From an uncultured Prochlorococcus sp. (GTDB lineage: Bacteria > Cyanobacteriota > Cyanobacteriia > PCC-6307 > Cyanobiaceae): a stretch of 45,780 bases of DNA. Below, in pieces: positions 1 to 45,780 of the stretch (positions are counted from its first letter, which is position 1; every line of letters begins with the position of its first letter). The notes beneath the pieces are model-generated. The model was not told where the DNA came from and did no database searches. It saw only the letters and a list, made by a program, of their open reading frames with translations. The position numbers and the translations under genes are program-made. Location of the stretch: the NCBI GenBank assembly GCA_902591865.1, contig CACJCK010000009.1:1-45780 (forward strand), written 5' to 3'.

Positions 1-228
1 TCAAGAAGACAAAGAATTGCTCAGGGTAGCGGTTATGAAGCAAAAGATGTAGATAAAGTACTAGCTGATTTTCAAAGAATGAGAGGCTTTATGAAACAAA
101 TGTCGAACGGAGGAATGCCAGGAATGGGAGGAATGCCAGGAATGGGAGGAATGCCAGGAATGGGAGGTAATAAACCAATGAAAAAACAAAAAAATAATAA
201 GAAGAAAAAAGGGTTTGCTGATTTATAG
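1..228 (+). CDS. ffh: Signal recognition particle protein Ffh, C-terminal end (partial)
   Basis: The frame is open from base 1 and stops at 226-228, so only the last 75 codons are in the window. The residues fit the end of the Ffh M domain: an Arg-rich helix (RRQRIAQGSG), then the segment containing DFQRMRGFMKQM, typical of the SRP-RNA-binding domain. A Met/Gly-rich tail of tandem GMP-GMG units and a Lys-rich end follow. Ffh is the GTPase subunit of the signal recognition particle and delivers nascent membrane proteins with 4.5S RNA. The tail is expanded by an 18-bp tandem repeat. The gene lies just upstream of rpsP, an order common in cyanobacteria. Identification rests on the C-terminus alone. 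Confidence 0.88.
   Translation, partial: SRRQRIAQGSGYEAKDVDKVLADFQRMRGFMKQMSNGGMPGMGGMPGMGGMPGMGGNKPMKKQKNNKKKKGFADL
112..165 (+). repeat. Three 18-bp tandem repeats in the ffh tail
   Basis: Three identical copies of GGAATGCCAGGAATGGGA run at 112-129, 130-147 and 148-165, each coding for Gly-Met-Pro-Gly-Met-Gly. The perfect DNA identity suggests recent copy-number change by slippage. The repeat stays in frame and lengthens the flexible Met-rich tail of Ffh. Confidence 0.95.
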
Positions 229-282
229 TTTCTTGATTTTTACCTTTGAGTGATATTATTATTAAAAACAGATTAATTTAAG

Positions 283-642
283 ATGATTAAACTGCGCCTT
301 AAGCGCTTTGGAAAGAAAAAAGAGGCAAGTTTCAGAATTGTTGCATGCAATAGTACTTCCAGAAGAGATGGTAGACCTCTACAAGAACTAGGTTTTTATA
401 ACCCAAGAACTAAGGAAACTAGGCTTGACACTGAAGCTTTAAGAACAAGACTTACACAGGGTGCTCAGCCAACTAGTGTAGTAAGAACTTTATTAGAAAA
501 GGGCGGGCTATTAGAAAAAACTGAAAGATCCTCTATCGCAATTGGAAAGGCAAAGTTAGAGAAAGAAAAATTAGCTAAGGCTAAAACCGAAGTTGAAAAA
601 AATAATAGTATTAAAGCTCAAAGCGAGGGTAATGAAGCTTAA
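283..642 (+). CDS. rpsP: 30S ribosomal protein S16
   Basis: S16 is a structural protein of the 30S subunit. The N-terminus [19 protein letters not shown] and the following [22 protein letters not shown] segment are the S16 signature. The protein is 119 residues against about 80-90 in many bacteria. The extra length is a charged Lys/Glu/Ala-rich C-terminal tail from about residue 88, as is usual in cyanobacteria. The ATG at 283 is the only sensible start. It lies 54 bp downstream of ffh and 39 bp upstream of phoH, so the three are probably co-transcribed. Confidence 0.97.
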
Positions 643-681
643 AGCTAATGCTTTGATAAATTTTTTTTATACATTAACTAG

Positions 682-1638
682 ATGAAGGAAGTTTCCAAAA
701 CTGGTCACTTCACAATAGATTTGCCAAGCTCTGATGCTGCTACAGCATTATCTGGTCCGGGTAATTCTTTCTTAAAAAAATTTGAGTCTTTAACAGGAGT
801 TTCGTTAACTATAAGAGGCTTACAACTAGAGATGAATGGTGTTATTTCAAAAATTGAGAGAGCCTCAGCATTAGTAGAACTAACGAGACCAATTTGGGAA
901 CAAGGTTTAGAAGTCCCAGAGGTAGATCTTAAAGCAGCTTTAAGTTCTCTAAATATTGGGGAATCATCTTCACATGCTGAACTTGGGAAAAAAGTTCTTG
1001 CGCGTTCTAAAGAAGGAAGATATTTAAGACCAAGAACTATAAGGCAAAAAGAATATGTTGAATCAATTGAAAACTTTGATCTTACGTTCGCAATTGGTCC
1101 AGCTGGAACTGGTAAGACATTTTTGGCAACTGTTTGTGCAGCAAGACTATTGAACGAGAAAAAAATTGAAAAAATTATTCTAACCAGACCAGCGGTAGAA
1201 GCTGGTGAAAGTTTGGGATTTCTACCTGGTGATTTGCAACAAAAAGTAGATCCATATTTAAGACCTCTATTTGATTCTTTACATAGTATTTTTGGTTTTG
1301 ATAGAACAAATTCTTTGATTGATAAGGGAATTATTGAAATTGCTCCTTTAGCATTTATGAGAGGCAGAACCTTAGATAATTCTATGGTTATTCTAGATGA
1401 AGCACAAAACACTACTTGCTCTCAAATGAGAATGTTTTTGACAAGATTAGGAGAGAGATCAAAGATGGTCGTAAACGGAGATATTACACAAATTGATTTA
1501 AAAAAAGATCAAGAAAGCGGCCTAATTGAAGCATCGAGAATTTTCTCGGAAACTCGAGGTATAAAATTTTGTTATTTAACTATTGAAGATGTAGTTCGTC
1601 ATCCTTTAGTTCAGAAAATTATTGAGACTTATCAATAA
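682..1638 (+). CDS. phoH: PhoH-like ATPase
   Basis: This is a PhoH-family P-loop NTPase of 318 residues. The N-terminal part (about 1-75) is the KH-like domain usual in chromosomal PhoH proteins. The ATPase core has a Walker A GPAGTGKT near residue 138 and a Walker B VILDEAQNT near residue 235, followed by the NGDITQIDL sensor segment. Family members are linked to RNA metabolism and, in some bacteria, phosphate stress; the exact substrate is unsettled. It follows rpsP by 39 bp on the same strand, in a translation and RNA neighbourhood with era downstream. The ATG at 682 gives the standard N-terminus. Confidence 0.95.
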   Translation: MKEVSKTGHFTIDLPSSDAATALSGPGNSFLKKFESLTGVSLTIRGLQLEMNGVISKIERASALVELTRPIWEQGLEVPEVDLKAALSSLNIGESSSHAELGKKVLARSKEGRYLRPRTIRQKEYVESIENFDLTFAIGPAGTGKTFLATVCAARLLNEKKIEKIILTRPAVEAGESLGFLPGDLQQKVDPYLRPLFDSLHSIFGFDRTNSLIDKGIIEIAPLAFMRGRTLDNSMVILDEAQNTTCSQMRMFLTRLGERSKMVVNGDITQIDLKKDQESGLIEASRIFSETRGIKFCYLTIEDVVRHPLVQKIIETYQ

Positions 1639-1709
1639 TTTTATAACTCTGGTGATCCGTACTCTTAAAATTTAAAAATCAAGTAGAATAAAAAATATTA
1701 AAAAAAAAC

Positions 1710-2447
1710 ATGCCAGCAAGTAGTAATTTCAATCAAGCTATTCGTGAAGCACAAACTAGCTCAATAGTTGGACCTAGTGTTGTACAAAAAGCCTTACCAT
1801 ATGTTGGTGGAGGTATGGTGCTAACTTCATTAGGTGTTTTAGCAGGTGTCTCACTAATAGCAACAAATCCTGGGCTTTTTCAGCCACTCTCAATTGTTGC
1901 TTTAATTGCAGAATTGATTTTGTTTTTTGTTGCAACAAGTGCTGCAAATAATGCAAATAATGCTAAAGCTTTGCCTTTACTAACGGGATTTAGCTTATTA
2001 ACTGGATTCACCTTAAGTGGGATAGTTGCTTTAGCAATAGGAACAATTGGTATTGGTTCGGTTGGAACAGCTGCTTTAGCTACAGGTATAACTTTCGTTA
2101 TTGCCTCTTACACTGGCCAAAGAATGAGTGATAGCGTCGGTCAAGCACTAAGTGGGGTAGTCGGTCTTGGGTTGATAGGTTTACTTATAGCAATGTTTGT
2201 CCAATTAATTGGAGGATTCTTTGCCCCAGGAGTTTTTGGAAGTTCAGGTTTTGAACTAATGATTGCAGGTTTTGGAACAGTTCTATTCGTTGCTATGTCA
2301 TTCTTAGATTTTTACACAATGCCAAGAAGATATAGTGATGACCAATATCTGGCTGGTGCTCTGGGTATGTATTTAACTTACATAAACCTATTTGTATTCA
2401 TTTTAAGATTAATGATTGCTTTACAAGGTGGAGGCAGAAGGAATTAA
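1710..2447 (+). CDS. Bax inhibitor-1 / YccA-family integral membrane protein
   Basis: The 245-residue protein is almost entirely hydrophobic, with about seven predicted membrane segments starting near residue 33. Late in the protein is the family-like cluster MSFLDFYTMPRRYSDDQYLAGALGMYLTYINLFVFILRL. That arrangement (acidic residue in the penultimate helix, YLxxxNLFxxxLR ending) is typical of the BI-1/YccA/YbhL family. In bacteria these are inner-membrane proteins, some of which interact with FtsH (encoded at 19387-21249 here); homologues act as pH-gated Ca2+ leak channels. The specific role in this organism is not known. A strong terminator follows at once. Confidence 0.85.
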   Translation: MPASSNFNQAIREAQTSSIVGPSVVQKALPYVGGGMVLTSLGVLAGVSLIATNPGLFQPLSIVALIAELILFFVATSAANNANNAKALPLLTGFSLLTGFTLSGIVALAIGTIGIGSVGTAALATGITFVIASYTGQRMSDSVGQALSGVVGLGLIGLLIAMFVQLIGGFFAPGVFGSSGFELMIAGFGTVLFVAMSFLDFYTMPRRYSDDQYLAGALGMYLTYINLFVFILRLMIALQGGGRRN

Positions 2448-2480
2448 TTAATCCCTTTTCCTTAATTTATTTATTAATTA

Positions 2481-2510
2481 GCGTAGATCATATCTACGCT
2501 TTTTTATTTT
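2481..2510 (+). terminator. Rho-independent terminator after the BI-1 gene
   Basis: The stem GCGTAGAT (2481-2488) pairs perfectly with ATCTACGC (2492-2499) around a 3-nt loop, followed at once by a T-rich run from 2500. It sits between two convergent genes, 34 bp after the BI-1 stop. The T tract is much better for plus-strand transcripts. The minus-strand side is AT-rich but not a clean T run, so any bidirectional role is a guess. Confidence 0.85.
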
Positions 2511-3037
2511 GCAACATCGTAAATTTGAAATTTTATAAATTCCTTTTGCTGCTCATCATATTTTTTCGAATTGTCAAAGCTATTTCCAAGATTGTCTAAA
2601 TTTTTAATTATTTGGTTAATTGCATTTGTAACCAACTTAGTTTCTAATGTGCGTAAAATGTTCTTACATCTCTCAGATATATTTTCTGAATTAGACTTAT
2701 ATTCATAATTCTTTCCCCTATCATGAATAACGATTTGGGCAGAGCTCATAATTAAATTTTTGACTACTATTTCGACAACATCGTTTCCTCCCTCTTGAAG
2801 TTTGAAAACAATTGAAGAAGGAAGATTATCTAATAAATGACAATCTTGATCTGACAATGCATACGCAAAAAAGCCCCTTATACCATTTTTTGTTTTAATT
2901 AGTTCTGCAACTCTATCTGCTAAGACTTCTTCACTTAAAAGTTCTTCTTCCCATTCTTTGCACCAATGAGCGGATATGTTTATAGCTTGGGTAAAAGAAG
3001 TTTCTTTTAAGTTTATGGCTTTTTTTTTCATTTTCAA
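2504..3037 (-). CDS. Conserved hypothetical protein next to era
   Basis: A 177-residue soluble protein I do not recognise. It is acidic and helical at the N-terminus (ISAHWCKEWEEELLSEEVLADRVAELI), then has a central segment with alternating hydrophobic residues (VEIVVKNLIMSSAQIVIHDR) like a beta-sheet. The C-terminal part has coiled-coil-like character (LETKLVTNAINQIIKNLDNLG). No signal peptide or membrane segment. It is divergent from era, with 33 bp between the starts, so the two share a promoter region. Intact length, codon use like its neighbours and a core location suggest a conserved cyanobacterial gene. The start could be either Met 1 or Met 3, which changes nothing else. Confidence 0.7.
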   Translation of the reverse strand: MKMKKKAINLKETSFTQAINISAHWCKEWEEELLSEEVLADRVAELIKTKNGIRGFFAYALSDQDCHLLDNLPSSIVFKLQEGGNDVVEIVVKNLIMSSAQIVIHDRGKNYEYKSNSENISERCKNILRTLETKLVTNAINQIIKNLDNLGNSFDNSKKYDEQQKEFIKFQIYDVAK

Positions 3038-3070
3038 TCAGAATTTTATTATCGATAGTTTAAAGTTCTT

Positions 3071-3982
3071 TTGAATAATTATAAATCTGGTTTTGTAACT
3101 TTACTTGGAAGACCAAATGTAGGGAAATCTACCTTAATAAACACTTTAATTGGAGAGAAAATAACCATCACGTCTCCTGTCGCACAGACTACAAGAAATA
3201 AACTAAGAGGAATACTTACAACAAAAACTGGACAAATAATTTTTGTAGATACACCTGGAGTTCACAAACCTCATCATCTTCTAGGAGAAATACTTGTAAA
3301 AAACGCTAAATCTGCGATAAATGGTGTCGATATAGTTATTTTAGTTCTTGATTCAAGCGTTGAACCTGGCAGAGGTGATGAATATATAAGAGACTTCTTA
3401 GTTGAAAATGAAATTGAATTTTTTGTTGTATTAAATAAATGGGATTTAGTGAATAAGGAATTTAAGAATGTGCGTTTAGATCAATATAAAAAAGTATTTG
3501 GATCTTGTAAATGTTTTCAAATTGTAAGTGCTTCTGAAGGAGTTGGATGCTTTGAATTGATTGAGATGATATTAAATTTTCTCCCAGAAGGACCAATGCT
3601 CTTTGATGAGGATATAATATGCGATCAACCATTAGATAATTTGTTATCTGATCTAGTAAGAGAGCAAGTATTAATAAATACAAGAGAAGAAGTCCCTCAC
3701 AGTGTTGCTGTAAAAATAGAAAATATCAAGGAAATTAAAAAAGATAAAGGTAAGAAGTTAACAGCTATTTTGGCTACAATTATTGTTGAAAGAACAAGTC
3801 AAAAAGGAATCCTCATTGGTAAAAAAGGTTCGATGTTAAAGACTATTGGTCAAACAGCAAGATCTAATATGAAGAAGTTGATAAATGGTCCTGTTCACCT
3901 TGAATTATTTGTCAAAGTTATACCAAATTGGCGAAAAAAAGAATCTAAATTAATGGAGTTTGGTTATGAGATTGATTATTAA
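3071..3982 (+). CDS. era: GTPase Era
   Basis: Era is an essential GTPase that binds the 3' end of 16S rRNA during 30S maturation. At 303 residues it has the family length. GTP-binding motifs are clear: GRPNVGKST at 13-21, DTPG at 60-63 and NKWD at 122-125. The switch segment ITSPVAQTTRNKLRGI is typical of Era. The C-terminal KH domain contains IGKKGSMLKTIGQTAR. The start is TTG at 3071; no ATG fits before the G1 motif. The stop at 3980-3982 directly abuts the ATG of trmD, so the two are translationally linked. Confidence 0.97.
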   Translation: MNNYKSGFVTLLGRPNVGKSTLINTLIGEKITITSPVAQTTRNKLRGILTTKTGQIIFVDTPGVHKPHHLLGEILVKNAKSAINGVDIVILVLDSSVEPGRGDEYIRDFLVENEIEFFVVLNKWDLVNKEFKNVRLDQYKKVFGSCKCFQIVSASEGVGCFELIEMILNFLPEGPMLFDEDIICDQPLDNLLSDLVREQVLINTREEVPHSVAVKIENIKEIKKDKGKKLTAILATIIVERTSQKGILIGKKGSMLKTIGQTARSNMKKLINGPVHLELFVKVIPNWRKKESKLMEFGYEIDY

Positions 3983-4765
3983 ATGAACAATATGAATTTT
4001 GAAGTAATTACTTTATTTCCCAAAGCTTTTGAATTAATAAATAATTTAGGCGTTATAACAAGAGCCTTAAGTAAAAATCTGATTAATTTAAATTTATACG
4101 ATTTAAGAGAATACGGAGAAGGTTCTTATAAGCAAGTTGATGATAAGCCTTATGGGGGAGGGCCAGGGATGGTTTTAAAACCAGAGCCCATCTATAAGGC
4201 TTTTGAATCAATAAATAAATTACCAAATGGTAAAACTCTTTTAATGACTCCACAAGGAAAAGTCTTGAAGCAGAAGGATTTATTAAGATGGTGTTCTTTG
4301 GATCAATTGATAATAATTTGCGGACAATATGAAGGCTTTGATGAAAGGGTTAGATGCTTAGCTGATGAAGAGGTGTCTATTGGTGATTATGTTCTTTCAG
4401 GGGGTGAAATTCCCGCCATATCAATAATTAATGGCTTAACAAGATTATTACCAGGGACTCTTGGAGACCCAGGTTCTTTGATAGATGAAAGTCATAATTC
4501 TTCTTTGTTGGAATATCCTCATTACACAAGGCCTCTTATTTTTAAAGAAATGAAAGTACCAGATATTCTTGTTAGTGGTAATCATGAAGAGATTAAATTA
4601 TGGCGAAAGCAAAAAATGTTAGAAAGAACCTTGGATAGAAGAAATGATTTAATTTATAATAAAGATAATAAAAATCTCCCAAAAAGTGAGAGAAAAAATG
4701 AAGATTCAAATGAAATGATGAAATTTCCTATGGGTAATGAATACTACTTTTATCCTGATTGGTAG
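3983..4765 (+). CDS. trmD: tRNA (guanine-N1)-methyltransferase TrmD
   Basis: TrmD methylates G37 of tRNAs that read codons beginning with C or G, using S-adenosylmethionine, and prevents +1 frameshifting. The SPOUT-fold hallmarks are present: [22 protein letters not shown] and the knot segment [11 protein letters not shown]. The 260-residue length is normal for the family, with a polar Asn/Lys/Glu-rich C-terminal extension. The ATG at 3983 follows the era stop with no gap. A second in-frame ATG at 3992 gives the more usual [10 protein letters not shown] start, so initiation there is possible. Confidence 0.97.
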
Positions 4766-5243
4766 TAATGTTAATGATTTTTATATAGTATCGAACCATC
4801 TTTCCATATTATCAAAAAGCTTTTGACCTCAATAAATAAAAGTTTTTGTGGAAGGTTGATTTTTAAATTTTTTTTAAAGTTTCTTTAGGACATCTTCATA
4901 TTTTCACCTTCATGTCCTTTAAAGCATTTCACTTCCCAGTTGTTTCGAATAATAGAAATTTTTTTTAAATTATGTTTTTGTTTTAGATTTCCCTAAATTA
5001 TTCCTTTGAATTAATTCAAGTTTAATGTAAAAAACTTTATCAAAATAATATTCAGAATTTTTCATCATTAGATTTATCTTTAAATTTATTTTTTCTTAAT
5101 TTTCTCTATTTAGATCATTCAGAGTAATTTTTTGTGATGATTAGTACCAAATAAAAGCAAAAAAATATTTATATAGTGATTTTCGACTTTTATTTATTGA
5201 CAACTTCTATATAATTTATCTATTATTTTAGAAAATTTTGTTC
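4766..5243. other. Intergenic region with a short ORF relic and a probable promoter
   Basis: There is no intact gene in this 478-bp AT-rich gap. On the minus strand, 4885-4992 is open for 36 codons and reads like protein (contains RNNWEVKCFKGHEGENMKMS), but it has no start codon and is bounded by a stop at 4993-4995. It is either a gene relic or chance. Close to the downstream gene a consensus -10 is visible at 5210-5215. The rest is poly-A/T-rich sequence in which I see nothing. Confidence 0.5.
5210..5215 (+). promoter_or_regulatory. Candidate -10 element (TATAAT)
   Basis: A perfect TATAAT lies 28 bp before the ATG at 5244 in the only long gap upstream of the two secreted-protein genes. The TTGACA at 5197-5202 is just 7 bp away, too close to be its -35 box, so the promoter is assigned from the -10 alone. 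Confidence 0.35.
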
Positions 5244-6278
5244 ATGTATAAAAAAAATTTTAAAAATACTTTGAAAAACTTCTCCAAAATTATAGCTTCT
5301 TCTTTTCTATTGTCTAGCGGTGTATCTTTTGCCGATTGGAAGACAGACTTTGCAAATAACTCTCAAATTAATTTAACGGAAAATGATCCAAAGGAAAAAA
5401 GTTATTCTTATATTCCAGATTCATCTCTTTCAGAATCATCTATTGAAATAGCAAATATCTCTCCAATTATTACTATTAAAGATAAAACGAAGCAAGAAAC
5501 AGAAATAATCCTTGCTGATTCATCACCTAGTCTCTCAGATTTTTCTCCTATTATTACAGTTAAAGAGGAACCAAAAGAAGAAAAAGCTCCTCCATCTCCA
5601 GGTTTAAGTTTTGGAGTTCCCTCGGCATATGGAGCTTCTGGAGGGAGTGTGTTTGTAGGTCTCTCTTATAGCGCTGATGGTCAGGACGGTCCTTTCAAGA
5701 TTTATAAAGACGGTGATAAGTTAGCTGATGGCTCAATGAATTTTGGTATGGGTTTTGGAGATCCTAATCAATTAGGAGCTGAGGTTTCTGTGGGAATCAT
5801 TAGCCTTCTTTGTCAATCTGGGTCAAGTTGTTTCGGAGCTGATGGTACTATTGGCCTAAAACTACACAAGTTGTTTGATGAATCATTCATAGATGGATTT
5901 GGAGTGGGCTACTCTAATCTAGTTAGATGGGGTGAAGCAAGCGATATTGATACAATTTACGGTGTAGCCAGTAAAGATTTTAAAATAAATAATAAAGACG
6001 GATTATTAAGTTTAGGAGTTGGAACTGGGGGATTTAGATCAAAAACAGATATTGATTCTGGTGAAAATAATCCTAATTTATTCGGAGGAATTGGTTTGAA
6101 ACTTGCCCCTAGGATATCATTGGCCTCTAGTTGGAACGGCAGCACTTTGGCTGCAGGTTTTGGTCTTAGCCCTTTCGACGTCCCTCTTTCTCTTTCTATA
6201 GGTCTCACAGACCTTACAGATGTAAATGGTAAGGGTTCGCAATACTCGATAAATGCGGGTTACTCATTCTCTTTCTAA
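5244..6278 (+). CDS. Secreted protein, predicted outer-membrane beta-barrel
   Basis: I do not recognise a named family. The protein (344 residues from ATG 5244; TTG 5238 would add two) opens with a basic N-terminus and hydrophobic core ending VSFADWKT, a classic Sec signal peptide cut after Ala. A Ser/Pro/Glu-rich linker of about 80 residues follows and contains a duplicated motif (ISPIITIKD and FSPIITVKEE). From about residue 120 the sequence is Gly-rich with alternating hydrophobic residues and turns, and it ends in Tyr-Ser-Phe-Ser-Phe. A terminal Phe is the outer-membrane barrel assembly signal. One Cys pair (near SLLCQSGSSCF) may form a disulfide. Inferred location: outer membrane, with the linker as a periplasmic or peptidoglycan-facing arm. 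It is 38 bp upstream of another secreted-protein gene on the same strand. Confidence 0.8.
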   Translation: MYKKNFKNTLKNFSKIIASSFLLSSGVSFADWKTDFANNSQINLTENDPKEKSYSYIPDSSLSESSIEIANISPIITIKDKTKQETEIILADSSPSLSDFSPIITVKEEPKEEKAPPSPGLSFGVPSAYGASGGSVFVGLSYSADGQDGPFKIYKDGDKLADGSMNFGMGFGDPNQLGAEVSVGIISLLCQSGSSCFGADGTIGLKLHKLFDESFIDGFGVGYSNLVRWGEASDIDTIYGVASKDFKINNKDGLLSLGVGTGGFRSKTDIDSGENNPNLFGGIGLKLAPRISLASSWNGSTLAAGFGLSPFDVPLSLSIGLTDLTDVNGKGSQYSINAGYSFSF

Positions 6279-6316
6279 AACTTTTAACCTTTAATTTTTT
6301 ACAACTAATCCAAGCC

Positions 6317-7429
6317 ATGAATTCCCTAAAAATACAAAAAATCCTAAATAAAAAATTCTTAATTTTATTTTCTGCATTAAGTATATTATTTTCTCCAATC
6401 GAGGTTTTTGCAGGAAAAACTTCTGCTGGAGGGACTATTGGAACTGATTCATCCTCAGCAGGAACTAGTAGTAAAACTAGTGCGGGAGGAACTACAGGAA
6501 CTGATTCATCATCATCTGCAACAAAATCAAGTGCGGGAGGAACCACTGGAACTGATTCTTCTTCTTCTGGTAAATCATCTGCAGGAGAAACCTCATCAAC
6601 TACAAGTACTAAAACAGTTGCAGATACTGTAACTGCTGCAATTGAGTCAGCCTTATCTCAATTGTTAACTGCCTCTGCTGATACAACCGGTGCTATTGAT
6701 TTCAGTCCTGAAGTCTCAGTAGATACTGTGATAGTCAGTGCAGGCCCAGAAGGGACAGTGGCTGTTACTACAACTTCTTCTGGGGCAACTTTAACTTCAA
6801 CTACTATTACTACTGAAGGAGGAGCTACAATCACAACTCTTGTTTCTTCAGAATCAAATACTGGTACAGCCCAAGTTAGTTTTTCTGAAGCAGTTGAAAG
6901 CATAACATTAGCGATAGCTGAGGGAACTGGGATTTCTTCTGCTGAAACCCAAGTTTCAGTTAGCGCAGCCGAATCTGCTGGTGCTGCTACCATTGCTGCT
7001 ATTGAAGCCTCTACAGGAGTAGCGATTGCAGAAGCGTTAGTTGAATCAAATATCTCTGCTGAAGCAAGTGCCGTTATCGAATCTAGTCTTGGATCGGGCT
7101 CTGCCATTATTACAGTTTCTCCAGCAGTTACTCAAATAATTGCAAGTACCGTTGTTAGTACTTTATCGACACCTGAAATATCTATTGCTATAGCTAATGT
7201 CAGTCCGGTGACAGCTGCAGCAATCGAAGCCCTTACAATAGCTGCAACAATAGTTGGAGATGTGGCTAATACTATAGTTCCGACAGCCTTAAATGATGCT
7301 TTAGTAGCAGTTTCAGCTGAATTAGCAGCTCAAGGTGAAAATGCATCGCCGGAATTAAAAGCTCTTGCTGCTAAATTAGCTGCAATAAAAGCACTAGCTT
7401 TACCTTCTCTAACGGCAGCAGCTGGTTAA
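6317..7429 (+). CDS. Secreted low-complexity Ser/Thr/Ala/Val-rich protein
   Basis: Unknown function. The N-terminus MNSLKIQKILNKKFLILFS followed by a hydrophobic stretch ending EVFAGKTS is a good Sec signal peptide. The mature protein starts with about four Gly/Ser/Thr repeats of the form SAGGTTGTDSSSS (residues about 35-95). It continues as about 270 residues made almost only of Ser, Thr, Ala, Val, Ile, Gly and Glu, with helical, amphipathic character toward the end. Reading the whole translation, I find no Arg, Cys, Trp, Tyr or His, and no Met after the first residue; only a few Lys, so it is strongly acidic. That suits a surface fibre, adhesin or glycosylated matrix protein. It is probably co-transcribed with the barrel protein 38 bp upstream. 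Confidence 0.8.
   Translation: MNSLKIQKILNKKFLILFSALSILFSPIEVFAGKTSAGGTIGTDSSSAGTSSKTSAGGTTGTDSSSSATKSSAGGTTGTDSSSSGKSSAGETSSTTSTKTVADTVTAAIESALSQLLTASADTTGAIDFSPEVSVDTVIVSAGPEGTVAVTTTSSGATLTSTTITTEGGATITTLVSSESNTGTAQVSFSEAVESITLAIAEGTGISSAETQVSVSAAESAGAATIAAIEASTGVAIAEALVESNISAEASAVIESSLGSGSAIITVSPAVTQIIASTVVSTLSTPEISIAIANVSPVTAAAIEALTIAATIVGDVANTIVPTALNDALVAVSAELAAQGENASPELKALAAKLAAIKALALPSLTAAAG
6418..6600 (+). repeat. Imperfect tandem repeats coding for SAGGTTGTDSSSS
   Basis: Four related units of roughly 48-60 bp each encode (K)(T/S)SAGGT(I/T)GTDSSS with small spacers; the last copy is degenerate (SSAGETSS). The DNA differs between copies by silent and conservative changes, so the repeat is older than a fresh slippage product. 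Confidence 0.85.
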
Positions 7430-8358
7430 TATAACTTTTAGCTAACTTTTCTTTAAAATTTAATTCTACTCTAAATAAAACTCTTGCTTGATTTTTAGCT
7501 TCATAATTTTATTTTGCATAGAAAATAATCATAATCCAAATAATTTACTTTCGAATCAAAAGATTTATTTTCTAGAATTTCATATTAAACTCCCACTTCA
7601 ACTCTATAATTAAAGACGAATTTTGAGGCTGCAGGTAATGTAAATAAGTTGTGTGAACGACTTAGCCACCTAGTTTCTTTTATTAATTTAGAGGTCCCCA
7701 CTTACATAAAGAATTGTTTTTGCAACATTTGGAATATCTTCATAACCAAAAATTAGGAATTTTTGCAAGTATACTTAGATTTAAATTTCCATTCCTGTAA
7801 AACTAAATTTTCTAGATGTTACAGATACAGAATTAGTTGATATTCATTTACCTAAACAATTAAATCCTAACCTCCAATCTTGGAATTTATTTCCTATCGC
7901 AAATTAATATATGAAAATATCATTCGTAGTGATTTTTTATTTTATTTCTTTTTATTGTAAAATCTCGTTCAAAATACTAGGGAAGTTTTCCCCACCTCCT
8001 AAAGATATATAAATTTTTCAATTTGCCTTTTACATTTTTTCGATTGGAATTATCTCTCTTGTATTTTTAATTCTTATTATTTATTAAAGTTTGTTCAATA
8101 TTGATAAAATAATTAAAATTCAAATTTAGCTACTTTATGTATTTTAGATCTTTTTTGAAGAGGGTAATTCTATATATTATTAAGTTTCCTCTTTAATCTT
8201 GCCTTTTAGTGTTTTAACTAAAGGTTATTAAGATAAAGGGGTTATTTTATTGGTAATATATTAAATAAGGAGAGAAAACTATCATTTAATGTTAATTTGA
8301 ATATTCATATGGAATTAGAGAAAGGTTACAGATTGTTAGATAATCCAAATCCCCTGCT
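7430..8358. other. Long gap with decayed coding sequence
   Basis: This 929-bp stretch has no intact gene over 40 codons with a proper start. Several short plus-strand pieces read like protein but are broken by stops and frame changes. One runs at about 7612-7755 (contains NFEAAGNVNKLCERLSHL). A second is at about 7690-7800 (contains LFLQHLEYLHNQKLGIF) in another frame. A third at 7785-7907 (contains FLDVTDTELVDIHLPK) ends at a stop. They could be parts of one dead gene. A small membrane-protein pseudogene follows at 7911-8087, and 8090-8300 shows nothing. A 17-codon reading frame at 8309-8362 overlaps the ispF start by ATGA. Confidence 0.45.
7911..8087 (+). pseudogene. Small membrane-protein gene broken by one stop
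   Basis: From ATG 7911 the frame reads 33 codons (MKISFVVIFYFISFYCKISF...PPPKDI), meets a TAA at 8010-8012, then continues in the same frame for 24 more codons ending at 8087. The second part is a clean hydrophobic segment (FYIFSIGIISLVFLILIIY). Read through the stop it would be a two-helix membrane protein of about 58 residues. AT-rich DNA easily encodes hydrophobic residues, so chance is possible. Confidence 0.35.
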
Positions 8359-8859
8359 ATGACAAGACAAGCTATACAGTTTCGCATAGGTAATGGATAT
8401 GATATTCATAGATTAGTAGAGGGTAGGAACTTAATAATTGGAGGAGTTAAATTGAATCATCCTGATAATTTAGGACTTGATGGACATAGTGACGCTGACG
8501 TTCTATGTCACTCAATAATGGATGCATTATTAGGAGCACTTTCTCTAGGAGATATTGGTAAGTACTTCCCCCCATGTGATGAAAAGTGGAAAAATGCTAA
8601 TAGCTTGTTTTTATTATCAAAAGTAATTTACTTAATAAGAAAAGATGGTTGGGAAATAAATAATATTGATAGTGTTCTTGTCGCTGAAAAGCCAAAAATC
8701 ATGCCTCATGTGAAATTTATGAAAAGGAACATTTCTGAGATATTGAATATCGATGAGAATTTAATTGGGATAAAAGCAACTACAAATGAAAAATTAGGCC
8801 CAGAAGGGAGACAAGAGGGAATAAGTTGCCATTCTGTAGTACTACTTTTGAAAAAATGA
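8359..8859 (+). CDS. ispF: 2-C-methyl-D-erythritol 2,4-cyclodiphosphate synthase
   Basis: IspF makes the cyclic diphosphate intermediate of the MEP isoprenoid pathway, which feeds carotenoids, the chlorophyll phytyl tail and quinones. The metal-binding motif GYDIHR is at 13-18, followed by the typical [20 protein letters not shown] and DIGKYFPP segments and [16 protein letters not shown] near the C-terminus. At 166 residues it is normal length. The ATG at 8359 follows a long gap. A 17-codon reading frame (8309-8362) overlaps it by four bases and might be a leader, without other support. The stop overlaps the next start (ATGA at 8856-8859). Confidence 0.96.
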
Positions 8860-9302
8860 AATTGAATTTTAATTTGATACGTAAATTTCGAGAATTTTAT
8901 TTTATATTAGTGTGTCTGATGATTTTAGTTTTTCAGTCTGATATGACTAATATAAAAGCACTTCCAATGGATAATTATCAAAGTGAAATGGTCATAGAGG
9001 AGTTAAGACTTAAAGTCCCTGCCGATCTAAAGGGGACATGGTTGAATGCTGAAAGAAAAATATGGGAGCCATGGCTATCTTCTCAAGATGGTTTTTTGGG
9101 AAGACAATTATTTTGGGATAAAGAAAAAGAAGAGGCTTTAATATTGGTAAATTGGAAAAGTAAAAAATTATGGAAAAGTATACCAATGTCAGCAGTAAAT
9201 AAAGTCCAACAAAAATTTGAAGATAATGTTAAAACTGCTTTAAACATAGGTGAAAATCCTTTTGTATTAATTTATGAAGGAGAATTAGATAAGCAAGGAT
9301 GA
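8856..9302 (+). CDS. Small secreted protein, probable TIGR03792-type cyanobacterial family
   Basis: Length is 148 residues from the ATG at 8856, which overlaps the ispF stop in an ATGA junction; a TTG 30 bases upstream is less likely. The N-terminus is basic then hydrophobic ([16 protein letters not shown]), a signal peptide or anchor. The rest ([35 protein letters not shown]...[14 protein letters not shown]) resembles a cyanobacterial family I recall as TIGR03792, with an antibiotic-monooxygenase-like dimeric alpha/beta feel. Function is unknown. It overlaps larB by ATGA at 9299-9302, so ispF, this gene and larB form a tight translationally coupled operon. Confidence 0.75.
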
Positions 9303-9955
9303 ATTTCGATATTAGGTTTGATTTTCAAAGAAGAGAGAGGCTTGGACTTATTGAAGCAATTTGGGGTCAAGATAAGAGTATAGATCAATTAAAGAGATTA
9401 TCTGAAAATGTTTTAAGTAAAAATGAAATTGTTTTCATTACTAGAATTAATAGTGAAAAAGCAGTACATATTTTAGATATGTATAGTGATGCAATATTTT
9501 ATGAAGAAGCAAAATGCCTAGTAATTGGTGAAAATTTGGATAAACTCAATACAAACAAAAAAGTTGCCATAATTTCAGGAGGTTCAAGTGATTTGGCTGT
9601 AACACTCGAAGCTCAGTTAGCTCTTAATATTTATGGAGTTAATTGTAAATCTTTTATAGATGTTGGAGTAGCAGGACTTCATCGATTAATTAGTCAGTTA
9701 GAAGAAATTAATAAATACGATGTATTAATAGTTTGTGCTGGAATGGAAGGCGCATTGGCAACTGTTGTTGGAGGTTTATTGCCCCAACCGATAATTGCAG
9801 TACCTATATCAGTAGGCTACGGAATTAGCAAGAATGGAGAAACTGCTTTAAATAGCATGTTGTCAAGTTGTTCTCCAGGTATCGCAGTGATGAATATAGA
9901 TAATGGTTATGGAGCTGCAATGACAGCTTTAAGAATTATCAAAAGAATTTCTTAA
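9299..9955 (+). CDS. larB: LarB / circadian phase modifier CpmA-like protein
   Basis: The 218-residue protein belongs to the LarB family, related to PurE. In Lactobacillus, LarB carboxylates and hydrolyses nicotinate adenine dinucleotide in making the nickel-pincer cofactor. In Synechococcus the homologue was named CpmA after a circadian phase phenotype. Family features: N-terminal RERLGLIEAIWGQDKS, then ISGGSSDLAVTLEA, VGVAGLHR, VCAGMEGALATVVGGL and VPISVGYGISKNGETAL, which is the PurE-like active site. No larC or larE is in the window. It starts inside the previous gene (ATGA overlap) and its stop overlaps the stop of a tiny minus-strand gene. Confidence 0.9.
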   Translation: MNFDIRFDFQRRERLGLIEAIWGQDKSIDQLKRLSENVLSKNEIVFITRINSEKAVHILDMYSDAIFYEEAKCLVIGENLDKLNTNKKVAIISGGSSDLAVTLEAQLALNIYGVNCKSFIDVGVAGLHRLISQLEEINKYDVLIVCAGMEGALATVVGGLLPQPIIAVPISVGYGISKNGETALNSMLSSCSPGIAVMNIDNGYGAAMTALRIIKRIS

Positions 9956-10089
9956 ATACTTACTTTTTTAATTTCTAGTAGGTTTTCTATCCATAAATTG
10001 AGTTGTTTTGAAAGCATTCCTTCTTCACGCATTTTGATCGCTTTAATTACTACCTCTGTATTAACCCACTCTGGAAATCTTCTCGGCAT
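9952..10089 (-). CDS. Tiny conserved-looking protein (45 aa)
   Basis: A minus-strand frame of 45 codons from ATG at 10089 to TAA at 9952: it begins MPRRFPEWVNTEVVIKAIKMREEG and continues MLSKQLNLWIENLLEIKKVSI. The composition is protein-like rather than AT-driven (two Trp, balanced charges, an amphipathic helix). It sits downstream of another tiny gene on the same strand, at the end of the ribF-thiE-thiS run, and converges on larB with a 4-base overlap of the stops. No family recognised; a short helical or DNA-binding-like protein is a guess. Confidence 0.55.
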   Translation of the reverse strand: MPRRFPEWVNTEVVIKAIKMREEGMLSKQLNLWIENLLEIKKVSI

Positions 10090-10156
10090 TAATTTTTGTA
10101 TTCAGTAACTATAATTTGGTACAAATTTTGATAAAAACAAGATCTGAGTAACAAAA

Positions 10157-10324
10157 TTAATCTTTTATTTTTGATTTTGTGCCTAATCGGGACAATTCAG
10201 AATAAGTATGTTCACTTTCTACATTTTTTAATCTTTCTAATAATTCAGATAAATCCTTATGAGCTAACTCACCATTTTGATTCCATTTTAAGGACCTTGA
10301 GTTGTTATCAGCTTTTTTTTTCAT
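10157..10324 (-). CDS. Small hydrophilic protein (55 aa)
   Basis: The minus strand carries an intact frame from ATG at 10324 to TAA at 10157. It starts MKKKADNNSRSLKWNQNGELAHKD, then has a heptad-like stretch LSELLERLKNVESEHTYSELSRLG, and ends with a basic tail. This is a plausible small soluble protein with one amphipathic helix. The opposite strand has an open frame (10171-10407) rich in Phe/Leu/Ile, which is the expected shadow of this gene. It follows thiS by 110 bp on the same strand. No known family. Confidence 0.6.
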   Translation of the reverse strand: MKKKADNNSRSLKWNQNGELAHKDLSELLERLKNVESEHTYSELSRLGTKSKIKD

Positions 10325-10434
10325 CAATTTTATTAAGTAATAAAAATATAAAACGAAAAAAGAAAAAAATGGGATATTGTTTCAAGCCTAAACTTAAAAA
10401 ATTATGAAGATTTTTATATGTGAGAATTTATCTT

Positions 10435-10644
10435 TTAACCACCCCCGACTATTGAAACGATTTCTAAAATATCTCCCTCCTTAAGTTTCACTTTTTCCCA
10501 TTTAATTGAATTAATAATTAAATTATTTAATTCGACAACAATTGTGTTAGGTCTATATCCCATTAAATTTAGTGCTTTAGATAGTAGAGCATTTTCTTGA
10601 TCAAGGTCTATTTTTTTTTCTTCTCCGTTGACTTTAATTTTCAT
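10435..10644 (-). CDS. thiS: Sulfur carrier protein ThiS
   Basis: A 69-residue ubiquitin-fold protein that ends in Val-Gly-Gly-Gly, matching the Gly-Gly terminus that is adenylated and thiocarboxylated to donate sulfur to the thiazole ring of thiamine. The beta-grasp pattern (MKIKVNGEEKKI..., then LKEGDILEIVSIVGGG) is typical. Its start overlaps the end of thiE by 11 bp, so the two are co-translated. Confidence 0.95.
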   Translation of the reverse strand: MKIKVNGEEKKIDLDQENALLSKALNLMGYRPNTIVVELNNLIINSIKWEKVKLKEGDILEIVSIVGGG

Positions 10645-11689
10645 AAGACAATTCTTTTAAAATCATAATAGCTTCTTCATTAGGAACTGCAGAATTCATT
10701 AATTGAGAAACTAAGGCAACTTTTTTAACCCCATTTTTTTTTAAATATGAAATATTATTTGACTTAATTCCGCCGATAGCAAACCAAGGAATATTTAAAT
10801 CTTTTGTTAATATTTTGATCTTCTCAATACCTATCGGTTTTTTGTCCTTTTTTGTTGCAGTTTCAAATACTGGTCCTATTCCTATGTAATCACAATCATC
10901 ATTTAGAGCATTAGAAATATCACTTTCATTATTTGCGCTTATACCAATAATTTTTGAATATCCTAATAATTTTCTTGCGGTTTTTAAGTCTATATCATCT
11001 TGTCCAAGATGAATTCCATCAGCATTAGATGCTAGAGCTATGTCAAGTCTGTCGTTAACGATAAACAAAGAATTATATTTTTTACATAGATGTTTTATCT
11101 GAATTGCTTCTTGAAGATGATCTTGATCAGTTCCCGTTTTAAATCTATATTGAATAATTCTTACTCCCGCGATTAAAATTTCTTCTATTATTTCTAATAA
11201 ATTTTCCTTTTGATCTGTAATTACATATAAGTCATTTTCTTTTAATATTTCCTCCGACTTTCTACGCTTGCTTAAACTTAATAAATCGATTTCTATAGTA
11301 TAAATTTCATATCTAATTTTCGAAGCTATTTTTGAAAGCTCATGATTATGTAGCCTCGAGAATTCCTCTATGACTCTTAATGCTTCTTGAACTCTGCCTG
11401 AATTAGAACTTATAATTTGCTCAGGGGTTTTTCGATTGATTTGCTCTTGATGAGTCAATCCTTTACATTCGTCCTCAATGTAATTCCTCGATTGTTTATA
11501 AACTTCTAAATGATTCTTTCCTAAAATTTGTCTAAAATTTTTAATCCTTTCAACATATTCTTCATTGCCTAGACCAAATCTAGCCCAATCCTCTAGTACT
11601 CTTAATCCTTCTCTAGCTCTGTCTAGATTAGCATCAATAATTTGATGAAATCTTAAATCTTCAGCTTTTTTAGTATTGGAATTAAGCAT
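10634..11689 (-). CDS. thiE: ThiD2-ThiE fusion: thiamine-phosphate synthase
   Basis: The C-terminal half (from about residue 150) is thiamine-phosphate synthase: DLYVITDQ, AGVRIIQYRFK, IVNDRLDIALASNADGIHLGQDD, IGISANN, DYIGIGPVFETATKKD and FAIGGI match ThiE, which couples HMP-PP to the thiazole phosphate. The N-terminal 145 residues (IIDANLDRAREGLRVLEDWARFG, SGRVQEALRVIEEFSRL) match the ThiD2 domain. In other bacteria that domain is an HMP-P kinase, so this protein may catalyse two consecutive steps. 351 residues is the usual length of the cyanobacterial fusion. It lies 7 bp downstream of ribF and overlaps thiS by 11 bp. Confidence 0.95.
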   Translation of the reverse strand: MLNSNTKKAEDLRFHQIIDANLDRAREGLRVLEDWARFGLGNEEYVERIKNFRQILGKNHLEVYKQSRNYIEDECKGLTHQEQINRKTPEQIISSNSGRVQEALRVIEEFSRLHNHELSKIASKIRYEIYTIEIDLLSLSKRRKSEEILKENDLYVITDQKENLLEIIEEILIAGVRIIQYRFKTGTDQDHLQEAIQIKHLCKKYNSLFIVNDRLDIALASNADGIHLGQDDIDLKTARKLLGYSKIIGISANNESDISNALNDDCDYIGIGPVFETATKKDKKPIGIEKIKILTKDLNIPWFAIGGIKSNNISYLKKNGVKKVALVSQLMNSAVPNEEAIMILKELSYEN

Positions 11690-11696
11690 TTTTAAC

Positions 11697-12620
11697 TTAT
11701 TTTTTATTGTTTTTAAAAATTCTTAAGGCATTATCTCTATCTTTTTTAATTTGATTAGAGAGTTGTTCTATATTTTTGAACTGGATTTGAGATCTAAGCT
11801 TTTTAACTGGTTCTACCGATAGATTTAAACCATAAAGATTAAAATCTTTGTTGATCAGATGAACTTCAACTGCAGATGGCAATAAAGGATTTATTGTTGG
11901 TTGGGAGCCAAGATTCATAATAGATTCAATTTTTTGGTTGGAATTTTCTAGATTTGTCCAAGCAGCATAGACCCCTTCTCCTGGTAAAAATTTCCTCCCA
12001 TCTATTTCAAGATTTGCGGTAGGCCATCCTATACTTTTCCCAATACCTTTACCTTTTACAACTTTCCCATTAAAACTATAAGGCCTATTAAGCATTTTGA
12101 AAGCATTTTTTAGATCACTTTTCTCTAATAAATCTCTTATTCTACTGCTGCTGATTCTACCTTCTTCGTCTTCTAAAATTGGAGTAATGTTTAGTTTTAT
12201 GTCCCTGTCTTTAATAGTATTTTTAATAGTATTTATGTCTCCACTTCTTTTAAACCCAAATTTAAAATTTGCACCAACAGAAATGTTTTTTGCTTGTAAT
12301 TGATTTATTAAGATATCTCTTACAAATATTTCTGCACTTAATTTGGATAGTTCCTTATCAAAAGGAATCAGAACTAATTGTTCAATTCCGAGATCCTCAA
12401 GAATAGGTAATTTTTCATGAGGAAGATCAAGTCTTAGACGAGTCTCTTTGTAAAGAACTTCTCTAGGATGAGGCCAGAAGCTCGCAATTGTAGGTGTGTA
12501 TTGATTTTCTTCAACTACACTTTCTATTAATTTTCTGTGGCCAGCATGTAGACCATCAAAACTTCCAATAGCTATTGAAGTAGGATTCTTAACTTCAGAT
12601 GGCGATATTAAAGAGATCAA
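11697..12620 (-). CDS. ribF: Bifunctional riboflavin kinase / FAD synthetase
   Basis: RibF phosphorylates riboflavin to FMN and adenylates FMN to FAD. The N-terminal nucleotidyltransferase domain has SFDGLHAGHRKLI and GANFKFGFKRSGD. The C-terminal flavokinase domain has RPYSFNGKVVKGKGIGKSIGWPTANL and the LNIGSQPTIN-type segment (here MNLGSQPTIN). The 307 residues match the family. The start is TTG at 12620. It is first in the minus-strand run ribF-thiE-thiS plus small genes and is divergent from the DUF3611 gene with a 68-bp promoter gap. Confidence 0.96.
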   Translation of the reverse strand: MISLISPSEVKNPTSIAIGSFDGLHAGHRKLIESVVEENQYTPTIASFWPHPREVLYKETRLRLDLPHEKLPILEDLGIEQLVLIPFDKELSKLSAEIFVRDILINQLQAKNISVGANFKFGFKRSGDINTIKNTIKDRDIKLNITPILEDEEGRISSSRIRDLLEKSDLKNAFKMLNRPYSFNGKVVKGKGIGKSIGWPTANLEIDGRKFLPGEGVYAAWTNLENSNQKIESIMNLGSQPTINPLLPSAVEVHLINKDFNLYGLNLSVEPVKKLRSQIQFKNIEQLSNQIKKDRDNALRIFKNNKK

Positions 12621-12688
12621 AAGATTACGTGCAATTTTATGATTTTAATGGCAAATTTGAATAGATTATAGTTTATTCAATCAAATGA

Positions 12689-13222
12689 ATGTCTGACAAA
12701 ATTGATTTTCAGTCCCTTTCATTTGGAATGCGGCGCATTGGATGGATACGCTTCTGGGTTCAATCCATTTTAGGTGTTGTTGTTGCAGCTGTTTTGCTTT
12801 TTTCAAATGTTGTAAATAATAGCGAAGGACAGCTTGGCCTAGCGCCAGGTCTATCACTTACAACAATATCTTTGATTTTACTACTTTTTAGTCTTTGGCA
12901 AGGTTGGTTAATAGTTAGAACAGGAAGAGCAATCGCAAGCAACGCAAGGCCCTCAAGAGGACAAACCAGTAAATTAATAAAAAGAGGTCTAATAGTTGAT
13001 TTATTAGGAATTTTGTTTGGGTTAATTGGATATCAAGCTCTTATGGGCGCACTATTTATACAAGCATCTTCTCAAACGACTGGACAATTGATAACATCAA
13101 CGTCTGATATCCCAATTACTGGACTTGAAATATTGTCAGTTCTTAGCAACACACAAGTAATTGCTGCTCATTTTTTTGGACTTTGCTTTTCTTTATGGCT
13201 TTTAAGGAGGATTTACAAATGA
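12689..13222 (+). CDS. DUF3611-family membrane protein
   Basis: A 177-residue membrane protein that fits the DUF3611 family of cyanobacteria and plastids, function unknown. It opens with a soluble stretch ([20 protein letters not shown]) then about four membrane helices: residues about 22-43, 57-74, a helix around [26 protein letters not shown], and a C-terminal one near [17 protein letters not shown]. The last 21 bases overlap the convergent surE gene tail to tail (13202-13222). Confidence 0.82.
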
Positions 13223-14011
13223 ATTATTAATTTTAGGTAAGTCTTCTAAATTACCTCTCCAAAATAAATCTGGTTCTACAGGTGTAAGCGATATTTTATT
13301 ATCTTGTATTTGAGATACATCACTTGGCCAATTCTTAGGACCATAACCTTTAGATTTGAGATCTAAAACTACCTCACCTGCTAACCAATAATAATCATCA
13401 CCCCTCGGGTCTTCTCTTTTGGAAAATTGATTTTTATATTTTCTTACTGATAATCTTGTCCAGGATAATTCTTTTATTTTGTTTTTCTCGCAAGGGGGTA
13501 TATTCAAATTTAATAGAAGTGAAGCTGGCCAACTATTCTTAATGGCTTGTTCGGCAATATTCATTGCAATTTCTCCAGCAAATTCAAAATTCTTCCATTT
13601 AAAACTAGCTACACTTATAGCCATGGAAGGTACATTTTCTAAAGTACCTTCCATTGCTGCAGCGACTGTTCCCGAACAAAAAATATCTGTTCCTAAATTG
13701 GGACCGTGATTTATTCCTGATAAAACTAGATCAGGTTTATTATTCAAGAGTTCAGATAGTGCTAATTTGACGCAATCAGCAGGCGTGCCAGAACATCCCC
13801 AAGCTTCAATTCCTTCCTCAAATAATTCGTCCGCTCTTTCAACTCTTAATGGAGATTGTAAAGTAAGGCCATGACCAGTAGCAGATCTTTCTTGGTCAGG
13901 ACATACTACTTTTACATGATGCCCTCTTCTTTGCGCTGATTTTGCTAATGCTCTTATACCCGCTGCAAAAACACCATCATCATTGCTAATTAATATATTT
14001 AACGGCTTCAT
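13202..14011 (-). CDS. surE: 5'/3'-nucleotidase SurE
   Basis: SurE is a metal-dependent nucleoside monophosphate and exopolyphosphate phosphatase. The N-terminal [14 protein letters not shown] contains the Asp-Asp metal ligands; the segment [18 protein letters not shown] and [27 protein letters not shown] complete the active site. 269 residues is normal. ATG at 14011 is 67 bp from the divergent pheS start. Its 3' end overlaps the DUF3611 gene by 21 bp in opposite orientation. Confidence 0.96.
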
Positions 14012-14078
14012 TAATCAATAAATTTTATTTATGGACGATATTTAAGTAAGATAAAGCAATACTTATTTTACTATATCA

Positions 14079-15086
14079 GTGAGTCAGCTTGAATCATTAA
14101 GTCAAATTGAGGAAAAACTAAATAATCTTTCTCTAACAGCAAAAAATAATATAGATAATGCTAGTACTTATGAAGAACTGGATCAATTAAGAGTTTCCTT
14201 GCTAGGGAAAAAAGGTGATTTGTCCATTATCTTGAAAACAATGGGTCAATTATCTGCTACCGACAGACCAATTATTGGCCAAAAGGCAAATTTAATAAAG
14301 GTAAATTTGCAAGAATTAATAACTGAAAGAAAAAATCAACTAACTAGAGAAGCCTTAGACAAAAAAATTAAAACAGAAATAATTGACGTAACTATCCCTT
14401 CACTTGGAACACCTCCAGGAAATAAACATCCTTTAATTTCAACTCAAGATGAAATAATAGATATTTTTTGTGGTTTGGGATACTCAGTTGAAAGTGGCCC
14501 TGAAATAGAAACTGATTTTTATAATTTTGAGTCTCTTAATATACCCAAAAATCATCCAGCAAGGGATATGCAGGATACTTTCTACTTAGATGAAAATCAA
14601 CTTTTACGGACCCACACTTCTCCTGTTCAGATAAGGTACTTAGAGAAAAATCCTCCTCCGGTAAGAATTATTGCCCCTGGGAGAGTTTATAGGAGAGATG
14701 CTGTAGATGCTACTCATTCCCCCGTATTTAATCAGGTTGAGGTTTTATGTATCGATCAAGATATTAATTTTAGTCATTTAAGAGGAACAGTTCTTACATT
14801 TTTAAAGACCTTTTTTGGAGATATTCCTGTAAGATTTAGAGCTAGTTATTTCCCATTTACTGAACCTTCTGCAGAAGTAGATGTTCAATGGAAAGGTAAA
14901 TGGTTAGAAGTGATGGGATGCGGAATGGTAGATCCGAAGGTTTTAGAAAAATTAGGAATAGATTCTGAGAAATGGACAGGATTTGCAGCTGGACTAGGAG
15001 TTGAAAGATTTTGTATGGTTAGACATCAGATTGACGACATCAGAAAATTTTATACAAATGATCTTAGATTCTTAGAACAGTTCTAA
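14079..15086 (+). CDS. pheS: Phenylalanyl-tRNA synthetase alpha subunit
   Basis: The 335-residue protein is the catalytic alpha subunit, which forms an alpha2beta2 enzyme with PheT (not in the window). An N-terminal coiled coil for tRNA binding is followed by class II motifs: [11 protein letters not shown], the motif-2 stretch [23 protein letters not shown], and the C-terminal motif-3 [18 protein letters not shown]. The start is GTG at 14079; no ATG is available upstream without stops. Divergent from surE. Confidence 0.97.
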
Positions 15087-15156
15087 TAAAATTGAAATTT
15101 TAAATTAGGATTGTACAGCTAATTAGTTTAAGATAGTCATAGTTTTAGTTTTTTGA

Positions 15157-16065
15157 TTGGTACGTAAAGCAGGGCTAATCGTTAATGATGGGAAAGAACT
15201 TGCTGTTCGAACTGCAAGTTCTGTTGAGAAAAAATTGAAAAAATCCAATTATCAAGTTGTAAGGGTTAGTAGCTCTGGAGGAATGGTTGGATTCGCCAAT
15301 CCTGATCAACATGTTCGTCCTTTGGGATATAAGAACTGTGTTCCAGAGGGGTTTGACTCCTCAATTGAATTTGCGATTGTTCTTGGGGGAGATGGAACCG
15401 TTCTTTCTGCAGCAAGGCAAACAGCACCTGCTAAAATTCCAATCCTTACAATAAATACTGGTCATTTAGGTTTTCTTGCTGAAGCTTATTTATCAAATCT
15501 AGATGAAGCAATAGATAAAATCATTTCTGGAAATTGGGATATTGAAGAAAGAACTTGCCTTATTATCAGTGTAATGCGAAATGATCAGAGGAGATGGGAG
15601 TCTCTCTGTCTTAATGAGATGGCTCTTCATAGAGAACCTCTGACAAGTATGTGTCATTTTGAGATTTCTATAGGGCGACATGCTCCTGTAGATATCTCAG
15701 CTGATGGAGTAATTTTATCTACTCCAACTGGATCTACTGCGTATTCGTTGAGTGCTGGAGGACCAGTGATTACACCTGATTGCCCAGTCGTGCAATTAAC
15801 TCCAATTGCGCCACATTCATTGGCATCTAGGGCATTGGTTTTTAATGATTCAGAGCCAGTAACTGTTTTCCCAGCAACTCCTGAAAGGTTGGTAATGGTT
15901 GTTGACGGAAATGCTGGTTGTTATGTTTGGCCTGAAGATAGAGTTTTAATAAGAAAAAGTAAACACTCAGTAAAGTTTATTAGACTTGAAGATCATGAAT
16001 TTTTCCAAGTTTTAAGAAATAAACTAGGTTGGGGGTTGCCACATGTGGCTAAACCTAACAAATAA
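15157..16065 (+). CDS. nadK: NAD kinase
   Basis: NAD kinase makes NADP from NAD. The Gly-rich substrate motif [13 protein letters not shown] lies near residue 78 and the second conserved motif is in [24 protein letters not shown]. The basic N-terminus [16 protein letters not shown] is usual. The start is TTG at 15157. At 302 residues it is normal. It is 70 bp downstream of pheS on the same strand and converges on cobL with a 13-bp gap. Confidence 0.96.
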
Positions 16066-16078
16066 AAATTATTTAAAT

Positions 16079-17353
16079 TTATTTTTTTCCTTTTAATAGA
16101 AAAACAGGATTATTTGGCTCTAATCTCATTCCCTCAGCGATACTTAGGCTTTTATAGGTCTGAATTAAATTTAAATTTGTTTTGAAATTTTTTTCTTCTA
16201 ATTCCTCTTTCAATTCTTTAATAGTTTGAATATCAATTATCGGGATAACGATGATATCCCCAATACTCATACCCTGAGCAAAAGTATTAATAATTTGAAG
16301 TTTAGTCTTTTTATCACATCCCCCAATTACTAATCTATTAGGTTTTTCAAAAGAACTTAAATTTCTCGAATTTAAGATATTATTTATGTCTTCCTCAAAA
16401 ATAAATTTTGGTTTAACGCCAATTCTTTTTGAGTTTTCTAGTATCAACGCTTTTGAGCCAATTCTTTTATCAATACAAAACAAATCTAAATTAGGCCTTA
16501 ATTTTAAGGCCTCTAAACCAATTGACCCACAACCTGCTCCTATATCCCAGATGACACCATTTTTAGGGAGCTCTAGATCAGCTAAGATTTGAACGCGAAC
16601 CTCCCTTTTAGTTAATAAATTTGGTCTATCATCAAAAGTTTTAAAAATATGGTCACTGATCCCAAAAAGAGGGTAATTATTATTTGAGTAATTTTGTTTT
16701 GTTTTTGTAAGAACAACAATGTTCAAACTTGATATTTCAGAGGGCAATGACTCTTTAAGATTTAATTTTCTTATATTTTCATTTTCAAATCCTATCTCTT
16801 CACATAGCCAAAAATCATAGGTATCAACGAGATCTAATTCTGATAAGTTTTTCTGGATTATTTCCAAACTTCTATTGTTTGAATCTGTAATAATAGCCAA
16901 GCTTGAAGGTCTTGCCTTAAGCGCCTCAATTAACTTCGTCGAATCTCTTCCGTGAATACTTACATTAAATGTATTTTGCCATGGGATCTTTAACTTACTA
17001 AATGCTAATTGAATACAAGTGTTTGATGGGTAGAAAATTAATTCATCTTTTGAAAAATTTTCTAGTAATATTCTCCCAATTCCAAACCAAAGCGGATCTC
17101 CTCTTGAAATTAAAATAACATCAGTCTCTTGAGATCTAAGCCATTTAACAAGTTTGTTATTACTGTTGCTCGAAAAGAATGACTTCTTTTTTTCTAAATC
17201 ATTTTCGCTCCATGATTTAATTTCTTCAAAATATGAATTGGGAACAGCAATATTATTTGTATTTAAAAATAGATTTTGTAATTTTAAAGATAGATCTTCA
17301 AATTTATAAGAATTAATCCCAATTACATGAATTGTTCTATTAACTTCAGACAT
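16079..17353 (-). CDS. cobL: Precorrin-6Y C5,15-methyltransferase (CbiE-CbiT fusion, CobL)
   Basis: CobL methylates precorrin-6Y at C5 and C15 and decarboxylates it in cobalamin (pseudocobalamin) synthesis. The N-terminal CbiE half is a tetrapyrrole methylase with ILISRGDPLWFGIGRIL and SIHGRDSTKLIEAL. The C-terminal CbiT half is a Rossmann methyltransferase with GVIWDIGAGCGSIGLEALKL and NRLVIGGC. The fusion length is about 424 residues. The ATG at 17353 is preferred to the TTG three bases upstream. It is divergent from the small gene at 17436. Confidence 0.94.
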   Translation of the reverse strand: MSEVNRTIHVIGINSYKFEDLSLKLQNLFLNTNNIAVPNSYFEEIKSWSENDLEKKKSFFSSNSNNKLVKWLRSQETDVILISRGDPLWFGIGRILLENFSKDELIFYPSNTCIQLAFSKLKIPWQNTFNVSIHGRDSTKLIEALKARPSSLAIITDSNNRSLEIIQKNLSELDLVDTYDFWLCEEIGFENENIRKLNLKESLPSEISSLNIVVLTKTKQNYSNNNYPLFGISDHIFKTFDDRPNLLTKREVRVQILADLELPKNGVIWDIGAGCGSIGLEALKLRPNLDLFCIDKRIGSKALILENSKRIGVKPKFIFEEDINNILNSRNLSSFEKPNRLVIGGCDKKTKLQIINTFAQGMSIGDIIVIPIIDIQTIKELKEELEEKNFKTNLNLIQTYKSLSIAEGMRLEPNNPVFLLKGKK

Positions 17354-17435
17354 CAATATTTAATGAAATGGAACTAAATTGTTTGAATGTTTTATTAAAT
17401 TATCCTATTATTAGTAGAGCATCATAGTAAATTAA

Positions 17436-17687
17436 TTGTCTGAAAGGAGAAAGAGATTACATGATTTATTGTTAGCTCTAATTAATAAAGATAGTGAATT
17501 TGAGTTTGTTGAGGAAGATTCTAGCGATTTAACATCTAGCTATTGTGAAAAGGACACTTTGAATTTATCTCGAGTTATAGAAAAAAATCGTAAAATAATC
17601 AAAAGGTATCAAGTTATTGTAAGAACAGCTGTAACTCTAGATGCACTGATGGATTCCGAAAATGAAGAAAATTACAAAATCAAATAA
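17436..17687 (+). CDS. Small acidic hypothetical protein (83 aa)
   Basis: No family recognised. The start is TTG at 17436 (MSERRKRLHDLLLALINKD); there is no alternative ATG before residue 76. An N-terminal helix is followed by an acidic stretch (EFEFVEEDSSDLTS) and a basic helix (RVIEKNRKIIKRYQVIVRTAVTLDALMD). It overlaps the next gene by 26 bp in another frame, which argues for real coupled translation. It looks like a small soluble cyanobacterial protein, perhaps a partner of the DUF3122 protein. Confidence 0.65.
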   Translation: MSERRKRLHDLLLALINKDSEFEFVEEDSSDLTSSYCEKDTLNLSRVIEKNRKIIKRYQVIVRTAVTLDALMDSENEENYKIK

Positions 17688-18162
17688 AAATATTTTTTTA
17701 AAAGGAATATTACCTTTACTTTTATTACTATCCCTTATTTTTAACCCATTAAAAGTATCTGCAGAAGTTGCAGAAACAGAAATAAATGGAGAATTAATCA
17801 ATGCTAGCAGTGAGTTCTTAAGGGACTTGGACTTTGAAACTTGGCAATTAGTAGCTTATAAATCACCTCTTTTTGCTGATAAATTGATCTTAAGAGTAAT
17901 AGGATATCCTGGAAATCTCAGGATTGATCATCCCACTGACTTGAAGGTTGAATCAGGTAGAAAACAGTGGCTTTTAGACGATAAAACATTACTTAATGTG
18001 GAATTGGCAAATGATGGAAGACAAGCTGCTGCAGAATTCGATCTTGATGAATTGATCCAAAATATAGATAAAAATAGACCATTAAGATTATCTTTGTCAG
18101 GAGTTTTTTCTGAGTTACCTGTACCGCCATTCGTTGTTAAAGAGTGGAGATCAATAAACTGA
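17662..18162 (+). CDS. DUF3122-like secreted protein
   Basis: 166 residues with a clear signal peptide: basic KKITKSNKNIFLKG, then LLPLLLL-type core ending KVSAEVAE. The mature part (FETWQLVAYKSPLFADKLILRVIGYPGNLRIDHPTDLKVESGRKQWLLDDKT...) fits the DUF3122 family, which is largely cyanobacterial and of unknown function; I place it there with moderate certainty. The predicted site is periplasm or thylakoid lumen. It begins 26 bp inside the previous gene and is 15 bp from ribD, so the three are one transcription unit. Confidence 0.72.
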   Translation: MKKITKSNKNIFLKGILPLLLLLSLIFNPLKVSAEVAETEINGELINASSEFLRDLDFETWQLVAYKSPLFADKLILRVIGYPGNLRIDHPTDLKVESGRKQWLLDDKTLLNVELANDGRQAAAEFDLDELIQNIDKNRPLRLSLSGVFSELPVPPFVVKEWRSIN

Positions 18163-18177
18163 ATTTGATTTTTGGAG

Positions 18178-19272
18178 ATGTCTGAAAAAAATGTAAGCCA
18201 TACAAAATGGATGAAGAGAGCAATTTTTTTGGCTTCCTTAGGCAAAAATACAACGAGTCCAAACCCTAGGGTGGGAGCGGTGATACTTGATAAGAATGGA
18301 AGTCTTATTTCAGAAGGGTTTCATTTCAAGGCAGGGATGCCTCATGCAGAGGCAATGGCTTTTAAAAATTTAAAAAAGGATGCTAAAGGTGGAACAATGT
18401 ATGTGAATCTTGAACCTTGTTGCCATCAAGGTAAAACACCTCCATGTGTAGATAAGGTGATATCCTCTGGGTTAAAAAAGGTATATATATCTATTGAAGA
18501 CCCTGATAAAAGAGTCTCTGGTAAAGGTATTAAGCTTCTAAAAGAAGCTGGAATACAAGTTCACCTAGGATTATGTAAAAAAGAAGCCTTAGAACTAAAT
18601 AAGGCTTTCATTCATAGGAACATTACTAAAAAGGCATTTGGTGTTCTTAAATGGGCGATGAGTATTGATGGAAGAATAGCTTTAAAAAATGGGAAAAGTA
18701 AATGGATTACTAATAATGAATCAAGGTCATTAGTTCATTCTTTTAGAGCAGAATTTGATGCAATAATCATTGGGGGAAACACACTAAGAAGAGATAACCC
18801 ACTTTTGACTACTAGAGGTTCTAAAAATCCTGAGCCTTTACGAGTTGTTTTCACAAAAAGTTTAGATCTCCCTTCAAAATCTAATCTTTGGGATTGTAGT
18901 AAGGCGAAAACTTTAGTTATTTATGATTCTTCTACAGCAAATGAAAGCTACCTCTCAAGGATTCCGAAATGTGTGGAGGTTAAAAAGGTATTATCAGACA
19001 ATCCGGAATTAATTTCAAAAATACTTGCAAAAAGAGGATGTAATAAAGTTCTCTGGGAATGTGGCCCTGGATTGGCTACTTCTGCTATTCAATCTAATTG
19101 TATTCAGGAGCTTATTACTTTTATTGCCCCAAAAATTTTAGGTGGAGAAAATAGTATGAATCCTTTAAATGATTTTGAATTTAGAGAAATGCACGAAATT
19201 ATAAAATTAAGTGATTCTCAGTTTAGTTTGATTGGAAATGATATATGTGTTAAGAGTTCATTCAATAATTAA
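18178..19272 (+). CDS. ribD: Bifunctional riboflavin deaminase-reductase RibD
   Basis: RibD deaminates the pyrimidine and then reduces the ribose in riboflavin synthesis. The N-terminal cytidine-deaminase-type zinc site is visible as HAEAMAF and EPCCHQGKTPPC. The C-terminal reductase domain has LKWAMSIDGRIA, AIIIGGNTLRRDNPLLT and CNKVLWECGPGLATS. About 364 residues is normal. I use the ATG at 18178; the TTG at 18172 would add Met-Glu only, and a GGAG touching the ATG is too close to be a ribosome site. Another riboflavin gene, ribF, is 5.5 kb away on the other strand. Confidence 0.95.
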   Translation: MSEKNVSHTKWMKRAIFLASLGKNTTSPNPRVGAVILDKNGSLISEGFHFKAGMPHAEAMAFKNLKKDAKGGTMYVNLEPCCHQGKTPPCVDKVISSGLKKVYISIEDPDKRVSGKGIKLLKEAGIQVHLGLCKKEALELNKAFIHRNITKKAFGVLKWAMSIDGRIALKNGKSKWITNNESRSLVHSFRAEFDAIIIGGNTLRRDNPLLTTRGSKNPEPLRVVFTKSLDLPSKSNLWDCSKAKTLVIYDSSTANESYLSRIPKCVEVKKVLSDNPELISKILAKRGCNKVLWECGPGLATSAIQSNCIQELITFIAPKILGGENSMNPLNDFEFREMHEIIKLSDSQFSLIGNDICVKSSFNN

Positions 19273-19291
19273 TATTTAAACTAATTTTTAT

Positions 19292-19319
19292 GGGTCAAAG
19301 TACCGTACGGTTCTTACCC
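19292..19319. promoter_or_regulatory. Inverted repeat upstream of ftsH
   Basis: A perfect 10-bp palindrome ACCGTACGGT (19302-19311) is flanked by GGGT (19292-19295) and ACCC (19316-19319), with further pairing AAG/CTT between. It lies 68-95 bp before the ftsH ATG, within a 39-codon reading frame (19290-19409, begins MGQSTVRFLPKKN) that overlaps the ftsH start. It is not a plus-strand terminator, since an A run, not a T run, follows. It could be an operator or an RNA leader hairpin. Confidence 0.4.
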
Positions 19320-19386
19320 AAAAAAAACAATACAGATACGGAAACTCTTCGTTTAGTTTATAATAAGTTCAAAATTGATCATAACT

Positions 19387-21249
19387 ATGCCAATAAGACA
19401 AGACGATAATCAACCTAATAGAAGATTTGGAATTGTAAATATCATTTTGATAGGAGTTGGAGCATTACTTCTATTTAGCAGCCTTTTCCCTAATCAAAAT
19501 ATGCAAATCCCTAGGGTTCCTTATTCTTTATTTATAGACCAGGTTAATGATGGGGAAGTTAAGCGTGCATATATCACTCAAGAACAGATTAGATATGAGA
19601 TAAATGGAGCTGAAGAAGGCGCCCCTTCTGTTTTAGCAACAACCCCAATATTCGATATGGACCTTCCACAAAGATTAGAGAGTAAAGGGGTGGAATTCGC
19701 TGCTGCTCCTCCAAAGAAACCTAATTTCTTCTCAACCATTTTAAGTTGGGTTGTTCCTCCTCTAATCTTCATACTTGTTTTACAATTTTTTGCGAGAAGA
19801 AGTATGGGTGGTGGAGGTGCTCAAGGAGCTCTTAGTTTTACTAAAAGTAAAGCTAAAGTTTATGTACCAGATGATGAATCTAAGGTAACTTTTGCTGATG
19901 TTGCTGGAGTTGACGAAGCAAAGGATGAATTAACTGAAATAGTTGATTTTTTGAAAAAACCTGAAAGATATACAGATATTGGTGCTCGAATACCTAAGGG
20001 AGTTCTTCTTGTGGGACCTCCAGGAACAGGAAAAACTCTTCTTTCAAAAGCTGTTGCTGGAGAGGCAGAAGTCCCTTTCTTCATAATTTCGGGTTCCGAG
20101 TTTGTTGAACTTTTTGTAGGTGCAGGTGCAGCAAGAGTTAGGGATTTATTTGAACAAGCTAAGAAAAAAGCACCTTGCATAATTTTTATTGACGAACTAG
20201 ATGCTATTGGTAAAAGTCGTTCGGGATCAATGGGAGTTGTTGGAGGGAATGATGAAAGAGAGCAAACTTTAAATCAGCTTCTTACTGAAATGGATGGATT
20301 TGCTTCAGCTGATAAGCCAGTTATAGTCCTAGCAGCCACGAACCAACCTGAGGTGCTTGACGCAGCACTTTTAAGACCAGGAAGATTTGATAGACAGGTT
20401 CTTGTAGATCGACCAGATTTATCCGGTAGAAAAACTATATTAGAGATCTATACAAAAAAGGTTAAACTTGCAGATTCAATTGACTTAGATTCAATTGCTC
20501 AAGCCACTAGTGGTTTTGCCGGTGCTGATTTAGCTAACATGGTTAATGAAGCTGCTTTACTTGCTGCAAGAGCCAAAAGGAAAAGTGTAGAACAACAAGA
20601 TTTAAGTGAAGCGATAGAGAGAGTTGTGGCTGGTCTGGAAAAGAAGAGTCGTGTTTTGCAAGATGATGAAAAGAAAGTCGTTGCTTATCACGAGGTGGGC
20701 CATGCAATTGTTGGCCATCTAATGCCTGGAGGATCAAAAGTTGCAAAGATTTCAATTGTACCAAGAGGTATGAGTGCACTCGGGTATACTCTTCAATTGC
20801 CAACTGAAGAAAGATTTTTGAATTCCAAAGAAGAATTAAAAGGTCAAATAGCTACATTACTTGGAGGAAGATCTGCAGAAGAGGTTGTCTTTGGAAAAAT
20901 TACAACCGGCGCTTCAAACGATTTGCAAAGAGCAACTGATATTGCTGAACAAATGGTAGGTACATTCGGAATGAGCGATATTCTTGGTCCTCTTGCTTAC
21001 GATAAACAAGGTGGAGGTCAGTTTTTAGGTAATGGAAATAATCCTAGAAGATCTGTTAGTGATGCTACTGCTCAAGCAATAGATAAAGAGGTAAGAGATT
21101 TAGTTGATGATGCGCATGAAACTGCACTAAAAATTTTGAGGAATAATTTACCTCTCCTTGAGTCAATTTCTCAAAAAATCCTTAAAGAAGAAGTTATAGA
21201 AGGCGATGATCTTAAAACTCTCTTAGCAGAAAGTAAAATGCCTGCATAG
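19387..21249 (+). CDS. ftsH: ATP-dependent zinc metalloprotease FtsH
   Basis: FtsH is a membrane-anchored AAA+ protease; in cyanobacteria its homologues drive photosystem II repair by removing damaged D1. Two membrane helices (about residues 15-32 and 120-137) bracket a lumenal/periplasmic domain. The AAA core has GPPGTGKT (Walker A), [11 protein letters not shown] (Walker B) and the second region of homology ending [10 protein letters not shown]. The protease site is HEVGH, followed by the downstream Asp region. The ATG at 19387 ([15 protein letters not shown]) is preferred to the TTG 12 bases upstream. It gives 620 residues, normal for the family. Confidence 0.96.
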
Positions 21250-21277
21250 TAGAATCTAGATCTAACAAGAAATATTC

Positions 21278-22204
21278 ATGTTACAACCAACTAAGCTTGC
21301 TAATAATAATTTCCTATCAAGCTTGGATTTATCCACGGATGAAGTTTTAAATATTCTTGAGATTGCAAATAATTTTAAAAATAAAAAAATAAGTATTAAT
21401 CTTAAAAATAAAGTTTTAGGATTAATTTTTGATAAGTCATCTACACGCACAAGAGTTAGTTTTCAGGTTGCGATGACTAGACTTGGTGGAACTACTATTG
21501 ACCTCAATCCCTCGACATCACAAATTGGGAGAGGGGAACCACTTAAAGATACGGCAAGAGTATTAAGTAGATATTGTGATGTTTTAGCAATTAGAACTTT
21601 TAATCATTCAGATCTAGAAGAATATGCAAAATGGTGTTCTAAACCAGTTATTAATGCCCTTACAGACTCAGAGCATCCATGTCAAGCTTTGGCTGATTTT
21701 ATGACTATTAAAGAGGAATTCAGTAATTTTAAAAACTTAATTTTGACGTTTGTAGGTGACGGGAACAATGTAGCTAATTCTCTTATTTTATGCGGAGCTT
21801 TATTAGGAGTTGAAGTTAGAATTGCATGTCCAATAGGATACGAACCAAAGGGCTCTATCATAAGAAAAGCACTTGAGATATATGAGAATAGAAATTTATT
21901 AAAAGTCACTAATGACCCTTATTCTGCAGTATTAGGTGCAAATGTTCTTTATACAGACGTTTGGTCTTCTATGGGAGAAGAAAATAAAAAAGAGACAAAA
22001 GATAAAATGTTTAAAGGATTTACTATTGATAGCAATTTAGTAAGTAAAGCCGATAAAGATGCGATTGTTCTTCATTGCCTTCCTGCTTATAGATCTAAAG
22101 AAATAACTGATGAAGTTATCGAATCTGAAAAAAGTAGAATTTTTGAACAAGCGGAAAATAGAATGCATGTTCAACAAGCCCTTTTAGCCTGCATGCTTTC
22201 CTGA
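21278..22204 (+). CDS. argF: Ornithine carbamoyltransferase
   Basis: ArgF joins carbamoyl phosphate and ornithine to give citrulline in arginine synthesis. The carbamoyl-phosphate site SSTRTRVSF is near residue 54, followed by HPCQALADF, a DVWSSMGEE segment and the ornithine-site HCLPAYR. 308 residues is normal. It is 28 bp downstream of ftsH. Its stop overlaps a likely terminator hairpin. Confidence 0.96.
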   Translation: MLQPTKLANNNFLSSLDLSTDEVLNILEIANNFKNKKISINLKNKVLGLIFDKSSTRTRVSFQVAMTRLGGTTIDLNPSTSQIGRGEPLKDTARVLSRYCDVLAIRTFNHSDLEEYAKWCSKPVINALTDSEHPCQALADFMTIKEEFSNFKNLILTFVGDGNNVANSLILCGALLGVEVRIACPIGYEPKGSIIRKALEIYENRNLLKVTNDPYSAVLGANVLYTDVWSSMGEENKKETKDKMFKGFTIDSNLVSKADKDAIVLHCLPAYRSKEITDEVIESEKSRIFEQAENRMHVQQALLACMLS

Positions 22205-22221
22205 AAGTTGCATTTTTTTTT
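22190..22221 (+). terminator. Probable terminator overlapping the argF stop
   Basis: TGC (22190-22192) pairs with GCA (22210-22212). Inside that, GCTTT pairs with AAAGT around a CCTG loop. An uninterrupted run of nine T follows (22213-22221). The stem is short with an internal mismatch, so this is only a fair terminator, but its position between argF and the separately controlled lexA supports it. Confidence 0.5.
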
Positions 22222-22228
22222 ATTTAAA

Positions 22229-22242
22229 GGTACAAATGTATT
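22229..22242 (+). promoter_or_regulatory. LexA box upstream of lexA
   Basis: GGTACAAATGTATT matches the cyanobacterial LexA consensus RGTAC-N3-DGTWCB at all but one fixed position (T for the final C). It lies 17-30 bp before the lexA ATG and overlaps a -10-like TATTCT at 22242-22247, where repressor binding would block RNA polymerase. This suggests lexA autoregulation. Confidence 0.65.
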
Positions 22243-22258
22243 ATTCTAATTTTTTTAC

Positions 22259-22876
22259 ATGTTTAATACTTTTGAAGAAAATTTAACTGATGCTCAAAGT
22301 GAACTTTATGCATGGATTAAAAATTACATGAAAGATTATAAGCATAGTCCATCAATCAGGCAGATGATGAAAGCTATGGGTTTAAGATCTCCTGCACCTA
22401 TTCAAAGCAGATTAAAACATTTACAAGAAAAAGGTTATATTTCATGGCAGGAGGGAAAGGCTAGAACTCTACAGATTGTAGATGAAGTTTTAGAGGGTGT
22501 ACCTATTATGGGTTCAGTAGCAGCTGGAGGTTTAATAGAGACTTTCTCTGATGTTAATGAACAACTAGAAATATCAGATGTCTTAAAAAAGAAAGATGTA
22601 TTTGCTCTAACAGTAAATGGAGATTCAATGATAGATGCTTGCATCGCTGATGGAGACATGGTCCTAATGGAACCCATTAAAGATCATTTTTCTATCAAAA
22701 ATGGGATGATTGTAAGCGCAATGGTACCTGGATTAGGAACAACTTTGAAATATGTTTTTAAAAAAGGTAATAAAATTTCATTACAAGCGGCAAATCCAGC
22801 TTATTCTCCAATTGAATTAAATTTGGAAGAAGTTATATTTCAAGGAAAGTTATTGGCTGTTTGGAGAAAGGTTTGA
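22259..22876 (+). CDS. lexA: SOS repressor LexA
   Basis: The N-terminal winged-helix domain (SIRQMMKAMGLRSPAPIQSRLKHLQEKGYI) is the LexA DNA-binding fold. The cleavage site Ala-Gly is in GSVAAGGL near residue 88. The Ser of GDSMID and the Lys of TTLKYVFK form the peptidase dyad, so autocleavage appears intact. 205 residues is normal. With the LexA box just upstream it is probably self-regulated. Confidence 0.95.
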   Translation: MFNTFEENLTDAQSELYAWIKNYMKDYKHSPSIRQMMKAMGLRSPAPIQSRLKHLQEKGYISWQEGKARTLQIVDEVLEGVPIMGSVAAGGLIETFSDVNEQLEISDVLKKKDVFALTVNGDSMIDACIADGDMVLMEPIKDHFSIKNGMIVSAMVPGLGTTLKYVFKKGNKISLQAANPAYSPIELNLEEVIFQGKLLAVWRKV

Positions 22877-22965
22877 AATTATAATTTATTCTTAAAAAAA
22901 TTTTAAAATTGAAAAACCTTTTAAATAAAATAATCATAGTTATCTTAAATTATTTAGTTTAAAAA

Positions 22966-23412
22966 TCAAATCTTCAGTGAGTTTAGAAGCTGCAATTGAT
23001 CAGGCAAAGGATTGGTACCTTTATGTACATTCATGAGGTAATCAAGTGCCTGAGTTATTGTCATATTATGATTCTTAACTAACCAAGCTATACAAACAAG
23101 AGGGGATCTTTCAAATCCAGCAACACAATGAATGTAAACAGGCCCGGATTCTATGATTTCTGAAAGTGTATTTATAGCTAAATTCAGTTGATTAATTGTT
23201 AGAGTTTCTTTATATTTATGGTCAGGAAGTATTATCCTCTTGCAGGAAAAATAATCTTCATAATTAACTTCAACAGAAGTTTCTTTTTTACTACATAAAC
23301 TAAATATCCAAATAATTCTATTATTTTTTAATTCGTTTATATCTTCAATTTTTCTTGGTGCAGGTCCTAATGCTAATTTGTCAATCAATACCCAATCTAT
23401 TTTAAAAGCCAT
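22966..23412 (-). CDS. Dual-specificity-type protein phosphatase
   Basis: A 148-residue protein with the Cys-based phosphatase P-loop HCVAGFERS at residues 95-103; Cys96 would be the nucleophile, Arg102 the phosphate binder and Asp64 (in LPDHKYKE) a candidate general acid. The N-terminal region IDWVLIDKLALGPAP resembles DSP entry segments. It is not the low-molecular-weight type (Wzb) usually paired with tyrosine kinases. It begins 29 bp downstream of the Wzc-like kinase on the same strand, so the inferred role is removing phosphotyrosine from that kinase's tail. Confidence 0.85.
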   Translation of the reverse strand: MAFKIDWVLIDKLALGPAPRKIEDINELKNNRIIWIFSLCSKKETSVEVNYEDYFSCKRIILPDHKYKETLTINQLNLAINTLSEIIESGPVYIHCVAGFERSPLVCIAWLVKNHNMTITQALDYLMNVHKGTNPLPDQLQLLNSLKI

Positions 23413-23441
23413 TATTTCTTAACTTTCCAAATCATTTAAGA

Positions 23442-25832
23442 TTAATTGTCTAACCATTTTGTTAATTTATTTTTAATTTTCAGTATTTTATTTAATATCT
23501 TTTTCAGCTTATTCGAGCCTCCTCCAGTTTTTTTACCCGATTCAGCTAAATTATTTTCAGTCTCATCCTCAGAATCATATTTATATTCATTCTCGATTTG
23601 ATTATAGTTTTGATACGTTGAAATTGGATAGTATGAATTCACATATCCATAATTTTTATAGCCACCATATCCTTTATTATATTTTCCATAACCATAGCCA
23701 TTATTAAATGACGGTAAATCACCTTTAGCTTCGTTTGTAACTATCCCGTAAAAATTTAAGCCTAGAGATTTTATTTTATCTATTGATTCTTTTGGTAATG
23801 ATCTATCTACTTCCCCTAAACCAATCAAAAGAATTAATCCATCTATAACTTCTGATATTAATAAAGAATCAGCTAAGCCTAATATTGGAGGTGAATCAAA
23901 CAAGATTATTTCATATTCACCTGATGTTTTTAATGTTTCAATCAAATTTTTAAATCGTTGCGAGCCAAGAAGTCTTGTTGGGTCGGGAGGTAATGTCCCT
24001 CCGGTGATAACACTCCAATTGTCATAATTTTCAATCTTATTCAAAACTTCTTTAATTGGCATATCCGGGTCAATTAGTAAATTTGAAAAACCTTTAAGAT
24101 TATTAAGCCCAAGTCGATAGTGAACTTGTGGTTTTCTTAGATCTGAGTCAATCAATAAAACCTTTACTCCCAAATCTGCTAATGTCTTTGCTAAGAGTAT
24201 ATTTGTAAGGGTTTTACCTTCTTTTGGTAGAGAACTTGTAAGAAGTAATGTTTTAATATTTTTTGTTGTATCTAAAAATCTAATTGATGTATATAGATTT
24301 CTGAAGGCTTCCTGAAAGAAAAATCTTTGATAGCTATCTATTCCTTTTTTATTAACGAAATCTTTTTTATTTAAAAGGGTTAAGATTGATTCTTTATCTT
24401 TTCTTAGTTCTTTAAAAACTTCAACATGAGGCAATGCCCCCAAAATTGTATAGTTAAGATCTTTTTTTACTTCATTAGTAGAGATAAAAACATGATTTTG
24501 TCTGTCTTTAATTGCGGCTAAAATCGCTCCAAAAAATAATCCCCCAATCAGACCAAAAAGTAAATTAAACCTATAATTAGGTTTTATTGGTTTAGATCCC
24601 ATTTGAGGTTTTGAAATAATTATCCAAGGTATGCTATTTTGAGCCATTTCTAATTGAAAACTTTCTCGAGCAGCAACAAGACTTAATAGGTTTTCGTTCG
24701 CCATTTCAAGTTCTTGAGAAATATTTTGATATTTTTTTATAAGTAAAGGCTGTTTTAGGAATTTTCCTTCAATATCTTCTTTTAGTTTTTTGAAAGAATT
24801 TAAGCTACCTGAATTAAGTTTTAAAGCAGTATCAACTGCTTCCAATTGATTCGTTAAAAGTAAAGGCTGAATTGTTTCTAGTCTCTTTTGTAAACCCCTA
24901 ACTACACTGGAGCTCTGGGTATATGTGGATTTTGCTTGAGCAAGCTCATTCTCCACATTTATCAACTCTTGCAATAGACCTTGATCAAAGTCACTTATAG
25001 ATAAACCAGCAGCTAGTTCCTGTTTCAAGCCTCTGGCAGTTAATGCTCCATTTTTTATTTCATTTCGAACATCAATTAATCTATTTCTTTCTTTAGTAAG
25101 TGAAATTATACTATTTTCAATTTCTTCTTGCCTTTCTTTTAAAGTTGATCCTTCTTTTGAAGGTTGAATTAATTTATATTTCTCGCGGAAATTTACTAAC
25201 TTTGATTGCAAAAGATCTTTTTTCTTTTGAATTTCTGGTCTTTGTTGATTTAGGAAGTTAAGCCCATCTTTTAGTTTTTTTTGTTTTTGTTCAAGAGAAT
25301 AATTCAAGTAACTTTCTGCAAGAGACTCTAATATCTTTTCGCCTATCTTTCGATTGTTAAAATTTAAATATACATTCAAAATACCTTTTGATATGCCACC
25401 CGGCTCATTTGATGCCTGATCAAGATTAAGATTATTTTTTAAAGCTGAAAGTGAAATATTAAAGTCTTTAGCAATAGGTTCTAAGTAAATTGGGCTTTTA
25501 AGAAATGTGATTAGTGTATTGATTTCGTACTGACTACTTTGATTTACTAAACCAGAAAACAAAGTTGAACTTGTGTCATATAGTCCCTTTTCAATATTAT
25601 CGGTACCCATAGGATCTTTTATCAACAAAGTAAAAGATCCCCTATAAACAGGGCGAAAAATCCTCGCATGCAAACTATATAATACTGATCCAGAAAAAAA
25701 TAGGCTGGCTGCTAAAATAAGCCACCTTTTTTTACGTACTATTCCTTTCCATAAATCATTAAGGTCAATCTCCTCTTCACTAGATTTAAGGATATTATTG
25801 TTGGATGAATTTTCGTAATTTGTTTTTTCCAA
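23442..25832 (-). CDS. Wzc-like polysaccharide co-polymerase and tyrosine autokinase
   Basis: A 796-residue fusion of a Wzz-type chain-length domain and a BY-kinase. Membrane helices lie at about 34-56 and 421-441, with long coiled coils in the periplasmic part (about 165-390). The cytoplasmic ATPase has Walker A TSSLPKEGKT (about 532-541), Walker A' VLLIDSDLRKP (about 558-568) and Walker B EIILFDSPP (641-649). The RNLYTSIRF stretch matches the kinase oligomer interface. A tail with 13 Tyr between residues 713 and 752 is the autophosphorylation cluster. The very end is a basic amphipathic helix. The start is TTG at 25832. It would control capsule or exopolysaccharide length together with the divergent Wza-like exporter. 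Confidence 0.92.
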   Translation of the reverse strand: MEKTNYENSSNNNILKSSEEEIDLNDLWKGIVRKKRWLILAASLFFSGSVLYSLHARIFRPVYRGSFTLLIKDPMGTDNIEKGLYDTSSTLFSGLVNQSSQYEINTLITFLKSPIYLEPIAKDFNISLSALKNNLNLDQASNEPGGISKGILNVYLNFNNRKIGEKILESLAESYLNYSLEQKQKKLKDGLNFLNQQRPEIQKKKDLLQSKLVNFREKYKLIQPSKEGSTLKERQEEIENSIISLTKERNRLIDVRNEIKNGALTARGLKQELAAGLSISDFDQGLLQELINVENELAQAKSTYTQSSSVVRGLQKRLETIQPLLLTNQLEAVDTALKLNSGSLNSFKKLKEDIEGKFLKQPLLIKKYQNISQELEMANENLLSLVAARESFQLEMAQNSIPWIIISKPQMGSKPIKPNYRFNLLFGLIGGLFFGAILAAIKDRQNHVFISTNEVKKDLNYTILGALPHVEVFKELRKDKESILTLLNKKDFVNKKGIDSYQRFFFQEAFRNLYTSIRFLDTTKNIKTLLLTSSLPKEGKTLTNILLAKTLADLGVKVLLIDSDLRKPQVHYRLGLNNLKGFSNLLIDPDMPIKEVLNKIENYDNWSVITGGTLPPDPTRLLGSQRFKNLIETLKTSGEYEIILFDSPPILGLADSLLISEVIDGLILLIGLGEVDRSLPKESIDKIKSLGLNFYGIVTNEAKGDLPSFNNGYGYGKYNKGYGGYKNYGYVNSYYPISTYQNYNQIENEYKYDSEDETENNLAESGKKTGGGSNKLKKILNKILKIKNKLTKWLDN

Positions 25833-25899
25833 ATCTTTGAGAGGATTGATATAGAATTAACAGATAACCCATCATATTATAAAGTGTAGTTTAATACAC

Positions 25900-25931
25900 C
25901 TCATTAATTGTTATTAAGATGAATTAATGAG
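25900..25931. promoter_or_regulatory. Perfect inverted repeat in the wzc/wza divergent promoter
   Basis: CTCATTAATT (25900-25909) and AATTAATGAG (25922-25931) are perfect 10-bp arms around a 12-bp spacer that contains a -10-like TAAGAT (25915-25920). The site lies in the 125-bp gap between the two divergent polysaccharide genes. This arrangement fits a dimeric repressor operator covering a promoter. Confidence 0.5.
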
Positions 25932-25957
25932 ATGATAAAAATGAATTTTTTTTAATT

Positions 25958-27094
25958 TTGATTATTAATTTCAAGAAAATAAAATTTGCTTTTGTTCTTT
26001 TAGGGCATTTAGCCTTTTTTTCTTCTACAAATAATTTAATTGCTTCTAATTCTGTCCAAAAGGTTTTATTTAAAGAAGAAAAGCAGTTACAAAAAGATAA
26101 TAATTTATCACTCAAAAAAGATTTATCCAACTCAATTCAAAAAGATCATTATTTAATTGGCCCAGGAGATATCCTATCGTTAATTCTATACGACGTCCCT
26201 GAATTATCAGGAGACTATTCAGTTTTAAATGATGGGACTATTCAATTGCCATTAATAGGAACTATATATCTCAACAACTTAAGTATTAAACAAGCATCAT
26301 CAATTTTAGAAGAAAAATATCGAAATCAATTATTAAGGCCCGAACTTCATTTGACAGTTAAAGCCCCTAGACCAATTCTAGTTTCAGTTATAGGAGAAAT
26401 AGAAAGACCCGGTATTTATTCATTAACTAGTAGTGAGAAGAGCATCCTTGCAGGAGGCCCTCAGATTTCTAACAATGGTTTACCTACTATTGTGGATGCA
26501 ATACAAAAAGCAGGAGGTATAACTCAGAAAGCTAACTTATCAGAGGTAATTATTATTAGAAAACTCCCAGGTCCGCAAAATTCACAAAAAAAAGCAACAA
26601 TAAATTTAGTAGATCTTATTTTAGAGGGAGATCATTCTCAGAATTTGTTTTTGTTTGATGGTGATGTAATAAAATTAACTAAAGCGAAGGAAATACCATC
26701 TAATACGATGAAAATAGCACGTGCAAATTTATCTCCAAGCACTATTAATGTCAGGATAATAGGACAAGTAGAAGAGCCAGGACAGATTAATTTAAGTGCT
26801 AATACTCCACTTGTTCAGGGTGTACTTTCTGCTGGTGGACCATTAGCATGGAAATCTAATAAGGGAAATATTATTCTTATGAGAGTAAATGAAAATGGAA
26901 CAATTACTAAGAAAAGATATAAGATCGACTTAAATGCAAATGTTTCATATAAAGACAATCCCCCTCTAAAGGATAGAGATATAGTTTACGTTAATCCTTC
27001 TGCACTTAAAAAGGTAAGTAGTGGACTAGGAGCTATAACAGAGCCAATATCACCAATAATTAGTGCAGCTACCTTGTTCAAATTGTTTAATTGA
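25958..27094 (+). CDS. Wza-like outer-membrane polysaccharide export protein
   Basis: 378 residues from TTG 25958, with a signal peptide (IINFKKIKFAFVLLGHLAFFSS, then an Asn/Ser-rich cleavage region). The poly-export domain is clear: YLIGPGDILSLILYDVPELSGDYSVLNDGTIQLPLIGTI, followed by two SLBB-like segments (VSVIGEIERPGIYSL near 140 and VRIIGQVEEPGQINLSA near 265). There is no Cys in the signal region, so it is not the usual lipoprotein. The predicted product exports polysaccharide through the outer membrane with the Wzc-like kinase. An upstream ATG (25932, 25941) is out of frame across a run of eight T. Confidence 0.88.
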   Translation: MIINFKKIKFAFVLLGHLAFFSSTNNLIASNSVQKVLFKEEKQLQKDNNLSLKKDLSNSIQKDHYLIGPGDILSLILYDVPELSGDYSVLNDGTIQLPLIGTIYLNNLSIKQASSILEEKYRNQLLRPELHLTVKAPRPILVSVIGEIERPGIYSLTSSEKSILAGGPQISNNGLPTIVDAIQKAGGITQKANLSEVIIIRKLPGPQNSQKKATINLVDLILEGDHSQNLFLFDGDVIKLTKAKEIPSNTMKIARANLSPSTINVRIIGQVEEPGQINLSANTPLVQGVLSAGGPLAWKSNKGNIILMRVNENGTITKKRYKIDLNANVSYKDNPPLKDRDIVYVNPSALKKVSSGLGAITEPISPIISAATLFKLFN

Positions 27095-27430
27095 ATTTAG
27101 CTATAAAGTTAATAATTGGTAAATAAATGATAGGGAGAAATTACTTACTAATTTTTATTATTTGGTAGCGTCTAAAGAAAAGTTTTAAGGAAATTTAAAA
27201 TGATATTTTCAAGATAAAAAGAATCTTTTCGTTTATTTTTTAAAATAAATTAAAAAGAAAAATAATTTATCAATGATCTAATAGATAATTTGCTATTGAA
27301 TTATTTTCACAAACAAGTCTGAGTCTTTTTAGATAATATTTGGAATTTGTTAAATTTTGCTTTCTATTTTTTACTTTCTTTTATAGCAAATTAATTTATT
27401 TTGAACCTTTATAAAAATTCTTTTAAATAT
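27095..27430. other. AT-rich gap in the polysaccharide island
   Basis: I see no gene, tRNA, hairpin terminator or repeat in this 336-bp stretch between the exporter and the convergent epimerase. Any frames are short and AT-driven. It may contain transcription ends for both neighbours. Confidence 0.5.
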
Positions 27431-28360
27431 TTATTTTGAAAAACATTTTTTCAAAGATTCTTTTTGTGAATATGGTTGTACCCATTCCATAGTTTTAGAA
27501 AACCGGGAAGAATCGACAACTAAATCATCAGTTAATTGAGATATTCTTTTTTTAATAAATGGTAATTTCTTTAATAAAGTAAATACAATTGTCGGTAATT
27601 TAACAATAAAAACGGTTTTTGACCTAAGCCTGCTTATCGTCCTAATAAGATCTTTGGTTGATATGGTTTCCTTATCAGAAATTAGAAATATTTTTTCTGA
27701 TTTTATTGGATGGTTAAGAGATTTAGATATTGCAGATAACAAATTATTTATATAAAGAAGACTTCTTTTATTGTCTTTCATAGCAAGGGGGAAAAGAAAA
27801 TTGTGATCTATTAGATTGACTAGTTTAGAAATATTACCAGGTGAATTTTTACCATAAACTACTGTCGGTCTAAGTATTATTAATTCAGTTTTAGAATCTT
27901 GACATTGTTTCATCAATTTTTTCTCAGCTTTTTTCTTGAATTCACTATAAAAATCATAACTATTATATTCTGAACACTCATTAAAATATTCATTATCATT
28001 AGTACGAAACCCAAGTACACCAATACTACTTAAGAAAATAAATCTCTTGATACCTAATTTGTTAGAATAAGAATATAGTATTGAAGGTAATAGTTGATTT
28101 ATATATTTGGCTTTATTTAAAAAAACTTTATTACTTTTGATTTTTTTATGTGCAATTGCAGCTGTATGAATAAAATGCGTTGGAGCAAAGGACTTAATTC
28201 TTGAAATGTTACTTTCATCTAAAAATTCATTTATACTCAAACAAAATTTTGTTTTTGATACTCGCTTTTCTGAAATTGCAAGTACATTATGAAACCTTGT
28301 AAAGTGATTTACTAAAGCAGAACCGATAAAACCATTAGCGCCTGTAATAATAATATTCAT
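27431..28360 (-). CDS. NAD-dependent sugar epimerase/dehydratase
   Basis: An extended short-chain dehydrogenase of about 309 residues. The N-terminal NAD site is MNIIITGANGFIGSALVNHF. The active-site region has a Ser block (FLSSIGVLGF) and the catalytic YxxxK form in SYDFYSEFKKKAEK. LRPTVVYGKNSPGNISKL is a typical substrate-domain segment. The family acts on nucleotide-activated sugars; the exact sugar cannot be read. I use the ATG at 28360, leaving 8 bp after the upstream glycosyltransferase stop. Together these resemble pairs that make and add an unusual deoxy or amino sugar. Confidence 0.85.
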   Translation of the reverse strand: MNIIITGANGFIGSALVNHFTRFHNVLAISEKRVSKTKFCLSINEFLDESNISRIKSFAPTHFIHTAAIAHKKIKSNKVFLNKAKYINQLLPSILYSYSNKLGIKRFIFLSSIGVLGFRTNDNEYFNECSEYNSYDFYSEFKKKAEKKLMKQCQDSKTELIILRPTVVYGKNSPGNISKLVNLIDHNFLFPLAMKDNKRSLLYINNLLSAISKSLNHPIKSEKIFLISDKETISTKDLIRTISRLRSKTVFIVKLPTIVFTLLKKLPFIKKRISQLTDDLVVDSSRFSKTMEWVQPYSQKESLKKCFSK

Positions 28361-28368
28361 AACTATTA

Positions 28369-29583
28369 TCAAAGATAATCTATGAAGTTGTTTATTAATT
28401 CAGCATATTTACGTAATCCTTTTTCTTTTGATAGGTTATTTTCATAATAACTCATGGCATTTTTTCCTTGTCTTAATAATTTAGATTTATTTTTTTGAAT
28501 ACTTATTAAGTATTTTGTAAGTGATTCATAATCTCCCGGAGAAAATACCGCTCCTGCATCATTAGTCTCGATAATTTCTTTCAGTTCTGGATCTGATCCA
28601 ATAAATAAGATAGGTAATCCTCTTGCTAAATAACCTGAAAGTTTACTTGGAGAGACCAGACCATCGTAGGTAGATCTAAGAGTAACAATCGCCATATCTG
28701 CAAGCCCCATTGTTAAAGGTAGGTTTTCAATTTTAACTAATGGCTTAAAAATAACCGAATTCAAAGGAAGGAATTTTTTTGCAAAAGTTTTTGCTTGGTT
28801 AATTCTTGTCCCAGAGGAAATAAATAAAATCTTAAGTTGTTCAGATCTAAGTTTTGACAATCTTAAAGCTTTCAATAAAGTTTCCCATTCATGTGCTATT
28901 CCTAAATTACCAGAATAAATAAGATTAAATTCACTTGAAATATTCCATTCTCTACTAAGTTTATTTGGTGCTTTTATTGTTTTAAAATCCCCTAAACCCC
29001 AATTTCTAATAACTACAATTTTACTCTTTGAAATACCTTTAGACCTTAATTGAGTACTCATTGATTTGCCTAAGGATACAACTCTAGAAGCTGATCTGTA
29101 TGCAATATTAAAAATTGGAGTTATTAAAGTTTTTAATATAATCGAAATCTTTTTAGATAAATTTTTTAAAAGCACTTCTGGATACAAATCCATTGCAATT
29201 ACTATATAAGGAATTTTATATATTTTTTTTACTAAGAAAACTATTATTATTATTGGGGGTGGGTTAGTTAAAGTTATTATCAAATTTGGCTTTTTATTTA
29301 AAATAATTTTTAAAAAGCAATTTAAAGAGAAATAAATTTGATTTATGAGTTTTAAAAAAACATTTTTTTGAGGAACGGGCAAATTAACATATTCAATAAT
29401 TACTCCGTTTTCTCTAGGGTCATTTTTATAGAAATTATCAATTACATAAGGTAAATTACCGCATATAACTTTCACCTTCCATCCTTCACTAACCATTCTC
29501 TCAGCGATGTTTATTGGATATTGTGCACCAGTCCAACCATCGGGAAAGAAATATTGTTCAATTAATAATAATTCTTTGCCCAA
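28369..29583 (-). CDS. Glycosyltransferase family 4 (WbuB-like)
   Basis: A 404-residue GT-B fold transferase. The start MGKELLLIEQYFFPDGWTGAQYPINIAERMVSEG and the segment VVSLGKSMSTQLRSKGISKSKIVVIRNWG are typical of the WbuB group, which adds amino sugars such as L-FucNAc in O-antigen synthesis. The C-terminal nucleotide-sugar domain includes NLIYSGNLGIAHEWETLL and LSGYLARGLPILFIG. It has a TTG start at 29583 and precedes the epimerase gene by 8 bp. The donor sugar is unknown. Confidence 0.85.
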   Translation of the reverse strand: MGKELLLIEQYFFPDGWTGAQYPINIAERMVSEGWKVKVICGNLPYVIDNFYKNDPRENGVIIEYVNLPVPQKNVFLKLINQIYFSLNCFLKIILNKKPNLIITLTNPPPIIIIVFLVKKIYKIPYIVIAMDLYPEVLLKNLSKKISIILKTLITPIFNIAYRSASRVVSLGKSMSTQLRSKGISKSKIVVIRNWGLGDFKTIKAPNKLSREWNISSEFNLIYSGNLGIAHEWETLLKALRLSKLRSEQLKILFISSGTRINQAKTFAKKFLPLNSVIFKPLVKIENLPLTMGLADMAIVTLRSTYDGLVSPSKLSGYLARGLPILFIGSDPELKEIIETNDAGAVFSPGDYESLTKYLISIQKNKSKLLRQGKNAMSYYENNLSKEKGLRKYAELINNFIDYL

Positions 29584-29838
29584 ATTATTAAATAGAATTA
29601 TTTAAAATAATAACATTCATTATTACTTGATAGAAAAAACTGAATTTAGAATTTTAAATAAAAGTTCTTAATACCTAAGAATATTTATCGATGATCAAAA
29701 ATAAATATATTTATAATTTTAGGCTGAAAAAATTGTAAAGTAGTTTATTCTCTAAGCTATTTTAAATTCAATAATTCTTATTACTTCCTAAATTTTTTTT
29801 CTATCAATAAACTCCTCAAAAAAACATTTTATATCTAA

Positions 29839-30627
29839 TTATTTATTACGAAAAAAGATATTCTTCAAAATCATTAATTTGTGCTGGAAGTAAGGGATTA
29901 AATTTTTTATTCCCTTATGAGAATGAAATCTTGTCATTCTTCCGGTAAAAAGACTCATTAATATACTAAAAAAAGATAATTTTTGATAGTAATAAAGAGC
30001 AATTGAAACTCTATTTTTATCAGCTAAAATTTCATCAACTCCATGCCAAATATTTGTATCTGTTCTAAACATAATTTGTCTTTGCTTTGGTATGACTTTT
30101 ACAATTTCATTAATTCCTCTTTTTTTTCTTGTCAAAGAGAGTATTCCACCATATTCTTGGATCCAATCATCATTTAAATAAATAATTAAATTAATGACTC
30201 TTTTCATATAGGTTATGGGATGGTAATTAAAATCTTGATGCATCTTAAGGAATTGATTTTTTTTTGAAAAATGAATTCCTCCACCAGAAAAGTAACTATC
30301 AGATTTAAGAGAATTTTTTTTCAAACGAAATGTTTTTTCAACGAATCGTATAAATTGATTAGAATTAAATACGCTTATTAACTGACCTGTTAAAGGACCA
30401 AAATGTTTCGTATGACTTTTATTTTCATTTGAGGAAACCCTTGTATTTAAAACTTCTAAACTTTCTTTATTAATTTCCTCAAAAATAGTTTTAGATAAAT
30501 CATTTGATAATAAATTTTCACTTAAAAAGACTTCATTTTGGAAGTGAGCTTCTTCAAATAAATCTTTACTTAAGAAACTCCAGTTAACCAGTAAATTATT
30601 ATCTTGATTTTTATCTAAAAAGATCAT
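29839..30627 (-). CDS. 2-oxoglutarate/Fe(II)-dependent oxygenase
   Basis: A 262-residue protein with a double-stranded beta-helix metal site: His130 and Asp132 in HQDF, His195 in NIWHGV and the 2-oxoglutarate Arg206 in NRVSIALYYY. The motif order HxD...H...R matches the prolyl-4-hydroxylase-like/2OG-FeII superfamily. The surrounding segment MKRVINLIIYLNDDWIQEYGG is typical. It lies between glycosyltransferases, 2 bp downstream of the sialyltransferase-like gene, so a sugar or protein side-chain hydroxylation in surface polysaccharide assembly is the likeliest role (inference). 255 bp of AT-rich sequence separate it from the next gene. Confidence 0.82.
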   Translation of the reverse strand: MIFLDKNQDNNLLVNWSFLSKDLFEEAHFQNEVFLSENLLSNDLSKTIFEEINKESLEVLNTRVSSNENKSHTKHFGPLTGQLISVFNSNQFIRFVEKTFRLKKNSLKSDSYFSGGGIHFSKKNQFLKMHQDFNYHPITYMKRVINLIIYLNDDWIQEYGGILSLTRKKRGINEIVKVIPKQRQIMFRTDTNIWHGVDEILADKNRVSIALYYYQKLSFFSILMSLFTGRMTRFHSHKGIKNLIPYFQHKLMILKNIFFRNK

Positions 30628-30629
30628 TA

Positions 30630-31853
30630 TTATAACCTAATTGATCTTATTGCATTTTTAATCATTTTTTCTTGATCTAAACGTTGATTTACATAAGATA
30701 ACCTAACATATTTTTCCAAAAGCGCTTTACCAAAAGCAAATTCTAATTTTATGTCGGGGTTTAAAGTCTTAACAGATAAAGAAGCAGTTGAACAGCATGC
30801 AAGTATGATATTTTTAACTTCTAAAAAATTTAATAAATATGTGACAATAACTTCTAGTGGAATATTTGATAAAGAAATATCTTTATCAAATAAATAGGGA
30901 TTTAAAACGAAAATTTTTTTATTTTGATAATTTTTTTCTAATTTTTTAAACAATTTAATATTTTTAATTTTCGTACTCCCTGGATGAGGTTTTATCAATA
31001 AAAAAGAGAATCTTAGATTTTCTTTTTTTGTTAAATAATCGAAATACATATTGACTTCATTATCTAAAGTACATCTTTTTGTTTCATAAAATGTTGTAGT
31101 TGGGAAAATAAATATTTTTTTTTCTTTTTTAACAAAACCCTTTAAAAAAATATCTAAATTTGATAAAGATTTTGTTAGATCATAGTCATACTCTTTAGAA
31201 ATATATTGGTTTAGAAAATCATTTATAAATTCACTATTTATTAATTCTGATTTGTATTTATATTTATGGTTATAAATTTCGAAATGATGATAAGACTTAA
31301 ATAGATTTTTGGTTTTAATATACTTTGCGTGATCAATTTGATTCTTTATAAGCCAAGATGGTTTATTAATAGGCATTAAATTTAAAAAGCCATCCCCAAA
31401 AAGGATTATTTTAAATTCAGGAATAGGTAAATAAAAATTAAAGTAAGCCGACCCATAAAGATCATTTATCCATCTGTATCTTGTTTGCCATAGGAAGATA
31501 TTATTTTTATTTTTAGTGAAATATATTAAATTAAAAATTGGATATATTAATAGCCTTTTAATTAAAGAATCTACTTTAAAGTTAATGTATTCTTGTTTTC
31601 CTAATATTTCTTTAAAGTTACAAATATTTTTTATCTTGGTATCAGATCTAATAGGAAAAAAAAGAAAAATATATATTGTTTTAGATTCAGATTTAGAGTT
31701 GATATCCTTAAGATTATTTTGATATTTATATGTAGTTAAGAATCCTAATTGAGTCGCATAAGAACTAACAGTAACAATATTTATTTTTTTTGCTTTAAAA
31801 ATTAATAAAAGTGAATCAAAAATAATTTTTGTTTTTTTAACTAAAAAACTCAT
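30630..31853 (-). CDS. Putative GT-B glycosyltransferase with sialyltransferase-like motifs
   Basis: 407 residues, not clearly in any family I can name. It has FGDG at 152-155, KPHP at 288-291 and CCSTAS at 353-358, in the order of the (D/E)(D/E)G, HP and S/(S/T) motifs of bacterial sialyl- and polysialyltransferases (GT52, GT80, GT38-type). The first motif is GDG rather than the usual DDG or EDG. FSFLLIKPHPGS and VKNIILACCSTASLSV lie in hydrophobic strand contexts as in those enzymes. The gene is Lys/Asn/Ile/Phe-rich with low GC even for this genome. It is 2 bp upstream of the 2OG oxygenase gene and probably co-transcribed. No CMP-sialate synthesis gene is visible in the window, so the donor may be another acidic sugar. 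Confidence 0.6.
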   Translation of the reverse strand: MSFLVKKTKIIFDSLLLIFKAKKINIVTVSSYATQLGFLTTYKYQNNLKDINSKSESKTIYIFLFFPIRSDTKIKNICNFKEILGKQEYINFKVDSLIKRLLIYPIFNLIYFTKNKNNIFLWQTRYRWINDLYGSAYFNFYLPIPEFKIILFGDGFLNLMPINKPSWLIKNQIDHAKYIKTKNLFKSYHHFEIYNHKYKYKSELINSEFINDFLNQYISKEYDYDLTKSLSNLDIFLKGFVKKEKKIFIFPTTTFYETKRCTLDNEVNMYFDYLTKKENLRFSFLLIKPHPGSTKIKNIKLFKKLEKNYQNKKIFVLNPYLFDKDISLSNIPLEVIVTYLLNFLEVKNIILACCSTASLSVKTLNPDIKLEFAFGKALLEKYVRLSYVNQRLDQEKMIKNAIRSIRL

Positions 31854-32309
31854 AATTCTTCTTTATAAAATACTATTAATAAAGATGGATAAATTTATCA
31901 TAATCTTCATAATCTTCATAATCTTCATAATCTATTTAATCTATTAAAAATACTTATAGAAATATGTTTATTTTCAGAATAGTTATCTCCCTACTAAATT
32001 TAGGAAAAATTTATCAAAATTTTATTAATAACTATGTTTATTTGTCTGATTATTCTTGTTATAAATATATGGTAATCTAACTAAAAGACCGCATTAAGAA
32101 GATGATTTTTTTTCTAATTCTTAGCATAGAATACTTTTAAAATCTATTTAGGAATAAAATTAAGAAAACTTTAGTTAAGCTTTAATAAGAGATTTTTAAA
32201 TATTACGTACATAAAGCCGATTTAAGGCTACAAAAGACCTTAAAAAGTAGACAAAAGAGACAAAACTGCACGATTAATTAACCTTTTAGAGCTAAATATT
32301 CAAAAAAGT
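31854..32309. other. Long gap in the island, promoter side
   Basis: Besides the 9-bp tandem repeat at 31899-31933 I see no gene. The stretch is very AT-rich, as expected for a divergent region between the sialyltransferase-like gene and the small plus-strand frame at 32310. Nothing else is recognisable. Confidence 0.5.
31899..31933. repeat. Tandem 9-bp repeat (CATAATCTT)
   Basis: Almost four perfect copies of CATAATCTT run at 31899-31907, 31908-31916, 31917-31925 and 31926-31933 (last one base short). They lie about 45 bp upstream of the start of the sialyltransferase-like gene (31853), in its probable promoter region. A variable-number repeat there could alter promoter spacing. Confidence 0.85.
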
Positions 32310-32468
32310 ATGCTTCAGAATAACTATGTGGCAGCAATTAGCGGTATTAGATATATGAAAGATTTGGTATTAGACGCAGACAATAAAGCTAAGAAATTTA
32401 AGAATGGAAGAATAAAGCTTAGGACGGATAAATTCTTGATGACCAAGAAAAATTTTTGGATTTATTAA
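32310..32468 (+). CDS. Possible small protein (52 aa)
   Basis: An ATG frame of 52 codons opening MLQNNYVAAISGIRYMKDL, then a charged VLDADNKAKKFKNGRIKLRTD. It is less AT-biased than its surroundings and has balanced composition. It points opposite to the neighbouring transferase genes and ends 14 bp before the convergent GT2 stop. It could be an intact tiny gene or the end of a lost one. No family recognised. Confidence 0.4.
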   Translation: MLQNNYVAAISGIRYMKDLVLDADNKAKKFKNGRIKLRTDKFLMTKKNFWIY

Positions 32469-32482
32469 GTTAGTAAATCTTT

Positions 32483-33232
32483 TTACATAAAATTTTTATA
32501 CTTCTCAAAAATATGTTTAATATCCTTAATTTTCTTGTCATCAATATCAATTTTTCTCATTCTATATTTATTAGGATTTGCTCTCATATTTTTTTTGCTA
32601 ATAGTATTTGAATTATGCGCTAAACAGAAAATACTTTTAAAAGGGTCGAGTTGAATCATGGGTATTGTAAAGCCCTTTGTAAAATAACTTTCCTCAGAGC
32701 TTTGACTTTCATCTAAAAAACTTGTTTTAGATAACAATTGTTTTTTAAATGCAAAAGTGTTAGCAGTCCCATGATTTTTATTAAAAGGTCCTGAAATCCA
32801 CAATTCTTTTTCAAATAAATAAAAAATAGGAAGTTGAGTACACCCTGCAATTAATTTTCTACTGTTAGATAATTCTCCAACTGCATGAGAAACTCTATTG
32901 GGAGGATAATAGTCATCATCATCCATATAAACAATAATTTCACCACTAGATTTTCTATTGGCAATGTTTCTTTTAAAACCAATAGGCTTTCTTTCACTTA
33001 AATAAATATATTTAATTTTCAAATTATTATCATTGAGTATTGTTTTCTTAATAGAAAAATCACTATCATCAACGATGACCCATTCTATATTTGTAATTGG
33101 ATAATCTTGATTATCAATATGCTTTTTTAAAACAGTCAAAAACTCATGCCTATTGAAGGTGATTGTACAAATACTAACAAGGGGTTTTCTTTCAGAAAAT
33201 CCTTTGGGTTTGGACCTATTAATTTGGAACAT
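32483..33232 (-). CDS. Glycosyltransferase family 2
   Basis: A 249-residue GT-A transferase. PLVSICTITFNRHEFL is the GT2 N-terminal motif. EWVIVDDSD holds the nucleotide-binding aspartates. The DXD-type metal motif is IVYMDDDDYYPPNRV. The acceptor part includes SSEESYFTKGFTIPMIQLDP. No membrane segments, so it works on the cytoplasmic face. At 249 residues it is a single-domain transferase, probably contributing one sugar to the surface polymer. Confidence 0.9.
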   Translation of the reverse strand: MFQINRSKPKGFSERKPLVSICTITFNRHEFLTVLKKHIDNQDYPITNIEWVIVDDSDFSIKKTILNDNNLKIKYIYLSERKPIGFKRNIANRKSSGEIIVYMDDDDYYPPNRVSHAVGELSNSRKLIAGCTQLPIFYLFEKELWISGPFNKNHGTANTFAFKKQLLSKTSFLDESQSSEESYFTKGFTIPMIQLDPFKSIFCLAHNSNTISKKNMRANPNKYRMRKIDIDDKKIKDIKHIFEKYKNFM

Positions 33233-33303
33233 AATAATTTTCTAATCCTATCCTAAATAGTATTAGTTAACCTTAAAAGCTATCTAAATGGTTGAACAAA
33301 TAA

Positions 33304-33516
33304 TTACAACCAACAACTCCTCCCATTTTTTGATTTTTGATCATCTTTGTAGATGGGCTGTCTAAATTTTTGTCCTGCATCTGAATAATCTTTGTCAAAC
33401 TCTATATCAGGTCTAGACAAGTAGTCGTAAATATTTCTCTTGCTGTAAACCTCAAGAACATTAATAATTTTATTATAGCTAAACATATTTTTTATTCTGC
33501 ACTTAGAAAACTCCAT
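33304..33516 (-). CDS. Small hypothetical protein (70 aa)
   Basis: Unknown. An intact frame from ATG 33516 (MEFSKCRIKNMFSYNKIIN), then VLEVYSKRNIYDYLSRPDIEFD and a basic/polar end GQKFRQPIYKDDQKSKNG with a final SCWL. Charged, soluble, no repeats. It lies between the GT2 gene and the tRNA-Ala side of the island. The composition looks like a real protein. Confidence 0.55.
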   Translation of the reverse strand: MEFSKCRIKNMFSYNKIINVLEVYSKRNIYDYLSRPDIEFDKDYSDAGQKFRQPIYKDDQKSKNGRSCWL

Positions 33517-33546
33517 ATTTAAAAATTATCAATTTATAGCTTTTTT

Positions 33547-33648
33547 TTAGTACTTTATTTTGCTTTTCAATTCCTTTATTGACCAAACAAAATCATGCCT
33601 AGCTTTGGTTTGTTGTTTTGTAAGTTCGACCCAATTTAGAGGTTTCAT
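33547..33648 (-). CDS. Possible tiny protein (33 aa)
   Basis: An ATG frame of 33 codons on the minus strand: MKPLNWVELTKQQTKARHDF, then VWSIKELKSKIKY. It has two Trp and an amphipathic helix, which is unusual for chance in this AT-rich sequence. It lies between the 70-aa gene and tRNA-Ala. Support is composition only. Confidence 0.35.
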   Translation of the reverse strand: MKPLNWVELTKQQTKARHDFVWSIKELKSKIKY

Positions 33649-33783
33649 TTTGTGGCAACTTAAGAATGTCCTCAAGTGCATTTTAGGGTGCAAAATTGAG
33701 TAAATAAGCTTGGACAAGTAGGTACAAAGTTATGCCTTTACGAAAACGTCTCTGAAGACCATTACTATGACTAAGAAAATAAG

Positions 33784-33856
33784 TGGAGCCAAGCGGATTT
33801 GAACCGCTGACCCCCTGCATGCCATGCAGGTGCTCTACCAGCTGAGCTATGGCCCC
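33784..33856 (-). tRNA. tRNA-Ala (GGC)
   Basis: A full 73-nt cloverleaf folds on the minus strand. The acceptor stem GGGGCCA pairs with TGGCTCC with one G-T pair; the D-arm is GCTC-AGCTGGTA-GAGC. The anticodon stem is CCTGC/GCAGG with loop ATGGCAT, giving anticodon GGC. The T-arm is AGCGG-TTCAAAT-CCGCT and the discriminator is A. No CCA is encoded. It marks the border of the polysaccharide island (its 3' side) and the succinate dehydrogenase operon. Confidence 0.97.
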
Positions 33857-34463
33857 AAATCCCGAAAGGTCAGTCATATCAATTAATCATAAGATTTCTC
33901 TAGTAATGTCCGTAATCCCTATAGTACTTTATAGCGTTTGATTATTGAAATCTGCAGCTTAAAATGCACCCAGAGATTTACAAGTTGTAGCATGCTTTCA
34001 AGGGATGTTCTTAAGAAATTATGTACCTTTTGTTTTTAAACAATCAGAACTTCAAAATCCCCAACTGTGGTTTGCTGATTTAAGTTATATAAACACTAGA
34101 CAGATTCTCTCTCCAAAAGTTTCTATTTAAACTATTTAGATGATGTAAATAGTTTAAATATCCAAATTTAGATGAGCCCTTTCTTTAAAGGAAAGAAAAT
34201 CTTTATTGATTCTTTTCCTACACATTTAAGTTTTTTTCTAAAGGTTTATTGACAAATTAGTTTCATGGAAACTCTTCATTAGTTTTGTAATCTTTTCTCA
34301 AACTCAGAAAGAGTTTAGAGAAGGCATTACAAAAAATGGTGATGGGAATAATTGGGCTGATGTTTTTTATTGGATAGACTTTAAGCTAAGTGGAAAATGT
34401 GGACCAATAGTTTTAATAATATGAATTTCTGATTGTTCATATATTTTCTATTAGGAGGTATTA
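33857..34463. other. Gap between tRNA-Ala and the sdh operon with possible gene scraps
   Basis: There is no intact gene. An ATG frame at 34005-34130 (41 codons, starts MFLRNYVPFVFKQSELQNPQ) reads like protein and stays open upstream to 33963 without a start. A second open stretch, 34242-34424 (contains KEFREGITKNGDGNNWADVF), lacks a start codon. Either may be remains of old cargo. TAAAATGCAC at 33960-33969 is inverted relative to GTGCATTTTA at 33676-33685 on the other side of the tRNA. Confidence 0.45.
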
Positions 34464-35195
34464 CTAAATTTTATTCATCCAGCTAATCCATTCGGCTGAT
34501 ATCTCTTTGGGACAAACAGCCTCGCATTCAAGATTATTACTGCATTGACCGAAGCCTTCAATAATCATTTGTTTTCTCATTTTTCTTGACCTTTCTTTTT
34601 TATCATTTATCCCTTGGGGGAGTTGTCCCAAATGAGCAAGTTTTGCAGCTACAAAAAGGCTTGAAGATGCATTTTTACACCCTGCAACACATGCTCCACA
34701 ACCTATACAGGTAGCAGTTTCAAAAGACGAAAATGCTTTTTCAGGACTTATTGGAATTAAATTAGCATCTGGTGCTTTACCAGTCTCAATAGAAAAATAC
34801 CCACCTGAAATAATTAATTTATCCAATGCATTTCTATCTACTGACAAGTCTTGGATAATTGGAAATGATTTTGCTTGCCATGGTTCAAGGATTATCAATG
34901 CATTATCTTTAAAGTTTCTCATATAAAGCTGACATGTAGTTGTTCCTCTTTTGGGTCCATGAGGTTGACCATTTATTAAAAAACCACAACTTCCACATAT
35001 CCCTTCTCTACAATCGTGATCAAAGGTAATAGGTCTTATATTTTTAGTTATTAATTCTTCATTTAATTGATCTAAGGCTTCGAGTAAAGATATTTTTATT
35101 GATACTTTTTCTAAACTAAATTCTTCATATATGCCTCTAGATTCATTACTAATTTGCCTCCAAACTTTAAATTTAATAGAAATAAAATCTTTCAT
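34464..35195 (-). CDS. sdhB: Succinate dehydrogenase iron-sulfur subunit
   Basis: A 243-residue subunit with all three cluster sites. The 2Fe-2S ligands lie in CREGICGSCGFLINGQPHGP and the later C of TTTCQL; the 4Fe-4S motif is CIGCGACVAGCKNA; and the 3Fe-4S region is CSNNLECEAVCPKEI. It passes electrons from SdhA to the membrane quinone site. The first four bases overlap sdhA (35192-35195). It is last in the sdhC-sdhA-sdhB operon on the minus strand. Confidence 0.94.
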   Translation of the reverse strand: MKDFISIKFKVWRQISNESRGIYEEFSLEKVSIKISLLEALDQLNEELITKNIRPITFDHDCREGICGSCGFLINGQPHGPKRGTTTCQLYMRNFKDNALIILEPWQAKSFPIIQDLSVDRNALDKLIISGGYFSIETGKAPDANLIPISPEKAFSSFETATCIGCGACVAGCKNASSSLFVAAKLAHLGQLPQGINDKKERSRKMRKQMIIEGFGQCSNNLECEAVCPKEISAEWISWMNKI

Positions 35196-37117
35196 TTATA
35201 GTTTCTTGTATTTAAATTAATCTTCTTGAATTTTAGTTGTTCAGAATATCTTGTATGAGAATTATTGTCAGAATTAAATTTCCAAACTGCTATGTGCGAG
35301 AAAAGTTTATCATTTCTCTTCGCTTCTCCTTCTTTAGTTTGATATTCCTCTCTGAAATGGGCTCCACATGATTCCTCCCTTTCAATAGCATCTTTTATCA
35401 TCAGTATTGAGAGTTCAATAAAGTCTTCTAGCCTTAGGGCCTTTTCAAGCTCAACATTCAAACCAGAATTTGTTTCAGGTATTTTTAAATTGGATTTAAA
35501 ATTTTTCCTTAAAATTTCTACTTCTTCAAGAGCAGATTTTAGTTCATCTCTATTTCTACTAATACCGCATTTTGACATCATTATTTCCCCTAGTTCTCTA
35601 TGGAAATAGTCAACAGATTTATCGCCTTTTATTCTTAGTAAAGCTTTTATTTTTTTATCTACGTAATTTAAAGCTTCTTTACAAGCTTCATCAATTTTTC
35701 TGTTATCTATTTCCGTATTATTGGCTAGCCAAGATGTGACAGTTTTTGGTGATATAAAATATCCATCACATAAGCATTGCAATAAAGCATTTGCTCCTAG
35801 CCGATTAGCACCATGCACCGAATAGTTTGCCTCTCCTAAAACGAAAAGGCCTCCTATGTTGCTCATTAAATTGTAATCGACCCATAATCCACCCATTGTG
35901 TAGTGTGGGGCTGGATAAATCTTCATAGGCACTTTTGTTGGATCTTCCCCAACAATTCGTTCATACATTTCTAATAAATTTCCATATTTAGCATTTATTA
36001 CCTTTAATCCATCTTTTTTTATTGAGTCTTTTAAGTCAAGATATACTCCTTTACCTCCAAAACCAATGCCAAAACCTTTTTCACACATCTCTTTTGCTCT
36101 TCTAGAGGCGACATCTCTAGGGACTAAATTCCCATATTTGGGATATTGTCTTTCCAGAAAATAGTCTCTTGCATATTCTGGAATATTTTCAGGATCATCT
36201 TTGGAATTAATTTTTCTTGGCAACCAAATCCTTCCATCATTTCTTAAACTTTCGCTCATTAAAGTTAATTTACTTTGATAAATACCTCCAGGAGGGATAC
36301 ATGTTGGATGTATTTGAGTAAAACAAGGATTTGCAAAATTTGCTCCCCTTTTGTGTGCTCTCCAAATTGCAGTGGCATTTGATTTTAGTGAATTTGTTGA
36401 TAAGTAGTAGACGTTGCTATATCCACCAGTTGCTAAAACAACACAATGTGCTCTATAAGTCTCTAAATAACCATTAATTAAATTTCTTGCGATTACTCCT
36501 CTCGCAACATCATTAACAATTACTAAATCAAGTACATCTCTTTTTGTAAAAAGTTCAATATTCCCAAGATTCACTTGTCGCAATAAGGATTGGTAAGCTC
36601 CATAGAGTAACTGTTGTCCTGTTTGACCACGGGCGTAGAAAGTTCTGCTCACTACAGCTCCTCCAAATCTTCGAGTAGCAAGGGTTCCATCATATTCACG
36701 AGCAAAAGGTACCCCTTGTGAGACACACTGATCAATTATCGAACTACTTAATTCAGAAAGACGTTGGCAACTTGCTTCTCTCGCTCTAAAATCACCTCCA
36801 AGGACGGTGTCTTTAAATAATTGATCTATAACAACTTTATTTTTTTTATCTGATAATGATCTTGCCGCATTTATACCTCCTTGGGCTGATACTGAGTGAG
36901 CTCTCCTGGGACTATCATGATAAGTAAGCAATTTAATCTTAAATCCTTCCTCAGCGAGAGTAGCTGCTGCAGAACTTCCTGATAAGCCGCATCCTACAAT
37001 AATAATTTCGAATTTATTTTTCTTTTCAGGAGTAAGATTTGATAGGTTCTTAACTGTTTTTTGCCACCCTCCTTCCACTTCTCCAGTTGGTAAATTTGGA
37101 TTAGTAAAGTTGTTCAT
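35192..37117 (-). CDS. sdhA: Succinate dehydrogenase flavoprotein subunit
   Basis: 641 residues. The FAD dinucleotide site is FEIIIVGCGLSGSSAAATLAEEG; the covalent-flavin His is in RRAHSVSAQGGINAA. Substrate-site segments include HPTCIPPGG and GLFVLGEANYSVHGANRLGANALLQ. The C-terminal capping part HREELG-type stretch (HFREEYQTKEGEA) is family-like. The form is the longer SdhA that occurs with single-polypeptide cytochrome b558 membrane subunits. It links carbon metabolism to the plastoquinone pool. It starts 4 bp after sdhC and overlaps sdhB. Confidence 0.95.
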   Translation of the reverse strand: MNNFTNPNLPTGEVEGGWQKTVKNLSNLTPEKKNKFEIIIVGCGLSGSSAAATLAEEGFKIKLLTYHDSPRRAHSVSAQGGINAARSLSDKKNKVVIDQLFKDTVLGGDFRAREASCQRLSELSSSIIDQCVSQGVPFAREYDGTLATRRFGGAVVSRTFYARGQTGQQLLYGAYQSLLRQVNLGNIELFTKRDVLDLVIVNDVARGVIARNLINGYLETYRAHCVVLATGGYSNVYYLSTNSLKSNATAIWRAHKRGANFANPCFTQIHPTCIPPGGIYQSKLTLMSESLRNDGRIWLPRKINSKDDPENIPEYARDYFLERQYPKYGNLVPRDVASRRAKEMCEKGFGIGFGGKGVYLDLKDSIKKDGLKVINAKYGNLLEMYERIVGEDPTKVPMKIYPAPHYTMGGLWVDYNLMSNIGGLFVLGEANYSVHGANRLGANALLQCLCDGYFISPKTVTSWLANNTEIDNRKIDEACKEALNYVDKKIKALLRIKGDKSVDYFHRELGEIMMSKCGISRNRDELKSALEEVEILRKNFKSNLKIPETNSGLNVELEKALRLEDFIELSILMIKDAIEREESCGAHFREEYQTKEGEAKRNDKLFSHIAVWKFNSDNNSHTRYSEQLKFKKINLNTRNYK

Positions 37118-37121
37118 GTTA

Positions 37122-37739
37122 TTACCTAAATCTTAAGTAAAAAGTCATTACTAGATAAGAAATCCCAATAAATGTAGATATAAATCTACTTATGTATCTT
37201 ATATTTAACGAATTACTTTGATTTAGGATACCTAAACTTCTATGACCTGATTCTATACCTTGTACCATATGAAAAAAAAGTGAGACAGACGCTAAAGAAT
37301 AAAGAACTAAAATATGACCACCTTCTAATTTATTTTTTAGAAAAGTTAACTCCAAGTTATCGATTGGTCTAGGGAATCTCAATTGCAATATATGAATTAT
37401 TAAAAAAGAAGCCAATATTATCCCTGTTAAAGGTTGAATTTTAGATGCAAGTACTCCTAGATAATCATTTCTCCTAGTCTTTATTATTGCTTTATTACCA
37501 CTTGATCTATTTTTTAGAACTTTTTTTAAAGTTAGAAAAATATGAATTAAAAATGTTGAAGCAAGTACTATTTCAAAATAAGGCAAAAATATATTTGAAT
37601 GTAAATTAGACGCGTATGTTTCAAAATTATCAGGATTAATTCCAGCAAAAAAAATCCCGGCAAGGTGTACCGCAATAAAAAAAACTAAAACTAATCCACT
37701 GTAGGATTCAAATTTTTGTGTAAAAGTTTCAATGTCCAA
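37122..37739 (-). CDS. sdhC: Succinate dehydrogenase cytochrome b558-type subunit
   Basis: 205 residues with five likely membrane helices and conserved His residues for two b hemes (VHLAGIFF, HIFLTLKKV, HILQLRF, GGHILVLYSL, FFHMVQGIESGH). This fits the single-subunit diheme anchor of the Bacillus-like b558 family, which matches the SdhA type next to it. It is the first gene of the operon; 398 bp of non-coding sequence precede it. Confidence 0.85.
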   Translation of the reverse strand: MDIETFTQKFESYSGLVLVFFIAVHLAGIFFAGINPDNFETYASNLHSNIFLPYFEIVLASTFLIHIFLTLKKVLKNRSSGNKAIIKTRRNDYLGVLASKIQPLTGIILASFLIIHILQLRFPRPIDNLELTFLKNKLEGGHILVLYSLASVSLFFHMVQGIESGHRSLGILNQSNSLNIRYISRFISTFIGISYLVMTFYLRFR

Positions 37740-38137
37740 AAAATAAAAAAATATTTTTTATAAGTCTTATTCTAATCCAACATTGAAAATATTTAGGAAA
37801 TCTCAGAATATAAAAATTATTTCATTGAGAATTTCTTATCATAATATGGGCTAGACATCCACCAAAGTTATTTAAAGCTATAGAAATCCTCGCCCATTCC
37901 TTTAACGCAAAATTTTAAGAATAGTCAGCAGTCAATCTCTGCGAAAGGATTCCAACCTGCGAGCTAGTGCTCCCAAAACAATGCACATCATACTAGCATC
38001 ACCAGGTTTCTGCGCTATGACTATTTTTTTGCTTACTTCTGCGAAGTTTGTCATGACAAATTAAGCAATATTTTTCCGCAATTTGTCCGCAATTCTTTCT
38101 TTATTTAAATTCTTAGAAATAAATAGATTTAAAATTA
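37740..38137. other. Gap holding a tRNA-Pro relic and integrase-side repeats
   Basis: No protein gene. The middle carries a decayed tRNA-Pro sequence (37941-38020, own entry). Next to it come TTTGTC-type repeats: the 14-bp palindrome TTTGTCATGACAAA at 38047-38060, then TTCCGCAA and GTCCGCAA repeated 11 bp apart (38074-38092). These match in order and kind the region before the integrase gene at 40650, so it looks like the end of an older copy of the same element. Confidence 0.65.
37941..38020 (-). pseudogene. Decayed tRNA-Pro (TGG) copy
   Basis: On the minus strand, 37941-37978 matches the tRNA-Pro 3' half at 40483-40520 with about four differences in 38 bases, including the anticodon loop TTTTGGGA and the T-arm (CGCAGGTT.GAATCCT). 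A D-arm-like TAGCGCAGAAACCTGG is also recognisable at 38002-38017. The acceptor stem and CCA are lost and there are insertions near the anticodon stem, so it cannot be a working tRNA. Confidence 0.65.
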
Positions 38138-39280
38138 TTAAATATCAAATTGCTTTATTTTATTTTCAGAAATTTCTTCAGATAATGAAAGACTTGTTTT
38201 TTTAGCAGTCAATTCTGCAAATTGCTCTCCTTTTTTAATAGTCGTTTTCAATTTATTATGAGCTTCATTATAAATCGAGGCTGTTTGTTTTATTTTTAAA
38301 CCAATATCATTAAATCTCTTTAAAAAAGCTTCTAAAGCATTATTTAATTCTCCTGCTTTGTTTGATGCTTCTTGAATACCCCTTGTTAAATTTGCTTGTT
38401 CAATATTCATAGAAAGATTTTGTAAAATGGCAAGGAAACTTGTTGGGAAAGTGAGAATTATTTTTTTTTCAAAAGCATATTCTAATAATTTTTCATCATG
38501 AGCTAATGCCATTGCCAATGCACCTTCAATTGGAATGAACATAATTACACCATCTAATACGACTCCTTTATTAGTCTTATTATTTGAATATTTCTTTTTA
38601 GAAAGCTCATTAATATGTCCTTGAACTTTTTTAACATGATTATCTAAAGCCAATTTATAAGTCCGTTCATCCCTCGCTTTTAAAGCATCCTGATAACTAT
38701 CGAGAGGAGCTTTGGAATCAATAATAAATAATCTTTCACCAGGAATTGTTATTACACAATCGGGCCTATAAGTCCCATCATTTGTTTTTAATGTTACCTG
38801 CTCATCAAAATCACAATACCTATTAAGACCTACATATTCCATAGTTCTTTTAAGTGTCACCTCCCCCCACTTTCCTTTTATGTTTGGATTGCGTAAAGCA
38901 TTCGCTAATTCTTTAGCGGCACTTTCAACATCCTCATTCTTTGTCTTCAAATCTTTAGTAGTGGTAGACAAGACCGATAATTTTTCTCTCGATTCATCGT
39001 TAAGAGTTTTTACTTGTTTGGCTAACTTATCTACTTGTTGGTTGAAAGGTTCAGAAACATTTGCTTTTGTTGCTTTTATTAATTCCTCCCTTGATTCTTT
39101 AAGCATTCTTGAACTTAAGATTTCAAATTGTGTTTTCAAATCATTTTCAAGTTTTTCTTGAGATTTTAACTTGATATTCAATTCGGTTTCTCTATTTGTT
39201 TTCCAGAAAGATTTAGTCAAAAAGAAACCAGCAAATATTCCCGAAAATACCCCAGTTAAAAAAAGTAAAAAACTATTCAT
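38138..39280 (-). CDS. rmuC: DNA recombination protein RmuC
   Basis: A 380-residue RmuC-family protein. An N-terminal membrane anchor (FLLFLTGVFSGIFAGFF) precedes a coiled coil (about 30-130). The conserved nuclease-like core is NPNIKGKWGEVTLKRTMEYVGL, YRPDCVITIPGERLFIIDSKAPLDSYQDAL and GVIMFIPIEGALAMAL. A second coiled coil ends the protein. RmuC limits inversions at short inverted repeats; biochemistry is limited. It lies between two tRNA-Pro relics, downstream of two dead genes on the same strand, and is itself intact. Confidence 0.92.
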   Translation of the reverse strand: MNSFLLFLTGVFSGIFAGFFLTKSFWKTNRETELNIKLKSQEKLENDLKTQFEILSSRMLKESREELIKATKANVSEPFNQQVDKLAKQVKTLNDESREKLSVLSTTTKDLKTKNEDVESAAKELANALRNPNIKGKWGEVTLKRTMEYVGLNRYCDFDEQVTLKTNDGTYRPDCVITIPGERLFIIDSKAPLDSYQDALKARDERTYKLALDNHVKKVQGHINELSKKKYSNNKTNKGVVLDGVIMFIPIEGALAMALAHDEKLLEYAFEKKIILTFPTSFLAILQNLSMNIEQANLTRGIQEASNKAGELNNALEAFLKRFNDIGLKIKQTASIYNEAHNKLKTTIKKGEQFAELTAKKTSLSLSEEISENKIKQFDI

Positions 39281-39373
39281 CCTTTGCCTAAATTTATTTT
39301 TTTAAATTTTAAATAATCTGTAGAAATTTAACCATAATATTTTTCCCTTTCTTTTTTCAAAAATTTAAAAAAT

Positions 39374-39784
39374 CTAATTATCAGAATTAGATAATTTATT
39401 AAAGACTTTTTGTTGTAAATTTAAATCTTCAAGGAATGTTGTTATTAACTGAGACAGTTTTTTATTATTACAGTTACGAAGTTCCTTACTTCATTAGATC
39501 CAATAATAGGATTAATATTTTTTTTGGAAATACTTAACATTTGTTTTGCATTTTTTTTTTGGACAAGATAGCTTTGCTTTTTTAAGTTAAGGTTTCAATA
39601 GTTCTGATATTTTCTTTAGTGATGATGCTTCATCTAGTCTTTTTTTGTGAAAAGACTTTGTCTATCTAGAATCATAGTTCCATTTTGAAATTTCTTTTAG
39701 ATTCTGGATATTCAAATATTGCACTTCACAGAAAAATAAAAGAGATTGAGTGCATTTTTTCTCACCTTCCGAAACCACCCTCAT
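39374..39784 (-). pseudogene. Broken gene B (soluble protein)
   Basis: From ATG 39784 the minus strand reads MRVVSEGEKKCTQSLLFFCE, then a coherent 40-residue start until TAG at 39662-39664. The same frame continues (TKSFHKKRLDEASSLKKISELLKP) to a TAA at 39587-39589. Two frame changes later it ends with SQLITTFLEDLNLQQKVFNKLSNSDN and a stop at 39374-39376. Reconstructed length is about 130 residues. Family unknown. It begins 23 bp after pseudogene A ends, so the two once formed an operon upstream of rmuC. Confidence 0.7.
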
Positions 39785-39807
39785 TTTGTCGTTTATTTAT
39801 AGTTGCT

Positions 39808-40334
39808 CTATAACTCGTTGAAATAGATTTTTTTTCTCCTTTTAATTATTGGATATTTACCTCTTAAATAGTTATTTAGTATCTTCCATTCGATATCTTT
39901 CTTTTCTGCAGTATGTAAGTACATTGGTAGTCTTAAGAATTTATCTATGCCATAATCGATTTCACTATATTTCATTTTTTCGTAGGCTTAGTGCAGAGCT
40001 TTAAAAGCCATTTCCCAATTTTCATTTTTTTTATGTTCTACAGCCTCGGTTAAATTTTTTGTGGGTCTTTACCTTTGTTATTACTTTCAAGAAAAGACTT
40101 AAATAATATTTCTAAATTCGTTCTGATAGGTATCCGTTATTTTTGGGATTAATTGTTTTATTAATAGTTTTTGTTTAAAGATCTTTATCTCAAGTCTTTA
40201 ATTTTCCTTTATAAGAACTATTTTGGACTTCAGATATTTGCGAATTTTTAGGTGAAGAGTCTCTACTGATTTGCTTATACCTCAGATTTAAAAAAATAAA
40301 GATAACTATAACTACGAAAAAATACGGGTTTCAA
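39808..40334 (-). pseudogene. Broken gene A (membrane-anchored protein)
   Basis: A probable TTG start at 40334 leads to a membrane helix (FFVVIVIFIFLNL), after a one-base slip in a run of six A on the plus strand (40317-40322). A polar linker follows (RYKQISRDSSPKNSQISEVQ), then two in-frame stops including TGA at 40190-40192. After two further frame changes (one in the T run 40055-40060) comes a helical domain: NLTEAVEHKKNENWEMAFKA, then TAA at 39988-39990, and AYEKMKYSEIDYGIDKFLRL to a final stop at 39808. About 175 residues if repaired. Family unknown. Confidence 0.72.
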
Positions 40335-40473
40335 TGATATTTCAGTGAAATTAAGCTAGCTAATTAAAAACTCATAATACGAGTTTGTCAGCAATTAGTC
40401 CGCGGTTGCTGAGGAAAGATTTTCTAACAAAAAAGCGAGTCTGGGTAACTCGCTGGTATGAATTGGTTTTAAA

Positions 40474-40527
40474 TGGTCGGGGGCGATAGGATTCGAACCT
40501 GCGACCTAGTGCTCCCAAAGCACTTAA
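40474..40527 (-). pseudogene. tRNA-Pro (TGG) 3' half, probable attachment site
   Basis: On the minus strand the sequence carries an intact anticodon arm (AGTGC-TTTGGGA-GCACT), the T-arm (GCAGG-TTCGAAT-CCTAT), the 3' acceptor strand GCCCCCG, discriminator A and encoded CCA. The matching 5' acceptor strand CGGGGGC and normal D-arm are missing: beyond the anticodon stem the sequence diverges. It is therefore a truncated tRNA-Pro, the usual footprint of tRNA-directed integration. The integrase starts 123 bp away. Confidence 0.75.
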
Positions 40528-40611
40528 CAAGCCCAGTTGGGCACTATGTCTACAGACCATAACTAAATAGTTGCGGGGTATTGCAGGATTTGACATGACA
40601 AACTAGAATAT

Positions 40612-40632
40612 ATTTGTCGGCGATTTGTCGGC
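40612..40632 (+). repeat. Two direct repeats ATTTGTCGGC, 11 bp apart
   Basis: ATTTGTCGGC occurs at 40612-40621 and 40623-40632, just before the integrase start. Related pairs occur at 38074-38092 and 40384-40403 (TTGTCAGCAATTAGTCCGC). The regular helical-turn spacing suits protein binding, for example integrase arm-type sites or an autoregulatory operator. Confidence 0.6.
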
Positions 40633-40649
40633 TAATTGAAATATTTGTT

Positions 40650-41897
40650 ATGGGAAAATCATTTTTTACAGCCAACTGGGAAACAGAATTTAAAGAAGAT
40701 GTCAGGCACATTCAAAAAGGTTCTGGACTAACTGTTAGTAGTAATAGGCAAGGGAATATAGAAGTTAAATACCGCAAGAATGGTACTAGCCAGACAACAA
40801 CTATTCCTTTTAGTTGGTCAAAAGAAACTAAGGGAGATGCTTATACAAGAATTAGAAATATTTATAAATTTATTGCTGAAGGGCATAGTCTTAAAGCTGC
40901 TGCTGATTTAGCTCAAGGCAAAGCACCAAAGAAGGGAAAAGATTGGGCATATATATTGAAAAACTTTAAATATCAAAAATTGAATTTTGGTAAGGCAACA
41001 ACAGAAGCCACCTTCAATAAGCAATACAAACCAGCTTGTGAAATGGCTGTTGAATTAATGGGTAGTAAAACTCCACCTATGAACCCTGCTGATCTAATTG
41101 ATATGTGTGTAAAAGATTGGACTGCTGGTAGTAGAACCAGGCAAATGAGAGCTAGAGCAATAAAACAATTCCTTACCCATGCAGTTACTAGAGAAGGTAT
41201 TGCAGATATATGGAATCCACCAACCGACTTAAAGCCACATATTGGAGAAGCTAAACCACAAGAGAAAATCAATAGAGAAGGAGATCATTTTGAAGATGAC
41301 CAACAAATTATAAATTTCTTAGAAACTTTGCCAATTAATAGTTCTTTCCAGAGAGATGCCGAAGCTGCTGAAAAATGGTTAAACGCATTTAGATTAATGG
41401 CTGAACTAGGTTTAAGACCTATTGAAGTTGGTTATTTAAAAGTAAAGAAAGACCCAGTAACTAAGGATTTTTATTGGTGGTGTGAATACAGGAAAAAGAG
41501 TGGCGGTGGTATTACTGAACCTAGAAGAGTTGAACCATTACCACTAATAGATGATGAAGGAAAAGAACAAGAATGGAATTTAATTAATAGGTTCAAAACC
41601 AATACTTTACCTTTACCAGATCGAGTAGATGGAGAAGCCTGTAATACATATCTTCAGAGAAAAGAAAGTTGGAAAAGCCTTAAAAAGATGATGAAAGAAA
41701 CTCAGGGAATGAATATTGTTGCTTACAGTTTTAGACACTCTTATTCATTAAGAGCCCATGTTTTAGGGATTGATTCTGGTTCTGTTTCTATGAGCATGGG
41801 GCATACTCTGGAAGCTCATCACAGGGCTTATCCTTATGCTTCAAAAGCAAGTACTACTAACGCATTTAAAAGAGCTAGAGAAAGAGCCACGGCTTAA
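40650..41897 (+). CDS. Tyrosine recombinase (integrase)
   Basis: 415 residues from ATG 40650; a TTG at 40614 would add 12 residues that lie in the repeat region. The catalytic domain shows box I Arg256 in LGLRPIEVGYL, box II Arg362 in YSFRHSYSLR, Gly-His 384-385 and the nucleophile Tyr394 in HHRAYPY at the standard nine-residue distance from that His. The usual first His of HxxR is Tyr here (YSFR). An N-terminal SAM-like core-binding domain (about 110-210) and a basic start precede it. It lies beside a truncated tRNA-Pro and resembles integrases of tRNA-associated elements of Prochlorococcus (tycheposons). No inactivating change is seen. Confidence 0.9.
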   Translation: MGKSFFTANWETEFKEDVRHIQKGSGLTVSSNRQGNIEVKYRKNGTSQTTTIPFSWSKETKGDAYTRIRNIYKFIAEGHSLKAAADLAQGKAPKKGKDWAYILKNFKYQKLNFGKATTEATFNKQYKPACEMAVELMGSKTPPMNPADLIDMCVKDWTAGSRTRQMRARAIKQFLTHAVTREGIADIWNPPTDLKPHIGEAKPQEKINREGDHFEDDQQIINFLETLPINSSFQRDAEAAEKWLNAFRLMAELGLRPIEVGYLKVKKDPVTKDFYWWCEYRKKSGGGITEPRRVEPLPLIDDEGKEQEWNLINRFKTNTLPLPDRVDGEACNTYLQRKESWKSLKKMMKETQGMNIVAYSFRHSYSLRAHVLGIDSGSVSMSMGHTLEAHHRAYPYASKASTTNAFKRARERATA

Positions 41898-41918
41898 TAA
41901 TTGACAGTCGATCTACAA

Positions 41919-41941
41919 TAAGGGGTAATTAGCTCCTTTTT
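41919..41941 (+). terminator. Weak terminator after the integrase
   Basis: AGGGG (41919-41923) pairs with CTCCT (41931-41935), with one G-T pair and a 7-nt loop, then a T run. The stem is short, but the place, 22 bp after the integrase stop, is right. Confidence 0.5.
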
Positions 41942-42019
41942 TTATTTAGGAATTCAAAATAAATTAATTTTTCCTTTACAAATTCGAAGTAGGTTGAATA
42001 GTAACGCGCCCATTTTTTT

Positions 42020-42409
42020 ATGACTGATAGAGAAACAATTGAGTCAATGTTGTATGAGCTAGCTACGCCAGAAAAAATGGGCTCATTTTTTGTGAATAAC
42101 GCTACTTCAGATTTTCTATTTATAAGGCCTAGTGGGAATCCAATAAGTGCAAAGGGATTCGAGGAAATGATGAGTTCTGGCGATGTGGTTCAGGAAAAAG
42201 CGGAAATTACAAAAATTCATAAGTTTGAATTTCTCTCTGCTGATGTAGCAATGTGTGTTTTTACACTTGGGGCGAAATTCTCTTACAAAGGAACACCAAA
42301 TGATGATCTGCCAACTGTCACCTCCATCTTCAAAAAGATTGATGGTATTTGGAAAATCCATTGGATGCAAAGATCTACAGGAGATTCAGATTTGTCATTA
42401 TGGGATTAG
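42020..42409 (+). CDS. SnoaL/NTF2-like protein
   Basis: 129 residues with the cone-shaped NTF2 fold pattern: an N-terminal helix (ETIESMLYELATPEKM), strands with FLFIRPSGNPISAKGFEEMM, then HKFEFLSADVAMCVFTLGAKFSY and the closing VTSIFKKIDGIWKIHWMQRS. This fits DUF4440/SnoaL-type proteins, which bind or convert small molecules; no catalytic residues can be assigned. No signal peptide. It is 13 bp upstream of the pentapeptide gene. Confidence 0.75.
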   Translation: MTDRETIESMLYELATPEKMGSFFVNNATSDFLFIRPSGNPISAKGFEEMMSSGDVVQEKAEITKIHKFEFLSADVAMCVFTLGAKFSYKGTPNDDLPTVTSIFKKIDGIWKIHWMQRSTGDSDLSLWD

Positions 42410-42422
42410 CAGGTAAATATTA

Positions 42423-42881
42423 ATGAAAAAAGCATTAGCAATCGCAGGCGTACTTGCTCTTACAATTACACCAAAAGTATCTTTTGCTGATCATCTAGAG
42501 CCTAAAGAAAGTGAGATAAGACCAGGTGGGAACTTGGCTCATACAAACCTGTTTCGTGCCAGTCTGAGTGGTGCCGACCTGAGTGATGCCAACCTGAGTT
42601 TTATAAACCTTAGAAGTGCCGACCTGAGTGGTGCCAACCTTAGTGGTGCAAAGCTAAATGGCGCCAACCTAGCTATTTCCGACTTGATGGGTGTCGACTT
42701 GAGTGGTGCTGACCTCAGTGGTGCAATTCTGAAACGTGCCGACCTAGATAGTGCCAACCTGAGTGGTGCCGAGTTGAGTGGTGCCGACCTGAGAGATATT
42801 ACAGCAAGCAATATCAGCGGTTGTCCAATATCTTTACCAAGTGGATGGGTCTGCGAAAACAACTCTCTAATACAACCATGA
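42423..42881 (+). CDS. Secreted pentapeptide-repeat protein
   Basis: 152 residues. A signal peptide (KKALAIAGVLALTITPKVSFAD) is followed from about residue 38 by about 16 A(D/N)LSGA-type pentapeptides, which form a right-handed quadrilateral beta-helix. The end holds a possible disulfide pair (SGCPISLPSGWVC). The repeat DNA (42539-42800) is much richer in G and C than its surroundings (GTGCCGACCTGAGTGG and similar), so it may be a recent import or recently expanded. It probably sits in the periplasm or lumen; function unknown. The stop overlaps the next start (ATGA at 42878-42881). Confidence 0.88.
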   Translation: MKKALAIAGVLALTITPKVSFADHLEPKESEIRPGGNLAHTNLFRASLSGADLSDANLSFINLRSADLSGANLSGAKLNGANLAISDLMGVDLSGADLSGAILKRADLDSANLSGAELSGADLRDITASNISGCPISLPSGWVCENNSLIQP

Positions 42882-43762
42882 AACGCTTACTATTTCCACT
42901 AATAGCTACTATCGCTTTACCTAATTCTGTTAATGCAAATATACAAATCAAAGATAGATTAGATACTCCTCATATTAATTTTATTAGTCAAAGAGCAATA
43001 GCCAATGTTGACTTAGAATTTGATGAACCTTCAGGTTTAGTTTTTGATGTAGATAAAAAGTCTCTTTGGACGGTTAGTGACGACACTTCCAAATTGTTTA
43101 ATTTAGATCTTAAAGGAGATATAAATCGAAAAAAAACAATTAATTCTCCTCTCGATGAAAGTGAAGGTATTACCTTGAATAAAAAACGTAATCTTTTAGT
43201 AGCTGTAATAGAATCTCAATATCCTAAAGTAGTTACTGTTGAATTGGATAGCGGAAAATATAAAAACTACTTATTAAGTGAAATGAAGAATTTTTCACTT
43301 ATAAAAAAATTCTTTAAATTGCAGACCTTAAATAAAAGTCATGGACTAGAGGCAATAACTTTTTTACCAGAAGAGGAAACATATATTGTTGCAAAACAAG
43401 ATTTTCCAGCAATGCTAATAAAAATTAACGGTGAATTAAATAAAATACTTAGTTTTAGAAAAATTGAAAAGTTCTCCAACTATGAAAATCAATTAAATAG
43501 TTTTGATATTAGTGGGCTCGATTATGATGTATTAAATAAAAAAATCTGGATATTGAGTGGTTTAAATAGGGAAATCTATATTTATGATTGGGATTCAAAT
43601 ACAATTATTAATCAATATAAAATCCCCTACATGAATTGGGCTGGAGGAATAGCAGTAAATTATGATGATAATAAATTTCACATAGTTACTGATGTAGATA
43701 ATGAAGAGCCAATGTTATTTGTTCATTCTTATAACCCAGAATTAATATATCAAAATAAATAA
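42878..43762 (+). CDS. Secreted beta-propeller protein (SdiA-regulated/phytase-esterase-like)
   Basis: 294 residues from ATG 42878; a longer frame reaching into the previous gene is less likely because this start gives a good signal peptide (KRLLFPLIATIALPNSVNA). Blades of a propeller follow: EPSGLVFDVDKKSLWTVSDD, DESEGITLNKKRNLLVAV, HGLEAITFLPEEETYIVAKQ, DISGLDYDVLNKKIWILSGL and WAGGIAVNYDDNKFHIVTD. This matches SdiA-regulated (YjiK) and phytase-like esterase propellers; I cannot choose between them. It is translationally coupled to the pentapeptide gene and converges on phoX. Confidence 0.75.
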   Translation: MKRLLFPLIATIALPNSVNANIQIKDRLDTPHINFISQRAIANVDLEFDEPSGLVFDVDKKSLWTVSDDTSKLFNLDLKGDINRKKTINSPLDESEGITLNKKRNLLVAVIESQYPKVVTVELDSGKYKNYLLSEMKNFSLIKKFFKLQTLNKSHGLEAITFLPEEETYIVAKQDFPAMLIKINGELNKILSFRKIEKFSNYENQLNSFDISGLDYDVLNKKIWILSGLNREIYIYDWDSNTIINQYKIPYMNWAGGIAVNYDDNKFHIVTDVDNEEPMLFVHSYNPELIYQNK

Positions 43763-43837
43763 AAATTTTTACAAAATAAGGAAAGAAACTTGTCGTTTTC
43801 TATTGCTAAAGTCAAATTTCAGGTAAAGTACCTATCC

Positions 43838-45643
43838 TCAGCCAATTGTTTTGCCATCATTTCTGCTGATTGCAACAATAGCCGATCTGGGTACTGAGCT
43901 CCCACCATCAGGAAAGTGACATTTGTCAGGATTATTTTCACCTGGATGCTGGACTCCTACAAACATAGTCTTTTTATCACTACTCCATGTGATACCAGTG
44001 ATTTCACACTCTTTAGGACCTACTAAAAATCTGTCAATTTTACCTGTCCTAGGATTTGCGCATAACATTTGGTTATTACCCATTCCTTCAAAGGCTCCTT
44101 GATTAGTATATTTACCATCAGTTTGTATCCATAAGTTACCTTTTGAATCAAATGCGATTCCATCAGGTGAATTAAACATATTATCCTTCGTAATATTTTC
44201 AGAGCCCTTCATTAAACCTTCACCAACAACAGGATTACCAGCCATTGCAAATAAATCCCATTTAAACCCGTCAGCGGCATGTTCATTATTGTCAGGAGTC
44301 CATCGAACTATTTGACCATATGGATTTTCGACTCTTGGGTTAACTGCATTAACAGGTTGATTAGGTTTAACACCTCTATTTTTATTATTAGTTAAGGCAC
44401 AATACGCCTCCACTTTATTAGGATTTGCAGCCACCCATTCAGGTCGATCCATAGTTGTTGCACCAACTTGGGTTGCCGCCATCCTTGTGAAAATACTAAT
44501 ATCTGAATCGCTCATTCCCGATTCTTTTAAATTAACCCATCTCCCGGTTCCATTCTCATTAAAAATCGCCACAAATAAATCACCTTCCGTTAATAGATCA
44601 TAATTTGATGCAGCTCCTTTTATGTACTTTCCTTTTGAAACGAATTTGTATAGATGCTCTCCTCTTTCATCATCTCCCATATAGGCAACAACTTGACCAT
44701 TCTTGGAGATAACAACTTCACAGTTTTCATGTTTAAATCTACCCATTGCCGTCTGTTTCCTTGGCATTGATTGTGGCTTAGAGGGATCAATTTCAGTAAT
44801 ATAACCATGCCTATTAATTTCATTCGGATTTTTTACAACATCAAATCTATCCTGATTCATAACCCAGTTGTAACCCCAATCTTTAGTTTTAACCCCATAT
44901 CTTTTCAAATCTGCTGACAGATTTGCATTAGGGTCTGATGGAGATGAGAAATAACCGTGAAAATTCTCTTCACAAGCTAAATAAGTTCCCCAGGGAGTTC
45001 TGCCATTACCACAATTATTAAATGTACCTCTTGCTAATTTGCCTGTTTGATCCTCATCTGTTTTAAGTAATGGATGACCTGCAGCCGGTCCGTCTATAGC
45101 CACTTTCGTATCTGCAGTAATTTTTCTGTTATAAAGAGAATCTTTAACTATTTCCCACTTCCTACCTTTTTGTGCAACTTCAAAAATCGATACTCCATGT
45201 GCAGCCATGCCTTTTCTAACATCATCAGGTGTTTCAGGAAGCCCACTAGCACGGTTACCATAAATTATTTTTCTATTACAGTATTCATTATTGACTGCAA
45301 GTACTGACTTGCCATTAACCTCAAAAAGACTCATTCCATCATTGTTATCTCCAAATGATAGTTCTTGCGACTCCCCAGTTCCTCTTGTTTGCTGATCAAA
45401 TTCAGGGGCTCCGCTCCATAATGGATCACCCCAAGCTGCAACCGTATGCCAACTAAAACCTTTTGGGACAGTAATTGTATCTTTACTATTGGCTGCTAAA
45501 GGTGTAAAACTAATGCCATTAAAGTCTGAACCAAATCCAATTGCTTTGCTTGGAATAGTGGCAGCAGCAAAAGCACCTATTCCTATAGCAAATGAACCCT
45601 GAAGAAATTTTCTTCTTGAAACAACTTCGTTAAAATCAGACAC
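43838..45643 (-). CDS. phoX: PhoX-type alkaline phosphatase
   Basis: 601 residues of the PhoX (DUF839) family of Ca/Fe-dependent phosphatases, which release phosphate from organic esters outside the cytoplasm. The N-terminus has a twin-arginine signal (SRRKFLQGSFAIGIGAFAAA) ending near SKAIGFG. Family segments: DTITVPKGFSWHTVAAWGDP, FGDNNDGMSLFEV, CGNGRTPWGTYLACEENFHGYF, GRFKHENCEVVISKNGQVVAYMGDDERGEHLYKFV and PDGIAFDSKGNLWIQTDG. The length fits the family. It faces a convergent propeller gene and lies in the integrase neighbourhood. The start ATG at 45643 fits the signal. Confidence 0.92.
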   Translation of the reverse strand: MSDFNEVVSRRKFLQGSFAIGIGAFAAATIPSKAIGFGSDFNGISFTPLAANSKDTITVPKGFSWHTVAAWGDPLWSGAPEFDQQTRGTGESQELSFGDNNDGMSLFEVNGKSVLAVNNEYCNRKIIYGNRASGLPETPDDVRKGMAAHGVSIFEVAQKGRKWEIVKDSLYNRKITADTKVAIDGPAAGHPLLKTDEDQTGKLARGTFNNCGNGRTPWGTYLACEENFHGYFSSPSDPNANLSADLKRYGVKTKDWGYNWVMNQDRFDVVKNPNEINRHGYITEIDPSKPQSMPRKQTAMGRFKHENCEVVISKNGQVVAYMGDDERGEHLYKFVSKGKYIKGAASNYDLLTEGDLFVAIFNENGTGRWVNLKESGMSDSDISIFTRMAATQVGATTMDRPEWVAANPNKVEAYCALTNNKNRGVKPNQPVNAVNPRVENPYGQIVRWTPDNNEHAADGFKWDLFAMAGNPVVGEGLMKGSENITKDNMFNSPDGIAFDSKGNLWIQTDGKYTNQGAFEGMGNNQMLCANPRTGKIDRFLVGPKECEITGITWSSDKKTMFVGVQHPGENNPDKCHFPDGGSSVPRSAIVAISRNDGKTIG

Positions 45644-45780
45644 AACATAAAAGTGATAACTAATTTAAAAATCTATCTCTAAAGTTAAATTTAATTTAAG
45701 GAGTTTCTAAAGTTTAAAATCAGCTCGAAAAGAGCATAAGAGTTTAGTTGCTTTCTAATAAAAAACTTGTTGACTCATAC
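45644..45780 (-). promoter_or_regulatory. phoX upstream region
   Basis: 137 bp run to the window edge with no gene. On the minus strand 45680-45700 reads CTTAAATTAAATTTAACTTT, in which CTTAAATT and TTTAACTT are 11 bp apart, like a degenerate cyanobacterial Pho box (tandem C/TTTAACCT). AT-rich background makes this weak. Confidence 0.3.

Follow-up and report, generated by a model that had tools for sequence, protein, structure and literature searches.

The stretch between positions 39374 and 40334 of the window is a pseudogene of one gene, here called orf298, and not of two. The window is the whole of contig G000:C9 (45780 bases), which belongs to a draft genome of 57 contigs that is 72% complete. 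Very probably, orf298 is the decayed first gene of a two-gene orf298–rmuC cassette that was formerly mobile between tRNA-Pro(UGG) 3'-end sites in Prochlorococcus islands. The data show a single-gene origin, a neutral-looking decay, a constrained rmuC, boundaries at tRNA copies and, in two other genomes, an orf298 that is damaged or lost. The features of the window that bear on this explanation are the following.

37941–37980, minus strand: right end core, degenerate tRNA-Pro 3' part (nucleotides 30–69 of the tRNA query; 90% identity)
38069–38090, minus strand: right inner repeat, a GCGGACAAAT-type unit with its second copy damaged by one change (from the alignment)
38138–39280, minus strand: rmuC, intact, 380 aa, RmuC-family nuclease-like, with a hydrophobic N-terminus by eye (ORF and PF02646)
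39445–40338, minus strand: orf298 pseudogene, with a hydrophobic N-terminal helix, a linker and a TPR-like helical domain (intact ORF in a relative and DNA alignment)
40382–40403, minus strand: left inner repeat, degenerate; its counterpart in G108 and G157 is the paired GCGGACAAAT-type repeat (from the alignment)
40480–40523, minus strand: left end core, a tRNA-Pro(UGG) 3' part (nucleotides 29–72 of the tRNA query; 98% identical to the intact tRNA-Pro in L029)
40613–40632, plus strand: paired repeat TTTGTCGGC, directly before the integrase start and different from the cassette variant
40650–41897, plus strand: tyrosine-recombinase-like integrase (ORF, Pfam and PHROG)

One broken gene and its protein family

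An earlier note on this DNA had described positions 39374–40334 as a decayed two-gene operon with two consecutive minus-strand readings, A and B. Its description of a decayed coding sequence stands: no ORF of at least 80 aa was found in the interval, the broken minus-strand frames run on into each other as protein-like readings, and tblastn with the intact relative scored 159 bits on the real stretch, 25.8 bits being the highest score among 500 dinucleotide-shuffled versions, a coherence beyond chance. The number of genes has to be revised. A query read by hand from the broken frames detected an intact relative in G108 (Prochlorococcus scB243_495K23), in which a single intact ORF of 298 aa (L016:667–1563) immediately precedes rmuC. 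The blastn alignment of the window with G108 is in one piece (2590 columns, 93%) and runs from a tRNA fragment through the broken orf298 and rmuC to a second tRNA fragment; because it is collinear with the single ORF of G108, A and B both belong to one gene. The hydrophobic N-terminal stretch, the linker and the helical part that had been assigned to A are all present. With an intact counterpart of 298 codons, the pseudogene spans 39445–40338 on the minus strand (coordinates counted by hand from the sequence and the alignment), so that the proposed limits are slightly shifted, and its intact partner rmuC lies outside them. Over orf298 the window and G108 are 90.3% identical at the DNA level, and the start codon is lost in the window (ATG to ATC). 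That two genes of one operon have both decayed here is very improbable: the frame does shift in the middle of the stretch and the halves do look separate in the broken sequence, but the relative has one frame across the whole stretch and the distant homologues are single proteins too.

The orf298 product comprises a hydrophobic N-terminal helix, a linker and a helical domain. Structure prediction without homologues gave a mean pLDDT of 42.6 and was confident for about the first 20 residues only, which form a helix. Of the order's 399 genomes, 10, from 6 of 44 genera, match a three-sequence profile of the protein, the genome of the window being counted. The N-termini that precede the helical part vary, judged by eye: a hydrophobic helix in G108 and G355, a longer soluble part in G143, G175 and G300, and a zinc-ribbon-like N-terminus, below the Pfam cut-off, in G385, G390 and G396. 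Matches to Pfam TPR families were sub-threshold and occurred in homologues, and the best match of an eight-sequence family profile was the designed consensus TPR 7obi (E 2.4e-4). We infer a TPR-like scaffold from these matches; the make-up of the intact product suggests, as a guess, that it was probably a membrane-anchored helical-repeat scaffold.

The earlier note had proposed looking for full-length homologues next to integrases, and such neighbours were found. The G157 (AG-449-J16) copy, full-length with one stop, has an integrase across the tRNA-Pro copy, and a distant homologue in G300 adjoins an integrase between two tRNA-Thr(GGT) genes (L066:4356–7795), in a compact element at another tRNA. 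The homologue in G143 begins 176 bases past an intact tRNA-Pro(UGG) gene, and the ends of this interval match. In G355 (L068:4576–9107) the homologue adjoins a 1157-aa RNase_H_2 + AAA helicase gene, to which a gene in the G108 island (L016:10274–11998) is 60% identical.

Decay of orf298 beside rmuC

Between the window and G108, orf298 differs by 86 substitutions at 888 sites, distributed 27/30/29 over the three codon positions. The stops and frame changes noted earlier are borne out as seven in-frame stops and six indel runs relative to the intact copy (two of the runs are adjacent and alignment-dependent), some of them in A runs as had also been remarked, whereas their division between two genes is not. 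Over the 1140 sites of rmuC there are 31 substitutions, distributed 5/5/21, and no indels. The values of dS are similar (0.128 for orf298 and 0.107 for rmuC), and dN/dS is 0.74 for orf298 versus 0.08 for rmuC. Restricting the comparison to differences of the window from a state shared by G108 and G157 gives a pN/pS of 0.78 for orf298 (bootstrap 0.51–1.31) and 0.08 for rmuC (0.03–0.18); since these changes are unpolarised, an outgroup being absent, some may fall on the G108/G157 branch. An intact homologue together with several inactivating lesions, and a loss of constraint relative to a similarly diverged neighbour, are both marks of a pseudogene, and orf298 carries both. Its changes look like the outcome of long, nearly neutral decay next to a kept rmuC. 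A pseudogene as such is ordinary here; island cargo genes decay.

It is extremely unlikely that an amplification or assembly error made an intact gene look broken. The draft state of the genome and the position of some breaks in A runs would fit such an error, but the seven substitution stops and six indel runs in about 890 bases face none in the 1140 bases of rmuC (Fisher p ~2e-5, per codon, for the contrast in lesions), and errors would not be expected to produce 86 changes spread so evenly. Hardly more credible is a present role of the stretch as a non-coding RNA or as a regulatory region for rmuC. About 900 bases are still retained before rmuC in the window, as such a role would lead one to expect, but Rfam gave no match within the stretch at E 1, the divergence resembles that of synonymous sites, and G284 lacks most of the stretch and has an rmuC that is open up to its last codons. 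The earlier note had held that conservation as a non-coding RNA would count against a decayed gene; no sign of it was seen at this Rfam threshold, and the changes are neutral-like.

Among the 266 genus genomes searched, the intact orf298 protein has matches in seven (E 1e-4), two of which, G143 and G175, are distant, and a fully intact close copy occurs in G108 only. What is taken as the intact state therefore rests on this one copy, a caveat on the cassette explanation. The G157 copy is 97% identical to that of G108, yet it carries damage of its own: codon 37 is a stop, and 1 base has been inserted. G284 has only the tail of orf298 (29 matched codons with one stop), and G210 has 77 codons, running to the contig end. 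A DNA search with the stretch against 60 genomes, its own included, returned besides itself only matches of 28–36 bases (best E 1.9e-4), which were taken as chance. The hand-read query had no matches in phage and plasmid records, and IMG/VR contained no relatives detectable with the intact orf298 protein or with the three-sequence profile A1.

Relatives of rmuC were found in 16 of the 266 genomes. Close ones (96–98% identity, or the window itself) are present in five, namely G000, G108, G157, G284 and G210, and all five of these cassette-type copies are stop-free. The rmuC of G284 is open and differs in its last codons; type IV pilin-like genes, recognized by eye, lie beside the site that is missing most of orf298 (L031:10039–12389). 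In G210 a piece similar to integrase N-termini stands in place of the first 21 residues of rmuC, which continues in frame behind it (L028:1390–2784); the piece is 70% identical over 105 residues to that of G180. The fusion is either an amplification chimera or a real recombination. The window copy matches PF02646 over 288 residues (E 4.7e-76, 256.1 bits against a cut-off of 26), and thus belongs to the RmuC family, from which it is set apart by its place inside a tRNA-bounded cassette. There was no sequence match to it in the PDB at E 0.01.

A different history can be imagined, in which orf298 and rmuC made up a two-part, Shield-like defence system and one part was lost. RmuC domains serve defence in Shield as described in PMC10270631, the PADLOC model RTasRmuC matches the window rmuC (E 5.9e-46), and both proteins start with a hydrophobic helix (by eye, and for orf298 also in the model). 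We regard this history as unlikely nonetheless. In tblastn searches at E 1e-3, no orf298 was found near 11 other rmuC loci (2.2–4.1 kb each) and no rmuC in the 6.5–20 kb surrounding seven distant orf298 homologues; rmuC persists without an intact orf298; and PADLOC gave no hit for orf298 at E 0.1. On this distribution, orf298 and rmuC do not appear to be a stable pair.

The tRNA-Pro-bounded cassette and its end repeats

The unit made up of orf298 and rmuC is 2.5 kb long and has a copy of the tRNA-Pro(UGG) 3' end on either side. It lies next to the integrase gene; of the earlier suggestion that the decayed sequence had been cargo or neighbours of the element, this supports cargo. The left core is a partial tRNA match in Rfam, under the gathering score, and the right core has two mismatches in the 28-base core. 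On the left, homology to G108 begins inside the tRNA copy for the window and G157; for G210 the start lies about 17 bases ahead of the core. On the right, the homology of the window, G210 and G284 stops at the core or immediately past it, and that of G157 extends about 140 bases beyond the core, a point against the cassette explanation. The genes outside the unit differ among genomes (by eye, from ORF lists). Since its homology is bounded by the tRNA copies and its outside neighbours differ, the unit behaves as a single movable piece. Between the two ends there is no integrase, another point against the cassette explanation. Both attachment ends are kept, in degenerate form in the window, with only orf298 and rmuC between them, which is the arrangement of a CIME as defined in PMC5704250.

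At the left inner repeat no tandem pair was detected in the window, while pairs were detected in G108 and G157; at the right inner repeat a shortened tandem pair was detected. Because the two inner repeats are altered, as is the right core, the window copy can be read as a fossil cassette, with a decayed passenger in orf298 and a kept one in rmuC. A search of the window's genome, which is incomplete, gave no match to a complete tRNA-Pro(UGG); on its contig 24, a 42-base tRNA-Pro 5' part runs into unrelated sequence (L062:1501–1542). In G108 a 113-aa protein before the cassette (L016:134–475) matches phrog_34910, of unknown function (E 3.2e-7).

The integrase beyond the left core likely starts at the ATG at 40650, the ORF list giving a TTG at 40614. 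Its match to Phage_integrase (E 2.8e-5, 24.4 bits) is below the Pfam cut-off of 27.1; it also matches the phrog_216 integrase (E 1.3e-4) and has relatives in 70 of 265 genus genomes. The GCGGACAAAT variant borne by the orf298–rmuC cassette is found before the integrase of G185, which is 61% identical to that of the window. The window integrase has its own, different repeat variant, a point against the explanation proposed here.

According to that explanation, a tyrosine integrase of another element would have cut and joined at the tRNA core, with the paired inner repeats serving as its arm sites, and the cassette would therefore have needed no integrase of its own. With both of its ends mutated, the window cassette is probably now fixed; orf298 would have been dispensable and decayed, and rmuC would have been kept. 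Movement of the cassette is what the arrangement of the sequences suggests; none was observed.

In tRNA-Pro islands, where repeat pairs were detected at both ends of a cassette, they mostly match. A 38-base tRNA-Pro end (at most three mismatches) is present in 104 of 121 genus genomes and in all 41 of the more complete ones, and the reversed control pattern did not appear among the matches listed. In 21 stretches (from the window, L016, L027–L032 and L081–L100, a non-random set chosen for tRNA-Pro copies or orf298), 136 copies of the 28-base core with at most six mismatches delimit 112 intervals, with a median of 1.9 kb and a longest of 16.4 kb. An integrase of the kind searched lies in nine of the 112, always on the opposite strand and with its frame beginning 102–155 bases from the right core. 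A tandem pair with a spacing of ~11 bp was detected at both ends of 61 intervals, not all of them independent, and the two ends share a 7-mer in 51 of these; shuffled pairing of the ends gave a mean of 5.4–5.6 and at most 13. When duplicates were dropped, 50 of 59 matched (shuffled mean 5.6, maximum 15). The same-fragment control gave 4/60 and the neighbour control 10/96. Some results speak against the repeats being labels: the ends did not match in 10 of the 61 intervals, in the other 51 of the 112 at least one end is without a detected repeat, and among integrase-bearing intervals with repeats at both ends a match was seen in only one of four.

Repeat pairs were also found near integrase starts, in 26 of 31 cases, whereas gene-internal windows had one in 42 of 620 cases; these integrases are a non-random set (ten loci returned by the relative search, 20 picked by hand from its list and that of G157). 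The frequency with which integrases share a repeat is 12/17 at an identity of at least 80%, 4/31 at 60–80%, 12/57 at 40–60% and 4/301 below 40%, a trend that is not smooth. Five integrase labels were looked up: three flank one or more integrase-less intervals on both sides, a fourth does so only for an interval that itself contains such an integrase, and the fifth flanks no interval on both sides. The paired repeats may be integrase arm sites that label cassettes. We consider it reasonably probable that tRNA-Pro islands consist mostly of small integrase-less cassettes with a shared core, in which the type of the paired end repeat acts as the label and integrases choose cassettes by their own type before the start codon. 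Perhaps the integrases also control themselves through the label. No account of the paired end repeats was found in the literature searched, which is no proof of absence.

The orf298 pseudogene is of use in that it would mark a fossil cassette, reveals the kept passenger rmuC and led to the cassette ends, the match between which is the part that deserves a second look. If the labels were address tags for integrases, sequence would predict which integrase mobilizes which cassette. Cargo flow would then be predictable in a very abundant ocean phototroph, and the movement of one- and two-gene cargo units in streamlined genomes would become directly testable.

Comparison with known systems

Integron gene cassettes, too, are small, stand in arrays and have a site in common. 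The cassettes described here share a tRNA copy as their site, and their inner repeats vary between cassettes.

Shield, as described in PMC10270631, consists of the RmuC-domain protein ShdA with a partner set, ShdB–ShdE, and is reported there only in Pseudomonas. An RmuC-domain protein with a partner gene is common to Shield and the present unit. Compared by description only, the orf298 family resembles TPR proteins whereas ShdB is metallopeptidase-like; moreover, orf298 is unpaired with other rmuC genes and is not matched by PADLOC, the models of which may not include Shield.

Tycheposons, for which a second-hand account (PMC10872708) quotes a size of 4–200 kb, are alike in their Prochlorococcus host, tRNA borders, tyrosine recombinase and cargo. 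At 2.5 kb and without an integrase, the orf298–rmuC unit is under the quoted range; it is perhaps a part or relic of a tycheposon-type island, the limits of which were not found in this contig. A tRNA border and a tyrosine recombinase are both present in the window, with the integrase below the Pfam cut-off, and tRNA-Pro may not be among the seven tRNAs named for tycheposons.

A Prochlorococcus island with pseudo-tRNA copies has been published for tRNA-Met (PMC2784084), and arrays of integrase-less elements at RNA-gene 3' ends are already known. The ssrA islands of Dehalococcoides are described as arrays of elements at the 3' end of an RNA gene that include integrase-less units (PMC3146451). 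From the descriptions of such arrays and of CIMEs (PMC3146451 and PMC5704250), the likeness to the tRNA-Pro islands lies in tandem units that are bounded by copies of an RNA-gene 3' end, some without integration genes. The Prochlorococcus intervals differ from the arrays so described in being small (the median given above), in having integrases of the tyrosine type and in carrying repeat pairs that match at both ends of a unit.
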